NCBI GenBank assembly: GCA_029862085.1
Contig: JAOTXZ010000001.1
Location: forward strand, 1-64,000
Length of the DNA: 64,000 nt
Source: Candidatus Nitrosopumilus sp.
Lineage (GTDB): Archaea > Thermoproteota > Nitrososphaeria > Nitrososphaerales > Nitrosopumilaceae
Direction: 5' to 3'
In this document: positions 1 through 64,000 of the stretch, piece by piece
Numbering within the stretch: the stretch's first letter is position 1
Layout of the letters: each line of letters starts with the position of its first letter
The notes under the pieces: model-generated
The model's database searches: none
Seen by the model: the letters and a program-made list of their open reading frames with translations, nothing else
What the model was told of the DNA's origin: nothing
Program-made: the position numbers and the translations under genes

Positions 1-210
1 ACAAGAATTAGAACAAACATCACCATCTACATCATTCCCATCGTCACACTCTTCACCAACCGTGTTTACCTCACCATCTCCACATTCTCCTCCTGGTGTA
101 AATTTACAAGAATTAGAACAAACATCACCATCTACATCATTCCCATCGTCACACTCTTCACCAACCGTGTTTACCTCACCATCTCCACATTCTCCTCCTG
201 GTGTAAATTT
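1..210. repeat. Two identical 105-bp tandem repeats inside the surface-protein gene
   Basis: Bases 1-105 and 106-210 are identical, and the pattern continues from 211 in a diverged copy. The period of 105 bp is exactly 35 codons, so copy number can change without breaking the frame. The first copy starts at the window edge, so more copies may lie outside. Confidence 0.93.
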
Positions 211-3200
211 ACAAGAATTAGAACAAACATCATCATTTATCTTATTCCCATCATCACACTCCTCAGGTAAAGTTACTGACAAATCTCCACATACTGGTGA
301 TTCTATCTGGCACACTATACTACACCCATCTCCATTTGTGTCATTCCCATCATCACATTGTTCATTAGACTGGTTTACCTCACCATCTCTACATTTTCCT
401 GATCCCATATCTTGCGGTATCGTGTAATAATTTATTGTGTTTGAATGTGAATTTAAGATGACATTTCTAATTTCCACACCTTCTAGCTCCAACCCATAAT
501 CTATGGAATATGGAATAAGATATGATCCTAATGTAACATTGAATTGGGGTGTAAAATGTAACGTAGAATTATATTTTAAATTCTCAATAATATTACCTGA
601 GGAGGATACGGTTGAATTTCTTGCCTCGTTAATTTTTTTAAAAATTATTGGCGGAGAATTTAGAGAATCATTAATGGAAATACTTTCCATTGTTATTTCT
701 TTTCCTTCCAATTTACCATCTACCCCCACAGTGATTTCAATTGTCCCAATGTATTCTGGTACACAAAATTTTGTAATTTCACACAAAAGATTGATATTTA
801 ATTCAGTAAATCTCACTTTTTCTCCTCCAAGAGGAGGTATGAAATCACTTCCCTCTGGTGTAGGAATCGAAGGGATTGGCGGTTCCCATGATAGGGATGC
901 GCCAAAAAGTTTCCCCTCTAAACTGGCTTTTGGTCCCAAATAGATTTTAAATTCTTTTCCTTCAAAGGTCTTTAACCAATCCAAACCCAAGTCTCCATAT
1001 TCGGCTTCAGTCAGATTTGCCGTGTTTACTATGAAAGTTGCATTCCTTTGTGTCTCCTTAGTTAAACCAGAAGTTGCATTTTGTGGTAATTCTACCGTTA
1101 AATCGATGGGAATTCTCAACCCGATTCCTAATCCAGCCTCAACATGTGCTTCTACAAAAAATACTTCCAACCCCCATGCTTCATACCCATATGACCAAGT
1201 TTTTCCAGTTCCGTAACCATAAGTTTCTCCATTAAGAAAACGAAAATCTTTTCCTAGTGGTATCCAATTATCAGGATTTTGTTTCGAATTACTCGTCATT
1301 ACATCGTTTGATTGTGCCATGGCATATGGAATTAGGCTGTCTTTAAGATTTACATCAGGAACATAAAGTACGGGTAAAGGTTTTTCAAAAGTCATCTCCG
1401 AAATACCATTTATCTTTACGGTAGAATTTGTTTTTTTATCACCAACAGACGATTCAGTTTTATCATTTGTACTATTGAAAATATTTGGGCCAAGAATCAG
1501 CTTTTCAGAAACAGTATGATTTCCCATTTTATTTAATATTCCGTCAATAAGTGAATTCATTCCCTGTGTTGCTAGCTCTTCACAAATTTGCTCTTCTTCA
1601 TTTTCTTTACAAAACTTTTGTATTTGTTCCTTAATGTAAGTTCCAGTTACAATGGATTTATCCTGTTCATTATCCAATTGGATTGGATGTGAAAAAGGAT
1701 CTCTGTTTTTGAAAATTTGATTATATTCTTTTTTATCATTAATTTCAATGGAGATTGTTTTGGTAAGAACCAATTCCGTGCAGTTGTCATCAGAAACTAT
1801 GGGATCATATTCTGTTTCGACTCTATCCGAATCAAAACCCATTCTCTCAAGTTGATCTTCTATTTTTCCAATGACGGAAAAATCGTCATCAATATTTTCA
1901 GGAAAATCAATTGTAATTCCACAACTCTCAAGTTTTTCTTTTGGTCCTTTTAAATCCCATTTAGTGATTGATGTTGTTTTTTCAATTGAAGACCCATCTA
2001 ATCCCATATCAAAAAACGAGGCAAGTACAGTGTCACCATCAAAAACAAATAATTCATTTTTTGATGTAGAGTTTACAAATTTGATATTACCCTTAAAATC
2101 CCCGGAATTTTCATTTGTTTCTTTTAACCATAGTGCAATGCCCTCCTTATTCGCTCCAGAAGTTACATTAACATAAAATGAATCAATTTCAGTGGAATTT
2201 TTATTCAGACCTATGCCCTTCATTGATAGAATAGCACTCTCGTTCATTGAATATTCTGGTTTATCCCAACTCATCGTTACATTACTATGTAAAATTAAAA
2301 TTAAATGCAATTCCCCATTGTAAACTAACGTATCTGCAAATCCATCTTTTCCTGTTGGAATGGCATCAGGTAAAATGACTAGATTGGAATTATTTTTTCC
2401 ATCAAAATTGCGAAAAATTCCAGAATTTTCTTCTGATTCGATAAAGGTAATAGGTTGAAAACCAGCATCAACTGGAGTAATTTTTTGAAGACCATTATCC
2501 GTAAAATTTACTGTGGACTGAAAGTTTATCCTATTTTTATCGAGAACTAAATTTCCGTGGTCTCCAAACATTACATCAGTTAATCCTGAAGAAATATCTA
2601 CAGCACCAGATATCCCATCTTCATCTGGATTTCCTTCCTCATCAAAAACTTGATAAAACAAACCACCAGGCTCAGCCATTGCCCACGTCCAAGAATCTTT
2701 AGATGTAGGGTCAATGTTTAGTTGAAAATCAGTTACATTAAGATATACATGTGATTCAGGATAGTTTCCATTTCCATCTAATTCTAATTTTGTGAAATTC
2801 AGATGAGGTAATGCTTCAAAGGTTAAGTTTACGCCTAAAGTCGTTCCGTCTTTATTGTATTGAACAATTACATTTTCACCACGATTAAAATCAAAAAGCT
2901 GAATAAATGGCCACTTTCCCTCTAAGTTATCGGATGATATTTTCTCGACATTTTTTAGTACGTTCATGCTCTGCTTTCCTGGTTTGTAATCTTCTTTTGA
3001 ATCACAATTGGTAAGAAAACCAGGAGCTACAGAATCCAAGTTTGCCATGACATTAGGGACAAATACCCCTGATGCTTCTGTTTTGTTTATTCCTAAGTGA
3101 AAACTACAAGATGTTGTTAATCCCATTCCAAAATCTAATCCTTTTCCAATCTGAGAGCCTTGCAATCCATCTACAGTTAAACTGTCTAATTTGCTTGCAA

Positions 3201-3456
3201 AATATCCATACCAGTTGGCATCTTCTGCTTTTTCCATTTGTAGAGTTTTTCCATTAACTGATACATCTAGCTCTTCGATTTTTTCATCAATATTTGAACC
3301 ATTAACCATGACCTCAATTATCATTGGACCTGCAAAATGATTTTTAAATTGTGAATTTTCAGCTGATACCAAAAGATCCGTATTGTGTGCAAACACGTCT
3401 GGAAAAATGATAGCTGAAATTCCTAATAATAAAATAATAACTATCGCCGATTTCAT
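1..3456 (-). CDS. Giant secreted surface protein with C-terminal Cys-rich (DUF4215-type) repeats, partial
   Basis: The reading frame stays open for 1152 codons from an ATG at 3456 to the window edge, so the C-terminus is missing. The N-terminus (MKSAIVIILLLGISAIIF...FAHN) is a signal peptide. The next ~1000 residues are Asn/Asp-rich and look like extracellular beta-sandwich sequence; I recognise no enzyme domain there. From about residue 1015 the protein changes to Cys-rich repeats with the signature CGDGxxN...EECDDGNxxxGDxCSxxC, which matches the DUF4215/Myxococcus Cys-rich repeat family found on secreted proteins. At least four units are visible, two of them identical in DNA. Disulfides probably rigidify this tail. 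It is likely a cell-surface protein; its function is unknown. The family call for the repeats is confident, the role is not. Confidence 0.8.
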   Translation of the reverse strand, partial: MKSAIVIILLLGISAIIFPDVFAHNTDLLVSAENSQFKNHFAGPMIIEVMVNGSNIDEKIEELDVSVNGKTLQMEKAEDANWYGYFASKLDSLTVDGLQGSQIGKGLDFGMGLTTSCSFHLGINKTEASGVFVPNVMANLDSVAPGFLTNCDSKEDYKPGKQSMNVLKNVEKISSDNLEGKWPFIQLFDFNRGENVIVQYNKDGTTLGVNLTFEALPHLNFTKLELDGNGNYPESHVYLNVTDFQLNIDPTSKDSWTWAMAEPGGLFYQVFDEEGNPDEDGISGAVDISSGLTDVMFGDHGNLVLDKNRINFQSTVNFTDNGLQKITPVDAGFQPITFIESEENSGIFRNFDGKNNSNLVILPDAIPTGKDGFADTLVYNGELHLILILHSNVTMSWDKPEYSMNESAILSMKGIGLNKNSTEIDSFYVNVTSGANKEGIALWLKETNENSGDFKGNIKFVNSTSKNELFVFDGDTVLASFFDMGLDGSSIEKTTSITKWDLKGPKEKLESCGITIDFPENIDDDFSVIGKIEDQLERMGFDSDRVETEYDPIVSDDNCTELVLTKTISIEINDKKEYNQIFKNRDPFSHPIQLDNEQDKSIVTGTYIKEQIQKFCKENEEEQICEELATQGMNSLIDGILNKMGNHTVSEKLILGPNIFNSTNDKTESSVGDKKTNSTVKINGISEMTFEKPLPVLYVPDVNLKDSLIPYAMAQSNDVMTSNSKQNPDNWIPLGKDFRFLNGETYGYGTGKTWSYGYEAWGLEVFFVEAHVEAGLGIGLRIPIDLTVELPQNATSGLTKETQRNATFIVNTANLTEAEYGDLGLDWLKTFEGKEFKIYLGPKASLEGKLFGASLSWEPPIPSIPTPEGSDFIPPLGGEKVRFTELNINLLCEITKFCVPEYIGTIEITVGVDGKLEGKEITMESISINDSLNSPPIIFKKINEARNSTVSSSGNIIENLKYNSTLHFTPQFNVTLGSYLIPYSIDYGLELEGVEIRNVILNSHSNTINYYTIPQDMGSGKCRDGEVNQSNEQCDDGNDTNGDGCSIVCQIESPVCGDLSVTLPEECDDGNKINDDVCSNSCKFTPGGECGDGEVNTVGEECDDGNDVDGDVCSNSCKFTPGGECGDGEVNTVGEECDDGNDVDGDVCSNSC

Positions 3457-3560
3457 TTTATTTTTGCCTAATTATGATTATTAAGTTGTCATACTTGTCT
3501 GTGACAAATGTTACAATTTTCAATTCACCTCCTTTCCAAAAAATAATTAATTTTTTTAAA

Positions 3561-3863
3561 TTATGAGATCTCTGGTATCGAACCTAGATAATCTAGCCCT
3601 ACCTTGTTCTTATCTACACGAAGGTAAAAATCATCATCAACATTATGTACTCTAATAATTTGACCTTTTTTCATAGTTGACAGGCCATTAAAAGCTGTAA
3701 CATAGGATTTTCCTTTCTTAATGTTCGTAATTACAGTAGAGCGAGGTACAATTTCTCCCAAACCAAGATTTTTTCCATTATCTACATGTTGTTTCAAATC
3801 TCCGATTTTATTATTTGAACCATGATTAGCTTGAGAAATTACATAGTCTGCCCACTTTGCCAT
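3561..3863 (-). CDS. Small DUF3892-like protein
   Basis: This is a 100-residue basic protein starting MAKWADYVISQ, without signal peptide or membrane segment. The layout (a 'tVITNIKKGKSYVTA' strand, then 'GQIIRVHNVDDDFYLRVDKN' and a C-terminal 'LGSIPEI') resembles DUF3892, a small beta domain of unknown function. It stands alone between a surface-protein gene and a small membrane protein, all on the minus strand. The family call is by general resemblance only. Confidence 0.65.
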   Translation of the reverse strand: MAKWADYVISQANHGSNNKIGDLKQHVDNGKNLGLGEIVPRSTVITNIKKGKSYVTAFNGLSTMKKGQIIRVHNVDDDFYLRVDKNKVGLDYLGSIPEIS

Positions 3864-3948
3864 TTTACACTAGAAGGAATTATTTTCTTTTACTTAACTT
3901 TGATCTCGATTGTCAGGTTTTGAATTTATCTTTGAACAAATATGAAAT

Positions 3949-4113
3949 TTAAAATCCTCTCGGAATTTTTCGTAAAATTACCTCATGACAGTCAACCTTG
4001 TAGAGGGTTTCACACATTGCATAAATCATTAGAAAGGTGGCTGCCACCAATATCAGAAAGATTATTCCCATTTTCTTGAAACTATAATTTTGTAATTTAT
4101 TCCATATAGTCAT
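3949..4113 (-). CDS. Small single-span membrane protein (54 aa)
   Basis: An ATG at 4113 opens a 54-codon frame ending at a TAA at 3949-3951. The product begins MTIWNKLQNYSFKKMG, follows with one hydrophobic helix (about residues 16-32, IIFLILVAATFLMIYAM) and ends with a short basic tail containing two Cys. The positive residues before the helix suggest an inside-facing N-terminus. It lies 17 bp downstream of the formate dehydrogenase stop on the same strand, so it could be co-transcribed with it. No homologue is recognised; support is the membrane-protein layout and the otherwise empty gap. Confidence 0.5.
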   Translation of the reverse strand: MTIWNKLQNYSFKKMGIIFLILVAATFLMIYAMCETLYKVDCHEVILRKIPRGF

Positions 4114-4130
4114 AATTTTCTCTAATAAAT

Positions 4131-5345
4131 TTAATTTTCTTTGAATCTGGCAGCCTCATCAGAACCACCAGTTGCATTACCTTTGCTGTAGGAATGTGCA
4201 CCAGCTCCTGCTAGGCTTCCGCCCTTTACTATAAGATATTCATCTCGTATTGGTTTTTCATCTAGCCAACATTCCAAAATCTCTCTTACGCCTGATGCAT
4301 ATCTTGTCTGTGCAGAAAGTGATGTTCCAGATGTATGTGGTGTCATACCATGGTTTGGCATAGATCTCCATGGATGATCCTTTGGAGGAGGTTGGGGAAA
4401 CCAAACATCTCCTGCATACCCTGCAAGCTTCCCTGTCTCTAGGGCTCTGGCTATGGCCTTTCGATTGCAAATTTTCCCTCGTGCAGTATTTACCAAATAA
4501 GCTCCATGTTTCATCTTGCCAATCATTTCTTCATCAAAAAGATTTTCAGTCTCTGGATGAAGTGGAGCATTAATTGTAATAACATCACAGACCTTTACCA
4601 TCTCCTCTACACTTTGGTGGAATGTCAAACCAAGCTCTTTTTCAGTTTCTTCTGGCAATCGGTGTTTATCATAATAGTGAAGCTTTACATCAAATGGTTT
4701 CATTCTCCTCAAGACTGCCAATCCAATTCTTCCAGCAGCGACTGTTCCAACATTCATTCCCTCTACATCATAAGACCTTGACACACAGTCTGCAATATTC
4801 CAGCCGTTTTTTATTACCCAATTGTATGATGGAATATAGTTTCTCACCAATCCTAGAATCATCATTACAACGTGCTCTGATACGCTGATACTATTCGAAT
4901 ATGTTACCTCAGTTACAGTAATGTCATTATCCATGGCTGCCTGCAAGTCTACATGGTCTGATCCAATACCAGCCGTAATTGCCAATTTTAGCTTTGGTGC
5001 CTTTGCAATTCTTTCAGAAGTTAGATAAGCTGGCCAAAAAGGTTGAGATATTACAATGTCTGAATCCACAAGCTCTTTTTCAAAAACTGAATTTGGTCCA
5101 TCCTTGTCTGATGTTACAACAAATCTATGACCTCTACTTTCAAGAAACTTTCTTAGACCCAGTTCTCCTGAAACACATCCTAAGAGTTCTCCTGGGTTAA
5201 AATCAATATTTTCAGGCGTGGGAGTTCTCTGGCCACCTGGGTAACTGGAAATTTTTGGAACATCTTCTCTTGCATAATTTGGTGGAAATCCATCAACGGG
5301 ATCATCATACAGTACACATAATATTTTTAGATTATCTTTGGTCAT
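4131..5345 (-). CDS. fdh: NAD-dependent formate dehydrogenase (bacterial D-2-hydroxyacid dehydrogenase type)
   Basis: The 404-residue product oxidises formate to CO2 with reduction of NAD+ (EC 1.17.1.9). It is a metal-free cytoplasmic dehydrogenase of the same type as the Pseudomonas sp. 101 enzyme and resembles it along its whole length. By comparison with that enzyme the key residues are present: Asn151 (formate binding), the Rossmann loop GTVAAGRIG at 200-208, Asp226 after the second strand (NAD rather than NADP), Arg289 in NTARG, Gln318 and His337 in TPHTSG (catalytic pair). The C-terminal SYSKGNATGG signature is also kept. No other formate gene is nearby. Such close likeness to a bacterial enzyme suggests acquisition by transfer. 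It would give the cell NADH from formate. Confidence 0.93.
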   Translation of the reverse strand: MTKDNLKILCVLYDDPVDGFPPNYAREDVPKISSYPGGQRTPTPENIDFNPGELLGCVSGELGLRKFLESRGHRFVVTSDKDGPNSVFEKELVDSDIVISQPFWPAYLTSERIAKAPKLKLAITAGIGSDHVDLQAAMDNDITVTEVTYSNSISVSEHVVMMILGLVRNYIPSYNWVIKNGWNIADCVSRSYDVEGMNVGTVAAGRIGLAVLRRMKPFDVKLHYYDKHRLPEETEKELGLTFHQSVEEMVKVCDVITINAPLHPETENLFDEEMIGKMKHGAYLVNTARGKICNRKAIARALETGKLAGYAGDVWFPQPPPKDHPWRSMPNHGMTPHTSGTSLSAQTRYASGVREILECWLDEKPIRDEYLIVKGGSLAGAGAHSYSKGNATGGSDEAARFKEN

Positions 5346-5570
5346 TTTCTCTTAGGATTTAGTTTATTTGTAAAACTTGTAATTAAGAATGTTGGAACTT
5401 AAACAGAGTTTAAGAATTTAATCTTAAAGGAAATCTTATGTTTGATAATCTAAAGGTGGTTTAAAACTATCATGAAAATAGAAAACTGAAAGATGTCACA
5501 ATTTTGTAAAAAACATTTCGATCAAATTACCGCCAAGTCTTTTATCATTTTAGCATCTAGGTTTAACCAA

Positions 5571-7262
5571 ATGAAAAGTTATAAAATATATTTTTCAATC
5601 CTTACAATTTTTGTAATTTTTAGCTTTATTGGATTTCCAATGGTCGAGGCAGGCGAGGATAGGACAAAACTTGAAGCCGAACTGACAAATCCCTCAACAG
5701 GAAAAGATGATGGAAAGGCCAAATTTGAACAAAGATCAGATAGAACAACTCTTACAGTAGAAATTGAGGACCAAAAATCAAATTCTATCTTTGAAATACG
5801 GGTGGATGATTCAAGATTGGCAGTTTTTACAACTGATGATTCCGGATTTGCAGATTTTAATCTGGATAGCAGAGATGGAGATACCATACCACCTGTAACC
5901 TCGGGAAGTTGGGTACAAGTAATTGATTCAGACGGAAATGTAGCACTCTCAGGCAAATTGATTGGAAATGAAATCACTCTGGATCCCAGTTTAAGCCCAC
6001 CACCAGAGTCTGATCCAGTTGCAACAACAAATGTAATCATACCATTTGGAGCAAAGGACAAAGATGTGTCTGAATTTTATGTACCAAGTACAATCTCTGT
6101 TAATTTGTCTGAAACAATTACCTGGAAAAACGAAGATGATACAGAACACACAGTCACAAGCAAACCAAGTGGAATTTTTGACAGTGGGTTATTTGGAACA
6201 AATCAATCATTCTCACATAAATTTACTGTAGATGGCACCTTCGAATACTTTTGTCAGCTTCACCCTTGGATGACTGGAACAGTAATTGCAGGAATGGGTG
6301 GTAATGTCCCTTCACCTGAACCAATACCACAACCTCCTCCAGATCCTGCCACCGATCCAGTTTCAGCTCCCCCCACACAACCAAGTTCTTCACAATTTAC
6401 AGTGAATATTCCAACTGGTGCAGCAGAACAAACTATTACAGAATTTTATTTGCCAAACTCAATTACTATTCAAGCTTTTGATTCTGTTCTCTGGCAAAAT
6501 TCAGACATTGGATTTCATACTGTTACTAGTGGAGTAGGATCTTCTGATGGGTTATTTGATAGTGGATTGTTTGGTCCTGGAGAAACTTTTTCTCATCAAT
6601 TTACATCTCTTGGAACATTTGATTACTTTTGTTTGGTGCATCCTTGGATGACTGGCAAAGTTGTAGTAAATGAAGCAGATTCTTCCTCTCCAAGCCAACC
6701 TACACCACCTCCCCCTGAGCCAACTTTATCCTCAATCCCTGAAGATTTATCTCAAGACACTCAACCGCCAACCGAGTCAACCCCTGAATCTACTGTTGCA
6801 GAGGTAACAATTCCACAGGGTTCTGCCCTTCAAACGGTAGAGGAATATTATATTCCATCAAATCTTTCGATAAATACTGCAGATACCATTATTTGGAAAA
6901 ACCAAGATGATGCATTTCATACGGTAACCAGCCTTGAAAAGGGAAAATTTGATAGTGGATTGTTTGGTCCTTCAGAATCATTTTCTTTTCAATTCAATAG
7001 TTCTGGAAATTTTGATTATTTCTGCGTGGTTCATCCTTGGATGACTGGTACAGTTGCAGTTTTGGGTGAAGAAAAAACAAATCCAAGGGATATCTCTGAA
7101 AACATAATTTCTCCATTAAAGCAAATGAAGGATGGAATAAACCCTGAAGACATTCAATGTAAAATTGGGTTTGATTTGATTCTAAAGATTTCAAAAGAGA
7201 TTGGTGCTTGTGTTAAACCAAATAGCTTATCTATATTGGTCCAACGAGGTTGGGGTCAATAA
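5571..7262 (+). CDS. Secreted protein with three blue-copper (cupredoxin) domains
   Basis: The start at ATG 5571 is chosen because a clean signal peptide (MKSYKIYFSILTIFVIFSFIGF...VEA) begins there; an upstream ATG at 5493 would put 26 unlikely residues before it. The 563-residue protein has an N-terminal beta-rich region (~30-140), then three plastocyanin-like domains at about 155-240, 275-365 and 410-500, separated by Pro/Ser/Thr-rich linkers. Each has a full type 1 copper ligand set: His193/Cys228/His231/Met234, His316/Cys354/His357/Met360 and His450/Cys485/His488/Met491, in HTVTS and C-x-x-HPWMTG motifs. The last 45 residues form a separate motif ending LVQRGWGQ, shared with the next gene. 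It probably carries electrons outside the membrane in place of cytochrome c. Confidence 0.92.
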   Translation: MKSYKIYFSILTIFVIFSFIGFPMVEAGEDRTKLEAELTNPSTGKDDGKAKFEQRSDRTTLTVEIEDQKSNSIFEIRVDDSRLAVFTTDDSGFADFNLDSRDGDTIPPVTSGSWVQVIDSDGNVALSGKLIGNEITLDPSLSPPPESDPVATTNVIIPFGAKDKDVSEFYVPSTISVNLSETITWKNEDDTEHTVTSKPSGIFDSGLFGTNQSFSHKFTVDGTFEYFCQLHPWMTGTVIAGMGGNVPSPEPIPQPPPDPATDPVSAPPTQPSSSQFTVNIPTGAAEQTITEFYLPNSITIQAFDSVLWQNSDIGFHTVTSGVGSSDGLFDSGLFGPGETFSHQFTSLGTFDYFCLVHPWMTGKVVVNEADSSSPSQPTPPPPEPTLSSIPEDLSQDTQPPTESTPESTVAEVTIPQGSALQTVEEYYIPSNLSINTADTIIWKNQDDAFHTVTSLEKGKFDSGLFGPSESFSFQFNSSGNFDYFCVVHPWMTGTVAVLGEEKTNPRDISENIISPLKQMKDGINPEDIQCKIGFDLILKISKEIGACVKPNSLSILVQRGWGQ

Positions 7263-7301
7263 TTAAATTATTTCTAGGAAGAATGTGAATAAAAAATGAA
7301 A

Positions 7302-7985
7302 TTAAAATGGATTTTCTGAGGCCCAACCTCTTTTAATAAGAATAGCAGAAGTTTCAGATTTTACACATGCAGGAGAACCAGTAGTTGACTTGAAGATTAG
7401 TTCAAGGTCTTCCTTACAAGAAACGTTTTCAGGTTTGACTCCACTTTTGATTTGCAATTTTGGTGAAGGATCTATCAGACAATCAATTGAATATAATGCG
7501 CCTAAACCTTTACGGAATGGTTCCTCTTTTAAGAAAAAGGAAACAATTTCAATATTTGACGTGTCTTTAGTAAATGGAATAATAATATGACGAGAACAAA
7601 CCAAGTCACTTTGAGTTAGGCTTTTTTCAGTAAATTTTTTCTCAACCCCATCATGAAGTACTACAATTTGGTCATCAATGCTACCAATTGTAACATCAAC
7701 AACATTTCTAGGAATTTGTAGTTCTAAAACACCGTCTCCATAAGCATTGATTTTAAAGGCTAATTGAGTTCCAGAGACCAAAATTTTAACATTAGAAATT
7801 TTTCCATTTTCGATTTTATATGGTATTTCCTGAGCCTGATAGGCTAATTCTCCATTGGGAAGATAGAAATTTCCTACCAGTCTATATTCTTGCCATTCTT
7901 CCTCAGCAAAAGATTCAGAAATTCCAAAAATTGATCCTATTAGTACAATCATAGACAAAATAACGGTAATTTCTGTAGTTTGCAT
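7302..7985 (-). CDS. Secreted protein with thaumarchaeal C-terminal RGW motif
   Basis: The 227-residue protein has a signal peptide (MQTTEITVILSMIVLIGSIFGISESFA) and a beta-rich body with no enzyme motif that I recognise. The C-terminal ~45 residues, GVKPENVSCKEDLELIFK...GSPACVK...LIKRGW, align with the end of the three-cupredoxin protein encoded convergently next door, with the same two Cys. The shared module is probably extracellular and may form a disulfide; its role is unknown. Confidence 0.8.
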   Translation of the reverse strand: MQTTEITVILSMIVLIGSIFGISESFAEEEWQEYRLVGNFYLPNGELAYQAQEIPYKIENGKISNVKILVSGTQLAFKINAYGDGVLELQIPRNVVDVTIGSIDDQIVVLHDGVEKKFTEKSLTQSDLVCSRHIIIPFTKDTSNIEIVSFFLKEEPFRKGLGALYSIDCLIDPSPKLQIKSGVKPENVSCKEDLELIFKSTTGSPACVKSETSAILIKRGWASENPF

Positions 7986-8093
7986 GTTAGTATCTCAAAA
8001 AATTTGGTTTTAACAATTCTCTCACAAAAAAACTCACCTCTTGGGTTAGTAAAAATAGATTTTTTACAAATACGAAGGATCTTTTTGATCACA

Positions 8094-8855
8094 TTATAAC
8101 TTCAATATTTTTAAAATATTCTCAAAACTTTCTCTTGATTGTTCTTGTTTGTAAATTCTTAAAACTGTTATAATTTCCTCTTTGGCAGGAATTTTGTAAA
8201 TTCTCTTAATTTTTTTTCCTAATCCAGAGCCTATAAAAAATGCTTGAGTAATAGAGGTTACATTTGATACTCTTCTCTTTGTACTAGAGCTTTCAAAATC
8301 AATCAAAGTAGGTTTTGTTTTTCCAACTATAACATGTTTTGAAATACTGCTTAACTCACCATGATCAAGTCCTATCTGATCTAACCTAAAACAATCCTCT
8401 AAAACAGATTTAATGATTGATTTTAATTTTTTAGAACTACCGTGACCCTCAAGTGAGCTTATCCATTTACTAATTTTTTCTCCCTCTAAAAATTCCATAA
8501 CAAGAAAATTTTTACTAAAATCAACCAGTTTAGGACCTACATTTATTGTATTTACTATTTTGAGTAGGTTTGCTTCGCTTTTCATCTCGTTTCTCTGCGA
8601 ATCTAGTCTTCTAATTTTCAATGCTACTATTTTGTTTCGTCTTTTTGCTAAAACCACTAATCCGACATACCCTTTTCCTAAAATTTCTAATTTACCTATA
8701 GTTGTTGGTCCTGAAAATGAAATCGATTTAATTTTTAATTTTTCTAGCTCTAACATTCTAGAGTTTAGCTGACGTTTTGTGGCTTTTGGATATCCAAGAA
8801 TTGTAGAATAGGGCTCTTTGACTAATTTCTTAATTGAAATAAAAGATTGTATCAT
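8094..8855 (-). CDS. Predicted archaeal Ser/Thr protein kinase (COG2112-like)
   Basis: The 253-residue protein contains a compact kinase-like core: a Gly-rich loop (GKGYVGLVVLAK), an Ala-Leu-Lys motif (VALKIRR) for ATP, a hinge-like FLVMEFLEGEK, a catalytic-loop equivalent (LDHGELS, in place of HRD) and LIDFESSS, in which Asp replaces the DFG position. This is the layout of the atypical archaeal kinases grouped as COG2112. It is the last gene of an operon: its first 26 bp overlap the end of the CCA-adding enzyme gene, behind thpR. Its substrate is unknown; the context suggests tRNA or translation. Confidence 0.82.
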   Translation of the reverse strand: MIQSFISIKKLVKEPYSTILGYPKATKRQLNSRMLELEKLKIKSISFSGPTTIGKLEILGKGYVGLVVLAKRRNKIVALKIRRLDSQRNEMKSEANLLKIVNTINVGPKLVDFSKNFLVMEFLEGEKISKWISSLEGHGSSKKLKSIIKSVLEDCFRLDQIGLDHGELSSISKHVIVGKTKPTLIDFESSSTKRRVSNVTSITQAFFIGSGLGKKIKRIYKIPAKEEIITVLRIYKQEQSRESFENILKILKL

Positions 8856-10161
8856 CAGTTGAGGTTAACTCCTGTGTTACCTCTTTAATGGATTTGGTTA
8901 GATTTTTTGTGCCTAAAAATACCTTAAATCCTTTCTTAAAATCACCTTGAAGACCTTTTGGTATACCTGTTTGGAGATTTTTTTTCAAAAAATCTGATAA
9001 AAATTTTACAGCTTGAAAATTTTTCCGTTTTTCTAGGGAAACAATCTTTCTTTCGTCATTTATCCACATCAACTCTGTATTTGAGATATTTTTTGAAATA
9101 AAACTCCTAGAATCTTTTTCTCTAAAGAATTCAGGTCCCATTTTTGAATATTTTTTTGGAATTACAGGGGATTCTAGCAAGAAAAACAGATAGGCTTCTT
9201 TTCTCTCATCTGTAAAAGAGCTACTTCGTAAAACTTTGAATCCTCCTATCTCTAATTGTGTACTTAAAGAATTAGTGGCTCTCTTTATTTGACCCCAAAT
9301 AATGTCTGGACTTCGAATTTTAAAATTAAATTTTACTACTAGAACATTTTCTAAATTATTCTTTGAACTTTTTGATTTTTTGGGTTTAAAGAAATTCAGA
9401 GTTGGTTTAATTTGAAATGCTCTACAACTTAAAATAAACTTTCCAATATTTTCCTCAGAAATGGCCGCTGCCAGATTTCTGTTACTATCAATGGGATCCA
9501 CAATTACAATGAGGGTTTCAAATTTTTCTGTCGTTTTTCCGATTATTTGATTTTCCTTTACTTTGGCTATTGATTTTATTACATTTTCAAAACTGCCAAA
9601 ATTTAAAATTAAAACTTCAGATACGTATCCACTAAATCCTTGCTTGGCCATTTCTGCACCGTAAATACCAGTAAATTTAAGAAATGTTTTGAGTAATCTT
9701 ACTTCATCTCTCATTTTTTGTGTAAGAGCTTTTTTCATGTGTATGGTATGAAATGGAGACCTGTCTGCAGCGCTCTTCCAGTTGCCTAATTTTACATCAA
9801 AACAAGGAACAACGTTGATCTTTGTATTCTTAATTTTAGCCTCAACATAGGGATGCTCTGAGTATCGAACATATGGATTATGTTTCTTCATAGAGGAAAA
9901 TCCAATTTTTTGGGAAATTTCAATAAATTTAGCATCAGAAGTTTCTTTTTTGAATTTTATGAAAATATCCACATCTGCATCTTTAGATAACCAAGTCCCT
10001 TTTGCAAAAGAACCTCCAAATTCTAAACCAATCACATCTGGATATTTTTTTATTTGTTCTTCAACTAGTTTAAAGGCCAAATCTGCAATCTGTTTTTTTG
10101 AAATTTCTAAAGATTTGGTAGGAATAGCTGACTTTCGAACTTTGGAAATTATTTCTTTCAT
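8830..10161 (-). CDS. cca: CCA tRNA nucleotidyltransferase (archaeal class I)
   Basis: This enzyme adds or repairs the 3'-CCA end of tRNAs using CTP and ATP without a template. The 443-residue length fits the archaeal class I enzyme. The nucleotidyltransferase motif is at about residues 48-70: GGSFAKGTW...DADVDIFI, where the two Asp bind metal. The C-terminal regions expected for tRNA binding follow. Neither tRNA gene in this window encodes CCA, so the enzyme is required. The gene overlaps thpR upstream by 4 bp and the kinase downstream by 26 bp, in the thpR-cca arrangement common in archaea. Confidence 0.95.
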   Translation of the reverse strand: MKEIISKVRKSAIPTKSLEISKKQIADLAFKLVEEQIKKYPDVIGLEFGGSFAKGTWLSKDADVDIFIKFKKETSDAKFIEISQKIGFSSMKKHNPYVRYSEHPYVEAKIKNTKINVVPCFDVKLGNWKSAADRSPFHTIHMKKALTQKMRDEVRLLKTFLKFTGIYGAEMAKQGFSGYVSEVLILNFGSFENVIKSIAKVKENQIIGKTTEKFETLIVIVDPIDSNRNLAAAISEENIGKFILSCRAFQIKPTLNFFKPKKSKSSKNNLENVLVVKFNFKIRSPDIIWGQIKRATNSLSTQLEIGGFKVLRSSSFTDERKEAYLFFLLESPVIPKKYSKMGPEFFREKDSRSFISKNISNTELMWINDERKIVSLEKRKNFQAVKFLSDFLKKNLQTGIPKGLQGDFKKGFKVFLGTKNLTKSIKEVTQELTSTDDTIFYFN

Positions 10162-10703
10162 ATTGTTGCTTTTATCTCCTCTAAATCAGAGTACACCGGA
10201 CCTTGTGGAGTTAGAACACTTTGCTTGAGTTTAATATTTGATATTTCTTGTGATCCAAATTCAAATGATCTAAATTTCTCCATCTCCTTACTAATGTCCC
10301 CTATCTTGTTTTTAATTCTAAATATGGTAATGTGAGATTTAAACGGCTTATCTGAAGAAAAGCCCAAAGGAGATAACACATTTTCAACCTTTTTTGCCAA
10401 ATCTACTAAAGCATTTCCACCAACATTATCAGTTCCAATCCATATAACTCTAGGAAACTTCATTTTTGGAAAAGCTCCAACTCCTTTGAAATTAACTGTG
10501 AAAGATGAAAATTGAATTGTCCTCAGAGATTGCTTAATTTTTTGAGATATTTCCTCCGAAATTTCACCCAAGAACTGAAGTGTAAAATGTAAATTTTGAG
10601 GTTCTACAGGCTTTGCCTTCATGTTAATCTCTGACTGAAATTTTTTAATTGAACTAATTACCTCATGGTTAGAAATTTCAACTGCAACAAAAGTTCGCAT
10701 CAC
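10158..10703 (-). CDS. thpR: RNA 2',3'-cyclic phosphodiesterase
   Basis: This 181-residue protein is of the 2H phosphoesterase superfamily, which opens 2',3'-cyclic phosphates on RNA ends. Both catalytic H-x-T motifs are visible: HFTLQFLG near residue 40 and HITIFRI near residue 125. The N-terminus MRTFVAVEI is typical for ThpR. It is the first gene of the thpR-cca-kinase operon and overlaps cca by 4 bp, which supports a role in tRNA end processing or repair. Confidence 0.93.
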   Translation of the reverse strand: MMRTFVAVEISNHEVISSIKKFQSEINMKAKPVEPQNLHFTLQFLGEISEEISQKIKQSLRTIQFSSFTVNFKGVGAFPKMKFPRVIWIGTDNVGGNALVDLAKKVENVLSPLGFSSDKPFKSHITIFRIKNKIGDISKEMEKFRSFEFGSQEISNIKLKQSVLTPQGPVYSDLEEIKATI

Positions 10704-10773
10704 AATTTTCTTTCAAGTATCTTTATAATAATTTCCGGTAGCTTCATAGATTACCCGATTTGTTCTTTAACTA

Positions 10774-11322
10774 ATGACAAAACTAATTGTCTGCCTAACT
10801 GGCATGCCTGGAGCAGGTAAATCTACCATCGCTGATGGTCTAAAATCCAGAGGATATGAAATCATCAATATGGGAAATGCAGTTAGAACAGAGGCAAAAA
10901 AGAGAAGTCTTGAACCTACCGGACCTAATCTTGGAAAATTAATGCTTGAACTTCGAGAAAAAAATGGCCCCGGAGCAATAGCAGAGTTGGTAAAACCAGA
11001 AATTGAAAATTCAAAGTCAAACGTAATAATTATTGATGGAATAAGATCCTCACCTGAAATCGAAGTTCTCAGAAAGTATGGAACAGTAAAACTTCTAGCT
11101 ATACATGCCTCTACTGACACTCGATTTGAATTCCTACAACAACGAGGGAGATCAGATGATCCCAAAACAAAAGAAAATTTTGAAGAACGAGATGATCGTG
11201 AATTAGGTGTGGGAATAAGTAACCCAATTGCATTATCAGATGACGCCATTTCCAACAATAATCTTACAAAAGAAGAATTGATAGAGGCATCGATAAAAAA
11301 AATTGAAAAATGGAAGAAATGA
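10774..11322 (+). CDS. UPF0200 family nucleotide kinase-like P-loop protein
   Basis: This 182-residue P-loop protein starts with a Walker A motif (GMPGAGKST, about residues 10-18) and resembles dephospho-CoA/adenylate kinases. The archaeal UPF0200 family has this size and the same NMGNAVR and IDGIRS motifs; the substrate is not established. The promoter region is shared with the divergent thpR. The gene ends in an ATGA overlap with the next gene, so the pair is translationally coupled. Confidence 0.85.
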   Translation: MTKLIVCLTGMPGAGKSTIADGLKSRGYEIINMGNAVRTEAKKRSLEPTGPNLGKLMLELREKNGPGAIAELVKPEIENSKSNVIIIDGIRSSPEIEVLRKYGTVKLLAIHASTDTRFEFLQQRGRSDDPKTKENFEERDDRELGVGISNPIALSDDAISNNNLTKEELIEASIKKIEKWKK

Positions 11323-11714
11323 ACGTTCCTTCCCTTAAATGCAAAATTGAAATATTATCTTCAATTAATCCATCAGAAGATCCTCACAAGGTTGAATCTG
11401 CCATTTTAAACATTTTTCCAAACTGTGACATTAAAATTGAGAAATTCTCTATCAAGGGAGATTCAAATGATTTACATTTGTTTGAAAAAATTCATGAGGC
11501 CATACATTCTATGCAATCTCAAAGAAGTTATCGTCGAGCATTACAAAAAAATTTAGATAATGACTCTACCTGGTTCTATCTGAACAAGCAAGCAGCATTT
11601 GCCGGAAAAATAGCTCTTTGTGAAAAATCAGACGAGTCTCCCCTAGGACCAATCAAAGTGGTGTTAACTTCTGCAACTATTGATAGAATTATCGATTGGT
11701 TAATTTTGGAATAG
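11319..11714 (+). CDS. UPF0201 family protein (putative RNA-binding)
   Basis: The ATG at 11319 is preferred because it forms a perfect ATGA overlap with the stop of the upstream gene; another ATG lies in frame at 11310. The ~131-residue product (KCKIEILSSINPSEDPHKVESAILNIFP ... GPIKVVLTSATIDRIIDWL) matches the archaeal UPF0201 pattern, which often accompanies UPF0200. An RNA-related role has been suggested for the family but I can see no decisive motif. Confidence 0.8.
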   Translation: MNVPSLKCKIEILSSINPSEDPHKVESAILNIFPNCDIKIEKFSIKGDSNDLHLFEKIHEAIHSMQSQRSYRRALQKNLDNDSTWFYLNKQAAFAGKIALCEKSDESPLGPIKVVLTSATIDRIIDWLILE

Positions 11715-11859
11715 GAATAAAATTAGCCAGCAAAATTCAATATTTATTTGATATTTTTTTAATTTATCTAGAAAAAATAATTTTTAAAAAAATTATCCCG
11801 CGAGGGAAAGGCACAAAAATTCATAAAAAACTAAATGGCACTTGTCTACAAGAAATCTT

Positions 11860-12249
11860 ATGAGTAATCTCAAGGCAACATCAATTGATCATGTAAATAT
11901 GAAAGTCAAGAACTTGGAGAAATCAGTAGAGTTTTACAAAAGTCTTTTTGGATTTGAAATAAAGCAAGAAGAAAACCCAAACAAGGCAGATGTTCCCTCA
12001 AAAATAATTGGAAATGATACTATCAAACTTTGCCTTTATGAAGTCCCTGAAATGTCTCCAGAAGGTGGAATTGCTCACTTTGGATTCAATATTATCAATT
12101 TTGATGAAATAATTGAAAAATGCAAGGAACTAGATATCCAAATACTTTATGGGGGCGAAATTGATTGGGAAAAATCAAAATCGGTATACATTGTAGACCC
12201 AAGTGGCTATGAGTTAGAATTGGGTCAGGTTTCTGGTGGCGGATTGTAG
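11860..12249 (+). CDS. Glyoxalase/VOC superfamily protein
   Basis: The start is taken at ATG 11860 (MSNLKATSIDHVNMKV); an in-frame TTG lies at 11842. The 129-residue protein has the paired beta-alpha-beta-beta-beta units of the vicinal oxygen chelate fold: DHVNMKVKNLEKSVEFYKSLFGFE in the first half and YIVDPSGYELELGQ at the end. Candidate metal ligands are the His of DHVNM and the Glu of ELEL. The substrate cannot be predicted. The next gene begins 7 bp downstream and is probably co-transcribed. Confidence 0.85.
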   Translation: MSNLKATSIDHVNMKVKNLEKSVEFYKSLFGFEIKQEENPNKADVPSKIIGNDTIKLCLYEVPEMSPEGGIAHFGFNIINFDEIIEKCKELDIQILYGGEIDWEKSKSVYIVDPSGYELELGQVSGGGL

Positions 12250-12255
12250 AAGATA

Positions 12256-13245
12256 ATGAAAATTCTTTTTCTTTTGTTATTACTTGTCCCATTGATTGTT
12301 CCAGTTTATGCTGAAGATATTGTAATAATTGAAGTAGAGCCAAATCCCGAAGGAAGCGATTCAGGAAACGAGTGGGCCAGATTGTTTAATTCTGAAAATG
12401 AATCAGTAACTTTGTCTGGGTGGATAATTAACTCAACTCACGCAGATATAAAATCTTTCAAATTGTCGGGAAACATTGGACCATGTACTGATAAATTGAT
12501 AAAATTTCCAGGTGAGTTTATTGACAACGAAAATGAATCACTAATTCTTTATGACAATACTGGAACCATTGTAGATTCCACTTCCAAGATTAACGATGGT
12601 TTAGATAACAGTGTAACATGGACAACAAAGACTCCAAAGTGTGCATTTTCACCTGACCAAATTTCCGAGAACTCACCAGCTCCCTCAAACCTAGCACCCA
12701 TAGAACCAATTCCTACTCCAGTAGAGTCATCTATCAACCCTGCAGAGTCCAAGCCAGAAATTATTGAAGAAAGTGAAGAAAAGGATTTCCTAGATTTTGG
12801 AATTTCCATCGAGAAAGATGAAGAATTCATGGAGGATTTGAATCCTAATTTGCCTATAATTGGCATAGCAGTAGCTGTGATTATTGGAATAGTTATTGTA
12901 ATAGCAATGAGGAACAGTAGAAAGGAACGCGATCCCTCTGTGGTTAAAAACAAGGAAAAAGATATGGAATATGAAATAATTCCCATGTCAGAAAAATTTC
13001 AAGAAATGAAAACTAAAACAAATCCAGATAAAGGAAATATTCCAAGCCCAAAACAGTTTATAGAAAATAAGATTCGGTTAATTTCAAAACTGCAAGAAAA
13101 TAATATTGGCGATTATGAGAAATTAGAAAAAATAAAAAAATCTTTGATGGCCAATGGGTCTTTCACCCTAAAGGATAACAAGTACGTTGAATCCCAATTA
13201 GAAGAGTATAAAAAAATAGCAAAAAAAGATTCTGAGGAATCTTGA
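12256..13245 (+). CDS. Membrane-anchored lamin-tail-domain-like protein
   Basis: A signal peptide (MKILFLLLLLVPLIVPVYA) is followed by a ~100-residue domain with IIEVEPNPEGSDSGNEWARLFN, SGWIINST and NESLILYDNTGTIVDS, which are hallmarks of the lamin-tail (LTD) beta-sandwich. A Pro/Ser/Glu-rich linker follows, then one transmembrane helix (about residues 199-219) and a ~110-residue Lys/Glu-rich cytoplasmic tail. The topology is outside domain, one span, charged inside tail. It may hold extracellular material to the membrane; this is inference. Confidence 0.75.
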   Translation: MKILFLLLLLVPLIVPVYAEDIVIIEVEPNPEGSDSGNEWARLFNSENESVTLSGWIINSTHADIKSFKLSGNIGPCTDKLIKFPGEFIDNENESLILYDNTGTIVDSTSKINDGLDNSVTWTTKTPKCAFSPDQISENSPAPSNLAPIEPIPTPVESSINPAESKPEIIEESEEKDFLDFGISIEKDEEFMEDLNPNLPIIGIAVAVIIGIVIVIAMRNSRKERDPSVVKNKEKDMEYEIIPMSEKFQEMKTKTNPDKGNIPSPKQFIENKIRLISKLQENNIGDYEKLEKIKKSLMANGSFTLKDNKYVESQLEEYKKIAKKDSEES

Positions 13246-13308
13246 TTAATTTTTAAAAAAATTACAAGAGTAATTATCTTAATATTTCAGAATGCTAAAA
13301 TATTGTTG

Positions 13309-14673
13309 ATGAAGATTCTTGTTGGCTGTATTCTGAGCTTATTTTTAATTTCTATGGTTTCTTCTTCTTTTGCTCATGAAAGCATTGATCATAATTTGAG
13401 GGTAACAACTGATAATGGTAGCTATAACGAAGGTGAGATAATCGCAATTTCGGTTCAAGTATCAGAGTATTATGGAGGAGCTATTTCAATCCAAATTTGG
13501 AAAGATGGGGATATGATTGATGTGAATCAAGGAGAAGTAACGTTTACCGGAGATACTGAGGTATCTTATTCTTATATTACAATCGCTGAAGGTCCATCCT
13601 GGACTCAGGGAACCTATGTTGCTAGAGCAGCACATCATGGTAGTGTCGGAGAAACAACATTTAATGTTGGAAGTTACGAAATAGAGGAAAAATCACCAGA
13701 ACAGAACACAGGACCGCCAAAAAAACGGATTACAATTAAAATGGAAGATACCGTTTTCTATCTTGATTCACAAAATAAAATTATTCGTGCAACTGTAGAA
13801 ATTGAAAACTATATTCCCAGCGATGGAGGATATTTTATGAAAGTAACTCATGTTCCTACAAACAAAGTTCTAAAAGATTTCCGGATTTTTCCAAAACCCT
13901 CCGAAGATGATTTGTGGGCAGTTCCAATTGCTTATCCTATTTTGGATTCTGACATCAAAGTTGGAAATCAGATGTTATTTGGAGAATTTGAAATACATAT
14001 CAGAACAGAATTTGGTATACAAACTGCTACTACTAATTTTTCTATTTTTGAATCTCAAGATGACCAAGAATCACAAACACAGATTGACCCACCCTCATTG
14101 GAATTAGATTCTGGGTCAAGTGATCAAACTTTTCAAAACATTCCTGAATGGGTAAAAACCAATGCTGGATGGTGGGCAAATGATAAGATATCTGAGCCTG
14201 AATTTCTACGAGCAATTGAATATTTGATAAAAAATGAAATAATGACGATTTCCATCAATGAAAATGAAAATCTACCACAATTTACCACCACATATTCTCG
14301 CCCATCTAAATATTCTACAGAATATGTGGAAATTGTTGGAAGTCTGTTAGAAAAACATCAAGGTGCCGTGACTTTAACAATCATACAGCCAGACAAATCC
14401 GAAGAAACACTCACAACCTTTTCGCGAGATGGGAACTTTGTGACAACAATGGAATTAACTGATGAATCGCTTCTAGGAATATATCAGGTATTTGCTGAAA
14501 TTAAGGGTGATCTGATACCTATCTCTACATTTAATGTAAATATTGCAGATTCAGCAATGGTCCCAACGTGGATTAAGAACAATGCTGAATGGTGGGCTAA
14601 GGGATTAATCACAGATGATGACTTTGTAAAAGGTATCCAATATTTAGTAGAACAAGGTATTATTATTGTCTAA
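13309..14673 (+). CDS. Secreted protein with two WIK-WW domains
   Basis: The start is ATG 13309; two in-frame TTGs precede it. The 454-residue protein has a signal peptide (MKILVGCILSLFLISMVSSSFA) and Ig-like beta domains. It carries two copies of a ~37-residue module: IPEWVKTNAGWWANDKISE (about residue 280) and VPTWIKNNAEWWAKGLITD (C-terminus), each followed by F-x-x-(A/G)-I-x-YL. The same module opens the plastocyanin-like protein at 25967-26497. These modules are frequent in thaumarchaeal secreted proteins; their function is unknown to me. Confidence 0.75.
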   Translation: MKILVGCILSLFLISMVSSSFAHESIDHNLRVTTDNGSYNEGEIIAISVQVSEYYGGAISIQIWKDGDMIDVNQGEVTFTGDTEVSYSYITIAEGPSWTQGTYVARAAHHGSVGETTFNVGSYEIEEKSPEQNTGPPKKRITIKMEDTVFYLDSQNKIIRATVEIENYIPSDGGYFMKVTHVPTNKVLKDFRIFPKPSEDDLWAVPIAYPILDSDIKVGNQMLFGEFEIHIRTEFGIQTATTNFSIFESQDDQESQTQIDPPSLELDSGSSDQTFQNIPEWVKTNAGWWANDKISEPEFLRAIEYLIKNEIMTISINENENLPQFTTTYSRPSKYSTEYVEIVGSLLEKHQGAVTLTIIQPDKSEETLTTFSRDGNFVTTMELTDESLLGIYQVFAEIKGDLIPISTFNVNIADSAMVPTWIKNNAEWWAKGLITDDDFVKGIQYLVEQGIIIV

Positions 14674-14946
14674 ATATTTTTTTCAAATTTAATTGATTTT
14701 GAATTTATTTTTTTGAAAAAATAAGAATTAAAAAAATTGTTACTGGTCCAAGTTTTTATTTATAAATTGTTCCAAAAAAATATGACATTCAGAATTACTT
14801 AAATTCATTATTTATTCCATAATTATTGGGAAACTGGACGTGATTTGCTATCGTATGTAGTTTTGTCATGTTCCCTCTTTTCCCCCTAGTATTGTTAAGA
14901 TAAAATCATTGGGGAATAGAACCATTTTTGATTACTTCCAATTTTG

Positions 14947-15663
14947 TTATTTAAAAATAGAGACCAATTCTGGTAAAGCAATGGCAGAAGTTGATCTAAT
15001 TGATAAATCCATATCTTCTGTCATTATTGTGTTATCTGGATTTATTTCTATTAAGGTGGCGTCATTTTGTTTGGCATAGATTGGAAGTGTATTTGCAGGA
15101 GATACAACAAGTGAAGTACCTGCAATAATCATTACATCGCAATTATTTGCATGAATTATTGCTTTCTGCCAAACATCCTGAGGTAAACCTTCACCAAACC
15201 ATACAACATCAGGTCTTAAAATATTTCCACATGTACATAAAGGAGGGTTTTCTGAGAATTCAGAATACATTTCATCTTTAAAATCACAGACTGTACATTT
15301 TATTTTTACAATACTTCCATGCAATTCTAAGACTTGAGAGCTACCAGCTCTTTGATGTAATCCATCAATATTCTGAGTAAGAATTACTACTTCAGAATAT
15401 TTTTCCAACTCCGCGATAGCCTTGTGGCCAAGATTAGGTTCGGCTGCAAAAATGTTGTGTCTCCTTTCATTATACCACTCCCAAACAAGTTTTGGATCGT
15501 CATAAAAGGCCTCAATTGTAGCTAATTTCATCGCATCATAATTTCTCCACATTCCATCCTTGCCTCTAAATGTTGGAATTCCACTTTCTTGTGAAATCCC
15601 CGCACCAGTTACAAAAACAACTTTCCTAGCAGCCCTTAATTTTTCTGAAATTGAATTAATCAT
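14947..15663 (-). CDS. cobB: Sir2 family NAD-dependent protein deacylase
   Basis: The 238-residue protein contains the full sirtuin signature: [15 protein letters not shown] (NAD binding), [12 protein letters not shown], the catalytic His in LELHGS, and a zinc site made of CTVC and CTCG (residues ~120-150), followed by RPDVVWFGE and GTSLVVSPA. In archaea such enzymes remove acyl groups from lysines, including on chromatin proteins. It is the last gene of the prs-methyltransferase-rnz-sir2 operon and overlaps rnz by 8 bp. Confidence 0.95.
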
Positions 15664-16564
15664 CTTGTTTTATTTCAACTTCTAAAAGATCTCTTGCGGT
15701 AATTACAGAATCATGAAATTTTTTCGCTTCTTCTAGATGTTGAGTTTCATCCTTGTATCGTGCAGAAAAATGAGTTAGAATAAGATTTTTCACATTTGCT
15801 TTTTTCCCTAAGGTTGCAGCTTGTTTGGCAGTAGAATGACGTGTTTCAATTGCTTTTTCCTTTAGTTCATCTAAAAAGGTAGAATCAAAAACCAGATAAT
15901 CGCAATTCTCAAAGAATTTTTCTAGTTCTCCGGTTGGCATTGTATCTCCTGAAATTCCTATCTTTATCCCAGGTCTTTTTTCTCCTAGAACTTGGTCTGA
16001 TGAAATAATTTCTCCTCCAAATTTAATCTGTTCTCCATTTTGTAATTTATTCCACAGATTACCTTCAGGAATTCCCAGTGCTTTTGCTTTCTCAAGATTA
16101 AATCTTCCAGGCTTGTCTTTTTCATCAAACCGATATGAAAATGCAGAAATTGAATGGCTAGCTTTGCTTGCATGAATAGAATAAAATTTGGAATCCAAAA
16201 CTTTTCCTTCATCTATTATTGAAATCATTATTGGAAATGACAATCCAAAATTTAATACCTTGATATTGGCTGCAATGAATTCATCAATTCCTTTTGGTCC
16301 ATAAATTTCTAGAGATTCAGTTCTATGTTGCATAGTCATTGTTTGAAGAAGTCCTAAAATTCCGATACAGTGATCACCATGAAGGTGTGTTACAAAAATT
16401 TTCATTTTTTTATTCCATCCTAAACCTGATTTAAAAAAAGAAATTTGCGCAGATTCCCCTGCATCAAACATTAGAATTTCTCCCTCTCTTACAAGGCAGA
16501 TACACGACAAACCTCTTTTTTCAGTTGGCTGTGCAGCTGATGTTCCCAAAAAAACTAGTTTCAT
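15656..16564 (-). CDS. rnz: Ribonuclease Z (tRNA 3' endonuclease)
   Basis: This short-form RNase Z (302 aa) cleaves tRNA precursors after the discriminator base before CCA addition. The metallo-beta-lactamase motif [10 protein letters not shown] (about residues 60-69) supplies zinc ligands. Further ligands are expected at [18 protein letters not shown] and LTHFSARY. The N-terminus [14 protein letters not shown] is typical. It overlaps the upstream methyltransferase by 4 bp and the downstream sirtuin by 8 bp. Confidence 0.95.
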
Positions 16565-17508
16565 TTTATCAAAATTGTCCTGGTCAAGCTTTTATGCCTA
16601 AAAATGTCATAGGTTTTGGATGGATTCATATTCAATTTTTTTTCAAAACCCTTTTTACACATTATTGCAATCTTTTTCCTTCTAGGGAGCATTGACACAA
16701 ATTTTTTAATTAATTCTTGTGGATTTTCTGATACTTTAGAGGCAGTTCCGTAAGGAAGGTCTGTTACAATACCATCAAATTTATCTTGCATTTTTGTAAA
16801 TTCACTAAAATCTGCCTTGATTATTTTCGATTTGAATTCATTTGCTTCCATATTTTCTTTTGAAATCTCATACATTTTTTTATCAAAATCTAACCCAATG
16901 GCCTTTATTCCCATTGACTCTGCCTCCAGAAGGGTAGTACCAGTTCCACAAAATGGATCGCATAAAGTTTCTCCTTCTTTTAGGCCAATCAAATTTATCA
17001 TTACTCGTGCTAGTTTCCAATCTAATTCATGTGGATGCTTTCTCACTTTTTTAGGCCTGTCTGCAAATTTTTGTGGTCTGGAAAAACCAAAAAAGTTTTC
17101 TTGATTTGTGAAAATCAAATAAATTACAATATCAGGATTTTTTAAATTTACTTGAGCCTGTGAAAGCTTTGAAATCATATCTCCCATCGAGCTTTCTAAT
17201 TCTGGAATGTTAAATTGCTTTGAAGATAAATTTTCAATTCTACATGCAAAAGTTTTTGCATTTTTTAATACTTCAAAATTTTCCTCTCCTAAAAATAATC
17301 CTGACATTTTACGTAAAATTTGACCAGAAATTTTTACAAAGGTTGCACGCCTTGCAATTTTCTCCCAACTCGTATTTGATTGTATTATCACTAAATTTGA
17401 AAACGATTTTGATTTAGCAAATCTATCATAAGTTTTTGCAATAGCTATTACTTCATCTTTGGCAATTTCTAAATGATCTTTAGATAAAATAAAAAAATTT
17501 TCTGGCAT
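16561..17508 (-). CDS. tRNA (guanine-10-N2) methyltransferase, TrmG10/Trm11 type
   Basis: The 315-residue protein has a THUMP-like N-terminal half and a Rossmann SAM-methyltransferase C-terminal half. The latter shows [14 protein letters not shown] (SAM binding, about residues 186-199) and the amino-methyltransferase motif TDLPYG (about 248). This arrangement is that of the archaeal enzyme that methylates the N2 of G10 in tRNA. It sits between prs and rnz with 1 and 4 bp overlaps. Confidence 0.88.
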
Positions 17509-18383
17509 TATTTTATTGCCTTTACAATGGTACTTGAAATATCAACAATAGAGGTTTTACCTGGTATCGTATTAGTACTAATTATTCTAGAAACTCCCGA
17601 TTTTTTAATTTTCTTTTCAGCATTATTCATTAAAAGAGCATGAGTACATGCAACAAACACTCGATTACACTTTTGTTTCTTGAGAAATTCTGTAGCTTTG
17701 ATAATACTTCCTCCAGTACTAATCATATCATCCACCAAAATTATGTCTCTATTTCTTACCTCATCAAGACCCTCAGTTTTAATTTGGACTTTGCCTGTTT
17801 TTCGATTACGTTGTTTTTTCAATGCGATAAACTCTGTTCCAAATTTATCGGCAAATTCCTTTGCTCTTAGCTTTCCTCCTTGGTCAGGGGAAACAACTAG
17901 GGGTTTTTTTAGAACTAATTTTTTAAAATATCTGACCAAATCAGGAATGGCAGATATATTTTCAGATTTAATTTTAAAATGTTTAAAGCCAATTTTACTA
18001 TGAATATCAACGACTATTACTTTAGAAGCACCTGCGCCTTTGAACAACCTTCCAAGAACTTTCATTGTTACAATTTCTCCTGGTAAAAATTCTCTATCCT
18101 GCCTAGCATATCCTAAGTAGGGAATCACCACCATTACCTCATTAGAGCAATCTTTTGCCTTTGAGATCAATGACAAGGCATGGAGCAGATTTGAATCCAC
18201 GGGAGGATATATTGATTGAACTACGATTGATTTACTCTTTGACAGCTTTCCTTTGAGGGTGATTTTGCTTTCCCCATCTGGAAATATTTTTACTTCTGAT
18301 TTGATTAGGTTTGCTTGTAGTTTTTTTGATATTTTTTTAGCTAAATCCGCTGAAGAATTACCAGCGATAAGATTAATCAACAA
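17508..18383 (-). CDS. prs: Ribose-phosphate pyrophosphokinase
   Basis: The enzyme makes PRPP from ribose 5-phosphate and ATP for nucleotide, histidine and NAD synthesis. The 291-residue protein shows the family motifs: SEVKIFPDGESK, VVIPYLGYARQDREF, VVDIHS and the PRPP-binding loop ILVDDMISTGGS (about residues 213-224). It is the first gene of an operon with the tRNA methyltransferase, rnz and the sirtuin; its stop shares one base with the next start. Confidence 0.95.
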   Translation of the reverse strand: MLINLIAGNSSADLAKKISKKLQANLIKSEVKIFPDGESKITLKGKLSKSKSIVVQSIYPPVDSNLLHALSLISKAKDCSNEVMVVIPYLGYARQDREFLPGEIVTMKVLGRLFKGAGASKVIVVDIHSKIGFKHFKIKSENISAIPDLVRYFKKLVLKKPLVVSPDQGGKLRAKEFADKFGTEFIALKKQRNRKTGKVQIKTEGLDEVRNRDIILVDDMISTGGSIIKATEFLKKQKCNRVFVACTHALLMNNAEKKIKKSGVSRIISTNTIPGKTSIVDISSTIVKAIK

Positions 18384-18427
18384 ATGATCGTGTTGTAAGG
18401 GGATTCTTAAGTTTTGAGAAATAGAAA

Positions 18428-20161
18428 TTATTCTTCTCCTTCTCCACGACCAATATCTCCAAGACCATATTTGTCAATTACTTGTTCCCTATCAGGATCT
18501 TTTTGACTAATTTCTTCATATTCTTTCTTTTCATCACCCTGGTAAACCGTTCGGATTGGCCATGGAATTCTAATATCATATCTCTTGAATTCTTCATACA
18601 TGATCATTCTAAGATCTGTTTTAGTTTTGAATTGAGCTCCATAATTTTTAACATAAACCCACATTGTAAAATCTAATGAAGAATCATTAAAATCACTAAA
18701 CCTAACAACGGGTTGACTAATATCCACGTGGAGGTCTTTATCACATCCACAACTTGGTTTATTTTTATCGAGATAAGGACATCTATTTTGTCTAACTAGA
18801 TGTTGTCCTTTTACATTTACAATTTCCTTCATACCACGTTTTCCAACTTTAACAAGAATTGAAGCAACTTGTTGAGGGTTATTCAAATATGAAACTCCAA
18901 CCTTTACGACAGCGGGGACTAACTTGTTTTCTTTTGTATAGTTTACAATCTGAGCAGTAACCAAATGTCTTGTAGGAATTACCGCAATAGATTCATGCAA
19001 TGCATCTCTCACATAGGTAACTCTAGGCGTAATTTTATGCACGTATCCATTATACCCTGTATCAAGTTGAACTCTATCTCCCTCTTGGAAAATCTTGTCT
19101 TTTCTAATGACCAAATATGCAAAATAGTTTTGCATTGTCTCTTGTAATGCTAGTCCTAAACCGATTGAAAATCCACCAGTTGCAGTCGCTAATACAAACA
19201 AATCTACTCCCCACCAAGCAATAACTCCAAGAATTGTAGCTACAAAAATTCCCACCGGTAAAACTTGTTTTGCAGATTTTGGAAGGCCCTCTCTTTTTTT
19301 TCTGGCATAACCTGGAGGTCTTGAACTTGGAATTAATGGTTCAAAACTATGAGATCGCTTTTCTTCTCTCCATATATCTATTGGAAAAATTTCATCAGGT
19401 TTTGCACCTGGCTTTAATTTTCTTCCCGATTGATTGTTTCCTGTAATACAATTGTTATAATATTTTTGATATTTTGCCCTCTCTGATTTTTTCCATTCCT
19501 CAAAAGGATCTTTTACTAATTTTTCATAACTCCCAATTGGATTACCTTTGGTAGTGCGGAATTGTTCTAAAAATTGTAAACCTTCTTGGGTTTCCAGATG
19601 TTTTGTAAATTCTTCCTCTGGTATTTCATCTACAGTTACTTTAGGTGGCATCCATTTGTATAATTTATGGAATAGGTCTCCATCATCATCTGAGAATCCT
19701 CTATAATCAAACCAATTATCAAAATCCTCTTTTTCGAGATTTGATTTTTCTCGTTTAATAAGTGCAATGGGAATCAAATGAGAAATTGTATATCCTATTA
19801 CTAAAATATTGAAAGTGTTGAGAATTTTTGCAAAAGTTGCCTCAGGAGATGATTCACCTTCAATTGCTATTTCCTGCTCAAAAATGGCAGATGTTTGGAT
19901 GTATGCATTAGTTGAGGTGATAAGGGCAATTGCAAAAAATGGTAAAACTGCCCTACGAATAAATCTGGACAAATGTGGTCTTGTATAGAAAATTTTACGA
20001 GATTTGACTATACCAGAAAATTTACTATATGCAATAGCTATGGCAATAATACCCACAATCATTAAGATAAAGGCAAATTGCAAGGATTCAGATGAGGTTA
20101 GTAGTTGTGATACAGTTTCAAATTCTCCAATTGAAATTTCTGAATTTTCCTCAACACCCAT
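18428..20161 (-). CDS. MscS-family mechanosensitive channel
   Basis: The 577-residue membrane protein has hydrophobic helices near residues 30-50, 70-88 and 112-132, a ~150-residue polar stretch, then the channel core: helices at ~300-345 with GGFSIGLGLALQETMQNYFAYLVIRKDKIFQEGDRV, the MscS TM3/beta-domain junction. It probably releases solutes on osmotic downshock. An oddity in the cytoplasmic part is a Cys cluster, NRCPYLDKNKPSCGCDKD (three Cys within ~12 residues), not expected in MscS, which could bind metal or sense redox. It is transcribed alone. Confidence 0.88.
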   Translation of the reverse strand: MGVEENSEISIGEFETVSQLLTSSESLQFAFILMIVGIIAIAIAYSKFSGIVKSRKIFYTRPHLSRFIRRAVLPFFAIALITSTNAYIQTSAIFEQEIAIEGESSPEATFAKILNTFNILVIGYTISHLIPIALIKREKSNLEKEDFDNWFDYRGFSDDDGDLFHKLYKWMPPKVTVDEIPEEEFTKHLETQEGLQFLEQFRTTKGNPIGSYEKLVKDPFEEWKKSERAKYQKYYNNCITGNNQSGRKLKPGAKPDEIFPIDIWREEKRSHSFEPLIPSSRPPGYARKKREGLPKSAKQVLPVGIFVATILGVIAWWGVDLFVLATATGGFSIGLGLALQETMQNYFAYLVIRKDKIFQEGDRVQLDTGYNGYVHKITPRVTYVRDALHESIAVIPTRHLVTAQIVNYTKENKLVPAVVKVGVSYLNNPQQVASILVKVGKRGMKEIVNVKGQHLVRQNRCPYLDKNKPSCGCDKDLHVDISQPVVRFSDFNDSSLDFTMWVYVKNYGAQFKTKTDLRMIMYEEFKRYDIRIPWPIRTVYQGDEKKEYEEISQKDPDREQVIDKYGLGDIGRGEGEE

Positions 20162-20311
20162 GATTTTTCCCTTCTAATTTAGGTAATTTTCTGGAATACA
20201 AAGGTTAGGCCATATTATCATAGCAGTTTGCAATGAAATTCAAAATTTTATTGTTTTTTTGTGCCTAAAAATCCTGTAACCTTTAACAAGGGTATTTAGC
20301 TATTATACTAA

Positions 20312-21661
20312 GTGACTTACCAAGAGACAGTTTGGGATGAATCTCCTTCATTAAAATCATATACTTTAGCAAATTTTCGGGATATTCCGCAAATACAGAA
20401 ACTTTCTGAAGAAACACAATTTGATATGGAGGTTGTTGGAAACGTGTTACCATTCAAAGCAAATAACTATGTCATTGAGCAATTAATTGATTGGGATAAT
20501 ATTCCAAATGATCCCATGTACGTTCTAACATTTCCACAAAAAGGAATGCTTAAGCCAAAACATTTTGAACAAATGTCAAACACTTTAAAAAATACTTCTG
20601 ATAAAAAAGAAATTGCAAATGTTGCAAATGAAATTCGTTTACAACTAAATCCACATCCGGCAGGACAAATGGAGCTCAACGTTCCTACTTTAAAAGATGG
20701 AACAAAACTGTATGGCATGCAACATAAATACAAAGAGACATGTCTATTTTTCCCCAGTCAAAGTCAAACTTGTCATGCATATTGTAGTTTTTGTTTTAGA
20801 TGGCCACAATTTGTCGGAATGGATGAAATGAAATTTGCAATGAAAGAAGGAGAACAACTAGTCCAATATTTAATAGAACATCCAGAAATCACCGATGTAT
20901 TATTTACGGGCGGTGATCCAATGATAATGAAGGCCAAAATATTTTCAAAATATATTGATACTTTAATTGAGGCAAAACTTCCAAATTTGAAAACAATTAG
21001 GATTGGAACAAAATCTCTCTCTTATTGGCCTTACAAATTCCTAACAGATGAAGATTCAGAACAAATGTTGGAAATTTTTAGAAAAGTTACGAGAAATGGT
21101 CTTCATCTTGCCTTTATGGGACATTTTAACCATCTAGTTGAATTATCAACGGATTCTGTAAAACGAGCAATCCAAGAAGTCAGAGCAACAGGGGCTCAGA
21201 TTCGAACTCAATCTCCAATTTTGGCTCACATTAATGATGATGCAGAAATGTGGGCAAAAATGTGGACAAAACAAGTCCAATTAGGATGTATCCCTTACTA
21301 CATGTTTGTCGTAAGAGATACTGGTGCTCAACATTATTTTGGAATTTCTCTGTTAAAAGCTCAGGAAATCTTTAGAGATGCTTACAAAAAAGTCAGTGGA
21401 CTTGGAAGAACAGTAAGAGGTCCTAGTATGTCTGCTACTCCTGGCAAAGTCCAAGTAGATGGTGTTGTTACTGTAAAAGGAGAAAAAGTTCTTGCTTTAC
21501 GATTCTTGCAAGGCAGGAATCCAGATTGGGTACAGCGACCATTTTTTGCAAAATACGATGAAAATGCTATTTGGTTAGATGACCTAAAACCAGCTTTTGA
21601 AGAAAAATTCTTCTTTGAAGAAGAATTAGAACAGAAATATACCAAAAAAATCTCTCATTAG
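20312..21661 (+). CDS. KamA-family radical SAM protein (lysine 2,3-aminomutase-like)
   Basis: The start is a GTG at 20312. The 449-residue protein has the radical SAM cluster Cys154-x3-Cys158-x2-Cys161, then DVLFTGGDPMI and a TIM-barrel body as in the KamA family. MSATPGKVQVDGV near the C-terminus has the Lys expected to hold PLP. The cluster motif differs from that of classical lysine 2,3-aminomutase, where basic residues follow the third Cys, so the substrate is uncertain. Lysine to beta-lysine (a compatible-solute precursor) or glutamate to beta-glutamate are possible. Glutamine synthetase follows 82 bp downstream on the same strand. Confidence 0.82.
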   Translation: MTYQETVWDESPSLKSYTLANFRDIPQIQKLSEETQFDMEVVGNVLPFKANNYVIEQLIDWDNIPNDPMYVLTFPQKGMLKPKHFEQMSNTLKNTSDKKEIANVANEIRLQLNPHPAGQMELNVPTLKDGTKLYGMQHKYKETCLFFPSQSQTCHAYCSFCFRWPQFVGMDEMKFAMKEGEQLVQYLIEHPEITDVLFTGGDPMIMKAKIFSKYIDTLIEAKLPNLKTIRIGTKSLSYWPYKFLTDEDSEQMLEIFRKVTRNGLHLAFMGHFNHLVELSTDSVKRAIQEVRATGAQIRTQSPILAHINDDAEMWAKMWTKQVQLGCIPYYMFVVRDTGAQHYFGISLLKAQEIFRDAYKKVSGLGRTVRGPSMSATPGKVQVDGVVTVKGEKVLALRFLQGRNPDWVQRPFFAKYDENAIWLDDLKPAFEEKFFFEEELEQKYTKKISH

Positions 21662-21743
21662 AGAAATTTTTTTACTCTTTACAATATAGCTAAAACATTC
21701 TTACTAGCTAACATTAGTAAATTGGTTTTCTAAAAAAAAGCAG

Positions 21744-23189
21744 TTGAACGTAGATCAAGTACTACAAAGAATAAAGGATGAAGATGTTACATTTCTAAAT
21801 TTCTGGTTTGTTGATATTTTTGGAGAGTTACACAGACTTGGAATGCCAAGTTATGCCATTGATAAAAGCAGTTTTGAAAATGGATTAGAAAAATTAGATG
21901 CTAGTTCCATCGTTGGATTTAAATCTGTAAACAATTCTGATATGATTTTAAAACCAGATCCCAAATCTTTTAGAATTTTACCTAGCGATTATGATCAAGG
22001 AAATAGAAAAAATGCAATTTTGTTTTGTGACCTTTATGAAGGAAATACAGTAGAGGAAACAAGATACAATAGAGATTCACGAGGAATTGCCTTCAAGGCT
22101 TCTGAACAATTAAAAAATTTTGGGGTTACTCATACTAACTGGGGTCCTGAGATAGAATTTTTCGTGTTTGATGCCATCAATGTCTATCCTTCACCCTATG
22201 CTGCAACTCATTCCGGTGGAGGATCTGGATATTCAATAGAATCAAAAGAATCTCCTTGGTCAAAGGGAAATGTCAGTACTGCAATAGATATCAAAGAGGG
22301 ATATTACCCATCCCAACCAAAAGATACACTTGAAACTTTTAGAAAAGACATCTGTGACGATCTTTACAAAAATTTTGGAATAAAAATAGAGGCAGAACAC
22401 CACGAAGTTGCCACCTCCGGACAATGTGAGATTAACCTTGTATATGATGAAATGATTGCTATGGCCGATAGTGTGGTCGCAGTTAAAAATATTGTTAAAG
22501 TCAAAGCGAAGAGAAAAAATAAAGTTGCTACCTTTATGCCAAAACCAATTTTTGGTGATAATGCATCTGCTATGCATACTCATCAAAGTTTATGGAACGA
22601 TACAGTCAACGTCATGTTTGACCCGGCAGATGACGTTGCACAAATGAGTCAAATTGGTAGATATTACATCGGTGGAATCTTGAATCATGCTTCTGCACTT
22701 TGTGCAATCACAAATCCAACAACAAACTCCTATAAACGATTGGTTCCTGGATTTGAAGCACCAGTTAATGTGTGCTGGGGTATGGGAAACCGTTCTGCTG
22801 CTATCCGTGTTCCAATGTACTATCGAAATCAGGAAAAAAGTAAGAGAATAGAATATCGTGTACCTGATCCTACTGCAAACATTTACCTTCTTGAAGCTGC
22901 TTTGTTGTTAGCGGGACTGGATGGGATTAAAAATAAAATTGATCCTGGAGACCCTGTTGAAGAAAACGTTTACAAATTAAGTTCCGAAAAGAAAAGAGAA
23001 TACAAAATTGGATCACTTCCAGTGTCATTAAAAGGTGCACTAGATTCACTGGGTAGTGATCAAAAATTCCTAGAAGAAGTATTTACAAAAGATTTTCTGG
23101 ACAAATATTCCGAATTAAAATACAAAGAATATACAGCATTTGCTCAAACCCCAACTGCTTGGGAAGTATCAATGTATGCTGATGCGTAA
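21744..23189 (+). CDS. glnA: Glutamine synthetase, type I
   Basis: The start is a TTG at 21744. The 481-residue enzyme condenses ammonium with glutamate at the cost of ATP, the main ammonium-assimilation step. GS motifs are clear: THTNWGPEIEFFVFD, GQCEINL, the ATP loop region NASAMHTHQS, NRSAAIRVP and EYRVPDPTANIYL. A Tyr is present in EENVYKLSSE near the usual adenylylation site, but the context differs from bacterial GS. The KamA-like gene lies directly upstream; PII and Amt genes lie elsewhere in the window. Confidence 0.95.
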   Translation: MNVDQVLQRIKDEDVTFLNFWFVDIFGELHRLGMPSYAIDKSSFENGLEKLDASSIVGFKSVNNSDMILKPDPKSFRILPSDYDQGNRKNAILFCDLYEGNTVEETRYNRDSRGIAFKASEQLKNFGVTHTNWGPEIEFFVFDAINVYPSPYAATHSGGGSGYSIESKESPWSKGNVSTAIDIKEGYYPSQPKDTLETFRKDICDDLYKNFGIKIEAEHHEVATSGQCEINLVYDEMIAMADSVVAVKNIVKVKAKRKNKVATFMPKPIFGDNASAMHTHQSLWNDTVNVMFDPADDVAQMSQIGRYYIGGILNHASALCAITNPTTNSYKRLVPGFEAPVNVCWGMGNRSAAIRVPMYYRNQEKSKRIEYRVPDPTANIYLLEAALLLAGLDGIKNKIDPGDPVEENVYKLSSEKKREYKIGSLPVSLKGALDSLGSDQKFLEEVFTKDFLDKYSELKYKEYTAFAQTPTAWEVSMYADA

Positions 23190-23272
23190 AATCTGACGAA
23201 AATTTCAAAATTTAAATTCATTTTAGGAAAAACACTATAACATTTTTAAATTGAAATTTTATTTTTTAACTA

Positions 23273-23908
23273 TTGAATTTTAGCCGATTAACCTTAATTT
23301 TATTAATAATTCCTGGATTTTTTGGTATTGCATTTGCGCATACAGTTGATTCGGTAGGTGAATACAGGTTAGAAATTGGATGGATGAATGAACCGGTAGT
23401 ATCAGGTGAAACCAACGGAATTGAACTATTTGTAAGTCCACTCGAACCTGATTTGTCCTTAGAAGAGCAAGAATTCAAAAATGGCGTATCCGGGCTTGAA
23501 AAATCGCTGAAAATGCAATTAATCCTAAAGGAAGATAAAATCACGCTTCCTTTATCTGCTGATCATTATGTTCCTGGAAAATACTATGCATTTGTAAATC
23601 CAACAGTATCAGGATTTTACCAAGCAAATGTCTTAGGAAACATTGGCGATACAAAAGTTAGTCTTTCAATGCATCCACCAAAGGTGGATGAAAGAACATA
23701 CATTGAATTCCCAGAGTCATCTGATTTAACATTGAATCAACTAATAGATGGACATACCGCAATTGTTGGAGAAGTAAATGATTTAAAAGAATCAGTAGCT
23801 ATACTTGAACAACCAAATTCACAAAATAACATTGGATATGTCGGAATTGGTCTTGGAATAATTGCGTTAGTAATTGCAGGTATTGCACTAGCAAAATCTA
23901 AAAAATAA
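23273..23908 (+). CDS. Secreted protein with C-terminal membrane anchor
   Basis: The start is a TTG at 23273. The 211-residue protein has a signal peptide (MNFSRLTLILLIIPGFFGIAFA) followed by HTVDSVGEYRLEIGWMNEP, a beta-sandwich domain of about 120 residues, a short polar helix and a C-terminal transmembrane segment (IGYVGIGLGIIALVIAGIALA) ending in a Lys tail. The His at the mature N-terminus recalls secreted copper-binding proteins, but other ligands are not evident. It ends one base before the convergent permease gene. Confidence 0.7.
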   Translation: MNFSRLTLILLIIPGFFGIAFAHTVDSVGEYRLEIGWMNEPVVSGETNGIELFVSPLEPDLSLEEQEFKNGVSGLEKSLKMQLILKEDKITLPLSADHYVPGKYYAFVNPTVSGFYQANVLGNIGDTKVSLSMHPPKVDERTYIEFPESSDLTLNQLIDGHTAIVGEVNDLKESVAILEQPNSQNNIGYVGIGLGIIALVIAGIALAKSKK

Positions 23909-25186
23909 TTATTTTCTTTTGTTATAAATAAAATAGAAAACTACTCCTGAGACAAGAATCCCCAAACCTGCTAAAACTATTTCTAATTCAAACTGAAATC
24001 CCATGTATATTGTGGCCCCCAATCCAAACAGTGGCAGAATGGGGAATTTACCTACATTGACAGGTACTCTATACGGTCTTTCTAATTCTGGTCTGGTATA
24101 TCTTAAAAGAATCACAGCCAAGTTAATCATTGCAAAGGTAACTACTACTGCAAAAACTACAATATTTGCAACAATCACAATATCTCCAATAAAAGAAAAC
24201 CCAATTGCTGTGACAAAAATAAGAATTACTGCAAGCCAAGGCGTTTTTGTTTTGTGATGGATTAAAGCAAGTTTGGATGGTAAAGAACCATCTCTTGCCA
24301 TTCCATAAAATATTCTTGCACCAGCAACCAAAGTTATCAAAATTGTGCTTGCTGTAGCAAATAATGCAATTATTGATAAAACAAAATGTCCTTGACTACC
24401 AAGCCTTTGCTCTGCAACAAAGGCAAGAGGAGCTGAAGATTCTGCAAGTTGTTCCCATCCTACAATTCTGATCGAAGCCAAAGAAACAAGAATATAGATT
24501 ATTGTGGTGATCAGCACTGAAAGCATAATACCCCGAGGAATTGTCTTTCGTGGTTTTTTTACTTCTTCAGCCACATTTGCCATGTCTTCGAATCCAATAA
24601 ATGCAAAAAACACCAGTACAAAAGCTAAAACTATGCCGTTAATTCCCAATGGATTTTCAAAGTAGTCAATTTCAGCTTCTACTGGAAAAGAAAATCCAAT
24701 TACAATTATTATTGCCAATCCACCTATGGTAACAATTGCAAAAATTGTATTTGCCCATGCCGATTCCTTTATTCCAATAAAATTTACAAATGATAAAATC
24801 CCTAGAATTGCAAGAGCTGAAACTAAAATTGGAACATTTGTTAATTCTTCCATGTATCCACCAAAACCTAATGCAACTGTTGCTGCCACAATAATTGATG
24901 TCAAAATTGTTAACCAACCAACAATAAATCCAATGAAATTACTGCGAAATCCCTCTTTTACGAATACATATTCTGCTGCAGCTCTTGGAAACAAAGCTGT
25001 CAATTCTGAATAACTTAAACCAGCAAACGTTGCAACTATTCCTCCTAAAATAAAAGAGATCCAAAGTGCATTACCTGCAAATCCTGCGGCCTCACCAATT
25101 AATACATAAATTCCGGCACCGAGAATTAATCCAACACCGTACATTGTGAGATGAAATAATCCTATATGTCGACTAAGCGAGGTCAT
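23909..25186 (-). CDS. APC-family amino acid permease
   Basis: The 425-residue protein is nearly all transmembrane, with about 12 helices. It begins with the APC signature GVGLILGAGIYVLIGEAAG in helix 1, then GFAGNALWISFILGG, GLSYSELTALFP and, in helix 6, FFAFIGFEDMANVAEEVK. It should exchange or import an amino acid or amine across the cell membrane; the substrate is not visible from sequence. It follows the YjbQ gene directly with no gap. Confidence 0.9.
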   Translation of the reverse strand: MTSLSRHIGLFHLTMYGVGLILGAGIYVLIGEAAGFAGNALWISFILGGIVATFAGLSYSELTALFPRAAAEYVFVKEGFRSNFIGFIVGWLTILTSIIVAATVALGFGGYMEELTNVPILVSALAILGILSFVNFIGIKESAWANTIFAIVTIGGLAIIIVIGFSFPVEAEIDYFENPLGINGIVLAFVLVFFAFIGFEDMANVAEEVKKPRKTIPRGIMLSVLITTIIYILVSLASIRIVGWEQLAESSAPLAFVAEQRLGSQGHFVLSIIALFATASTILITLVAGARIFYGMARDGSLPSKLALIHHKTKTPWLAVILIFVTAIGFSFIGDIVIVANIVVFAVVVTFAMINLAVILLRYTRPELERPYRVPVNVGKFPILPLFGLGATIYMGFQFELEIVLAGLGILVSGVVFYFIYNKRK

Positions 25187-25606
25187 TTATTCTCCTAAAA
25201 TCTGCAAAACTAAATTTCTTGTCCTACTTCTTGTATCCAACTCCAAAAATACAATTTGTTGCCATCTCCCTAAACATAACTTTCCATCAATAAATGGGAC
25301 AGTAAGAGAAGGACCAACTAAGGACGCCTTTACATGCGAATGACCATTACCATCATGCCACATTTGTTCATGACCATAATCAAGATTTTCGGGAGCTATT
25401 CGGCTAAGCATTTCAGGAAAATCTTGGACTAATCCAGGCTCATATTCAATAGTAGTAATTGACCCAGTAGAACCTGAAACAAAAATGGTGATAATACCTT
25501 TTGAAATGCCAGATTTTTTAACAAAATCTGAAGTTTGTGAGGTCAAATCAATCAAATCATTTTCACCTTTTGAATGAATTTTAATTGAATTTGTTAAAAC
25601 TGTCAT
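25187..25606 (-). CDS. YjbQ family protein (UPF0047)
   Basis: The 139-residue protein matches the YjbQ/UPF0047 family: FVSGSTGSITTIEYEPGL, then GHSHVKASLVGPSLTVPFIDGKL and LGRWQQIVFLELDTRSRTR at the C-terminus. Family members have weak thiamine-phosphate synthase activity in vitro and an uncertain role in the cell. The HSHVKA His and Glu residues are the likely active site. The gene abuts the downstream permease gene. Confidence 0.93.
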   Translation of the reverse strand: MTVLTNSIKIHSKGENDLIDLTSQTSDFVKKSGISKGIITIFVSGSTGSITTIEYEPGLVQDFPEMLSRIAPENLDYGHEQMWHDGNGHSHVKASLVGPSLTVPFIDGKLCLGRWQQIVFLELDTRSRTRNLVLQILGE

Positions 25607-25671
25607 TATTTTACCAAAGCATTTCTAGGAATTTAACATACATCTAAATTATCATAAATGATTTAATCAGT

Positions 25672-25911
25672 ATGGTTTTTCAGCTAGTTGTTGTAATAGT
25701 GATTCCTATAATATTGGGAATAGTTGTTGTTCCACCATTTGATCTCCCTGAAGAACATTCTGAAAGTATTACAGTTCCAGATGAACCAAGTTCTGATATA
25801 CCCGAAAGAGATTTTTTTTATTTTTTTCTTATGATAATATGGCTTTTTTTCTTAATACGAATTTTACTTCAAATTAGGAGAGGTACTTTCAAGCTACAAA
25901 GAAAATTTTGA
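25672..25911 (+). CDS. Small two-span membrane protein (79 aa)
   Basis: ATG 25672 begins MVFQLVVVIVIPIILGIVVV, a first hydrophobic helix. An acidic loop of ~28 residues (PEEHSESITVPDEPSSDIPE) and a second helix (FFYFFLMIIWLFFLIRILL) follow, with a basic tail. The topology has both ends inside. No homologue is recognised. The ORF fills the gap between two divergently or convergently placed genes, and the charge pattern is convincing for a real membrane protein. Confidence 0.6.
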   Translation: MVFQLVVVIVIPIILGIVVVPPFDLPEEHSESITVPDEPSSDIPERDFFYFFLMIIWLFFLIRILLQIRRGTFKLQRKF

Positions 25912-25966
25912 CTACTTTTAATTCAAGGAAAAATTTTTAGTTTTTAAACTAAGATTGGATTTAAAT

Positions 25967-26497
25967 TTATCTTACTGTAATTATTCCAACTCTCCAGGGA
26001 TGTAACGAACAATAATAATTGTATACTCCGGTTTCATTAAATGTGTTCTCAAATGTTTCCCCTGTCATAAGAGGTGCACTATTGAACAAACCAATTATGT
26101 TTCCTTGTTCGTCTTGACTTTGTATTGTATGAGGAACAGAATCATCATTAATCCAAACAACTGTTGTGCCAGGAGTCACTTCAAGATTTAATGGCATGTA
26201 AAATCCAGTATTTGCAATATCAAAATTTCCATTTGGAATTAATACACTTGAAGTAAGATTTTCAGACACAATACCTTCTGTTTCAACCTCCTCCAGGTCA
26301 ATTAGGTCATTTTCTATTAGAAATTTTATTGCACTTAGAAATTCAGTTTCAGAAATTGAACCTTCACCATACCATAAGGCGGTATTTTTAATCCAGGGTG
26401 GGATACTTTCTGCAGAAGCTGTTGAATAAAAAATCATCGAACCTAACAGTAAAACACTACACACAATAATGCTAGATTTATGCCACCCTCGCAACAC
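25967..26497 (-). CDS. Plastocyanin-like secreted protein with WIK-WW domain; axial Met replaced
   Basis: The start is a GTG at 26497 (a TTG follows). A signal peptide (…SIIVCSVLLLGSMIFYSTASA) is followed by one WIK-type module (IPPWIKNTALWYGEGSIS...) and a single cupredoxin domain (about 85-176). The copper ligands His123, Cys163 and His166 are present, but at the axial position the usual Met is Arg169 (HPWRVG rather than HPWMTG). This should alter or abolish normal blue-copper behaviour. The gene is isolated on the minus strand. Confidence 0.87.
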   Translation of the reverse strand: MLRGWHKSSIIVCSVLLLGSMIFYSTASAESIPPWIKNTALWYGEGSISETEFLSAIKFLIENDLIDLEEVETEGIVSENLTSSVLIPNGNFDIANTGFYMPLNLEVTPGTTVVWINDDSVPHTIQSQDEQGNIIGLFNSAPLMTGETFENTFNETGVYNYYCSLHPWRVGIITVR

Positions 26498-26605
26498 TCA
26501 TTATTGTTTTTAATTTATTTAACGAGCAATCATAATTTTCATATTTGATAATTTGAATTGTAATAATTTTAAAAATTTTAAATTTTATTGGAAAAATTTT
26601 AGGTT

Positions 26606-27454
26606 TTAGTACATTTCTTTATATTTCATTTTTAGTCGTTCATGTGGAATTACATCAGAAAAAGCCCTAACTATATCGGTTTTACTCACTAGTCCAATTA
26701 AATTTTGATTAGAATCTAAAACAGGAATTCCACTAATTTTGTGTTTTATCATTAAACTCGCTGCCTTTGCTAAATCTTCATCTTTTCCAATAGTTACAAG
26801 TTTTTCTTCAAGTAAATCATTTACAGTTATTTCATTATTTAATGGAAGTAAGTAATCTCGAGAACGTGTATTACCTTTTGTAAAATAATCACTATGAGTC
26901 AATAAGGTATTTGTTGAAATTAGACCAACTGCTATTCCATTTTCATCAGTTACTACCAATCTTGAAACTTTGTTCTGATTCATTAAATTTAATGCAAATT
27001 TTAAAGAATCTGATTTTCTACAGGTAACGATTTTTGAACTCATAAAATCTTTTACAAGATATTTTCCACCAAAAATATTGGCATATGATTTTACAATATC
27101 TGTTCGGGAAATTATTCCTGATAAATCCCCATTTTTATCTACCAGGATTATAGATCCAATTTTTAAATTCTCCATTTTTGAAGAACATTGATAAAAATCA
27201 TCTTCCAATCCATCTGTAATTAATACAATATTTTTTTGCATAAGATGTTTTATTGGTATTTCATCTAATACTCGTACTGTTTTATCTTCTTCAAGAAATT
27301 TATTGATATCACGCTCTGTAATGATTCCTAATGGTTTAGATCCTTCAGTAATCACTAATCGTTTTACAAACTTAGATTGCATTGTTTGTAATGCCTCAAA
27401 AACTGACGAATCTGGACTAACCGAAAATACAGGAGCAGAATAAAGTTTTTCCAC
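26606..27454 (-). CDS. Four-CBS-domain protein
   Basis: The 282-residue cytoplasmic protein consists of four CBS motifs (about residues 5-60, 75-130, 140-195 and 205-265), each with the I-(I/V)-T-x-x-D-(I/L) type ending, as in GIITERDINKF, GIISRTDIVKS, GLISTNTLLTH and GLVSKTDIVRA. CBS pairs commonly bind AMP, ATP or SAM and act as energy sensors. No enzymatic domain is attached, so it probably regulates another protein. A second four-CBS gene lies at 30084-30920. Confidence 0.92.
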   Translation of the reverse strand: MEKLYSAPVFSVSPDSSVFEALQTMQSKFVKRLVITEGSKPLGIITERDINKFLEEDKTVRVLDEIPIKHLMQKNIVLITDGLEDDFYQCSSKMENLKIGSIILVDKNGDLSGIISRTDIVKSYANIFGGKYLVKDFMSSKIVTCRKSDSLKFALNLMNQNKVSRLVVTDENGIAVGLISTNTLLTHSDYFTKGNTRSRDYLLPLNNEITVNDLLEEKLVTIGKDEDLAKAASLMIKHKISGIPVLDSNQNLIGLVSKTDIVRAFSDVIPHERLKMKYKEMY

Positions 27455-27533
27455 ATTTATATAATTAATTTTTCAATTTAAAATGGATCATTGATTCTCA
27501 AATCTGATTTCAATAAAAGATAAAAAATAGATT

Positions 27534-27866
27534 TTAGGAAATATTGGGCACAACTTCAATTTCTACATTGCTTCCATTAAATGATGTAGCAATGGCTTTG
27601 ACTTTACTCTTGTAAAGGAAGTATTTTTTACCATCATCACTGATGGAGCCTGAAATTCCTAAAAGTTTGTTATCATGGAGAGTCTGTAATCTTCTATATA
27701 CAGTGCTAATGGGAATTTTACTCTCAGCACTAATCTCCATAGCAGATTTTGGTTTTTCCATGGAAATCTCTAAGATGGCTCGGCAGTACTTGTCAGACAT
27801 TACCTCAAGGATAGCATCTTTTCTCGAGTCATCTTCAACTTTTCTTCCTGAAATTAACGCTTGCAT
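27534..27866 (-). CDS. Winged-helix transcriptional regulator
   Basis: The 110-residue protein has a compact winged HTH (about residues 20-80): ILEVMSDKYCRAILEIS, then SAMEISAESKIPISTVYRRLQTLHDNKLLGISG, with the recognition helix around PISTVYRRL and a wing at SDDGKKYFLYKS. It resembles ArsR-like archaeal regulators. No metal-binding Cys cluster is evident. It is divergent from a universal stress protein gene, and the spacer has a tandem repeat that could be its operator. Confidence 0.87.
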   Translation of the reverse strand: MQALISGRKVEDDSRKDAILEVMSDKYCRAILEISMEKPKSAMEISAESKIPISTVYRRLQTLHDNKLLGISGSISDDGKKYFLYKSKVKAIATSFNGSNVEIEVVPNIS

Positions 27867-27906
27867 GCTGAAACTAGGCCAATTTTAGATTTAATAGATC
27901 AGTTTA

Positions 27907-27926
27907 CACTGCACTACACTGCACTA
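27907..27926. promoter_or_regulatory. 10-bp tandem repeat in the divergent regulator/Usp spacer
   Basis: CACTGCACTA occurs twice in direct succession, framed by TTTA and CAAA. One helical turn of spacing is what a dimeric wHTH protein binding one DNA face would want. It lies 40 bp upstream of the regulator start and 68 bp upstream of the Usp start. The repeat is seen; the operator role is inferred. Confidence 0.5.
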
Positions 27927-27994
27927 CAAACCATATTTTGTGTCTAGAATTTCTTGTACGAGCTTTAAATTGGACAATATGACTATTTTTTCTA

Positions 27995-28429
27995 ATGTTG
28001 TTCAAGAATATACTTGTCCCTTTTGATCTGTCTAGCCCATCTCATCAGGCCTTCAAGACAGCATTAGATATAGCAAAAAAATATGATTCTAAAATCACTC
28101 TATTAACCTGTATTGAAAGAGATACTTGGCGCCATTATTTTTACGATGCCAGAGCTGACAATAAATTGTTAAAACAGCAAAAAAAAGTTGCAGAAAAATA
28201 CATGGAAAAGCTGGAGGCAGCAGCAAACAAAGCTGGAGTAGATATAAAATTAACGATTTTAAAATCCACATCTGTTGTTAAGGATATTACAACATTTGCA
28301 AAATCAAAAAAGATAGATCTGGTTGTTATTAGTTCTCATGGAAGGACAGGGCTTGACAAGTTAATGCTTGGTAGTGTTGCAAACGGTGTTATTCAAAAAA
28401 TTAGCTGTCCAGTTCTTTTATTAAAATAG
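27995..28429 (+). CDS. Universal stress protein (UspA family)
   Basis: The 144-residue protein has the Usp alpha/beta fold: FKNILVPFDLSSPSHQAFKTAL at the N-terminus and VVISSHGRTGLDKLMLGSVANGVIQKISCPVLLL at the C-terminus. The G-x2-G-x(n)-GS pattern is that of ATP-binding family members. It is divergent from a winged-helix regulator and followed 17 bp later by malate dehydrogenase on the same strand, so the two may be co-transcribed. Confidence 0.93.
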   Translation: MLFKNILVPFDLSSPSHQAFKTALDIAKKYDSKITLLTCIERDTWRHYFYDARADNKLLKQQKKVAEKYMEKLEAAANKAGVDIKLTILKSTSVVKDITTFAKSKKIDLVVISSHGRTGLDKLMLGSVANGVIQKISCPVLLLK

Positions 28430-28445
28430 ATGAGGTGGGATTTTT

Positions 28446-29348
28446 CTGATCTCCATTATAGGAAGTGGTTTGGTCGGTTCTTCAATAGCATTTCTATGTG
28501 CATCAAATTCCCTAGATGATATTATTTTACTTAATCGTACCAAAAATAAGGCGCTTGGAGTAGCATTAGATATTTCAAATGCAATTCCTAAAAATTCTGA
28601 TAATACTATTCATGGAACCAATGATTTTTCAGAAATAAAAAATTCGGATGTAGTTGTCATCACGGCAAGTACGGGAATTTATTTGAAAAATAGAAATGAA
28701 ATTATTTCATCTCAAGTTGAAATGATTAAAGATATAGGAAAAGAAATAAAGAGATATTGTCCCAGTGCAAAAATTTTGATAATTTCAAATCCTATAGATG
28801 TTTTGACATATTTTTTTCAAAAGGAAACTAATTTCTCTAGAAACAATGTATTAGGAATTGCATCCAGTTTAGATTCTAGTAGATTTAGATATTTTCTTTC
28901 CAAAGAACTCAGAGTTAAGCAAACTCAAATATCTGATGCACTTGTCCTGGGAGAACATGGCGATTCAATGATTCCAATATTTTCGAACGCTAAAATTAAT
29001 GGAAAAAACGTGCTTGAAACAATTAATTCTAAGCAAAAAGAGGATATTACAAAACAAATACAAGATTATTGGAAGGTTCTAAGAAATTTTAAAAGTAGAT
29101 CCCAATTTGGTATTGCTAAAAATACATACGATATAATTGAATCAATTATTAAAAATCAAACTTTGTCCATTCCTGCCTCTATTTTACTTGAGGGAGAATT
29201 TGATGAAAAAGATGTCTGTATGGGTGTTCCCATAAAAATTACATCTCAAGGAAAAATAGAAATCCAATCTGTGGATTTTGATAAATCTGAGCAAGAATTA
29301 TTCAAAAAATCAGCTCAAACTATCAGGAATAATATAAAATCGGTCTAG
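28446..29348 (+). CDS. mdh: Malate dehydrogenase (LDH/MDH family), apparent CTG start
   Basis: The enzyme interconverts malate and oxaloacetate with NAD(P). It has a Rossmann GxGxxG (SIIGSGLVGSS), VVITAS, SNPIDVLTYF and the catalytic His in LGEHGDSMIP. No ATG in this frame precedes the nucleotide-binding strand. A TTG at 28470 would delete half of the Rossmann loop, so the start must be upstream. CTG 28446 gives (M)ISIIGSG, exactly the expected family N-terminus, and a GAGGTGG Shine-Dalgarno-like run sits 7 bp before it. The frame is closed by TGA at 28431. A one-base sequence error joining ATG 28430 to this frame is an alternative. Confidence 0.83.
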   Translation: MISIIGSGLVGSSIAFLCASNSLDDIILLNRTKNKALGVALDISNAIPKNSDNTIHGTNDFSEIKNSDVVVITASTGIYLKNRNEIISSQVEMIKDIGKEIKRYCPSAKILIISNPIDVLTYFFQKETNFSRNNVLGIASSLDSSRFRYFLSKELRVKQTQISDALVLGEHGDSMIPIFSNAKINGKNVLETINSKQKEDITKQIQDYWKVLRNFKSRSQFGIAKNTYDIIESIIKNQTLSIPASILLEGEFDEKDVCMGVPIKITSQGKIEIQSVDFDKSEQELFKKSAQTIRNNIKSV

Positions 29349-29351
29349 CAA

Positions 29352-30035
29352 TTATTGAACCAGGAAATTCAACCCGTAACCTATCAGATATGCCACCATA
29401 GCTGCAGTTCCTCCAATAATTAATGTATACAATCCTGACTTTAATTTTGATTTTTTAACAATCTTTCCTTTGATTATTCCCACTAGAAAAAAGGCTGATA
29501 CAACAAATATTGTTGAAAAAATAAAAGCCTCAGAATTTGGATCAATTCCCAATGAAATGAATATTATAAATGGTAATAGAGGAATTAACCCAATCAGGTT
29601 AAATCCGACAAATGTGCTAATTGAACTATCTATGGGACGTTTATCGTCTTCAATTAATCCTAATTCTTCTTTCATCATGGTATCAATCCAAACTTTACGT
29701 CTTGATGTGATTATTCGAACTACTTCCTCAAGTAACTCATCTTTGAATCCTTTTTTGCTATAGATTTCTCTAATCTCGTCGATTTCTTGTTCTTCTAAAT
29801 TCTCAATTTCCCATTCTTCCTGCTTACGTTTCATTTCGATATACTCATTTCTAGCCTTTGAAGCCTGATAATTTGCAGCAGCCATTGAGAACCCATCAGC
29901 AAACAAATTGGCAAAACCTAAAATCAAAATAATTCCTGGCGACAAGGAGGCTCCCACCACTCCTGCTACTATTGCAAAAGTTGTAACAGCTCCATCAATT
30001 GAGCCATAAATAAAATCATCAAAATGCCATTTCAT
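29352..30035 (-). CDS. VIT1/CCC1 family metal transporter
   Basis: The 227-residue protein begins with DFIYGSIDGAVTTFAIVAGVVGA and FANLFADGFSMAAANYQASKA, the helix 1-2 signature of the VIT1/CCC1 iron/manganese exporters. A ~70-residue acidic cytoplasmic loop rich in Glu follows (…KRKQEEWEIENLEEQEIDEI…), which in this family binds metal. Three further helices complete the five expected. It probably removes Fe or Mn from the cytoplasm. It is convergent with mdh with only 3 bp between stops. Confidence 0.9.
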   Translation of the reverse strand: MKWHFDDFIYGSIDGAVTTFAIVAGVVGASLSPGIILILGFANLFADGFSMAAANYQASKARNEYIEMKRKQEEWEIENLEEQEIDEIREIYSKKGFKDELLEEVVRIITSRRKVWIDTMMKEELGLIEDDKRPIDSSISTFVGFNLIGLIPLLPFIIFISLGIDPNSEAFIFSTIFVVSAFFLVGIIKGKIVKKSKLKSGLYTLIIGGTAAMVAYLIGYGLNFLVQ

Positions 30036-30083
30036 GATTATAAGTTACAATTTTATCTTGATAAAAATATTCTCAAAAATTTT

Positions 30084-30920
30084 TCAATCAATTATAGCTC
30101 TTGTGATGTCTGTCTTGCTAATTATTCCTGCAATTGAGCCATTTCCATCTAGAACAACCAATCCACTTACATTATTTTCTAAAATTAACTTGCAGGCCTC
30201 TGATATTTTTTCATTAAATTTTATCGAAACAATACCCTTCGTCATCACTTCTCTAGCTAAGGAAATATTACCAAATCCTTCTTCAGAAAGAAAACCCCTT
30301 CTAATTTGATCTGAAATTGTAAATCCTGAATCGTCTTCCTCACTACCTAACTCAATTGATATTCTAAATAGATCTCTGAAGGAAATTATACCAATGGGTT
30401 CTTCATTTTGATTTTTTACAATTATTCTTGATACTTTATTTTCGAGCATTTTTCTTACTACTTTGAATAATGGTGCTGCAGAATGAGTATACACATAGTT
30501 TGGTGTCATATAATCAACTACTTTTTTCTCTGAGGAATTTTCTAGATAATATTTTACAAGATCTGTTTTTGTAACTATTCCCTTAATATCTTCATTTGAG
30601 CCAATTGTAAGAGAACTTGTTCCCTTTTCAATCATAATTTTTGCCGAATCTTTCGGAGTTAATCCCTCTTCAACAAATAAAATTGGCTTCATTATCTTAC
30701 TAATTGGAATATCATCTAATCCTTGTTTGGATGTCTCTGAAAAAAGGAACAATCCGACATCTTTTTCAGTGATAATTCCTACCGGTTTACCGGCTTCTAC
30801 AACAATTAACCTACTTAGCCTAGATTCTAATAATTTTTTGATAATATCTGATATTGTGGAATTTTTTAGGATGGTAATTGGTTTGTTACTAATTTCGTTA
30901 ATTGACAACAAATTAACCAA
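30084..30920 (-). CDS. Four-CBS-domain protein
   Basis: The 278-residue protein carries four CBS motifs, with endings GIITEKDVGLF, GIVTKTDLVKY, GIISFRDLFRI and GIISKTDITRA. It is a paralogue of the protein at 26606-27454 and the two bracket the regulator, Usp, mdh and transporter genes. It probably senses adenine nucleotides. A 30-residue insertion separates the third and fourth motifs. Confidence 0.92.
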   Translation of the reverse strand: MVNLLSINEISNKPITILKNSTISDIIKKLLESRLSRLIVVEAGKPVGIITEKDVGLFLFSETSKQGLDDIPISKIMKPILFVEEGLTPKDSAKIMIEKGTSSLTIGSNEDIKGIVTKTDLVKYYLENSSEKKVVDYMTPNYVYTHSAAPLFKVVRKMLENKVSRIIVKNQNEEPIGIISFRDLFRISIELGSEEDDSGFTISDQIRRGFLSEEGFGNISLAREVMTKGIVSIKFNEKISEACKLILENNVSGLVVLDGNGSIAGIISKTDITRAIID

Positions 30921-31017
30921 ATTTGATTTCTATAAAAAGATCAGATATAATTTTCATTCCTGAATGTAAATTCAAAATTTTGTAAAATTGAAATTTCAAT
31001 GTTGGGAATCATAGTCT

Positions 31018-31027
31018 TTTTATATAT
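31018..31027 (+). promoter_or_regulatory. TATA box of the universal stress protein gene
   Basis: TTTTATATAT is centred about 28 bp before the ATG at 31050. In archaea, transcription starts about 25-27 bp downstream of the TATA centre, so this mRNA should be leaderless or nearly so. Confidence 0.6.
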
Positions 31028-31049
31028 TTGAAGAATTATTAGAAACATC

Positions 31050-31472
31050 ATGGCAAAATTCAACAAAATCCTTGTACCACTTGATGGTTCTAATAACGCA
31101 AATAGAGGATTAGATCGAGCTATTGAAATTGCAAAAGAAAGCAATGCCGAAATAACTGGATTTTATGTATTTCATTTGCCACTTTTAGCAGGCATTAAAT
31201 ATACTCAAAAAATGAAAGACGAGGCTCAGGAAAAAGCCGTCAAAGCGATTGGACCTGCAATGAAAAAGGCTCAAAAAGCAGGAGCATCTTTCAAGTACAA
31301 AACTGGTGGTGGACATACAGGGTCTGAGATTGTAAAATTTGCTCAAAAGGGAAAATATGATATGATCGTTATTGGAGCTAGAGGAGTGGGCGGTGCTAAA
31401 GAAACATTCCTTGGAAGTACCTCTAACTATGTAATGCATAAAACAAAGATTCCTGTTTTAGTGGTAAAGTAA
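31050..31472 (+). CDS. Universal stress protein (UspA family)
   Basis: The 140-residue protein starts MAKFNKILVPLDGSNNANRGL and ends GARGVGGAKETFLGSTSNYVMHKTKIPVLVVK, with the G-x2-G and GS/T elements of ATP-binding Usp proteins. It is a distinct paralogue of the protein at 27995. It is divergent from the second four-CBS gene, with a leaderless-type promoter. Confidence 0.94.
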   Translation: MAKFNKILVPLDGSNNANRGLDRAIEIAKESNAEITGFYVFHLPLLAGIKYTQKMKDEAQEKAVKAIGPAMKKAQKAGASFKYKTGGGHTGSEIVKFAQKGKYDMIVIGARGVGGAKETFLGSTSNYVMHKTKIPVLVVK

Positions 31473-31637
31473 ACACAGGAATATCCTACTTTTCTAAGAT
31501 TTTATTTTTGTTTAATATTTTAAAATTAAATCCTAAACAACAAAAATTTGTTCATTAAATTAAGTATACTTCATATTTTGTAAAGAAAAAGATAGAAGTA
31601 TAGTTATGATTAGATTAACTAAAAATCTGGTGTATAC

Positions 31638-32768
31638 ATGGTAGAAAATAATTATGATATATTAGGAATTGCCGAGGATTCCACAGAAAAAGAAATCCGA
31701 GATGGATTTAGACGGTTAGCTCTTCAATTTCACTCAGATAGAGGAGGTGAAAACGAACAATTTATAAAAATTAAACAAGCTTATGAAGACCTAAAAATCG
31801 GAAAAAAATACCCGGAAACGGATATCGAAAAATTAAGAAAATCCAGAGTATACTCTGGAGATTCTGAGGAAGATATTCGAAGAAAAAATAGAATTTTAGG
31901 TCAAGAATTATCAAAAGAAATGAAAACTGCTCAAGAATGGGCAGCAGCATTGAATAGAACTAAAACGACTGCTTCAAGATTATTCGGATCAAAAACTCTA
32001 GGAGAAATAGAACTTGAAAGAAAAGCCAATGGAGCTCTTTCAATCAAAGGGAATTTTATGGCAGGAGAACTATCTTATGATGGGTCCATCATAATGCAGG
32101 GGAGTATCACAAGTCCCTCATGGACAGAAGAATTTAGAACAAAAATACATCTCACAAAGGGGGATTTCAAATTTGTTGATCCTATTGAAAACAAGTACAA
32201 AATTGAAAATGGAGCAAAAATAGTGGTAGATAATGGAAATGCCGTAATAGGAAATGTTTTTGGTAGAAAGTACAAGGTACAAGATCCAGAGGGTAGAGTT
32301 GGAATATACCTTACCCAAGAACATAGAACACAAATTTTAGCACCAAAGGGAAAAATTATTCTAGAGAATGCAGTCAATACAGTTTCCCTTGAAGCAGATA
32401 CCATTATTGCGCTGAATCTTGAAGATGATGTCACAATAAGCGGTAGGGAGATTCTACTTTATGGAAATAAAATAACATATGATGTAATAATTAATTTAAA
32501 AAAAGATGGGATAATCAGATTTTTTGAAAATTTTTCAGTCCAGGGAATCAGCAATGATGCAAAAATCCGGTTAGAAGGTGGCAAAGAAATTCGATTATTT
32601 GACATTAAAACCAAAAAGATAAAAGATTTAGCTGAGGAATTTGTACCCAATCAAATTAATTTCAATAAAGATGACACAATGATAGGAAAAGGGTTTACCA
32701 TTACCTACCAAATGCTGGAAAATCTGGAAAAAAAACCTAGCAAATCCCGATGGAGAATGGGATTCTAA
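31638..32768 (+). CDS. J-domain protein with HSD in place of HPD
   Basis: The N-terminal ~55 residues form a J-domain (YDILGIAEDSTEKEIRDGFRRLALQFH...FIKIKQAYEDL), but the invariant HPD loop reads His32-Ser33-Asp34. The HPD loop triggers Hsp70 ATP hydrolysis, so normal co-chaperone action is doubtful. After a charged linker (about 65-110) comes a ~230-residue beta-rich domain with evenly spaced Gly/Asn turns (GSIIMQGS, NGNAVIGNVFG, GKIILENA), suggesting a stacked-beta or beta-helix fold. I do not recognise this domain. No zinc-finger region typical of DnaJ is present. Confidence 0.75.
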   Translation: MVENNYDILGIAEDSTEKEIRDGFRRLALQFHSDRGGENEQFIKIKQAYEDLKIGKKYPETDIEKLRKSRVYSGDSEEDIRRKNRILGQELSKEMKTAQEWAAALNRTKTTASRLFGSKTLGEIELERKANGALSIKGNFMAGELSYDGSIIMQGSITSPSWTEEFRTKIHLTKGDFKFVDPIENKYKIENGAKIVVDNGNAVIGNVFGRKYKVQDPEGRVGIYLTQEHRTQILAPKGKIILENAVNTVSLEADTIIALNLEDDVTISGREILLYGNKITYDVIINLKKDGIIRFFENFSVQGISNDAKIRLEGGKEIRLFDIKTKKIKDLAEEFVPNQINFNKDDTMIGKGFTITYQMLENLEKKPSKSRWRMGF

Positions 32769-32873
32769 TCATACATTTGACAATTTTCCTGCCTAAATCC
32801 CCATTTTAGAATTAAGATATTTAATCACCTAAACAAAGAATTGATATTCATATAAGATCAAAAGAAAATTGGG

Positions 32874-34625
32874 TTGGCAATATCTTTTGCATTAGATAAA
32901 AAATTAATTCTTTTAGTAATGAGCGTTTCAATTATTGCCTTATCAATCACTGCATTTCTGAGTTTTAATTATGCAGAGCAGATTCTAAAAGAAAGAACTG
33001 GCGAACAACTATTTGGAGAATCCAGCATTCGAGGAGACACAATAAGGATAATGTTTGAATCACGAATTGAACAAAATCAGATTTTGGCAACTGATCCTAT
33101 GATTCAAATTCTAGTCACAGAGTTAAACAAAACTCCAGAAGAGGAACTTCATGACACAAAAGAAGGAAAACGTAGAGACTTCTTAACACAAATTCAAGCA
33201 TTTCAAACACTTATTGGATTTTCTATTGGTTTTGAAGATGTAAAAATTATTGGAAAGAATGGAGATCTTTTCTTTTCTCTCGGAAGAACCGAGAACGATA
33301 AATTTCTAACCGATCCTTTATTCCAGAAAGGTTTACAATCTTCATTTGTAGACTTTGAGCCATTTCAAGATAGTAAAAAGATGATTGTAGTATCCCCAAT
33401 TTTTGCAGAAGATAGTAAAATAGGAGATGAGGCCATTGGAGTTTTAATATCTAGAATGAGAACTGCTGCGATAGATAGTATTTTACTAAATAGAAGTGGT
33501 CTTGGAGAATCCGGAGAAATCTATATTGTTAATAATAATTTTTTGATGTTATCTGAATCTCGATTTATTGAAAATACAATTTTTAAACAAAAAGTGGATA
33601 CCCTTGGGGTTCAAAAATGTTTTAATGAAGGAATAGACTATGAAGGATTGTATCCCGACTATCGAGGAATTTTAATTTACGGTTCATCTTACTGTGCAAA
33701 TGATTTGGGATTTGTATTGCTTGCAGAAATTGATGAAGCTGAAACCATTCAACCAATTCTAATTCTGCAAGAAAGGATATTCCAAACGGGTCTAGTAATT
33801 ACTACCGGAATGGCAATTATAGCATTTATTATTTCAAGAACACTCTCGAAGCCATTAATTAAATTGAAAAATGCTGCAAATACTATTGCAAAGGGCAATT
33901 TTGAAGTAAGAACCAAGATTACAACGACAGATGAAATAGGCGAACTCTCACAGGCCTTTGATTCTATGGCTCAAAAACTCCAAGAATCATTACTGGAAAT
34001 TAAAGAAAAGGAGGACGTAATTAAACAACAAGAAGACATTCTTTTACAGTTTTCTGATTACAGTGAAAAATACTGTGTTTGTATGATAGACATTATTAAT
34101 TCCACAAAAATTACTGCTCAACTATCAGATTCACAAACAAGCGAATTCTATAGAATTTTCCTAAACTCCTTAGCAATAATAGTTCGAAATTTTGGGGGAA
34201 TAGTAATAAAAAATATTGGCGATGCTTTATTATTTTATTTTCCTATCCTGCAAGCAGAAAAAGAAATTACTATGACCAAATGCCTAAATTGTTGTTTGAC
34301 TTTAGGTGAATCCCATAAAGATTTAGAAACAAAATTACAAAATGAAAACCTTCCTAGTGTTGATTATAGAGTTAGTGCTACTTTTGGAATGGTAAGAATA
34401 GCTAGAACCTCCACATCATCGGTTAATGATATTTTTGGATCCACTGTTAATAGATGTGCAAAAATAAACAGAACTGCCCCTGCAAATGGATTAATTATAG
34501 GAGAAGACTTCTATGAAAATGCAAAAAATCTTGATGGTTTTGAGTTTAAAAAAGTAGGTAGTGATATCGTTTCACCCGAACACGGTTTTGTCGGATATAT
34601 CGTTTCTAGAAAACAAAAAAAATAG
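32874..34625 (+). CDS. Transmembrane class III adenylate cyclase with extracytoplasmic sensor and HAMP
   Basis: The start is a TTG at 32874. The 583-residue protein has a transmembrane helix (~11-31), an extracytoplasmic sensor (~32-300, Cache-like by position), a second helix (~304-322), HAMP (~323-376), a short coiled coil and a class III cyclase domain (~395-560). Metal ligands Asp406 (MIDI) and Asp450 (NIGDALL) are present. Lys446 and Asp519 (NDIFG) form the adenine-selecting pair, which favours cAMP as product. Asn526 is kept, but the transition-state Arg four residues later is Lys530. Two PAIRED domains would form the active site in a dimer. Sensing of an outside ligand is inferred. Confidence 0.87.
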   Translation: MAISFALDKKLILLVMSVSIIALSITAFLSFNYAEQILKERTGEQLFGESSIRGDTIRIMFESRIEQNQILATDPMIQILVTELNKTPEEELHDTKEGKRRDFLTQIQAFQTLIGFSIGFEDVKIIGKNGDLFFSLGRTENDKFLTDPLFQKGLQSSFVDFEPFQDSKKMIVVSPIFAEDSKIGDEAIGVLISRMRTAAIDSILLNRSGLGESGEIYIVNNNFLMLSESRFIENTIFKQKVDTLGVQKCFNEGIDYEGLYPDYRGILIYGSSYCANDLGFVLLAEIDEAETIQPILILQERIFQTGLVITTGMAIIAFIISRTLSKPLIKLKNAANTIAKGNFEVRTKITTTDEIGELSQAFDSMAQKLQESLLEIKEKEDVIKQQEDILLQFSDYSEKYCVCMIDIINSTKITAQLSDSQTSEFYRIFLNSLAIIVRNFGGIVIKNIGDALLFYFPILQAEKEITMTKCLNCCLTLGESHKDLETKLQNENLPSVDYRVSATFGMVRIARTSTSSVNDIFGSTVNRCAKINRTAPANGLIIGEDFYENAKNLDGFEFKKVGSDIVSPEHGFVGYIVSRKQKK

Positions 34626-34665
34626 TCTAAATGAAAAATTGAAATTATATAAATGAGAACTAATT

Positions 34666-34992
34666 TTAAATTAAATCTGATGATTTTTGTTTTGTAGAAA
34701 TATCATAGGATTCTTCTACATTTGTGACAAAGATTTTTCCATCTCCCTTTTCACCAGTATGAGCAGTTTCCATAATAGCTTCTACGACAGAATCTAATTG
34801 TGAATCATTTACAACTGTAATAATTACATCAGTTGAATTAAATTCAATTTGTTTTCCTCCAATTTCAGGTCTATCTCCTGCCCCTTGTCCTAGAGACTCG
34901 ATCAAGGTAACACCACCTACCCCCTTATTTCTAATTGCAGTCACCACATTTCTTGAAATCTCACTTTGCACAACTGCTTCAATTCGTTTCAT
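34666..34992 (-). CDS. PII-family nitrogen regulatory protein
   Basis: The 108-residue protein has the PII fold: MKRIEAVVQSEISRNVVTAIRNKGVGGVTLIESLGQG, a T-loop region, and the B-loop/ATP site HTGEKGDGKIFVTNVEES. The Tyr that is uridylylated in bacterial GlnB is absent from the T-loop. PII proteins bind ATP, ADP and 2-oxoglutarate and control ammonium transporters or GS. The gene stands apart from the amt cluster, so its partner is not shown by context. Confidence 0.88.
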   Translation of the reverse strand: MKRIEAVVQSEISRNVVTAIRNKGVGGVTLIESLGQGAGDRPEIGGKQIEFNSTDVIITVVNDSQLDSVVEAIMETAHTGEKGDGKIFVTNVEESYDISTKQKSSDLI

Positions 34993-35112
34993 AGGGTTTT
35001 TGAGAAAAGTTGCAATTTAAAAATATCTAAATAATTTTCATTATCATTTGTGAATATCAGTAAAGAAAATCTTCCCATGCTTAAATAATTTTGAAGTGAA
35101 AATTATCTTATC

Positions 35113-36099
35113 TTGTATAGGCTATTATCTATCCTTGTAGTTGGGTTAATCCCCTTGATTTCACCGGCATTTGCTGATGATTACATAATAGATATCCCAT
35201 ATGGTGCGTTTAATCCGGAACTAAACACACCTGCAGAGGTTTGGTATGAGCCACCTGTTATCTCTATTACAGTAGGTGACTCAATTACTTGGTATAATGA
35301 TGACAGGGAAGGTCACACAGTTACCAGCGGTGAGGGATCTGGAAGATTTGGTTGGATGAGCGATAATTTTGGAACTCCTGATGGAAATTTTGATAGTGAA
35401 CGATTCATGCCAGGTGAATCATGGACTAATAAATTTGAAGAGTCTGGCACCTTTTCCTATTTTTGTACTATTCATCCATGGATGGAGGGAATAGTTCTTG
35501 TTGAAAAAGAAATTCCAGATTATCCTCACGATGCCACAGGACAAGAATTAGAGTTTCCTCTCTTACAATATACTCCCGACAGGCAGATAGAAGTTAATCT
35601 TTCCTGGGATCCACCAATCATTAAAACTCACGAAAAAATTCAATTCGTTTATCAATTTTATGATCCCTCTACCAATTCCAATTTGGCAAAAATGAAATAT
35701 GACTTTATAATTTTTCAAAATGGGAAAGAAATTTTCCGTGATGAAGGATTAAATCAAATTGGTGGTGATTATCGGAATTTTGTTTTTGATGAGTCTGGTT
35801 CAATAATTATCCGAATACATGGAATTGAAGCTTTATCTATTTTAGCTGAAGAAAGTGTAACCGTAAAAGGAGAAGTTGAGAATAAAGTTCAGAGGTCAGT
35901 TGATTTTACTGGTGTAGTTTATGATAATCCAGAAAAGACTACACATGAAGCCTATCATGTACAACCTGCACAAAGACTAGAACTCTATTATGAAATGACT
36001 ATTGCAATTATTTTAATTCCTGCAGTTATGTTTATTGGATTGGTAATTTGGATGAAGAGAACACCCAAAATCCCTGAAGGAAAATCAAGTGCAGTTTGA
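35113..36099 (+). CDS. Membrane-anchored blue-copper (cupredoxin) protein
   Basis: The start is a TTG at 35113. The 328-residue protein has a signal peptide (MYRLLSILVVGLIPLISPAFA), a cupredoxin domain (~22-132) with ligands His68, Cys118, His121 and Met124 (C-T-I-HPWMEG), a beta-rich domain (~150-270) and a C-terminal transmembrane helix (~290-312) with a short basic tail. It probably carries electrons on the outer face of the membrane. It is convergent with the ferredoxin gene downstream. Confidence 0.9.
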   Translation: MYRLLSILVVGLIPLISPAFADDYIIDIPYGAFNPELNTPAEVWYEPPVISITVGDSITWYNDDREGHTVTSGEGSGRFGWMSDNFGTPDGNFDSERFMPGESWTNKFEESGTFSYFCTIHPWMEGIVLVEKEIPDYPHDATGQELEFPLLQYTPDRQIEVNLSWDPPIIKTHEKIQFVYQFYDPSTNSNLAKMKYDFIIFQNGKEIFRDEGLNQIGGDYRNFVFDESGSIIIRIHGIEALSILAEESVTVKGEVENKVQRSVDFTGVVYDNPEKTTHEAYHVQPAQRLELYYEMTIAIILIPAVMFIGLVIWMKRTPKIPEGKSSAV

Positions 36100-36140
36100 T
36101 TTTAAAAATATAAAAATAAATTGAAAATGATTGAATTCGA

Positions 36141-36440
36141 CTAGTCTACTAGTTCGGTCCAACCTTTTACGAAGACTGAATCTTTGTGGAGTGGAACTGG
36201 TTGTCCAACTGTAAAGTCCATTGGTCTCATCCAAAAGATTGCTTTTGTTGGGCATACACCAATGCATGCACCATCAGAAATACATCTCTCTGGATAAAAG
36301 ACAAATGCCTTTCCTCTCTTCCAGCCTTCAACTGGTTTTACTCTAAGGACATCTGGACCAAGAGTTGTACAGATTTCTACACATAGTGCACATCCGATAC
36401 ACATTTGTTCGCTGATGTCTGGAATAATTCCTACTGGCAT
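36141..36440 (-). CDS. Ferredoxin with two [4Fe-4S]-type Cys clusters
   Basis: The start is set at ATG 36440 (MPVGIIPDISEQMCIGC) because a TATA box sits 31 bp upstream, inside any longer reading. The 99-residue protein has C-IGC-ALC-VEIC and, later, C-ISDGAC-IGVC-P. The first cluster has the normal C-x2-C-x2-C-x3-C form; the second has a longer first spacing (C-x4-C-x3-C), so it might hold a 3Fe or altered cluster. It is a soluble electron carrier. An inverted repeat and paired direct repeats lie in its promoter. Confidence 0.9.
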   Translation of the reverse strand: MPVGIIPDISEQMCIGCALCVEICTTLGPDVLRVKPVEGWKRGKAFVFYPERCISDGACIGVCPTKAIFWMRPMDFTVGQPVPLHKDSVFVKGWTELVD

Positions 36441-36441
36441 A

Positions 36442-36456
36442 ACGAAATTTTTTCGT
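36442..36456. repeat. Inverted repeat at the ferredoxin start
   Basis: ACGAAA and TTTCGT are separated by 3 bp, directly in front of the ATG and downstream of the TATA box. A repressor bound here would block transcription initiation. Confidence 0.5.
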
Positions 36457-36465
36457 CTTTTGATC

Positions 36466-36475
36466 TTTATATAAT
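36466..36475 (-). promoter_or_regulatory. TATA box of the ferredoxin gene
   Basis: On the minus strand the sequence reads ATTATATAAA, centred about 31 bp from the ATG at 36440. This predicts a leader of only a few bases. Confidence 0.65.
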
Positions 36476-36494
36476 TTACCAAGAAAATCTGGAT

Positions 36495-36530
36495 TATAAC
36501 ACCGTTTGAAGTTTTATAACGGCGTTTGAA
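36495..36530. promoter_or_regulatory. Paired 16-bp direct repeats upstream of the ferredoxin promoter
   Basis: TATAACACCGTTTGAA (36495-36510) and TATAACGGCGTTTGAA (36515-36530) match at 14 of 16 positions with a 20-bp period, two helical turns. They lie 20-60 bp upstream of the ferredoxin TATA box, where an archaeal activator would bind. Confidence 0.6.
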
Positions 36531-36551
36531 AATCTGATCGCTTTTTCAAAT

Positions 36552-37166
36552 TTACTTTTTTATTTCAAATAATCTCTGATTTTCATGACTATTTTTTATT
36601 GATTTTAGGATTATTCCTGTTTCAGTCAAACTAAGATAATAAATTCCAGATTTTTTTGAATCCATCAAATGCCGTCCACTTGGAGAAAGAATCCATTCCC
36701 CATTATCATTTTTCGTCCCAATACCCATGACCACAATTAAAGAATTAGTGTATTTTGCAACAGAGGATAACAACATTATGGTGGTATTGATAACTCTCGC
36801 AGATTCTAACTCATCAAACATATTATAAACTCCATTTAAAGAATCTAAAATGACAAGTATCTTTTCCCTTGAAATTTGTTTAGCTACCTCTTTTAGATCT
36901 TTTTCCCAATGAGTTCTACTAATTTGAAAAATTCTTAAATTATCATTTTTTTTAATCATTCCAGAAACAAAATAACCACTATACATCAAATCAAAATCTA
37001 AAAAAATCACTGGAAAATTATTTGAATTTACTAATCTATCCAAAAATTTAGATTTTAGAAAAGGTTTAGAACATAAAATAATGTTAGGGTTTTTATCTAA
37101 AAATTCATTTTTAATCTGCGTAAAATCATCATCTAAAAACTGCTTAGGATTTTTATCCAACAACAA
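36552..37166 (-). CDS. Hypothetical protein, possibly a RecA/KaiC-fold remnant without P-loop
   Basis: The 204-residue soluble protein has alternating strands and helices. A Walker B-like ILVILDSLNG lies near residue 105, preceded by VIFLDFDLMYSGYF and followed by SLIVVMGIGTKNDNGEW and SGRHLMDSKKSGIYYLSL, an order that recalls RecA-type ATPases such as KaiC. No Walker A (GxxxxGKT) is present. It may be a nucleotide-free regulatory paralogue. It is divergent from the class V aminotransferase. Confidence 0.55.
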   Translation of the reverse strand: MLLDKNPKQFLDDDFTQIKNEFLDKNPNIILCSKPFLKSKFLDRLVNSNNFPVIFLDFDLMYSGYFVSGMIKKNDNLRIFQISRTHWEKDLKEVAKQISREKILVILDSLNGVYNMFDELESARVINTTIMLLSSVAKYTNSLIVVMGIGTKNDNGEWILSPSGRHLMDSKKSGIYYLSLTETGIILKSIKNSHENQRLFEIKK

Positions 37167-37189
37167 TTTAGCAACCTACAGATATAATA

Positions 37190-38338
37190 ATGAATTTAGA
37201 TTCCAAAGACATATCTGAGGATTTTCAAACAAATAAAATCTATCTAAATAATGCATCTGTTTCTTTAATGCCTACCCAAAGCATTGAAGCCATGAAAGAT
37301 TTTTTAATTTCATATAATTCAAAGGGGCCTGACTCCATTGATTCTGAACCATTTGTAACAGAAATATTAGAGAAAACAAGAAAAATCATAGCAAAGATTG
37401 TAAATTGTCAGCCTGATGAAATAATTTTAACTCAAAGTACCACAGATGGTGTAAATATTGTATCTAACGGTCTTTCTTTTAATTCAAACTCGAATATTAT
37501 AATTCGTGGAATGTCTCATGAACATCATGCAAATTTTTATCCTTGGATCCGACTAAAAAATAAACTAGAAATTAAAAATCTTTCAATAGATGAAAATGGA
37601 TTTTTTAATTTTGACGAATTTAATAAATTTCTTGATTCTAACACCAAATTAGTTTCGCTTAGTCATGCGTTGTACAACACTGGTTCCATTTTACCAATAG
37701 AAAAAATTGGAGAAATTCTCGAAAATGAGACCCCATTTTTCCTTGATAGTGCACAAACTGTGGGGTGTATAGGTGATATTGATGTAAAAAATCTAAAATG
37801 TAATTTTATGGCTTTTAACGGATCTAAATGGCTCTGTGGCCCTATGGGCACAGGATTATTTTATTGTGATCGAAGTTCTAGTGAATTACTTGAACCTAAC
37901 TCTATTGGAGGAGAATCTGCAATATTAAACGAGAAATCAAACTTAGTTTTCAAAGAGTTACCGGAAAAATTTCAAACAGGATTCCGGAATTATGTTGGAA
38001 TGGTTGGATTAGAATCCTCAGCAAATTATCTTTACAAGTACGGAATGAAAAATATCCATAAAAAAAATATGCATCTCTCAAATATGCTTCGAGAAGAATT
38101 GACTAAAAATAAAAAAATAATTTTTTACGGTCCAAAAAATGCACAGGAACGTACCAGCATTATTTCATTTACCATAGATGGTCACGAGCCACAAACTGTA
38201 GTTAAAAAATTAGAAAAACAAGGCATTATTTTAGCGGTCCGAGAGATTTACGATAAGAAAATTATTCGAGCTTCTCCACATTTTTTTAATACTGAATCCG
38301 AGATTCTTCAAGTTATTGATGCAATCAAGAAATTATAG
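37190..38338 (+). CDS. Class V aminotransferase (cysteine desulfurase-like fold)
   Basis: The 382-residue PLP enzyme has the class V layout: YLNNASVSLMP, TQSTTDGVNIV, SHEHHANFYPW, SLSHALYNTGSILPI, FFLDSAQTVG and the PLP lysine in FNGSKWLCGPMGTG (about residue 207). The SufS/NifS catalytic Cys loop is not obvious in the C-terminal half, so desulfurase activity should not be assumed. Its substrate is unknown. The end overlaps a convergent small regulator gene by 6 bp. Confidence 0.85.
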   Translation: MNLDSKDISEDFQTNKIYLNNASVSLMPTQSIEAMKDFLISYNSKGPDSIDSEPFVTEILEKTRKIIAKIVNCQPDEIILTQSTTDGVNIVSNGLSFNSNSNIIIRGMSHEHHANFYPWIRLKNKLEIKNLSIDENGFFNFDEFNKFLDSNTKLVSLSHALYNTGSILPIEKIGEILENETPFFLDSAQTVGCIGDIDVKNLKCNFMAFNGSKWLCGPMGTGLFYCDRSSSELLEPNSIGGESAILNEKSNLVFKELPEKFQTGFRNYVGMVGLESSANYLYKYGMKNIHKKNMHLSNMLREELTKNKKIIFYGPKNAQERTSIISFTIDGHEPQTVVKKLEKQGIILAVREIYDKKIIRASPHFFNTESEILQVIDAIKKL

Positions 38339-38590
38339 ATTCTCTTGTTCCTCTATAACCATCATGGTTAGAGTTGATTGTACCTTACCTATTTTCCTAA
38401 TTTTATTTGTAATTATTGAGCGTAGATTTTCAGCATTATCAGAAGATAATTTCAATACTATGTCATATACTCCATATACACCTTGAATTTCAAACTGAAT
38501 ATCTTCATCTTTGAGAATTGGTTTTATTTCCTCGATAATTGAGCTATCTGAACCTAGATCAGAATTCAATAAAACGTATGCAGTAGGCAT
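38333..38590 (-). CDS. Stand-alone Lrp/AsnC-type ligand-binding domain
   Basis: ATG 38590 (MPTAYVLLNS) is preferred over one at 38605, as this matches the usual domain beginning. The 85-residue protein is a RAM/SIM domain (beta-alpha-beta-beta-alpha-beta: AYVLLNSDLGSDSSIIEEI, VYGVYDIVLKLSSDN, STLTMMVIEE) without a DNA-binding HTH. Such proteins bind amino acids as oligomers and may modulate full-length Lrp proteins. Confidence 0.88.
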   Translation of the reverse strand: MPTAYVLLNSDLGSDSSIIEEIKPILKDEDIQFEIQGVYGVYDIVLKLSSDNAENLRSIITNKIRKIGKVQSTLTMMVIEEQENL

Positions 38591-38667
38591 GTTGCAGATT
38601 TTCATGAACAGTATTTAACCTTTAGTGAACATAAAAGACTGATTAACTATCTTCAATATCCCCAGAT

Positions 38668-39318
38668 GTGGATCATCTAGATCTTACTTTAACAATTTCT
38701 AAATCCATTCCAAACTTTCCTGGTTCACCCTCTCCTCAATTCATTCCTTGGTCTACAATAGAAGATGATGGTTACAATCTAGAATTATTATTTTTAAGCA
38801 CTCATACTGGAACCCATCTTGATGCACCTTACCACTTTACCAAAAAAGGAGAAAAAATACATCAAATTCCTTTATCACGGCTTACTGGTGAAGCACTATT
38901 AATTAAAATAAAAAAAACAAAAGATCAGGAGATTACAAAAAAAGATTTACTTGAATTTGAACAAAAAAATGGCAAAATTAAAACTTTTTCTTCAATCATT
39001 TTCTTTACTCACTGGCAAAAAAATTTGAATAAAAAATTCTACTTTACAAATAATCCAGGTTTATCAAAATCAGCTGCTAATTACCTTGTTTCAAAAAAAA
39101 TCAATTTAATTGGAATTGATTCTCCAAGCATTGATGTGGGAACTAACAAAAATTTTATAGTCCATAAAATTTTTGCAAAAAATAATATCTTAATAGTTGA
39201 AAATCTTTCTAATCTAGAAAAAATTCCTTCTTTAAAGTTTGATTTTATTATTTTACCTTTGAAACTAAAAGATTCTACTGGATCCCCTGTTAGAGCCATT
39301 GCCTACTGCAAAAAGTGA
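38668..39318 (+). CDS. Cyclase family protein (kynurenine formamidase-like)
   Basis: The start is a GTG at 38668. The 216-residue protein has the metal-binding signature HTGTHLDAPYHF (about residues 46-57) of the cyclase/arylformamidase family, plus IGIDSPSIDVG and the terminal TGSPVRAIAY. It probably hydrolyses an amide or lactone; the true substrate is unknown. It is convergent with, and overlaps by 16 bp, the radical SAM gene. Confidence 0.9.
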   Translation: MDHLDLTLTISKSIPNFPGSPSPQFIPWSTIEDDGYNLELLFLSTHTGTHLDAPYHFTKKGEKIHQIPLSRLTGEALLIKIKKTKDQEITKKDLLEFEQKNGKIKTFSSIIFFTHWQKNLNKKFYFTNNPGLSKSAANYLVSKKINLIGIDSPSIDVGTNKNFIVHKIFAKNNILIVENLSNLEKIPSLKFDFIILPLKLKDSTGSPVRAIAYCKK

Positions 39319-40361
39319 AATCGATTTTTTTTATAATTTTTCGATAATTTACCCACAATTGGAATTTGATTTCCACAAAATTGGCATTGATTCTTTTCAT
39401 CAAGTTTCCATGACTCTATATCAAAACTAAATCTCTTAATTACAATGTTTTTGCATTCAGGACAGTATGTGTGTTCTAGAGGGTGACCAGGAACATTTCC
39501 AATATAGGCATACTTTAGTCCAATCTTCTTGGCTATCGCATGATGTTTTTCCAAGGTTTTCACTGGAGTAGAATCAAACTCCATCATTTTATAATCAGGA
39601 TGAAAACGCAAAAAGTGAATAGGCATTTCTGGTCCAAATTCATCATAAACAAATCTACATAATTTTTCTGCATAATCCAAACTATCACCAACTTTTGGAA
39701 CGACCAAGTCAGTTATTTCTACATGAATCTTGGTTTTGTCTCGAATTTCTAAAAGGGTATCGAAGACCGGTTGAGGATCTGGAACTCCAATGTATTTTCT
39801 TGTAAAATCTGGTTCTGCATTACCTTTAAAATCAACTGTAATAGAATCCAAAAATTCCCCCATCATTTTCACTGATTCTGGAGTATCATATCCATTTGAA
39901 ACAAAAATGTTGTAAAGATTTTTTTGATGTGCTATTACCCCACAATCCCTAGCAAATTCTATGAAAATTGAAGGTTCATTGTAGGTATAGGCAATTCCAT
40001 CCGCACCATTATCCACAGCAGTTTGTACGACTTCTTGTGGAGTCATGTCGGTACCTTCAATTTTTCGCCTTTGACTAATATCATAATTTTGACAATATTT
40101 GCAAAGCCAGTTACATCCAGTTGTAGCAATAGAATAAACTTTTGAACCTGGATGATAATGCGTTACAGGTTTTTTTTCAATGGGATCAACATGTCCTGCG
40201 ATTACTTTACCATATACAAACAAGTTTAATTTTCCCTGTTGATTTCCTCTAATTCCACAAAGTCCAATTTGTCCTTCTGCCATTTCACAATATCTTGCAC
40301 AGGCAGTACACCGCACCTTGTTATTAGGTAGTTTTTCATAAAGAATTGCTTCTTTTCCCAT
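39303..40361 (-). CDS. amrS: AmmeMemoRadiSam-system radical SAM enzyme
   Basis: The start is set at ATG 40361 (MGKEAILYEKLPNN); another ATG is at 40373. The protein has an N-terminal zinc-like RCTACARYCEM...GLCGIRGN, the radical SAM cluster GCNWLCKYCQNYDIS, and the C-terminal TYCPECKNI and QCQFCGN, which fits AmrS (PflA-related). The family is named for co-occurrence with AMMECR1 and Memo proteins; neither is in this window. Its reaction is unknown. Confidence 0.88.
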   Translation of the reverse strand: MGKEAILYEKLPNNKVRCTACARYCEMAEGQIGLCGIRGNQQGKLNLFVYGKVIAGHVDPIEKKPVTHYHPGSKVYSIATTGCNWLCKYCQNYDISQRRKIEGTDMTPQEVVQTAVDNGADGIAYTYNEPSIFIEFARDCGVIAHQKNLYNIFVSNGYDTPESVKMMGEFLDSITVDFKGNAEPDFTRKYIGVPDPQPVFDTLLEIRDKTKIHVEITDLVVPKVGDSLDYAEKLCRFVYDEFGPEMPIHFLRFHPDYKMMEFDSTPVKTLEKHHAIAKKIGLKYAYIGNVPGHPLEHTYCPECKNIVIKRFSFDIESWKLDEKNQCQFCGNQIPIVGKLSKNYKKNRFHFLQ

Positions 40362-40445
40362 ATTACCATACACTATACGTTTTTCAAATATAAGGTGAAT
40401 GCATTTTTCGCAATGCTAAAAATATACAATATTCAATCAATACAC

Positions 40446-40940
40446 ATGAGCAAACCAGGAAATGCATGGAGAAAAGTTCACGGTAAAATTACCAAAAGAC
40501 CAACTAATTTCTCTTGGTTAATTGAAGAAAAACTAGCAGGATCTGGAATGCCCACCAGTTTTGATGAGTTAGATTGGATCCTAAAGCAAGGTGTAAAATC
40601 AATTGTTACCATGACTGAAGATGCCTTGCCAGATAATTGGGTAAGTGAAATTGGATATTTGCACGTTCCTACACCTGATCTAACTGCTCCTGATATGGAA
40701 AAAATTGATACAGCAGTTGACTTTATTCACGAAAAAATTACAGGTAATCAAGCGGTGATGGTTCATTGTGCAGCGGGTATGGGACGAGCAGGGACCATTT
40801 TAGCATGTTACCTAGTAAAATATCAGAAATATTCGTCAAAAGATGCGATTAAGAAAATACGAGAAGAAAGACCTGGATCTATTCAATCTGAAACCCAAGA
40901 ATTAGCAATTACTTTTTATCAAAAACATATAGAAAATTAA
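40446..40940 (+). CDS. Dual-specificity protein phosphatase
   Basis: ATG 40446 (MSKPGNAWRK) is chosen; upstream in-frame ATGs give a poor extension. The 164-residue protein has the Cys-phosphatase loop HCAAGMGRAGT (HCx5R, about residues 102-112) and the general acid region PTPDLTAPD. Small archaeal enzymes of this family remove phosphate from Ser, Thr or Tyr, and sometimes from nucleotides. Together with the COG2112 kinase it points to protein phosphorylation. Confidence 0.9.
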   Translation: MSKPGNAWRKVHGKITKRPTNFSWLIEEKLAGSGMPTSFDELDWILKQGVKSIVTMTEDALPDNWVSEIGYLHVPTPDLTAPDMEKIDTAVDFIHEKITGNQAVMVHCAAGMGRAGTILACYLVKYQKYSSKDAIKKIREERPGSIQSETQELAITFYQKHIEN

Positions 40941-41077
40941 ATAAATTCTGAAACTAGGCTTCCATCAACAATTTTTATACGCAATTTTTTATTTTCTTGA
41001 AATACTAATATCAACTCATCGTCAGAATCTTCAACTTTCACCAGTTCTTGCATTTTGATTTGATCAAACTTTTCCAT
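40937..41077 (-). CDS. Tiny acidic protein (46 aa), paralogue of the next
   Basis: ATG 41077 begins MEKFDQIKMQELVKVEDSDD; the body continues ELILVFQENKKLRIKIVDGSLVSEFI and stops at 40937-40939. The pattern of two beta-strands around an 'EN/DN-(K/R)' turn followed by 'VDG' matches the protein encoded just upstream at 41087-41239, so the two arose by duplication. It overlaps the stop of the phosphatase gene convergently. Function unknown. Confidence 0.6.
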   Translation of the reverse strand: MEKFDQIKMQELVKVEDSDDELILVFQENKKLRIKIVDGSLVSEFI

Positions 41078-41086
41078 ATTTCTCAC

Positions 41087-41239
41087 CTATTCTGGAATTG
41101 ATACCGTTTCAATCTTTCCATCGACAGCCTTAATGAATAAAAACCTGTTGTCTTTAAAGATAAACGTAATCCCTCCTTCCTTATCTGGTTCTTCAACTTC
41201 AAGAACTATTTGTCCCAGAAGACCATCATATTTTGCCAT
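41087..41239 (-). CDS. Tiny acidic protein (50 aa)
   Basis: ATG 41239 begins MAKYDGLLGQIVLEVEEPDK and the frame stops at 41087-41089. FIFKDNRFLFIKAVDGKIETV aligns with VFQENKKLRIKIVDGSLVSEF of the neighbouring protein. The two starts are in tandem with 9 bp between genes, an operon. The paralogy supports both as real genes. It is divergent from the DUF6659-like gene. Confidence 0.62.
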   Translation of the reverse strand: MAKYDGLLGQIVLEVEEPDKEGGITFIFKDNRFLFIKAVDGKIETVSIPE

Positions 41240-41369
41240 ATAGAATCATAATAAAAGTTCCATATATCCCTAATTGAGGTTAATTTTCCGTACCGATTAT
41301 TTTTTTATAATTTATGTGTGGTTCTCAATTTATACACATAATAGGGGAATTTTTTTAAAGAATCTAGTA

Positions 41370-41723
41370 ATGGATCACAATGAATTATGTCAAAAAGTTT
41401 TAGAGCTTGATCCGCAGGTAAGATTTGCAGGTGTTGCAAATATCAAAGGTATAATGATTGCAGGAGGACAAAAAGAAAATATTGAAAAATTACTAGGTGA
41501 TGAAGATGTAAGTATGTCGATTCACTATGCATTCCAAAAACGAGAACTTTATACTAATTTAGCCTACAAGCTTGGTCATGAAAAATCTTCTATTACAGAA
41601 TTTGAAAAAGTTACGATGATTACCCTTCCCTTGAATTCTCATGAACTATTTTTGATTAGCACAGAACCAAAAGCAAATTATATAAAAATTATTGATTTTG
41701 TACTTTCTAAACTTGATTCTTAA
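41370..41723 (+). CDS. DUF6659-like thaumarchaeal protein
   Basis: ATG 41370 (MDHNELCQKVLELDPQVRFAGV) is preferred; the frame is open upstream but that sequence is hydrophobic and unlike a domain. The 117-residue soluble protein has a Roadblock/profilin-like pattern: VRFAGVANIKGIMIAGGQ, a central helix, KVTMITLPLNSHELFLISTEP and a final helix. This matches a family common in Thaumarchaeota (DUF6659). A small-GTPase or signalling link is possible but unproven. Confidence 0.72.
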   Translation: MDHNELCQKVLELDPQVRFAGVANIKGIMIAGGQKENIEKLLGDEDVSMSIHYAFQKRELYTNLAYKLGHEKSSITEFEKVTMITLPLNSHELFLISTEPKANYIKIIDFVLSKLDS

Positions 41724-41750
41724 ATTATAAAGTAGTAAAAAAGTCAAAAA

Positions 41751-42011
41751 GTGTTGAAAGGACTTTATTGGTTAATTTTAGGATTATGCGTCTGGTTTAT
41801 TCCATACATCATTATGCAGTCTATTGCAACCCCTGAAAATCCGGAAGAATCAACAACAGAAATTCTGTACACGATTCCTCAAGAAATTATTATGATCCAT
41901 CTTGGAATAGCAGTAGCAGTGATGATTAAAGCAGTGGTTACTATTCGTAAAGAACGTAAAGAATCAAGAGCTGAAGATTCAAGAAAAGGTAAGAAAAAGT
42001 CAAAAAAATAA
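41751..42011 (+). CDS. Small two-span membrane protein (86 aa)
   Basis: The start is a GTG at 41751. Helix 1 is LYWLILGLCVWFIPYIIM, helix 2 is IIMIHLGIAVAVMIKAVVTI, and an acidic loop of ~25 residues lies between. The tail is very basic (RKERKESRAEDSRKGKKKSKK), so both ends are probably cytoplasmic. It lies 27 bp after the DUF6659-like gene and may share its transcript. No homologue recognised. Confidence 0.65.
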   Translation: MLKGLYWLILGLCVWFIPYIIMQSIATPENPEESTTEILYTIPQEIIMIHLGIAVAVMIKAVVTIRKERKESRAEDSRKGKKKSKK

Positions 42012-42147
42012 TAATTTTTGAAATTCAAACATCATTATTTTCTTAAAAATTGAATAAATTCCTAGTATAGGAAGAGAATATTACACTATCACAACTGATA
42101 ATTAGATAGTATAATAAATAACCAAAACCAAATTTTTGATCACCGAT

Positions 42148-42729
42148 ATGAAGAAAATCGAGGCGATAATAAAAAGATCGAGTTATACTCTAATTGCTGA
42201 AAAATTAAACACCATGGGATATACGATTATCGATAAACGAAATTTAGAGGACAATCCAATTTTTGATAAGCAAAGAGAATCTGAAACAAACGGAAAACTT
42301 AGTCTAAAAGCAATCCCTCTTTCAAAAATTGAGTTGGTTGTAACAGAAAAAGATGCTAGAAAAGTAATCGATCTTATTTCAAAAAAATCAGGTTTCAAAT
42401 CCAACAAGGTCGGAAAAATCTTTGTATCTGAAATGGAGGAAGTGGTAGAAATCAATACTCTTGAAAGTACTCAGGACTTGGAGCTTGACGAAATTAAAAT
42501 TGTACAAAAACCAAAAATCAAACGAAGTAGATTGGTTCCACTTCAGAAATACACCTTACTTCGCCTTCAAAATGTTTATGATGAAAACTATGAAACCCTA
42601 GTTTCAGATCATAGAATAAAATCATTTAGTGATTTTGTAAATCATTGTATTATGGGATATCTTCCCTCATTTGAAAAACAACTAAAACATCCTACAGTTG
42701 TATATGGAAATAATTTTAAAGAATTTTAG
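42148..42729 (+). CDS. PII-like protein with an additional C-terminal domain
   Basis: The start is ATG 42148 (MKKIEAIIKRSS). Residues 1-105 follow the PII pattern with a T-loop-like segment and the strand GKIFVSEMEEVVEI (PII: GKIFVxxxEExxxI). An extra ~85 residues follow: KRSRLVPLQKYTLLRLQNVYDENYETLVSDHRIKSF...NHCIMGYLP, mainly helical and not part of PII. Extended PII-like proteins can have a different partner from Amt. The gene sits tail-to-tail with a second PII gene, overlapping 4 bp. Confidence 0.78.
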   Translation: MKKIEAIIKRSSYTLIAEKLNTMGYTIIDKRNLEDNPIFDKQRESETNGKLSLKAIPLSKIELVVTEKDARKVIDLISKKSGFKSNKVGKIFVSEMEEVVEINTLESTQDLELDEIKIVQKPKIKRSRLVPLQKYTLLRLQNVYDENYETLVSDHRIKSFSDFVNHCIMGYLPSFEKQLKHPTVVYGNNFKEF

Positions 42730-43055
42730 ATTACTTCTTCTCCCTCATTCCCAGTCCCTATATCTATTGATCGAAGAACTGGTGAGACAAAGATTTTGCC
42801 TATGCTTGCTTTATTTTTTATGATATTAACCACCTGCTCTTCCTTACTTTCTGAAATAACTAACTCTATGACATATTTTTGACTGAACTGTGGTTGAAAT
42901 ATCGCACTCCCTTTTGAAGCATGAATTTCGGGGGGAGGTCTCTTTCCACGACCTCTTACTTTGCTTACGGTTAAGCCACCAATCTCAACTTTTTTTAATG
43001 CCTCGCTAATGGCCATTACATCATTATTTCCAAGAAAGGCTTCAATTTTTAACAT
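42726..43055 (-). CDS. PII-family nitrogen regulatory protein next to amt
   Basis: The 109-residue protein begins MLKIEAFLGNNDVMAISEALKKVEIGGLTVSKVRGRGK, the first PII strand-helix unit. The T-loop region (RPPPEIHASKGSAIFQPQFSQKY) is longer and unlike bacterial GlnK, and the strand IGKIFVSPVLRSIDI is the PII signature. The gene is divergent from amt, so it is the most probable direct regulator of that transporter. Confidence 0.87.
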   Translation of the reverse strand: MLKIEAFLGNNDVMAISEALKKVEIGGLTVSKVRGRGKRPPPEIHASKGSAIFQPQFSQKYVIELVISESKEEQVVNIIKNKASIGKIFVSPVLRSIDIGTGNEGEEVI

Positions 43056-43099
43056 TTGATAAATTTACAAGGTTTTTCACAAATAATAGTTTCAGATTT

Positions 43100-43130
43100 T
43101 GATAATCAAGTGATAATCCAACAGTTATCA
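43100..43130. promoter_or_regulatory. TGATAAT repeats between divergent PII and amt genes
   Basis: TGATAAT occurs at 43100-43106 and 43111-43117 with an 11-bp spacing, and the inverted half TTATCA at 43125-43130. The second and third copies form an 8-bp-spaced inverted repeat. The position in a 118-bp spacer between two nitrogen genes makes a shared operator plausible. Confidence 0.5.
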
Positions 43131-43173
43131 AATTTCGTTATTATTATTTAGTTTCACAGACTTTTGAAAACCG

Positions 43174-44493
43174 TTGCCAATAGATACAGGTGATACCGCA
43201 TGGATGCTTGTAGCAGGAAGTCTAGTACTTTTAATGATCCCTGCACTTGGTCTTTTCGAATCAGGTCTGTTAAGAAAGAAAAATACGGTTTCTGTTTTTA
43301 TGCAAATTTTCTTTGGTTTAGCATTACTTAGTGTGATGTGGTTCATATTTGGCTTTAGTTTATCGTTTGGTCCTGACGATACAGATCTTGGTTTAATAGG
43401 TAACCTGGATTGGGTATTCCTAAAGGGTGTCCCGTGGGATGAAGCCCTTGATTATGCACCTACTATCCCAGGTGTTTTGTTTGTCAAGTTCCAGTTAATG
43501 TTTGCAGCAATTACGCCTTTGCTTCTTACAGGTACTATAGCAGAACGAATGAAATTCAGTTCCTTTATCATATTCATCGCAACATGGTCCATACTAATCT
43601 ACTATCCGTTAGTGCATTGGGTATGGGGAGGAGGATGGTTAGCCGCAATTGGAGTAGTCGATTTTGCAGGTGGTATAGTAATCCATACCAGTGTTGGAAT
43701 GGGTGCGCTAGCTGCCGCAATTGTACTTGGTCGTAGAAGATTCTTTGGTCCTGCAATTGAAATTCCCCATAGTATACCATTAGCTGTAGTGGGTTCCTCC
43801 CTTCTCTGGTTAGGGTGGTTCGGATTTAATGCAGGGAGTGCATTAGCTTCAGGTTCTCTTGCTGGAAATACAGTTATTGTAACTCATATGGCATCTTCTG
43901 TTTCTGCATTAATTTGGGTAGGATTGTCTTGGATGAGAACAGGAAAACCTTCAGTTGTTGCAGCCATTAATGGAGCCATTGCAGGTTTAGCAGGAATTAC
44001 CCCTGCATCAGGATTTGTCAGTGTAGAACACTCCTTTATTATTGGAATTGCAATTGGACTTGCATCATACTCGACAATTATTATCTTTAAGGAGAAATTG
44101 AAGATAGACGATGCATTAGATGTAAGCTCAATTCACGGAACCGCCGGTATTATTGGAGCACTATCAATTGGAATTTTTGCAAGTCAGGCAGTTAATCCAG
44201 GAGGACCTGACGGATTGCTCTTTGGAAATCCCGAACAATTAGGAATTCAAGCAATCGGTGTTGGAGTTGCAGCTGCTTTGGGCTTTGGTGGGACTTTCAT
44301 AATCATGAAAATCTTAGACTTCTTAATAGGAGTAAGAGTATCCCCCGAAGTAGAAGATGCAGGATTAGATATTAGTGAACATGCGGAACGAGCGTATGCT
44401 GATGAGGAGGAGTTTAAACTAGATATGGATTCCTATGTTGAAAGCTTGGAGGATAAAGGCGAATTCTTTTTTAACAAAAAAGACAAATCGTAA
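43174..44493 (+). CDS. amt: Ammonium transporter
   Basis: The start is a TTG at 43174. The 439-residue membrane protein has 11 helices. It shows GLFESGLLRKKN, the pore His in GGIVIHTSVGMGAL and the second pore His in SSIHGTAGIIGAL, both conserved in Amt/Mep channels. The C-terminal tail is acidic (EHAERAYADEEEFKLD), the region by which GlnK usually contacts Amt. It moves ammonium into the cell for oxidation or assimilation. It is divergent from a PII gene. Confidence 0.95.
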   Translation: MPIDTGDTAWMLVAGSLVLLMIPALGLFESGLLRKKNTVSVFMQIFFGLALLSVMWFIFGFSLSFGPDDTDLGLIGNLDWVFLKGVPWDEALDYAPTIPGVLFVKFQLMFAAITPLLLTGTIAERMKFSSFIIFIATWSILIYYPLVHWVWGGGWLAAIGVVDFAGGIVIHTSVGMGALAAAIVLGRRRFFGPAIEIPHSIPLAVVGSSLLWLGWFGFNAGSALASGSLAGNTVIVTHMASSVSALIWVGLSWMRTGKPSVVAAINGAIAGLAGITPASGFVSVEHSFIIGIAIGLASYSTIIIFKEKLKIDDALDVSSIHGTAGIIGALSIGIFASQAVNPGGPDGLLFGNPEQLGIQAIGVGVAAALGFGGTFIIMKILDFLIGVRVSPEVEDAGLDISEHAERAYADEEEFKLDMDSYVESLEDKGEFFFNKKDKS

Positions 44494-44527
44494 ACTAGAA
44501 GAAAAAATTCAAGAATTTTTTTAAAAA

Positions 44528-45064
44528 TTAACCTATAGTTATTTCAATTTCTTTTGAATTATTTTTAATGCTATCTGATTCTGTATAATCATGTTTTTGC
44601 CAAGAAGCAAAAACTTCAGCTTCAATCTTGTGTTTTCCTGGTCCTAGATCAGAGGCTTTGATGATAAATTTTTCATTAAAATCAAACAATTCCTGTCTTA
44701 CTTCTTCTTCTGAAAGCCGAATAAATGGTTCAAAATTTTTGGCTACTTGGACCCATATTCTTCTATCCTTCATTGGATTAACTAATTTTGGATTTCTTGT
44801 CCAAAAAATTGCTGCTTTTCTATAGGTATCTATAGTTTTTCCAACTTCTTTTTTCCTAAAACCTCCCGCAGTCAACTTTACACCATATTTTAGCTTGAAT
44901 GACACGTCGTTGTTGTTGTATGCCTTTGTCCAGTTTGCTTCATTGAAGGAGTTCCGAATATCCCCTTCGATTGAAAATTGGACGTTAATCTCGATTGTAT
45001 CATTAGAAGAATACTGGTCTTTACCATCAACTAATAAAATCTCTGAAATCTTACTATTTCCCAT
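44528..45064 (-). CDS. Hypothetical beta-rich protein
   Basis: The start is set at ATG 45064 (MGNSKISEILLVDGKDQYSS); a longer reading to 45121 would overlap rpoL and has an implausible N-terminus. The 178-residue protein is beta-rich with an immunoglobulin-like ending (GPGKHKIEAEVFASWQKHDYTESDS). It has no signal peptide, so is cytoplasmic. I recognise no family. It is divergent from rpoL. Confidence 0.6.
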   Translation of the reverse strand: MGNSKISEILLVDGKDQYSSNDTIEINVQFSIEGDIRNSFNEANWTKAYNNNDVSFKLKYGVKLTAGGFRKKEVGKTIDTYRKAAIFWTRNPKLVNPMKDRRIWVQVAKNFEPFIRLSEEEVRQELFDFNEKFIIKASDLGPGKHKIEAEVFASWQKHDYTESDSIKNNSKEIEITIG

Positions 45065-45082
45065 TCTTATCAACCATAATGA

Positions 45083-45090
45083 TTTATATC
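45083..45090 (+). promoter_or_regulatory. TATA box of the rpoL-tfs operon
   Basis: TTTATATC is centred about 29 bp before the rpoL ATG at 45116, which predicts a very short leader. Confidence 0.6.
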
Positions 45091-45115
45091 CACAATAAGT
45101 GCGTTTTCTGAATAC

Positions 45116-45394
45116 ATGCACGCACAGATAGTTAGCTCCGCACCAAAAGAAATCAATCTATCTATCAAAAATACTGATGTAGGAATTTTGTATATAATTC
45201 AACATGAACTATTAAAGACGTCTAATATTGATTTTGCCGGAGTTATTGTAAAACACCCCTTAACCAATGAATGCTGGATGAAAGTTAACTCAAAGAATAA
45301 ACCCATCTCAGAAATAAAAAGCTCTACACAAACGGCGATTAAAACCGCAGAAGATCTTAAAAAACTATTTAATTCTAAAATTAAGGGAAATTAA
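45116..45394 (+). CDS. rpoL: DNA-directed RNA polymerase subunit L
   Basis: The 92-residue protein is the archaeal Rpb11 equivalent that pairs with RpoD to begin polymerase assembly. Its core reads NTDVGILYIIQHELLKTSNIDFAGVIVKHPLTNECWMKV, matching the (T)LxxxLxxEL...GYxxxHPL family pattern, although with unusual I-I-Q in place of L-x-x. It abuts tfs with no gap. Confidence 0.88.
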   Translation: MHAQIVSSAPKEINLSIKNTDVGILYIIQHELLKTSNIDFAGVIVKHPLTNECWMKVNSKNKPISEIKSSTQTAIKTAEDLKKLFNSKIKGN

Positions 45395-45709
45395 ATGAAA
45401 TTTTGCCCCAAATGTGAGGTCAAATTAAAAAAAGATGGTAGAGACCTCAAATGTTCAAAATGTGGTTATGTTGAAGGAGAAGTTTCTACACCACAAAAAA
45501 AAGTAGTGCAAGAAAAATCAAATGAACCATTCAATGTTTTTGAAGAAAACGAAGGTGAGGAATCATTGCCAACTATTAAAATTGAGTGTGAAAGTTGTGG
45601 TCATGATGAAGCGGTTTGGTGGATGTTACAAACTCGAAGTGCTGATGAACCCACTACACAATTTTATAGATGTGTAAAGTGTAGAAACACTTGGCGTAAT
45701 TACGCATAA
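45395..45709 (+). CDS. tfs: Transcription factor S (TFIIS/RPB9-like)
   Basis: The 104-residue protein has an N-terminal zinc ribbon (CPKCEVKLKKDGRDLKCSKC) and a C-terminal one (CESCGHDEAVWWMLQTRSADEPTTQFYRCVKC). The acidic pair in RSADEPT enters the polymerase and stimulates RNA cleavage to rescue stalled complexes. It starts one base after the rpoL stop and precedes PCNA. Confidence 0.96.
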   Translation: MKFCPKCEVKLKKDGRDLKCSKCGYVEGEVSTPQKKVVQEKSNEPFNVFEENEGEESLPTIKIECESCGHDEAVWWMLQTRSADEPTTQFYRCVKCRNTWRNYA

Positions 45710-45743
45710 CGTTTAACTTGACCTTAGGCAACTGAAAATTAGT

Positions 45744-46490
45744 TTGACTTTTGGAGCAAGAACAAGTGGCTCTGATGATCTAAAAGCGATCATCTCAGCA
45801 ATATCCACACTAGTAGAAGAAGCTACATTTGTTGCAACTGCAGAGGGAATAACATTTAGAGGAATGGATCCTTCGCATGTAGCTCTAATCGATATATCAT
45901 GGCCCAATTCTGCTTTTGAAAAATATGAATGCGATAGCGATATTAAATTCGGTGTTAGAATTGATGAATTTTCTAAACTTATCAAAAGAGCAGATAAAAA
46001 AGACAGCATTGAGATTAGCATTTCTGAACAAAACATGTTACTTGTTACCGTCGGAAAAAACAAGAAATACAAAATACGTTTAATCGAAAGTTCTGCCACT
46101 GATACACCATTACCAAAAATTCCATACAATTCTAAAATAACATTATCTTCTTCCAAATTCGATAAAATTTTAGGTGATGTCCAAGTAGTTTCTGATTATC
46201 TAACAATTCACACATCTAACTCAAAGGCAGATTTTTCTGGCAAAGGGGATTCAGGTGAGGTTATAATTGATCTTGAAAAAGAACCAGATGATATTGATGA
46301 AATATCATCAACAGAAGATAGTATTGGCACGTATAGCCTAGAATATCTAAATCCAGTAGTTAAGGCAGTGGGTACAACAGCAGGCTTGATCACTTGTGAA
46401 TTTTCTACTGCAAAACCCCTAAGAATTGAATTTAAGGTTGCAAACATTGGTAGAATTCACTTCTATTTGGCTCCACGCGTAGAAAGTTAA
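45744..46490 (+). CDS. pcn: DNA polymerase sliding clamp (PCNA)
   Basis: The start is a TTG at 45744. The 248-residue protein has the two-domain PCNA fold: LTFGARTSGSDDLKAIISAISTLVEEATFVATAEGITFRGMDPSHVALIDI and the C-terminal LRIEFKVANIGRIHFYLAPRVE. It forms a ring around DNA and tethers polymerase, ligase and FEN1. It follows tfs closely. Confidence 0.96.
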   Translation: MTFGARTSGSDDLKAIISAISTLVEEATFVATAEGITFRGMDPSHVALIDISWPNSAFEKYECDSDIKFGVRIDEFSKLIKRADKKDSIEISISEQNMLLVTVGKNKKYKIRLIESSATDTPLPKIPYNSKITLSSSKFDKILGDVQVVSDYLTIHTSNSKADFSGKGDSGEVIIDLEKEPDDIDEISSTEDSIGTYSLEYLNPVVKAVGTTAGLITCEFSTAKPLRIEFKVANIGRIHFYLAPRVES

Positions 46491-46525
46491 AGCATTTAAA
46501 GATAAAACAGTTCAGTTATTTTGAA

Positions 46526-47935
46526 TTGAAACTTGTACTGAAATATGGTGGAACATCCATTTCATCGGCAAAAGACATACAGAATGTTGCTAAACATATC
46601 CAATCATTATCCAAACAAAACCAGCTTGTAATAGTCTGCTCTGCAATTAGTGATACTACAGATGATTTAATTGAAATAGCTCAATCCATAAAGAAAGAAA
46701 ACAAGAAAAAAGCAGAACAATTGGCAAAAAAAATTGCAAATAGACATCAACAACTTGCATCACAAACAATCAAAAAGTCTCAGGTTCGAAAAAAATTATT
46801 ACAAACATTTGATGGATATGTTTCTGAATTAATCGCTTTAATTGATGGAATGGTCCTTTTAGGAGAAGTAACTCCAAGATCAATGGATTATCTATTTTCA
46901 TTTGGAGAACGGCTTTCAATAAAATTAATCTCAACTGCAATTAACGATATAGGAAAAAAATCGATATCACTTACTGGTAAAGAAGTAGGAATCGTTACCG
47001 ATTCCAATTTTGGTGAATCTAAACCTCTAATGGATACAACCAGACTTAGGGTGTCAAAAGCTTTAGAATCTTTATTTTTAAAGAAAACAATTCCTGTAAT
47101 TGGGGGATTTGTAGGAGCCGATCAACATGGACATGTAACCACATTTGGTAGAGGAGGTTCAGATTATTCAGCTACAATAATTGGTTCGTGTGTTAAAGCT
47201 GATGAAATTTGGTTAATGAGCGATGTTGATGGTCTAATGACAGCTGATCCAAAAATTGTTAAAAACGCCAGATTACTCAACGAAGTTTCGTATGTAGAAG
47301 CAATAGAAATGGCGATGTTTGGAGCAAAACAAATTCATCCTAGAACTTTTGAACCCTTACTAACAAAAAAAATACCAATGAAAATAAGAAGCTCGTTTAA
47401 TGTAAAAAATGAGGGTACTTTAGTTACCTCTTCTCCATCATTAACTGCAAAAAATAGTGTAAAATGTGTCAGTAACGTTTCCCATAATGGATTAATTGAT
47501 ATTCGTGGAGGAAGTATGGTTGGAACACCTGGAACTGCCGGCAAGATTTTTTCTACTTTAGCTGACGCGAGCATTAATGTCATGATGATTTCTCAAAATC
47601 CATCCGAATCAAGCATTACTATTGTTGTAAAAAATGCAGATCTTGATAAAGCAGTAAATATCTTGGAGACGGAACTTCTTGGAAAAATAATTAAAAAACT
47701 TGAGATAACAACTGATATGGCGATAATTGCCCTAATTGGATCTGGCATGCGTGGAACAGTTGGTGTTGCATCTAAGGTGTTTGGATCTTTGGCAAAAAAT
47801 AAGGTAAATGTGTCAATGATTACCCAAGGCTCCTCAGAGCTCAATCTCGCATTTGTCGTAAAAAATTCTGACGCCAACACTGCAGTTCAGGCATTACATA
47901 ATGAATTTGAACTTTCTAAAATTAACTTAAAATAA
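46526..47935 (+). CDS. lysC: Aspartate kinase
   Basis: The start is a TTG at 46526. The 469-residue enzyme phosphorylates aspartate at the entry to threonine, methionine and lysine synthesis. The kinase N-terminus reads LVLKYGGTSISSAKDIQ, followed by FSFGERLS, TTFGRGGSDYSATIIG and SDVDGLMTADP. Two ACT domains follow (about 325-390 and 400-465), so it is probably feedback-inhibited by an amino acid. Confidence 0.95.
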   Translation: MKLVLKYGGTSISSAKDIQNVAKHIQSLSKQNQLVIVCSAISDTTDDLIEIAQSIKKENKKKAEQLAKKIANRHQQLASQTIKKSQVRKKLLQTFDGYVSELIALIDGMVLLGEVTPRSMDYLFSFGERLSIKLISTAINDIGKKSISLTGKEVGIVTDSNFGESKPLMDTTRLRVSKALESLFLKKTIPVIGGFVGADQHGHVTTFGRGGSDYSATIIGSCVKADEIWLMSDVDGLMTADPKIVKNARLLNEVSYVEAIEMAMFGAKQIHPRTFEPLLTKKIPMKIRSSFNVKNEGTLVTSSPSLTAKNSVKCVSNVSHNGLIDIRGGSMVGTPGTAGKIFSTLADASINVMMISQNPSESSITIVVKNADLDKAVNILETELLGKIIKKLEITTDMAIIALIGSGMRGTVGVASKVFGSLAKNKVNVSMITQGSSELNLAFVVKNSDANTAVQALHNEFELSKINLK

Positions 47936-47967
47936 AATAATTTAAGGAACAAAATTAGAGGATTTCA

Positions 47968-49431
47968 TTGAACAAATACATTATTATTTTTATTGCAGGA
48001 ATTTTTGTAACAGGTATTTTATCTATTTCATTAACCTCTGATCAATTTGCTGATGCAAATTCTAGGAAAAAAATCCATTTTACTCAAACTCTGACTTCCT
48101 TACAAGATCCTGGCCAAGGACATGATAGTCATCAATTATCCCTAATTCTATCTCCAAGTGAGGGTACAATTTATGATGGTTCATTGACCTTTACAGCAAG
48201 TGAACCTGTTCAGATTGTAGTATTGCACGAGATAAATGAAAATGATGCCAAAGGGCAACCAACCTGGACGATTGACGGAAAGAAAATCTATGGGTTATCA
48301 TTAATCGATAAAGGTACAAATTCAGATTCCTTTGAATTTACAGGAGCTGCTTTAGCTCTACACACGACAAATTCTCGAGAATTTACAGCAACTGTTAGTG
48401 TTGATGGTTGGATAAGAGGACAACCAACAGAAATTATAACACAACAAATAGAAGTCGAGAAAGAAGAATCATCTTTGGAATTATCAAAAACAAATATTCC
48501 AGTAATAATACCTATGCACAAAGGAATTTTTAATTCAAATTCTACTTTTTATATTATTACAGATTCAAGTGACAAGGATTTAGCAGAACTAATAACTGAA
48601 AAACAAGATTGGAAGGTAGAACTTGCACTCCCTCTAGCCAACACACCAGAATCAGCTCTTCAGAAAATTTTTGTTTTTACCAATGGAATTACTGGCGATG
48701 GAATTTATGGATATCAATCAAATGTATTTTCAAGCACACCAGCTCAAGAATTAGAATATAGTCCGCTAAGTTCGATTGTGGAGGTTACCTGGAAAAAAGG
48801 ACAAAATAAAACAATCCTTGAATCCGCGGAGGAAATTTTAGAAGCAGAAGAAGGAGGTAGAATTGAATTCAAAGAAACTGATATTGTAATTAACACTCCA
48901 CAAATAATTTGGTCTGAAGGTCAAATGACTGTTAGAGATGATCGAGAAATTACCGATGATATGCAGTACATTGGGGGTCAAATTACGGAAATCAATGAAG
49001 AAGAAATGACTGTAACTTTCATTGCTCATAGAGGTTGGGGGCCCGATGGAAGAACTATCTATTATATTGTAACTGATGCTACTCCCCGTGGACCAGCGGA
49101 AATGATGGGAGTTACATACTCTCCTCTCAATGCAGAATTAATCGCAAATTCTGCTGCAGTAGACTTGTTTCAATTCCAAAATGGAATCAAAGGTTCAGGT
49201 CCTATGGGGTTCCAACCTGGAATTGCTTCTGCAGCACTGGGGGATGAAAGCTATAGCCCAATTTGGAGAATCTATAATGTAGAATGGAATAACCCACAAA
49301 ATGCAAAAATCCTTGAGACAAGATATGATATTGATTCATCTAGCGAAGAAGATCTATTAACGGTAAGCATTGCTCGGCCAATGAATAGTGATCATTTGGT
49401 AAATTGTCCCTTTATTGATCCTTTCCAATAA
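47968..49431 (+). CDS. Secreted thaumarchaeal protein with internal duplication
   Basis: The start is a TTG at 47968. The 487-residue protein has a signal peptide (MNKYIIIFIAGIFVTGILSIS) and no other membrane segment. Two related blocks are visible: ALQKIFVFTNGITGDGIYGYQ (about 230) and VDLFQFQNGIKGSGPMGFQ (about 400). Each is preceded by a strand ending YIITDSS / YIVTDAT and followed by YSPLSSIVEVTW / YSPIWRIYNVEW. It is probably an extracellular beta protein; function unknown. Confidence 0.72.
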   Translation: MNKYIIIFIAGIFVTGILSISLTSDQFADANSRKKIHFTQTLTSLQDPGQGHDSHQLSLILSPSEGTIYDGSLTFTASEPVQIVVLHEINENDAKGQPTWTIDGKKIYGLSLIDKGTNSDSFEFTGAALALHTTNSREFTATVSVDGWIRGQPTEIITQQIEVEKEESSLELSKTNIPVIIPMHKGIFNSNSTFYIITDSSDKDLAELITEKQDWKVELALPLANTPESALQKIFVFTNGITGDGIYGYQSNVFSSTPAQELEYSPLSSIVEVTWKKGQNKTILESAEEILEAEEGGRIEFKETDIVINTPQIIWSEGQMTVRDDREITDDMQYIGGQITEINEEEMTVTFIAHRGWGPDGRTIYYIVTDATPRGPAEMMGVTYSPLNAELIANSAAVDLFQFQNGIKGSGPMGFQPGIASAALGDESYSPIWRIYNVEWNNPQNAKILETRYDIDSSSEEDLLTVSIARPMNSDHLVNCPFIDPFQ

Positions 49432-49477
49432 AAATTCATTTCACTAAAGGGATAAATTACTTGAAATAAAATTTATT

Positions 49478-50278
49478 GTGAAATTGATTGGTAAACTCTA
49501 CATTGTAGGTGTTGGACCTGGCCATCATGATCATATGACATTTAGAGCCAAAGAAGCAATTGCTGATAGCAATACAATAGTTGGATACGAAACTTATGTT
49601 AACCTTGTAGGAGATCTTATTGAAGGCAAAGAAGTACATCGATATGCTATGACACAAGAGGTTGAACGTGCTCATCAATGTATTGATTTGGCAAAATCTG
49701 GAAAGATAGTTTCACTTGTTTCAAGCGGTGATCCAGGAATTTATGGAATGGCCGGATTAATCTATGAAACTCTTGCAGAATCTGGATGGAATCCTAAAGA
49801 TGGTTTGCAAGTTGAAATAGTACCAGGAGTTTCTGCATTGAACTCCTGTGCATCAATTATTGGCTCACCTTTAATGACAGATTTTGCAGTTGTAAGTATG
49901 AGTGACTTGTTGGTACCATGGGAAATAATTCAAAAAAGAGTTGAAGCTGCAGCGCAAGGTGATTTTGTAATTGTAATTTATAATCCTTCAAGTAAGAAAC
50001 GAATACATCAACTACAAGATACAAGGAAAATTCTTCTCAAGTACAGAAAACCGACGACTCCAGTCGCAATTATCAAAGGAGCATTTAGAAATTCTCAAAC
50101 AATTGTTATGACTAATTTGCAAGATCTACCCAATTATTCAGACCAATTAGGAATGATTAGTACCGTAATTGTGGGAAATTCTTCAACATACAATTACAAA
50201 GATTTAATGATAAATCCTAGAGGTTACAAATCGAAATATAATTTAGAGGAACAAACAAATCCAGATCTAAAAATTTAG
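49478..50278 (+). CDS. cobJ: Precorrin-3B/cobalt-factor C17-methyltransferase
   Basis: The start is a GTG at 49478. The 266-residue SAM-dependent enzyme methylates C17 during corrin ring contraction in vitamin B12 synthesis. It has the tetrapyrrole-methylase motifs LYIVGVGPGHHDHMTFRA, VSSGDPGIYGMAGL and EIVPGVSALNSCASIIGSPL, then IVIYNPSSKKR. In an archaeon, the cobalt-early (CbiH) route is likely. The stop overlaps tyrS convergently. Confidence 0.92.
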   Translation: MKLIGKLYIVGVGPGHHDHMTFRAKEAIADSNTIVGYETYVNLVGDLIEGKEVHRYAMTQEVERAHQCIDLAKSGKIVSLVSSGDPGIYGMAGLIYETLAESGWNPKDGLQVEIVPGVSALNSCASIIGSPLMTDFAVVSMSDLLVPWEIIQKRVEAAAQGDFVIVIYNPSSKKRIHQLQDTRKILLKYRKPTTPVAIIKGAFRNSQTIVMTNLQDLPNYSDQLGMISTVIVGNSSTYNYKDLMINPRGYKSKYNLEEQTNPDLKI

Positions 50279-51321
50279 AAGTTTTTCTTTATTACCTTAA
50301 ATAATTCGTCACTTAGATTCAATTTATCACGAATTGGCGCGACCACTTTAATTAGATAATTTCCTACAGTTTGTTTTAGATCTGTTGGATGTAATTTCTT
50401 TGCAGCAAAATCTGATTCAAGTTGATTATAATCAGTATAATCTACATTTCCGCCAAATTTTTCTGGTCTTTCTACTTTCATTTCATTAAATTCATGAAGA
50501 ATTACATCTTTTGAAAAATCTAACAGGGGATTGTTCTGAATGTTACCCTCTTCACACCAAGCTTTTTTGATTTTTGTGGTAATATCCTCATCAGCATCAT
50601 GAATAAAAATACCTGAATTTGGATCAGACTTACTCATTTTCCCTAACATTTGGGATTCATTTGAATCAGAAGGTTTTGAAAGACCTGGCAATAATTTATG
50701 ATGAACCGCTATAGGAACCTTCCAATTCATTTTGGGAAAAATTTCTCTCACTAACATGTGTATTTTTCGCTGATCCATTCCTGAATGTACAATATCTAAA
50801 TCAAGAGAATGGATATCAACTGCTTGCATTGGGGGATAAAGTAATTTTGCAAGATCAATTTTTGATTCATCTTCTGATCTTCCCATTATCGTTAGAGTTC
50901 TCATAGTCCGTTTCAATGACATGTGTTTTGTAAATTTCATAAATTCTTTCCAATATTCTTTTCTTGAATCATAAAGATCAGAACCGAGTACAATATTAGC
51001 CTCCGGGCAAACTAGTTTGAATGCATCTGAATAATATTTTGAAACTTTGGTAATTGTGTCCCAATCTCCACCAAGTTTATCATTAATCATTGTATGCCAA
51101 TCTGCGAGAAATATGGTACAATTTACGCCAGCCTTGACAAAGTCATTAATTTTAAAACCTGTGCTGATTAAACTACCTAAATGTAAAAACCCAGAAATTT
51201 CTAAGCCTATGTAATGTTTAGGTGAAGAATTAGTTTTGAATAACTCAATTAATTCCTCATGTGTAACAACTTCTTCTGTTGGAGGTCTTTCAATTAATTT
51301 GACTTTTTCAGTAATATCCAA
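50275..51321 (-). CDS. tyrS: Tyrosyl-tRNA synthetase (archaeal)
   Basis: The 348-residue class I synthetase has the HIGH-region equivalent EISGFLHLGSL and the KMSKS motif KMSKSDPNSGIF. GMDQRKIHMLVREI and the lack of a C-terminal S4 domain mark the archaeal/eukaryotic TyrRS. It attaches tyrosine to tRNA-Tyr. It is transcribed alone and overlaps cobJ by 4 bp at its stop. Confidence 0.93.
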   Translation of the reverse strand: MDITEKVKLIERPPTEEVVTHEELIELFKTNSSPKHYIGLEISGFLHLGSLISTGFKINDFVKAGVNCTIFLADWHTMINDKLGGDWDTITKVSKYYSDAFKLVCPEANIVLGSDLYDSRKEYWKEFMKFTKHMSLKRTMRTLTIMGRSEDESKIDLAKLLYPPMQAVDIHSLDLDIVHSGMDQRKIHMLVREIFPKMNWKVPIAVHHKLLPGLSKPSDSNESQMLGKMSKSDPNSGIFIHDADEDITTKIKKAWCEEGNIQNNPLLDFSKDVILHEFNEMKVERPEKFGGNVDYTDYNQLESDFAAKKLHPTDLKQTVGNYLIKVVAPIRDKLNLSDELFKVIKKNF

Positions 51322-51417
51322 ACCAAAACAGCTTCTAAAAGATAAACCTATAAAGATTCTGACAATTTTTTAAAAAAATAATCCCAAGAAAAATTAGGAT
51401 AAATTGTTTTAAAAAAA

Positions 51418-51606
51418 TTATTTGCAGTTTTTCTTATGTTTTCTTAATTCTTCAGAAAAATCGAATTCTGCTCCGCACGCTCGGCATTTTTCTTTCTTTT
51501 TATTATGGGCTTTTTCTTGATGTTTTTTTAGTCTCTCTGGATCGGATAACACTGTCCCACATTTCTTACATTTTAATTCTTTTTTACTTGATCCAAATAA
51601 TCCCAT
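51418..51606 (-). CDS. Small C2H2-type zinc-finger protein (62 aa)
   Basis: The 62-residue protein has two finger units: CKKCGTVLSDPERLKKHQEKAH and CRACGAEFDFSEELRKHKKNC, each C-x2-C then H-x(3-5)-(H/C). It is strongly basic and could bind nucleic acid. Such short fingers are frequent in archaea but their targets are seldom known. Confidence 0.82.
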   Translation of the reverse strand: MGLFGSSKKELKCKKCGTVLSDPERLKKHQEKAHNKKKEKCRACGAEFDFSEELRKHKKNCK

Positions 51607-51665
51607 TTTAACAATTATTAGATATAAGAAAAAGTAGTTTAACCTTTTGAAATAAAGGTTAAAAA

Positions 51666-52250
51666 TTAAGATTCAATATCTAAATTTTTTCTTGGTTTTG
51701 TACTAAGATAAAATGCATGGGCACTAATGATAAATGCTGCCAGAAAAATCTTCGTAGCAAAAACTAAATTCCACGGTCTATCGGGATCGGGATATGCAAC
51801 AGAGAGATTATCAATATCTGGAACAATGCCATTCATCACCCCAGCCGCAATTTTTGCATTTAAAACTGTAAAATTATACAACACCTCATACAAGGTAATA
51901 ATTGCAAATCCTAACAACATCAGCTGAAGTAATGCCATTTTCAATCCAACAATTTTATTTCCAGCAGTATTCTTCCAACCTATTCTTGAACAACAATACC
52001 AACCAATAATGGTAGAAAAAAATATCCAAGTCGAAACTCTTGCAAAGTTCTCAAATGGAATTACCGTGTTGTGTATGGCTTCGCCCATTACATAACTTCC
52101 TTTTTCAATCCATTCAACCATAGTAACATACACACCAAAGACAAGCGAAGAAACCATGATAAATCCACAAATGTAAAATATGTACAAAAAAACTTTGTAA
52201 CCTGGATCTGATTTCTCAAGATGTTTTGGTTTCATTATGCCGTTTGCCAA
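51666..52250 (-). CDS. Four-span membrane protein of unknown function
   Basis: The 194-residue protein has hydrophobic helices near residues 20-42, 70-88, 102-122 and 160-182. Between the last two is a loop with PDIDNLSVAYPDPDRPW. A CC pair in helix 2 (GWYCCSRIGW) is notable. No transport or enzyme motif is seen. The gene is monocistronic, divergent from the DegT-type gene. Confidence 0.75.
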   Translation of the reverse strand: MANGIMKPKHLEKSDPGYKVFLYIFYICGFIMVSSLVFGVYVTMVEWIEKGSYVMGEAIHNTVIPFENFARVSTWIFFSTIIGWYCCSRIGWKNTAGNKIVGLKMALLQLMLLGFAIITLYEVLYNFTVLNAKIAAGVMNGIVPDIDNLSVAYPDPDRPWNLVFATKIFLAAFIISAHAFYLSTKPRKNLDIES

Positions 52251-52317
52251 TTTTTTAAATATAAAAATTCATAGCTATTCAAGGAAATTTATAGACTAGT
52301 TAGGCAGTAAAATATTA

Positions 52318-53406
52318 TTGAAAATACCAATTAATGTTCCATTTGTAGGGAAAGAGGAGATTTCTGCCGTTGTTTCAATCCTAAAAGAAGGAACGTTAAC
52401 ATCAGCTGCAAATGAGGGAGGAAAAAATGTTCGTGAATTTGAAAAGTTAGCATCATCATTTGTAAAATCAAAATATGCCATTGCAGTTAATTCTGGTACA
52501 GCTGCCCTTCAAGCAGCCCTATACGCACTAGATATTAAAAAAGGAGATGAAGTCCTAATACCCTCTTTTACATTTGTTGCAACCGCAAATGCTGTAATGT
52601 CTACAGGAGCTAAACCTGTTTTTGTTGATATCTTAAAAGACAATTATACAATGGATCCCAAAGACATGAAAAATAAAATCTCTAAAAAGACCAAAGCAAT
52701 AATGCCCGTTCATCTATATGGGAATGTTGCTTTTCTTGATAAAATTTTAGAAATTTCAAAAAAATATAACATAAGAATAATCGAAGATTCTGCTCAATCG
52801 TTAGGTTCTACATTCAAGGGAAAACATACTGGAACATTCTCTGATTTGGGATGTTACAGTATGTATCCAGCCAAAGTTATGACTGCAGGAGAAGGTGGTT
52901 TTATTGTAACAAACAACAAGAAATTACATGACAAATTATTGATGATCAGAAATCATGGAATGCTTCATGGATATGATACAAGGACTTTCGGACTAAATCT
53001 AAGATTGCCAGAAATTAGTGCGGCAATAGCAACAATGCAGATGAAAAAACTTCCTAAATTTTTAAAAATTCGCAAAAAAAATGCTAATTTATTATCTCAA
53101 TTAATTTCGGATTTGAAAATTAAAATTCCAATAGAAAGAAAAAATGAATCAGTAAATTGGTATCTTTATACAATTTCTACATCAAAGAGAAATAAAATTT
53201 TAAACAAACTAAACTCTAAAGGAATTGGAGCCGCGTCATACTACACGACTCCAGTTCATAAAACTCCATTTTACAAACAAAAAATATCACTCCCGGTCAC
53301 CGATTGGGCTTCGTCACATGTTTTATCCCTACCAATTCATCCTAGAGTCACTTCAAAAAATATTGAATTTATTGCAAAAACCTTAGGTGATATCCTTAAT
53401 GAATAG
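52318..53406 (+). CDS. DegT/DnrJ/EryC1/StrS-family aminotransferase
   Basis: The start is a TTG at 52318. The 362-residue PLP enzyme transfers an amino group to keto-sugars in nucleotide-sugar pathways. Motifs are NSGTAALQAALYAL, IEDSAQSLGST and the PLP-binding Lys in MYPAKVMTAGEGG, plus GLNLRLPEISAAIA. It probably makes amino sugars for surface glycans. The next gene starts inside its end. Confidence 0.9.
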   Translation: MKIPINVPFVGKEEISAVVSILKEGTLTSAANEGGKNVREFEKLASSFVKSKYAIAVNSGTAALQAALYALDIKKGDEVLIPSFTFVATANAVMSTGAKPVFVDILKDNYTMDPKDMKNKISKKTKAIMPVHLYGNVAFLDKILEISKKYNIRIIEDSAQSLGSTFKGKHTGTFSDLGCYSMYPAKVMTAGEGGFIVTNNKKLHDKLLMIRNHGMLHGYDTRTFGLNLRLPEISAAIATMQMKKLPKFLKIRKKNANLLSQLISDLKIKIPIERKNESVNWYLYTISTSKRNKILNKLNSKGIGAASYYTTPVHKTPFYKQKISLPVTDWASSHVLSLPIHPRVTSKNIEFIAKTLGDILNE

Positions 53407-53869
53407 TCTAGGAAATATGATCGGGGAAATCTGTAAGGTAATTTTACCCATAAATGAAGAATCGTATCAAGGAAACAATAATTCTAGTATTGCAGTTTGT
53501 ACCCTTTCAAGCCTGAATTTACTTAGAAAAATGACTAATTCTGGTATATTAGAACATATTTCAATTGTAGGAAGATTACTCTCAGAAAACAAAGGAATTG
53601 ATGCAATAATACGTCATGTAAATCAGAATAAAAAAATTAGAACAATAATTGTATGTGGTAAAGAAGTCTCAGGACACAAAGCAGGGCATTCTTTGTTTAA
53701 ATTATACCAAAATGGCATTGAAAATAAGGGAAGAATTATTGGTTCAACTAGTCCGGATCCTTTTCTTACAGTTACTGAATCACAAGTAAAATATTTTCAA
53801 AATGAAATTAGTCTTGTAAATATGATTAATGAAACAGATTTTAACAAAATTAAACAGAAAATAATTTAG
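53399..53869 (+). CDS. MtrA-like protein (tetrahydromethanopterin S-methyltransferase subunit A family)
   Basis: The start is taken at ATG 53399, overlapping the end of the upstream gene; a GTG at 53387 is possible. The ~156-residue protein matches the soluble cobamide-binding domain of MtrA: IVCGKEVSGHKAGHSLFKLYQNGIENKGRIIGSTSPDPFL, then FQNEISLVNMI. The His of GHKAG is a candidate axial ligand to cobalt. The usual C-terminal membrane anchor of MtrA is missing. The organism shows no methanogenesis genes here; the role is open. Confidence 0.8.
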   Translation: MNSLGNMIGEICKVILPINEESYQGNNNSSIAVCTLSSLNLLRKMTNSGILEHISIVGRLLSENKGIDAIIRHVNQNKKIRTIIVCGKEVSGHKAGHSLFKLYQNGIENKGRIIGSTSPDPFLTVTESQVKYFQNEISLVNMINETDFNKIKQKII

Positions 53870-54237
53870 TAACCTGTTCTTTGTCGTTCTCTATTGATTT
53901 CATTTTTTCGTTTATATTCCTCAACAATATCCTTTGGAGTTAAATTTAGTTCTAATGATGCTTGGACAACAAAATGCCAAATATCAATTAATTCTTCTCT
54001 TGCTTCTGCCTCATTAAATTGAGTTGGAGTTTTCCACCATTTCCAATTAGTAGTTCTTTGTAATTCTACGGCTTCGTGCATTATTGCAGTAGATAATGCA
54101 GAAATTCTCCCTTCAGAATCTTTTGGGTATCTATCCAAATTCATCATCTCTGACAACCCTTTCTGTAATTTAAATATGATATCAAGTTGATCGTCTATTT
54201 TTTCAGAAGTTTCTTGAGACAATGAATATTTTAACAC
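53866..54237 (-). CDS. dut: dUTPase (all-alpha, type 2/MazG-like)
   Basis: The 123-residue helical protein has HEAVELQRTTNWKWWK and REELIDIWHFVVQASLELN, the metal-binding E-x2-E and E-x2-D motifs with the NWKWWK signature of dimeric dUTPases. It probably hydrolyses dUTP (and dUDP) to keep uracil out of DNA. It is convergent with the MtrA-like gene and just downstream of the sugar kinase gene. Confidence 0.85.
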   Translation of the reverse strand: MLKYSLSQETSEKIDDQLDIIFKLQKGLSEMMNLDRYPKDSEGRISALSTAIMHEAVELQRTTNWKWWKTPTQFNEAEAREELIDIWHFVVQASLELNLTPKDIVEEYKRKNEINRERQRTGY

Positions 54238-54259
54238 AAATGATTTAACTTAAATCTTT

Positions 54260-55153
54260 TTAGAAGCGAATCATTTTTTCGTATAAATTTACTCGTTTGG
54301 TAATATCAGATTTTTTTAAATGAAGAAGACCTTCTAACCCAAATCTTTCAACAGCAAAAGATCCTAAAACATTTCCATAAACTACAGCTTTTTTAATTTC
54401 TGAAAGACTGGTGGATTTTTTACTAGCCAAATATCCAATCATAGCCCCAGCAAAGGAATCTCCTGCACCAGTGGGATCAACCACATCTTCCAATGAAAAT
54501 CCGGCCGAAGGAAAAATCACATCATCGAAAAACATCAAAGATCCATGCTCTCCTTTCTTTATTATTACGTATTTTGCACCCCAATCCATCATTTTTTTGG
54601 CACATTTTATCAGATTGAATTCTTTGGTTAGAAGTTTTGCCTCTTCATCATTTATTACCACTGCATCTACTGATTTTATCATCTTTATCACAGATTCTCT
54701 TTTCGTTGAAATCCAGAAATCAATAGTATCACACATGGAAAATTTCACTTTATCAAATTCCTTTATGAGATTTGTATTTTGGTCAGGATCGTTATTAGCT
54801 AAATATACAAATTGAGATTTTTTATACTCCTCTGGTACTATAGGTTTAAAATTCTCTAGAACATTAAGTTCAGTTTTTAAAGTCTCTCTGGTACTTAGAG
54901 TATCATCAAATTTTCCATCATACCGAAATGTTTTACCTTCTTTAATGGTAAATCCACTTAGATCTAGACGCTCGGATAAAATTTTTTGATGCTCTTTCGG
55001 AAAATCCTTTCCAACAACTGCGATTAAACCAGTTTTTACAAAATTACTTGCAGATATTGCAGCAAACGTTGCTGCCCCTCCTAAGACATTTTTTAAAATT
55101 TTATTTGGAGTTCTTATAGTGTCTAACGCTGTAGATCCAAAAACAGTAAGCAT
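54260..55153 (-). CDS. PfkB-family carbohydrate/nucleoside kinase
   Basis: The 297-residue kinase has the PfkB signatures GGAATFAAISASNF near the start and DPTGAGDSFAGAM with the catalytic Asp near residue 228. The N-terminus MLTVFGSTALDTIRTP is typical. The substrate could be a sugar or nucleoside such as ribose or adenosine; sequence alone does not decide. It lies 12 bp downstream of a secreted-protein gene, an operon-like spacing. Confidence 0.9.
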   Translation of the reverse strand: MLTVFGSTALDTIRTPNKILKNVLGGAATFAAISASNFVKTGLIAVVGKDFPKEHQKILSERLDLSGFTIKEGKTFRYDGKFDDTLSTRETLKTELNVLENFKPIVPEEYKKSQFVYLANNDPDQNTNLIKEFDKVKFSMCDTIDFWISTKRESVIKMIKSVDAVVINDEEAKLLTKEFNLIKCAKKMMDWGAKYVIIKKGEHGSLMFFDDVIFPSAGFSLEDVVDPTGAGDSFAGAMIGYLASKKSTSLSEIKKAVVYGNVLGSFAVERFGLEGLLHLKKSDITKRVNLYEKMIRF

Positions 55154-55164
55154 TTTATAAAAAA

Positions 55165-55617
55165 TTATTCTGGATGTATAAATTCTCTTGCTTGATCTTC
55201 AGTTGGATAGAATACAAAAGGGACATCTATAGTTGAAAATAAAACGTCATACTTTGTAATTCCACTAATCATTACTACTGGAACTTCATCTGATTCGGTA
55301 TTAGATTCTGTTTGGAATGTTCCACTAGTTGAACTACTTCCTAATGAAGGTAAGGTAAATGGTTTTAATTTTCCTTCACCTATTGTTTTACCATCTGCTA
55401 TTACCAAAAAATCAGTTTCTCCTGCTGCCAAAATCAATAAAGAAGGGTTTTCAAATTCTAAGATTACGTTGTATGATGAACCTTGATCAGTTTTTTCTAT
55501 TAGATCGCTTTCGGTGATTGTCACTCCTATTTGTGAGGCTGAAGCGTACTGTGAAAATCCAAAAATACTCATGCCAATAACAAAGGCAATGATTAGAGCC
55601 TTCCTTGGTTTATTCAT
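55165..55617 (-). CDS. Secreted LEA14/WHy-like protein
   Basis: The 150-residue protein starts with a signal peptide (MNKPRKALIIAFVIGMSIFGFSQYASA), then a beta-sandwich pattern (VTITESDLIEKTDQGSSYNVILEFENPS … DFLVIADGKTIGEGKL) that recalls LEA14/WHy domains. The call is tentative. A similar protein with a membrane anchor lies at 61069-61563. Confidence 0.7.
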   Translation of the reverse strand: MNKPRKALIIAFVIGMSIFGFSQYASASQIGVTITESDLIEKTDQGSSYNVILEFENPSLLILAAGETDFLVIADGKTIGEGKLKPFTLPSLGSSSTSGTFQTESNTESDEVPVVMISGITKYDVLFSTIDVPFVFYPTEDQAREFIHPE

Positions 55618-55749
55618 GCCTAATGCTCAAAAAATTCCTTTTTAATCTAAAAGGGAAAAAATCCCAATAACGTGTGTAAAATTTTTGATCTAGTCTTAAA
55701 GCTCCTTAGAGCTAACAGGATAAATTAAAACTCTCTAATTGATGAATAG

Positions 55750-56229
55750 ATGGCAAAAATAAAATTGAAATTTGGAGAAAATGAAATCGAAGTAGATTCA
55801 AGAGATTTCTATTTTGATAATCAAACTATAGGTGAGGTTATTGAAAATCTTGCCAAACTAATTGAAGAAAATCAAACTAAACCAACAATTAGCACTCCAG
55901 CAGATATTCCGAATAATAATGAACCAAACTATGAAAGTTTGAATTCTTTAGAAGATGTTGAAATTTTCGAACCAGAGTTTAATGAACCAAAGCCAATTTC
56001 CTCTACGGAAATTAAAGATAAATTGCAAATTTTAGAGAAAAATACCTTCTTTAACGTTCCAAGAACAGTTACCGAAACTGTACAGCAGTTACGTGAATAT
56101 GGCTGGGTTGCAAGTCCATTAGATGTGTCAAAAGCATTAGTCAATATGGCCTCAAACAGAGAAATTTCTAGGAATTCTACAGAGAATAGAACACATTACT
56201 TTGTTCAAGAAGCCATGTTAACTAATTAG
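55750..56229 (+). CDS. Hypothetical protein with beta N-terminus and winged-helix-like C-terminus
   Basis: The 159-residue soluble protein has a short beta unit (IKLKFGENEIEVDSRDFYFDNQTIGEVIENL), a flexible Pro/Asn/Glu-rich middle, and a C-terminal helical part, VPRTVTETVQQLREYGWVASPLDVSKALVNMASNREISR, that may be a winged HTH. It overlaps the stop of a convergent zinc-ribbon gene by 8 bp. No family recognised. Confidence 0.7.
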   Translation: MAKIKLKFGENEIEVDSRDFYFDNQTIGEVIENLAKLIEENQTKPTISTPADIPNNNEPNYESLNSLEDVEIFEPEFNEPKPISSTEIKDKLQILEKNTFFNVPRTVTETVQQLREYGWVASPLDVSKALVNMASNREISRNSTENRTHYFVQEAMLTN

Positions 56230-56413
56230 TTTTAAATCCGCATTTTTTACAAGTATCAAAAATTTCTCCTTCCAGATGGTCAAAGTGGGTATTACAATTT
56301 TTGCAAGTATGATGCATATCAAAATACCCATCTTCTTCAACTTTACTTATTTTATTTGAATCCAAATCTTTACTACCACATTTAATACAGTGACATCCAC
56401 ATTCAATTTTCAT
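56222..56413 (-). CDS. Small zinc-ribbon protein (63 aa)
   Basis: The 63-residue protein contains three Cys pairs, CGCHCIKCGSKD, CKNCNTHFDH and CKKCGF, a composition fit for two zinc sites. It is acidic overall, which suggests protein rather than DNA binding. It is divergent from a second tiny zinc protein at 56465. Confidence 0.75.
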   Translation of the reverse strand: MKIECGCHCIKCGSKDLDSNKISKVEEDGYFDMHHTCKNCNTHFDHLEGEIFDTCKKCGFKTN

Positions 56414-56464
56414 AATCTATCCGACCCAATAATGTATGTATAGTTCTTACACATAAAGAGATTA

Positions 56465-56620
56465 TTGGAAAAAAAACGAGAAATACCTCTCGAAATTGAT
56501 GATCATTTTAAGCTCTTTGGAAAAGAACCATGGGAAGTAGAATATGGAGAAAAATGCCCAGTCTGTAATATTAGAATAGATGAATATGGTTTTTGTTCTT
56601 GCGGATCAAGCGGAGATTAA
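56465..56620 (+). CDS. Tiny zinc-binding protein (51 aa)
   Basis: A TTG at 56465 opens a 51-codon frame: MEKKREIPLEIDDHFKLFGK, then KCPVCNIRIDEYGFCSCGSSGD. The CPVC and CSC pairs make a zinc site. It is acidic and too short to have other domains. The coding call is supported by the conserved Cys layout and by the gap being otherwise empty. Confidence 0.62.
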   Translation: MEKKREIPLEIDDHFKLFGKEPWEVEYGEKCPVCNIRIDEYGFCSCGSSGD

Positions 56621-56621
56621 G

Positions 56622-57539
56622 TCATTTTTTTTGTTTAATGAAAATTACACTGATAATGATTATTCCAATGATAATTAATCCAAATATTACATATTCAATA
56701 GGAAGTTCAGTTTCTGGGGGATCTAAGGTAATTTCAGGAGATATGAGACCGGTAATTGAAATCTCACCTGAATTTTGAGGTCTCATGTTTAACCAAACAT
56801 GAGTTCCATTGCTAAAATATTCTTGAAAAAATATTTTTTCTCCGTCTAAAAATACCTGATATGGCTCTGACATCAAGGCAACGGGAATTATGGTTGTAAC
56901 CATTCGATTTTTTTCTAATACCTCAAAATTGATTTCCTTGGATATAGGATCAAAACTAATTGGGTTTTTTTCGCCCCAAGTCCTAGTTTCAATCAAAAAT
57001 TTCATATCTTGTATTTTTACCTCCTCCATTAATTTCGGTTCATCCAACGAATATTCTAAAATCATTTGACACCCATGACATGTAATTCCCCTTGCCTCCC
57101 CTAAGTATGCTGGTCTATTATTTACAAAAACTAGATCTACCTGTTCAGGAAATACAAAAATTGTAGATTCAAGATAACGAAAATCCCATGTCCACACATT
57201 ATCTATTAAGCGCAATTGGTCTTCTATATCATATCCTACAATTACAAATTCATCAGAGGGGGAGATCATTAAAGATTCATTTTTGCCAATCGAGTCATAT
57301 TTTACGTCATTTCCTAATTCGCCTTTTACTTTGAGGTTTGATTTTTCCCCATCAATCAATTTTATTTCTGTAGGTGAATCCATGGGATTAATTACATGTA
57401 TTACCTGAACATCTCCTGCTGAATTTATTCTTACTTCGATGGATTTTTGCTTTGATTCTTCATTTGAAATTTGACCGCTAGCTGTTGGGAAAATGATTAG
57501 TACTGAAATAATTAAAAAAACAATTAACGGAAATTTCAT
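56622..57539 (-). CDS. Secreted, C-terminally anchored protein
   Basis: The 305-residue protein has a signal peptide (MKFPLIVFLIISVLIIFPTASG), a beta-rich body and a final transmembrane helix (PIEYVIFGLIIIGIIIISVIFI) with a KQKK tail. A CHGC motif at about residue 152 (GITCHGCQM) could bind metal or form a disulfide. It abuts the cyclophilin gene upstream in a probable operon. Function unknown. Confidence 0.75.
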   Translation of the reverse strand: MKFPLIVFLIISVLIIFPTASGQISNEESKQKSIEVRINSAGDVQVIHVINPMDSPTEIKLIDGEKSNLKVKGELGNDVKYDSIGKNESLMISPSDEFVIVGYDIEDQLRLIDNVWTWDFRYLESTIFVFPEQVDLVFVNNRPAYLGEARGITCHGCQMILEYSLDEPKLMEEVKIQDMKFLIETRTWGEKNPISFDPISKEINFEVLEKNRMVTTIIPVALMSEPYQVFLDGEKIFFQEYFSNGTHVWLNMRPQNSGEISITGLISPEITLDPPETELPIEYVIFGLIIIGIIIISVIFIKQKK

Positions 57540-58016
57540 TTATTCCACAGTCACATGAAGCATTTTAGCCTCTTCCAAAGGACAATCATTATCATTCCTC
57601 TGCAAATTAACTATTTTGTCTGCAACTTCAATTCCCTCAAATACTTCTCCAAAGACAGTATATTGTCTATCCAAAAAAGTACTATCACTAGTAACGATAA
57701 AAAATTGTGAACCAGCACTATCTGGATCTTGTGATCTGGCCATTGAAACTATTCCACGCAAATGAGATCTTGAATTAAATTCAGCTTTTATAGAATAACC
57801 TGGACCACCTGTTCCCCAAGAATTTTTATCCCCCCCTTTGGTATTGGGATCTCCTCCTTGAATCATAAATCCGGGAATAACCCTATGAAAGAGAGTGCCA
57901 TCGTAGAATCCATCTTTTGCTAATTTTTCAAAATTCCTAACTGTCTCAGGAGCCAACTCCGGAAGTAATTTAAAGGAAATTTTTCCAAAGTTTGTATCAA
58001 TTATAACGTTACTCAT
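57540..58016 (-). CDS. Cyclophilin-type peptidyl-prolyl isomerase
   Basis: The 158-residue protein has the cyclophilin core: TLFHRVIPGFMIQGGDPNTKGG, with the catalytic Arg in FHRV, then SMARSQDPDSAGSQFFIVTSD and YTVFGEVFEG. No signal peptide is present, so it works in the cytoplasm on protein folding. Its stop touches the start of the anchored protein gene downstream. Confidence 0.95.
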   Translation of the reverse strand: MSNVIIDTNFGKISFKLLPELAPETVRNFEKLAKDGFYDGTLFHRVIPGFMIQGGDPNTKGGDKNSWGTGGPGYSIKAEFNSRSHLRGIVSMARSQDPDSAGSQFFIVTSDSTFLDRQYTVFGEVFEGIEVADKIVNLQRNDNDCPLEEAKMLHVTVE

Positions 58017-58243
58017 TACAGAGATCTCACCAAATCACCTTAAGAGTCTTTTTGTACAAGAATTTTTAAAAATTATTAAAGATGGTTATTTAAAAATGAA
58101 AATTTTTCAAATGTTAATACGTAATTCGTTAAAAAAATTAAAATCTTTATTTTGAATAGTACTTGAATTAAAAAATTTGTAAAATCATAATTTACCAAAA
58201 ATAGATTTATAACAAAATAAAACCATGTCAAAAAGTTATAGTG

Positions 58244-58274
58244 TTATATAGAACGAATAAAACTAAAATTCGTT
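58244..58274 (+). promoter_or_regulatory. TATA box and inverted repeat at the start of the small HTH gene
   Basis: TTATATA at 58244-58250 is 26 bp before the TTG start, so the message should be leaderless. Between them AACGAAT (58252-58258) and ATTCGTT (58268-58274) form a perfect 7-bp inverted repeat with a 9-bp spacer that includes the first bases of the start codon. A further AATTCGTT is at 58125-58132. Confidence 0.6.
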
Positions 58275-58494
58275 GAATCGTACAAATCAGAGCACGATCA
58301 TTAAGGAAGCAATTAATTCTTATCTAGACAAAGGGGTAACTGACAAACAAGATATCTATTCCAAAGTTGTAGATGAACTTGGAGTTCCACGACCAACTGT
58401 TAGAAGAGTCGCAAGAGATCTCCGAACTGAATTATTACAAAAAATTCAGATCTTGCAATCTGATATGCCTAAAACTACTCCTGAAGAAGACTAA
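58273..58494 (+). CDS. Small helix-turn-helix protein (73 aa)
   Basis: The start is a TTG at 58273. The protein is nearly all helical, with KQDIYSKVVDELGVPRPTVRRVARDLRTELLQKI as the HTH, where RPTVRRVARDL is the recognition helix, and an acidic tail. It probably binds DNA; an inverted repeat over its own start suggests autoregulation. Confidence 0.78.
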   Translation: MNRTNQSTIIKEAINSYLDKGVTDKQDIYSKVVDELGVPRPTVRRVARDLRTELLQKIQILQSDMPKTTPEED

Positions 58495-58582
58495 GAAATT
58501 CGGCTCTTTTTTCTTTTTAATTAATACCATCTGTTGAATTCTAGCATTACTGTTATAAACGATGAAATTTTTTGACTAAATA

Positions 58583-59059
58583 ATGGGCTATTTAGGAAAC
58601 CATTTAGCTACTGTAGTGACAGGCGTTTTTGCAGCAGTGCTAACAGGGTTATGGCCGATCTTTATTGACTTTGCACCAATTCTTGATTTCGTGTTTATCA
58701 TGGCAGTCCCAATAACTTGGTTCTTGACTCTCATGTGCTGGGCTTCTCAAAAGAGTACAGACTATGCCCATAAACATTCATCTTACACAGTACATGAAAA
58801 AAAAAGCTTGAATAAATCTCATCAAACTACCCAACTATACACTGCAGAGGGAAAACAAGCAAGTCAAAGTGAAATTAAAGAAGCAAAAACAGAATTAACT
58901 GAAGATCTAAATTCTCTGAAAGAAACTGTAAAAATTCAAGATGATGAAATTGAGAGACTAAACCAAGAAATTGCTAATTTACAAACGTTGGTCCAAATTG
59001 AATCGTTAAAAACTGAACTTGCAAATCTAAAGATGTTAGCATCTAAATCAAAAAATTAG
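58583..59059 (+). CDS. Membrane protein with C-terminal coiled coil
   Basis: The 158-residue protein starts with two membrane helices (about residues 7-27 and 31-52, ending WFLTLMCWASQ), followed by a polar stretch and, from ~85 to the end, a Leu-heptad coiled coil (EDLNSLKETVKIQDDEIERLNQEIANLQ). The coil probably makes it an oligomer on the cytoplasmic side. No homologue recognised. It lies 88 bp after the HTH gene. Confidence 0.75.
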   Translation: MGYLGNHLATVVTGVFAAVLTGLWPIFIDFAPILDFVFIMAVPITWFLTLMCWASQKSTDYAHKHSSYTVHEKKSLNKSHQTTQLYTAEGKQASQSEIKEAKTELTEDLNSLKETVKIQDDEIERLNQEIANLQTLVQIESLKTELANLKMLASKSKN

Positions 59060-59061
59060 AT

Positions 59062-59175
59062 TTAATCCTTACAATAACTGCACGATATTCCATGATTTTC
59101 TTTACACCCCGGACAACTAACGGCACCACCAAAATGACACTTGCATGAACATAATTCAGTTAGATCTTTTTCCAA
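59062..59175 (-). CDS. Cys-rich microprotein (37 aa)
   Basis: A TTG at 59175 opens a 37-codon frame. The product is MEKDLTELCSCKCHFGGAVS then CPGCKENHGISCSYCKD, with seven Cys (9, 11, 13, 21, 24, 32, 35) and two His. That is almost a fifth of all residues and is hard to explain by chance. A zinc or copper-binding role is possible. Start codon and expression are uncertain. Confidence 0.5.
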   Translation of the reverse strand: MEKDLTELCSCKCHFGGAVSCPGCKENHGISCSYCKD

Positions 59176-59507
59176 TTTCTATGACATAATTTCTATACCT
59201 TGTTAATATTTTACTCTTACACTTTTTTTCCAAAATTAGAAATTCTTTTTAATTTAATATGTGAAAATCACCAATTACATCTAAATAATTATTTTTTCTA
59301 AATAGTATTTTTCCTTTAATCTATTTAGTAACTTCTAAACTCTATTAGGATTGTAAAAAAGTTCAAGTAAACTAAAAGAGATATTAAATTTTTCAATCCA
59401 AAATTATAAAGATAAACCAAATCCATTTTGCCCCTTAAAATCAAACATACTCTAAATCACGTTGAAAAAAATACTTCAAAAAATTTTCTTGATAGTAAAT
59501 CTTGATT
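59176..59507. other. AT-rich spacer without recognisable gene
   Basis: This 332-bp stretch has frequent stops in all frames and no tRNA-like fold. It holds runs of A and T and no clear repeat. I see no gene in it; only promoters and terminators of the flanking genes are expected. Confidence 0.6.
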
Positions 59508-60035
59508 TTATCGGTATAATTTCAATGCCATTTCTAAGGTTCCCTCTACCAACTCTCTTAGTCTTTCTTTTGCAGAATCGTCTGATAAGGAATTTTCAGA
59601 AATAGAATCAACCGTTAAAAAAACTGCTTTAGGATTAGCAATTACTCGAAAATATGATAACAATTGGGTAATTAGAGTTTGAACATCAATAAATCCAATA
59701 TTACCTGCAGCCATTATTACCATTCCTGCAATCTTCCCCTCTGTTTTTTTATAATTTACATATTCAAACAAGTTTTTTAACGCTGAACTAAAAAAGGAAT
59801 TGTAAATAGGCGTTCCAATTAACCACACATCTGCTTCCATAATGTCGTTTGCTGCATTTTTTGTTGCTTCATTGTAATTTTCATCCGGACCTCGGTAACA
59901 TTCAATTTGGCCTTCAGAAAGATTAATGAATTTAACATCTACATCTTTAGATTTTGTATATTCAAAAACATATTTCATTGCTAGCTGAGTATTCGCATTT
60001 TTTCTGGGACTAGCTGAAATCACAACAACTTTCAT
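59508..60035 (-). CDS. NADPH-dependent FMN reductase / flavodoxin-like protein
   Basis: The 175-residue protein starts MKVVVISASPRKNANTQLA, the FMN-phosphate loop of the NADPH-dependent FMN reductase family, and has GTPIYNSFFSSALKNLFEYVNY in the middle. It probably binds FMN and reduces a flavin, quinone or metal. It is monocistronic between an empty spacer and a tRNA gene. Confidence 0.88.
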   Translation of the reverse strand: MKVVVISASPRKNANTQLAMKYVFEYTKSKDVDVKFINLSEGQIECYRGPDENYNEATKNAANDIMEADVWLIGTPIYNSFFSSALKNLFEYVNYKKTEGKIAGMVIMAAGNIGFIDVQTLITQLLSYFRVIANPKAVFLTVDSISENSLSDDSAKERLRELVEGTLEMALKLYR

Positions 60036-60094
60036 AACATTCCAAATTTATCTTTCTATTTAAACCGCAATGAATCTTTTTTTTAAATTTAAAA

Positions 60095-60187
60095 CGGGCT
60101 TGGAGGGCTTCGATCCCTCGACCTGTAACTTAGGAGGCTACCACGCTATCCATGTTTCGCGTCAAATTGACTCTGCGCCACAAGCCC
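60095..60187 (-). tRNA. tRNA-Arg (CCU) with an intron in the D-loop
   Basis: The acceptor arms GGGCTTG / CAAGCCC with discriminator G and the T-arm GAGGG-ATCGAAG-CCCTC are seen on the minus strand. The anticodon stem GTAGC/GTTAC encloses CTCCTAA with anticodon CCT (60132-60134). The D-arm fits only if about 18 bases (60155-60172) are removed; the remainder then reads AGCATGGATA, a normal D-loop. The intron holds a GTCA-ATT-TGAC hairpin. No CCA is encoded, and a T-run follows as terminator. Confidence 0.9.
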
Positions 60188-60211
60188 AGCAAAAAAAATA
60201 CTTGTAAATAT

Positions 60212-60922
60212 TTAAGCGTAATCGAGATTAGTTTTGATAATTTCTTGTATGTTTTCCCAACTTGGATTTTCTTTATCATCCCATCTTTCAAAATAAATTA
60301 CGTCTTTTAATGCAAGTCTTCGAAGCCAACCAGCAGTTTCAAGATCTGGTTTTGGTGCAAACTCGTCAACATATCCTAAACACAAGTATGCAACTGGTAC
60401 TATGTGGTTTGGTAAATCCAATACTTCTCGGAGAACATCATTTGATAGTATACTAACCCAACCAACTCCTACATCTTCGGTTCTTGCGGCCAGCCAAAGA
60501 TTTTGAATCGCACAACATACACTGTACAACCCAGCCTCAGGAATACTTGATCTTCCTATAACAAAAGGGCCAAATTTAGAAGGATCATAAGTTACACAAA
60601 GGTTTACAGGGGATTCCAAAATTCCCTCCAGTTTAAAGGATAGATATTTCGATTTTTTGGGTTCTTCAATTAATCGTGAAGAATTCTCTTTTTCTACTTC
60701 GAAGGATTCTTTGATTTTCTTCTTTGTAAGAGGATCTTTAATCAAAATAAAATTCCAAGGTTGTGAGAAACCTACAGATGGTGCATGGTGTCCAGCATTG
60801 AGGATTCTAGACAACACCTCTTCGTCTATTAACCTAGATGAAAAATGTGATCTAACATCCCTTCTAGAATGAATTGCCTTGTACAACCCTTTTTTCTCAT
60901 CATCTGTGAATCCTTTAGTCAT
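60212..60922 (-). CDS. bluB: 5,6-dimethylbenzimidazole synthase (nitroreductase fold)
   Basis: BluB breaks down reduced FMN to dimethylbenzimidazole, the lower ligand of vitamin B12. The 236-residue protein has RRDVRSHFSSRLIDEE, HHAPSVGFSQPWNFILI, FGPFVIGRSSIPEAGLYSVCCAIQNLWLAA and VGWVSIL, which match BluB rather than generic nitroreductases. Together with cobJ in this window it indicates synthesis of true cobalamin. Confidence 0.92.
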   Translation of the reverse strand: MTKGFTDDEKKGLYKAIHSRRDVRSHFSSRLIDEEVLSRILNAGHHAPSVGFSQPWNFILIKDPLTKKKIKESFEVEKENSSRLIEEPKKSKYLSFKLEGILESPVNLCVTYDPSKFGPFVIGRSSIPEAGLYSVCCAIQNLWLAARTEDVGVGWVSILSNDVLREVLDLPNHIVPVAYLCLGYVDEFAPKPDLETAGWLRRLALKDVIYFERWDDKENPSWENIQEIIKTNLDYA

Positions 60923-60989
60923 CTTTCCTATTATTCCTCTTTCATTTGTTAAACGTTAATAATGTCTGCACCTAGTCTTGTTTTTCAAT

Positions 60990-61063
60990 GGGCCGGTAGT
61001 CTAGTTGGTTAGGATACCGCCTCGACACGGCGGTGATCGTGAGTTCGAATCTCACTCGGCCCA
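60990..61063 (+). tRNA. tRNA-Val (GAC) with C33
   Basis: The acceptor GGGCCGG pairs with TCGGCCC (last pair G-U), the discriminator is A, and the T-arm is GTGAG-TTCGAAT-CTCAC. The anticodon stem CCGCC/GGCGG encloses TCGACAC, placing GAC (61024-61026) as anticodon and C at position 33, where U is nearly universal. A T-run at 61065-61070 ends the gene. No CCA is encoded. Confidence 0.88.
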
Positions 61064-61068
61064 CTTTT

Positions 61069-61563
61069 TTATGTAGAACTATTAAATTCCTTTTCAACTG
61101 TGCTCCAAGCACTTTCTGTTGTAATCACACCTTCAGCTCTGAAGCTAATGATTTTTTCATCTAAAATTGCTTGGTAGATTTCTTTATCCACATCTGAAAG
61201 GCTTATCTCAAATGTATTATTCAAAGGAATTTCCGCTCCAGAACTAAAAATTGCTCTTCCAGGCATTGCAATATCTACTGTCGAATATTGTCCAGAACCC
61301 AACAATTCGTCATCTGCATATAATTGATAACCAATCAATGGAACTGTAAACGTTTTTTCACTTGGATTTGTTACCAAAAATGTCACAGTTAACTTTGCAG
61401 TGTTTTCTACTTTGTTTACACTTAAAATTTCTATATCTGTTAATTCGATCCCTACCTCCTCTAAATCTGGAATATCAAGACTACCAAACCAAAAAATTGC
61501 TCCCAGTAAACCTAGTAACGCTACAATTGCAGCATAAACTAAAAGTTTACTTTGAAGTGCCAA
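61069..61563 (-). CDS. Membrane-anchored LEA14/WHy-like protein
   Basis: The 164-residue protein has an N-terminal transmembrane helix (LLVYAAIVALLGLLGAIFWFG) and an outside domain of the LEA14/WHy type: LTDIEILSVNKVENTAKLTVTFLVTNPSEKTFTVPLIGYQLYADDELLGSG. Such domains are linked to desiccation or stress tolerance. Family assignment is by pattern. Confidence 0.82.
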   Translation of the reverse strand: MALQSKLLVYAAIVALLGLLGAIFWFGSLDIPDLEEVGIELTDIEILSVNKVENTAKLTVTFLVTNPSEKTFTVPLIGYQLYADDELLGSGQYSTVDIAMPGRAIFSSGAEIPLNNTFEISLSDVDKEIYQAILDEKIISFRAEGVITTESAWSTVEKEFNSST

Positions 61564-61645
61564 ATCAACGATTGCACATCTTTATCAACTAAAAAAGGTT
61601 GTCAAGATCCAAATACATAATATTTGATTTAACTTATCAATTTTT

Positions 61646-62140
61646 GTGGCTATAGAACAGGTGATTCTTACATGGATTCATCTTGTTGCAGCTGCAATTT
61701 GGGTTGGTGGTTCTATTTTCATTGGAATTGTATTTTCACCAATACTAAAAACAATCACAACTTCAATGGAAGAAAGAATTCAAATAATGATTAAAGTTGG
61801 TAAAAGATTCAACAAAATTGCAGTTCCATCATTATTTATTCTAATGATTACAGGACTGTATAATTCTCATTTGCTCTTAAGCAAACCAGACTTGTTAATG
61901 GCCACAAGTTATGGTGTCTTCCTTACTGTTAAAATTATTTTAGTAATTGCTTTAGTCATAACATATGCTGTCCATGTTAGAGTAATTCGAAAAGAGGTGG
62001 AAGATCAAATCATGTCCAAACAAATGCCAATTAAACAAATCCAAAAATTAAGAAAAAAAATAATCATATTAGGTGAGATTACAGTAGTATTATCCATCAC
62101 AATTCTTTTCTTTGCAGCATTACTTGATGTTGGTGTATGA
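61646..62140 (+). CDS. CopD-like four-span membrane protein
   Basis: The start is a GTG at 61646. The 164-residue protein has four helices, with WIHLVAAAIWVGGSIFIGIVF in the first, FNKIAVPSLFILMITGLYN in the second, and AVHVRVIRK after the third. This is the CopD (copper resistance D) pattern, with His in helix 1 and after helix 3. It may handle copper, which ammonia oxidisers need in quantity. Confidence 0.85.
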   Translation: MAIEQVILTWIHLVAAAIWVGGSIFIGIVFSPILKTITTSMEERIQIMIKVGKRFNKIAVPSLFILMITGLYNSHLLLSKPDLLMATSYGVFLTVKIILVIALVITYAVHVRVIRKEVEDQIMSKQMPIKQIQKLRKKIIILGEITVVLSITILFFAALLDVGV

Positions 62141-63157
62141 AATTCCTTCAATTCTAATTTCATAGCCATTTTTTAATTTTCCAATTCCATATTTACAACC
62201 AGTGATTTTAGAAGCAACAAACAGGTTTGTCTCTAAATGTTTTGAAATATTAGGAACTTGAAATATTGTTGTTCCCCTTGCGAGACTTGCTGGTAAAACA
62301 AGCATGTCAGCAAGATATTCGTCAACACTTAAGTTGTTGTCAATAAATTTGTCTAAATCTAAATCAAAAGTTTTTGTTTTTATATTAAATAAAGAATCAA
62401 TCCCAATAATTGAATCATTATCTATACTACTAATCATTAGGGAAGAACCTGAATCAAGCGTAGGTTCTTCATTAAATTTAGTTTCTACAATAAAATTATT
62501 CTCAATTAATTTTTTTTTAATATTTTTAATTTGATTATTTATTAATTCAAATGGCAATTTAGAAAAAGTGCATATTAATTTGGCATTTTTTGTTTTCCGT
62601 GTATTTAGAGCAATAGAATTAATTTTTTTTGTGGGTAAAACTTCTAGTTCTACTATTCCTCCTCCTTTGGGATAATAACCTCTTTTAATTATATTGATTG
62701 AACAATTAATTCCCATTCGCAAATATACTTCCCTCAAAACAATTTGGGTATAGTCTATTGTGGGACTCCAAAGGACACTTGTCCCGCCAATTATTGTAAG
62801 TTTTAATTTTTTTTGACAAAAAGCAATTACTGGAATTAAAACTTGAAATATTAATGAAATACTACCAGCAGTTCCAACATTCTCTTTAAGGTTTATACTT
62901 TTTACATGCCCAGGAATAAATTTCAAGCTTGTATCTCCAATTTTTATTTGACCTACATCCGCATTACAAATTTTTTTTAGAATTGATAGAGATGTAAGAT
63001 GTTGAGGTTTTAGACCTGGTTTTTTTCTGTTTTTCCTTATATTTTCTATATTTATGGGCTGTTTCATTATACATGATAATGTGATTGCAGTTCGAAGAAT
63101 TTGTCCTCCTCCTTCTCCAAATGATCCATCTATTTCAAGAAATTTCAATTTTTTCAC
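62120..63157 (-). CDS. rtcA: RNA 3'-terminal phosphate cyclase
   Basis: The 345-residue enzyme converts RNA 3'-phosphates to 2',3'-cyclic phosphates with ATP. Motifs are IDGSFGEGGGQILRTAI, RKNRKKPGLKPQHLTSL and, near the end, HLETNLFVASKITGC with the His that becomes adenylylated. It overlaps the CopD gene by 21 bp convergently. ThpR, elsewhere in the window, opens the product of this reaction. Confidence 0.94.
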   Translation of the reverse strand: MKKLKFLEIDGSFGEGGGQILRTAITLSCIMKQPINIENIRKNRKKPGLKPQHLTSLSILKKICNADVGQIKIGDTSLKFIPGHVKSINLKENVGTAGSISLIFQVLIPVIAFCQKKLKLTIIGGTSVLWSPTIDYTQIVLREVYLRMGINCSINIIKRGYYPKGGGIVELEVLPTKKINSIALNTRKTKNAKLICTFSKLPFELINNQIKNIKKKLIENNFIVETKFNEEPTLDSGSSLMISSIDNDSIIGIDSLFNIKTKTFDLDLDKFIDNNLSVDEYLADMLVLPASLARGTTIFQVPNISKHLETNLFVASKITGCKYGIGKLKNGYEIRIEGISYTNIK

Positions 63158-63208
63158 GCTTCCTTTCTTTCTGATAGTTTTTTAAAAAGAATTTTCTATG
63201 AGTACTGT

Positions 63209-63703
63209 ATGAATGGTCTTTTAATTGGAAGATTCCAACCCTTTCATCTAGGTCATCTGGATGCCTTACATTTTGCCTTATCAAAGGTAGACAACCTATT
63301 CGTAGGCTTAGGCAGCTCAAACAAACCCCTCCTAAAAAATAATCCATTTTCTGCAGAGGAAAGAAAAAAAATGATCCTATCTTCAATAGATGATTCAATT
63401 AGAAATAAAATTGAAATTTGTTATATCCCAGATTTTGAAGATCATAAAAAATGGGTAGAAAATATTGATACCATAATTCCAAAATTTGATATCGTTTTTA
63501 CTAATGATGAGATGACCAAATATCTCTATTCCAAAAGAGGAACCAGAGTTCTTGCAATCCCTTTCACTAGAAGAGATGTTCTATCTGGGACAAATATTCG
63601 AGATCTAATGATTAGCGATCAACCATGGGAAGAATATGTACCAGAAGGTACCAAAAAATTTTTGAATGAAATTAATGCCAGAGAGCGACTAAAAAATCTC
63701 TAA
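63209..63703 (+). CDS. nadM: Nicotinamide-nucleotide adenylyltransferase (archaeal NadM type)
   Basis: The 164-residue protein joins NMN and ATP to NAD. It has the nucleotidyltransferase motif GRFQPFHLGHLDAL at the N-terminus and the ISGTNIRDLM-type SGTNIRDLMI near residue 133. Size and sequence fit archaeal NadM. Divergent from rtcA, with a 51-bp spacer. Confidence 0.93.
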   Translation: MNGLLIGRFQPFHLGHLDALHFALSKVDNLFVGLGSSNKPLLKNNPFSAEERKKMILSSIDDSIRNKIEICYIPDFEDHKKWVENIDTIIPKFDIVFTNDEMTKYLYSKRGTRVLAIPFTRRDVLSGTNIRDLMISDQPWEEYVPEGTKKFLNEINARERLKNL

Positions 63704-63743
63704 TTATAAATAAAGCCCATATGGTTTTCCAATTGAGATAAGA

Positions 63744-64000
63744 TTGGAATATCTATCAATGCTCCCCGGTCCCACAAATGTGCCCAATAGAGTAATGCGG
63801 GCAATGCTTGCTCCAATTATCAATCATCGAAGTGATGACTTTGTAGAATTGTACAGTGACGTGGTTGAAAAAACACAACAAGTTTTTCAAACCCAAAATG
63901 ATATAGTTGCTCTTTCTGCCTCGGGGACCGGCGCAGTTGAAGCTGGAGTAATCAATTTAATAAAAAAAGATGATAAAGTAATAATTCCTGTCAATGGTGA
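63744..64000 (+). CDS. Class V aminotransferase, partial (alanine-glyoxylate/serine-pyruvate type)
   Basis: The frame runs off the right edge. It begins at TTG 63744 (MEYLSMLPGPTNVPNRVM), or possibly ATG 63759. HRSDDFVELYSDVV and ALSASGTGAVEAGV follow, the N-terminal signature of serine/alanine-glyoxylate aminotransferases and related phosphoserine enzymes. The PLP lysine lies outside the window. Confidence 0.85.
   Translation, partial: MEYLSMLPGPTNVPNRVMRAMLAPIINHRSDDFVELYSDVVEKTQQVFQTQNDIVALSASGTGAVEAGVINLIKKDDKVIIPVNG

Follow-up and report, generated by a model that had tools for sequence, protein, structure and literature searches.

The stretch of DNA analyzed here, referred to as the window, comprises 64,000 nucleotides of a Candidatus Nitrosopumilus sp. 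contig (JAOTXZ010000001.1, positions 1 to 64,000). The open reading frame at 32874-34625 was confirmed to encode, in this order, a predicted dCache sensor, a transmembrane (TM) segment, a HAMP domain and a class III cyclase. The features of the gene, of its active site, and of a neighboring gene are as follows:

32874..34625, + strand: transmembrane sensor cyclase gene, a single open frame of 583 aa with a TTG start at 32874 and its stop at 34625
32898..32966, + strand: TM helix 1, about residues 9-31, a hydrophobic stretch that begins model helix 9-72
33054..33719, + strand: putative extracytoplasmic sensor domain of the dCache_1 type (residues 61-282), in which Cys249 and Cys274 are invariant
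33765..33833, + strand: TM helix 2, about residues 298-320, a hydrophobic stretch within model helix 288-339
33831..33986, + strand: HAMP domain, residues 320-371, from Pfam
34065..34601, + strand: class III cyclase catalytic domain, residues 398-576, from Pfam Guanylate_cyc, the AlphaFold2 model and a fold match
34089..34091, + strand: D406, metal-binding Asp 1, invariant in 53/53 aligned homologs
34209..34211, + strand: K446, adenine-type Lys, invariant in 53/53
34221..34223, + strand: D450, metal-binding Asp 2, invariant in 53/53
34428..34430, + strand: D519, adenine-type Asp, invariant in 53/53
34449..34451, + strand: N526, transition-state Asn, in 52/53
34461..34463, + strand: K530, at the transition-state Arg position, in 53/53 of the first homologs and 25/25 full-length orthologs
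34666..34992, − strand: PII (GlnB/GlnK-like) gene, convergent with the cyclase gene and ending 41 bp from it, candidate partner (P-II match, 2.1e-18)

Pfam matches were strongest for HAMP (residues 320-371, E 3.6e-15). The Guanylate_cyc match (PF00211, residues 398-576) is above gathering (28 bits vs. a cut-off of 21.9), and the dCache_1 match (residues 61-282, E 3.2e-10) scores 40.4 bits, just under the gathering score of 45; no named ligand motif was recognized in this domain. An AlphaFold2 model based on an alignment of 25 orthologs (mean pLDDT 82, pTM 0.52) shows long membrane-crossing helices, a folded extracytoplasmic domain formed by the dCache_1 region between both TM helices, and a class III fold. 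The catalytic domain is predicted to adopt that fold, and the cyclase part of the model matches solved cyclases with target TM of 0.7-0.83. Four cysteines (C249, C274, C403, and C528) are invariant in all 25 orthologs; the first two lie outside the membrane and may form a disulfide, and the other two lie near catalytic residues in sequence. An earlier note on this DNA had proposed a sensor-HAMP-class III cyclase layout in a thaumarchaeon. Both the layout and the thaumarchaeal origin are borne out. That note had also suggested a structure prediction of the dimer; the class III fold was recovered in a model of the single chain.

Orthologs share 42-88% identity across Nitrosopumilaceae, and 156 of the 250 genomes from this family have a cyclase match at E ≤ 1e-20, which excludes a chance origin of the frame. 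Named relatives include Nitrosopumilus, Nitrosarchaeum, Nitrosotenuis, Nitrosotalea, and Ca. Nitrosomaritimum; no phage relatives were found. L133 (Ca. Nitrosomaritimum khambatensis) and L015, the latter from the window's own genus, are equally identical to the query, which suggests that Ca. Nitrosomaritimum is that genus. Pairwise dN/dS for the whole gene is about 0.06-0.18, with constraint in all domains, and the gene is under purifying selection. The literature lists an adenylate/guanylate cyclase sensor for Ca. Nitrosotalea devanaterra (PMC4836417) and COG2114 for sponge thaumarchaea (PMC9289680). These carry the same general annotation as the window cyclase, and the passages concerned record presence only, without active-site or effector analysis.

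Alignment places the metal-binding residues at D406 and D450, the adenine pair at K446 and D519, and Lys530 where Arg is usual, in agreement with the earlier note. Motif spacings (K-D +4, D-N +7, N-R/K +4) are those of canonical class III enzymes. The usual transition-state pair is thus half retained, with Asn present and Arg replaced by Lys. K-type domains of ammonia-oxidizing archaea (AOA), about 160 of which have the Lys, follow the pattern D-K-D-D-N/S/T-K nearly throughout (L196, with Asn at the K530 position, is an exception), and the adenine K/D pair is retained in all of these cyclases. Three paralogs in the same genome also carry Lys at this position. Arg-type cyclases are present in the order and phylum as well (families f3, f4, f56, and f59), but on other branches. 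Because Lys is nearly fixed among the AOA K-types while Arg-types branch separately, we regard Lys530 as a lineage trait and not a lesion.

Precedent for Lys at this site comes from the crystallized Pycsar cyclases BcPycC (7R65) and AnPycC (8JSZ), in which alignments read N-x-AAK; that these enzymes carry it indicates that Lys is workable in the class III fold. Both are reported to be uridylate cyclases making cUMP (PMC11224242). The earlier note had raised the possibility that Lys530 means low activity or calls for compensation. The former is weakened by the fixation of Lys across a large AOA family and its occurrence in the two PycCs; as for the latter, no compensating Arg is conserved, and the candidate R533 was rejected as variable (16 of 25 orthologs). 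K530 is a shared catalytic variant, and the enzyme is probably active.

BcPycC and AnPycC resemble the window cyclase in this Lys, the metal Asps, and the Asn. They differ in lacking the adenine Lys (the K446 column holds Ala in BcPycC and Asp in AnPycC), in being soluble, and in being paired with a cyclic-nucleotide-gated effector, whereas the window protein has a membrane-receptor layout, an intact adenine pair, and no PycTM or PycTIR neighbor. The nearest solved sequences to the K-type profile are adenylate cyclases of the CyaC / CyaB type (1WC0, 3R5G), which share the fold, two metal Asps, adenine Lys, and Asn, but differ at position 530, which is Arg, and at the Asp519 position, which is Thr. 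Bacterial sensor-HAMP-cyclase receptors share the order of sensor, TM, HAMP, and cyclase; unlike them, the window cyclase is archaeal and of the Lys type, and no CRP-like receptor was found in Nitrosopumilaceae.

On a tree built from 91 catalytic domains, Lys is strongly clustered, with 6 changes as against 26 when shuffled. Most K-types fall into two supported AOA clades, CAKIN (41 rows, including the window protein) and AAKIQ (11 rows). A single origin was neither rejected nor demonstrated for the AOA K-types (p-AU 0.116) or for all K-types together with the PycCs (p-AU 0.378); the PycCs and one L208 row form long branches. One CAKIN-type cyclase (L176:645-1358) comes from a contig classified as Ca. 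Aenigmatarchaeota, reflecting either transfer or misbinning. Elsewhere in the window's own genome (L003/L005 on G000:C35), a soluble CAKIN cyclase stands beside a degenerate cyclase homolog that has lost the base Lys and Asn, kept the Arg, and carries the motif WGPG..ARR. The same pairing recurs at L164, L170, L171, L172, L177, L179, and L200, which suggests that the two form a two-gene unit.

The earlier note had reasoned from an active cyclase to cAMP signaling and had proposed looking for CRP/FNR-like proteins and phosphodiesterases. The cyclic-nucleotide-binding (CNB) domain PF00027 was found in none of the 250 Nitrosopumilaceae genomes (131 of high quality; controls were detected), and the window's own genome (a 79% complete assembly) gave no significant match (best E 0.29). 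Matches to PDEase_I (PF00233) were short and all under the cut-off. Since PF00027 was found nowhere in the family, one half of what that note had named as counting against it, the lack of a cAMP-binding protein, is borne out for canonical receptors only. The absence does not extend to all AOA, an idea that we rejected, as other families of the order have CNB domains (76 of 201 genomes sampled across the order). In family f3 it occurs as a fusion with a thioredoxin-reductase-like protein (L259, L261). Universal stress proteins (USPs) were also considered as cAMP receptors. The cAMP-binding mycobacterial USP requires Gly-10 (PMC11107214); the window USP (31050-31472) and other own-genome USPs have Pro (Cys in L250) at that position, aligned by motif, with seven own-genome USP loci giving no motif match, and this candidate is disfavored.

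For the receptor, the most promising candidate is a PII-type protein, though this is a lead and not proof. Adjacency of PII and cyclase is kept in genera g1, g5, and g11 and in one g17 genome. In five genomes of genus g15 (L119, L222-L225), a K-type cyclase carries a PII-like domain at its N-terminus, and the fusions that were read adjoin purE. The fused domain is under the Pfam gathering score and shares 35% identity with the second PII of the window (42729-43052; E 1e-22). At 42118-43064 the window has two PII-family genes besides the convergent one, one of them C-terminally extended, beside a putative ammonium transporter gene. Nitrososphaeraceae have K-type cyclases whose C-terminus is a response-regulator receiver domain (L101, L157, L174). 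Across these fusions, the K-type catalytic unit is joined to several input modules, and such modularity supports, without proving, a working enzyme. The cyanobacterial PII-like protein SbtB binds cAMP. The specific proposal that the PII protein of 34666-34992 regulates the cyclase or receives its signal, which is one version of the downstream part and not an alternative to the cyclase, is supported by this neighborhood, fusion, and precedent. We nevertheless think it rather unlikely, as the gene is convergent with the cyclase and not co-transcribed, most g14 loci lack an adjoining PII while retaining the other flanking genes, and the g15 fusion cyclase falls outside the CAKIN clade of the window protein.

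Taken together, we consider it probable that the window gene encodes a functional membrane receptor cyclase, that its product is most likely cAMP, and that this is received by something other than a canonical CNB-domain protein. In the mechanism that we infer, which extends from activity and product to the ligand, the dimer, and the partner downstream, the extracytoplasmic dCache domain would bind a small ligand, D406 and D450 would hold two metal ions, and K446 and D519 would read the base, predicted to be adenine. N526 would orient the ribose, and K530 would give the phosphates the positive charge that Arg supplies in textbook enzymes. The product would most likely be cAMP, acting through a receptor outside the canonical CNB-domain proteins, possibly of PII type. 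By known rules, a Lys/Asp pair in class III cyclases denotes ATP as substrate, and conversion of ATP to cAMP is our best guess because the AOA enzymes keep this pair, which BcPycC and AnPycC lack. Against this reading we count the PF00211 score of just 28 bits, the family-wide absence of canonical cNMP-binding domains (0/250 genomes), and the fact that known K-type enzymes make cUMP, so that the Lys might go together with another substrate.

A rival view is that the enzyme is active but has another main product, whether cGMP or, as in Pycsar, a pyrimidine cyclic nucleotide, and that it serves in signaling or defense. The transition-state Lys is common to BcPycC, AnPycC, and, by alignment, three plasmid cyclases adjoining annotated Pycsar effectors (two from Haloterrigena and one from Paenibacillus), although Arg is found instead in a Deinococcus relative and in nine further plasmid cyclases. 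The tree that unites all K-types was not rejected, and the window domain scores better with the PADLOC PycC models than with PF00211 (1.8e-13 vs. 1.9e-6). These models are not specific, however, since they also match Arg-type cyclases such as L060 (1e-19), and the adenine pair missing from the two PycCs is intact in the window protein. PycTM (PF18967) was found in 1 of 250 Nitrosopumilaceae genomes, where its cyclase has Gln at the K530 position, and the window locus has no defense context, with DnaJ, USP, PII, and cupredoxin as neighbors and no PycTM/PycTIR effector among them. We consider another main product unlikely. The single PycTM pair (L221:3582-4804, in G088) is Pycsar-like and lies near an ORF start repeated on both sides, so that it looks like a mobile insertion.

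It is also conceivable that the protein has almost no cyclase activity left and has been retained as a scaffold gated by ligand, signaling through protein contact (e.g., with PII) and not through a product. Such a role would fit the missing Arg, the lack of a CNB-domain receptor in Nitrosopumilaceae, and the PII adjacency and PII-like fusion. The remaining catalytic residues are nevertheless invariant or nearly so, including both metal Asps, for which a scaffold would have no use, and true degenerate homologs in the same genome (L005, L006) look different, having lost the base Lys and Asn. This makes the scaffold quite improbable, and a functional receptor cyclase producing cAMP remains our preferred reading.

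Archaea are said to have class III cyclases only rarely (PMC8646023). Several conserved ones are nonetheless present in AOA, a group that drives oceanic and soil nitrification. As Lys is fixed and shared among these enzymes, motif-based calls of Arg-less cyclases as inactive can be wrong. The lack of any canonical cyclic-nucleotide receptor found across Nitrosopumilaceae leaves a clear and testable gap, namely the reader of the signal. We tentatively propose, while regarding it as doubtful in full, that the class III cyclases of AOA include a separate Lys-type branch, with several members per small genome, adenine-specific and sharing the catalytic Lys of Pycsar, whose signal is read in Nitrosopumilaceae by a non-CNB receptor with PII-type nitrogen/energy sensors as partners. 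If true, some of the most abundant archaea would turn out to use a new second-messenger circuit.
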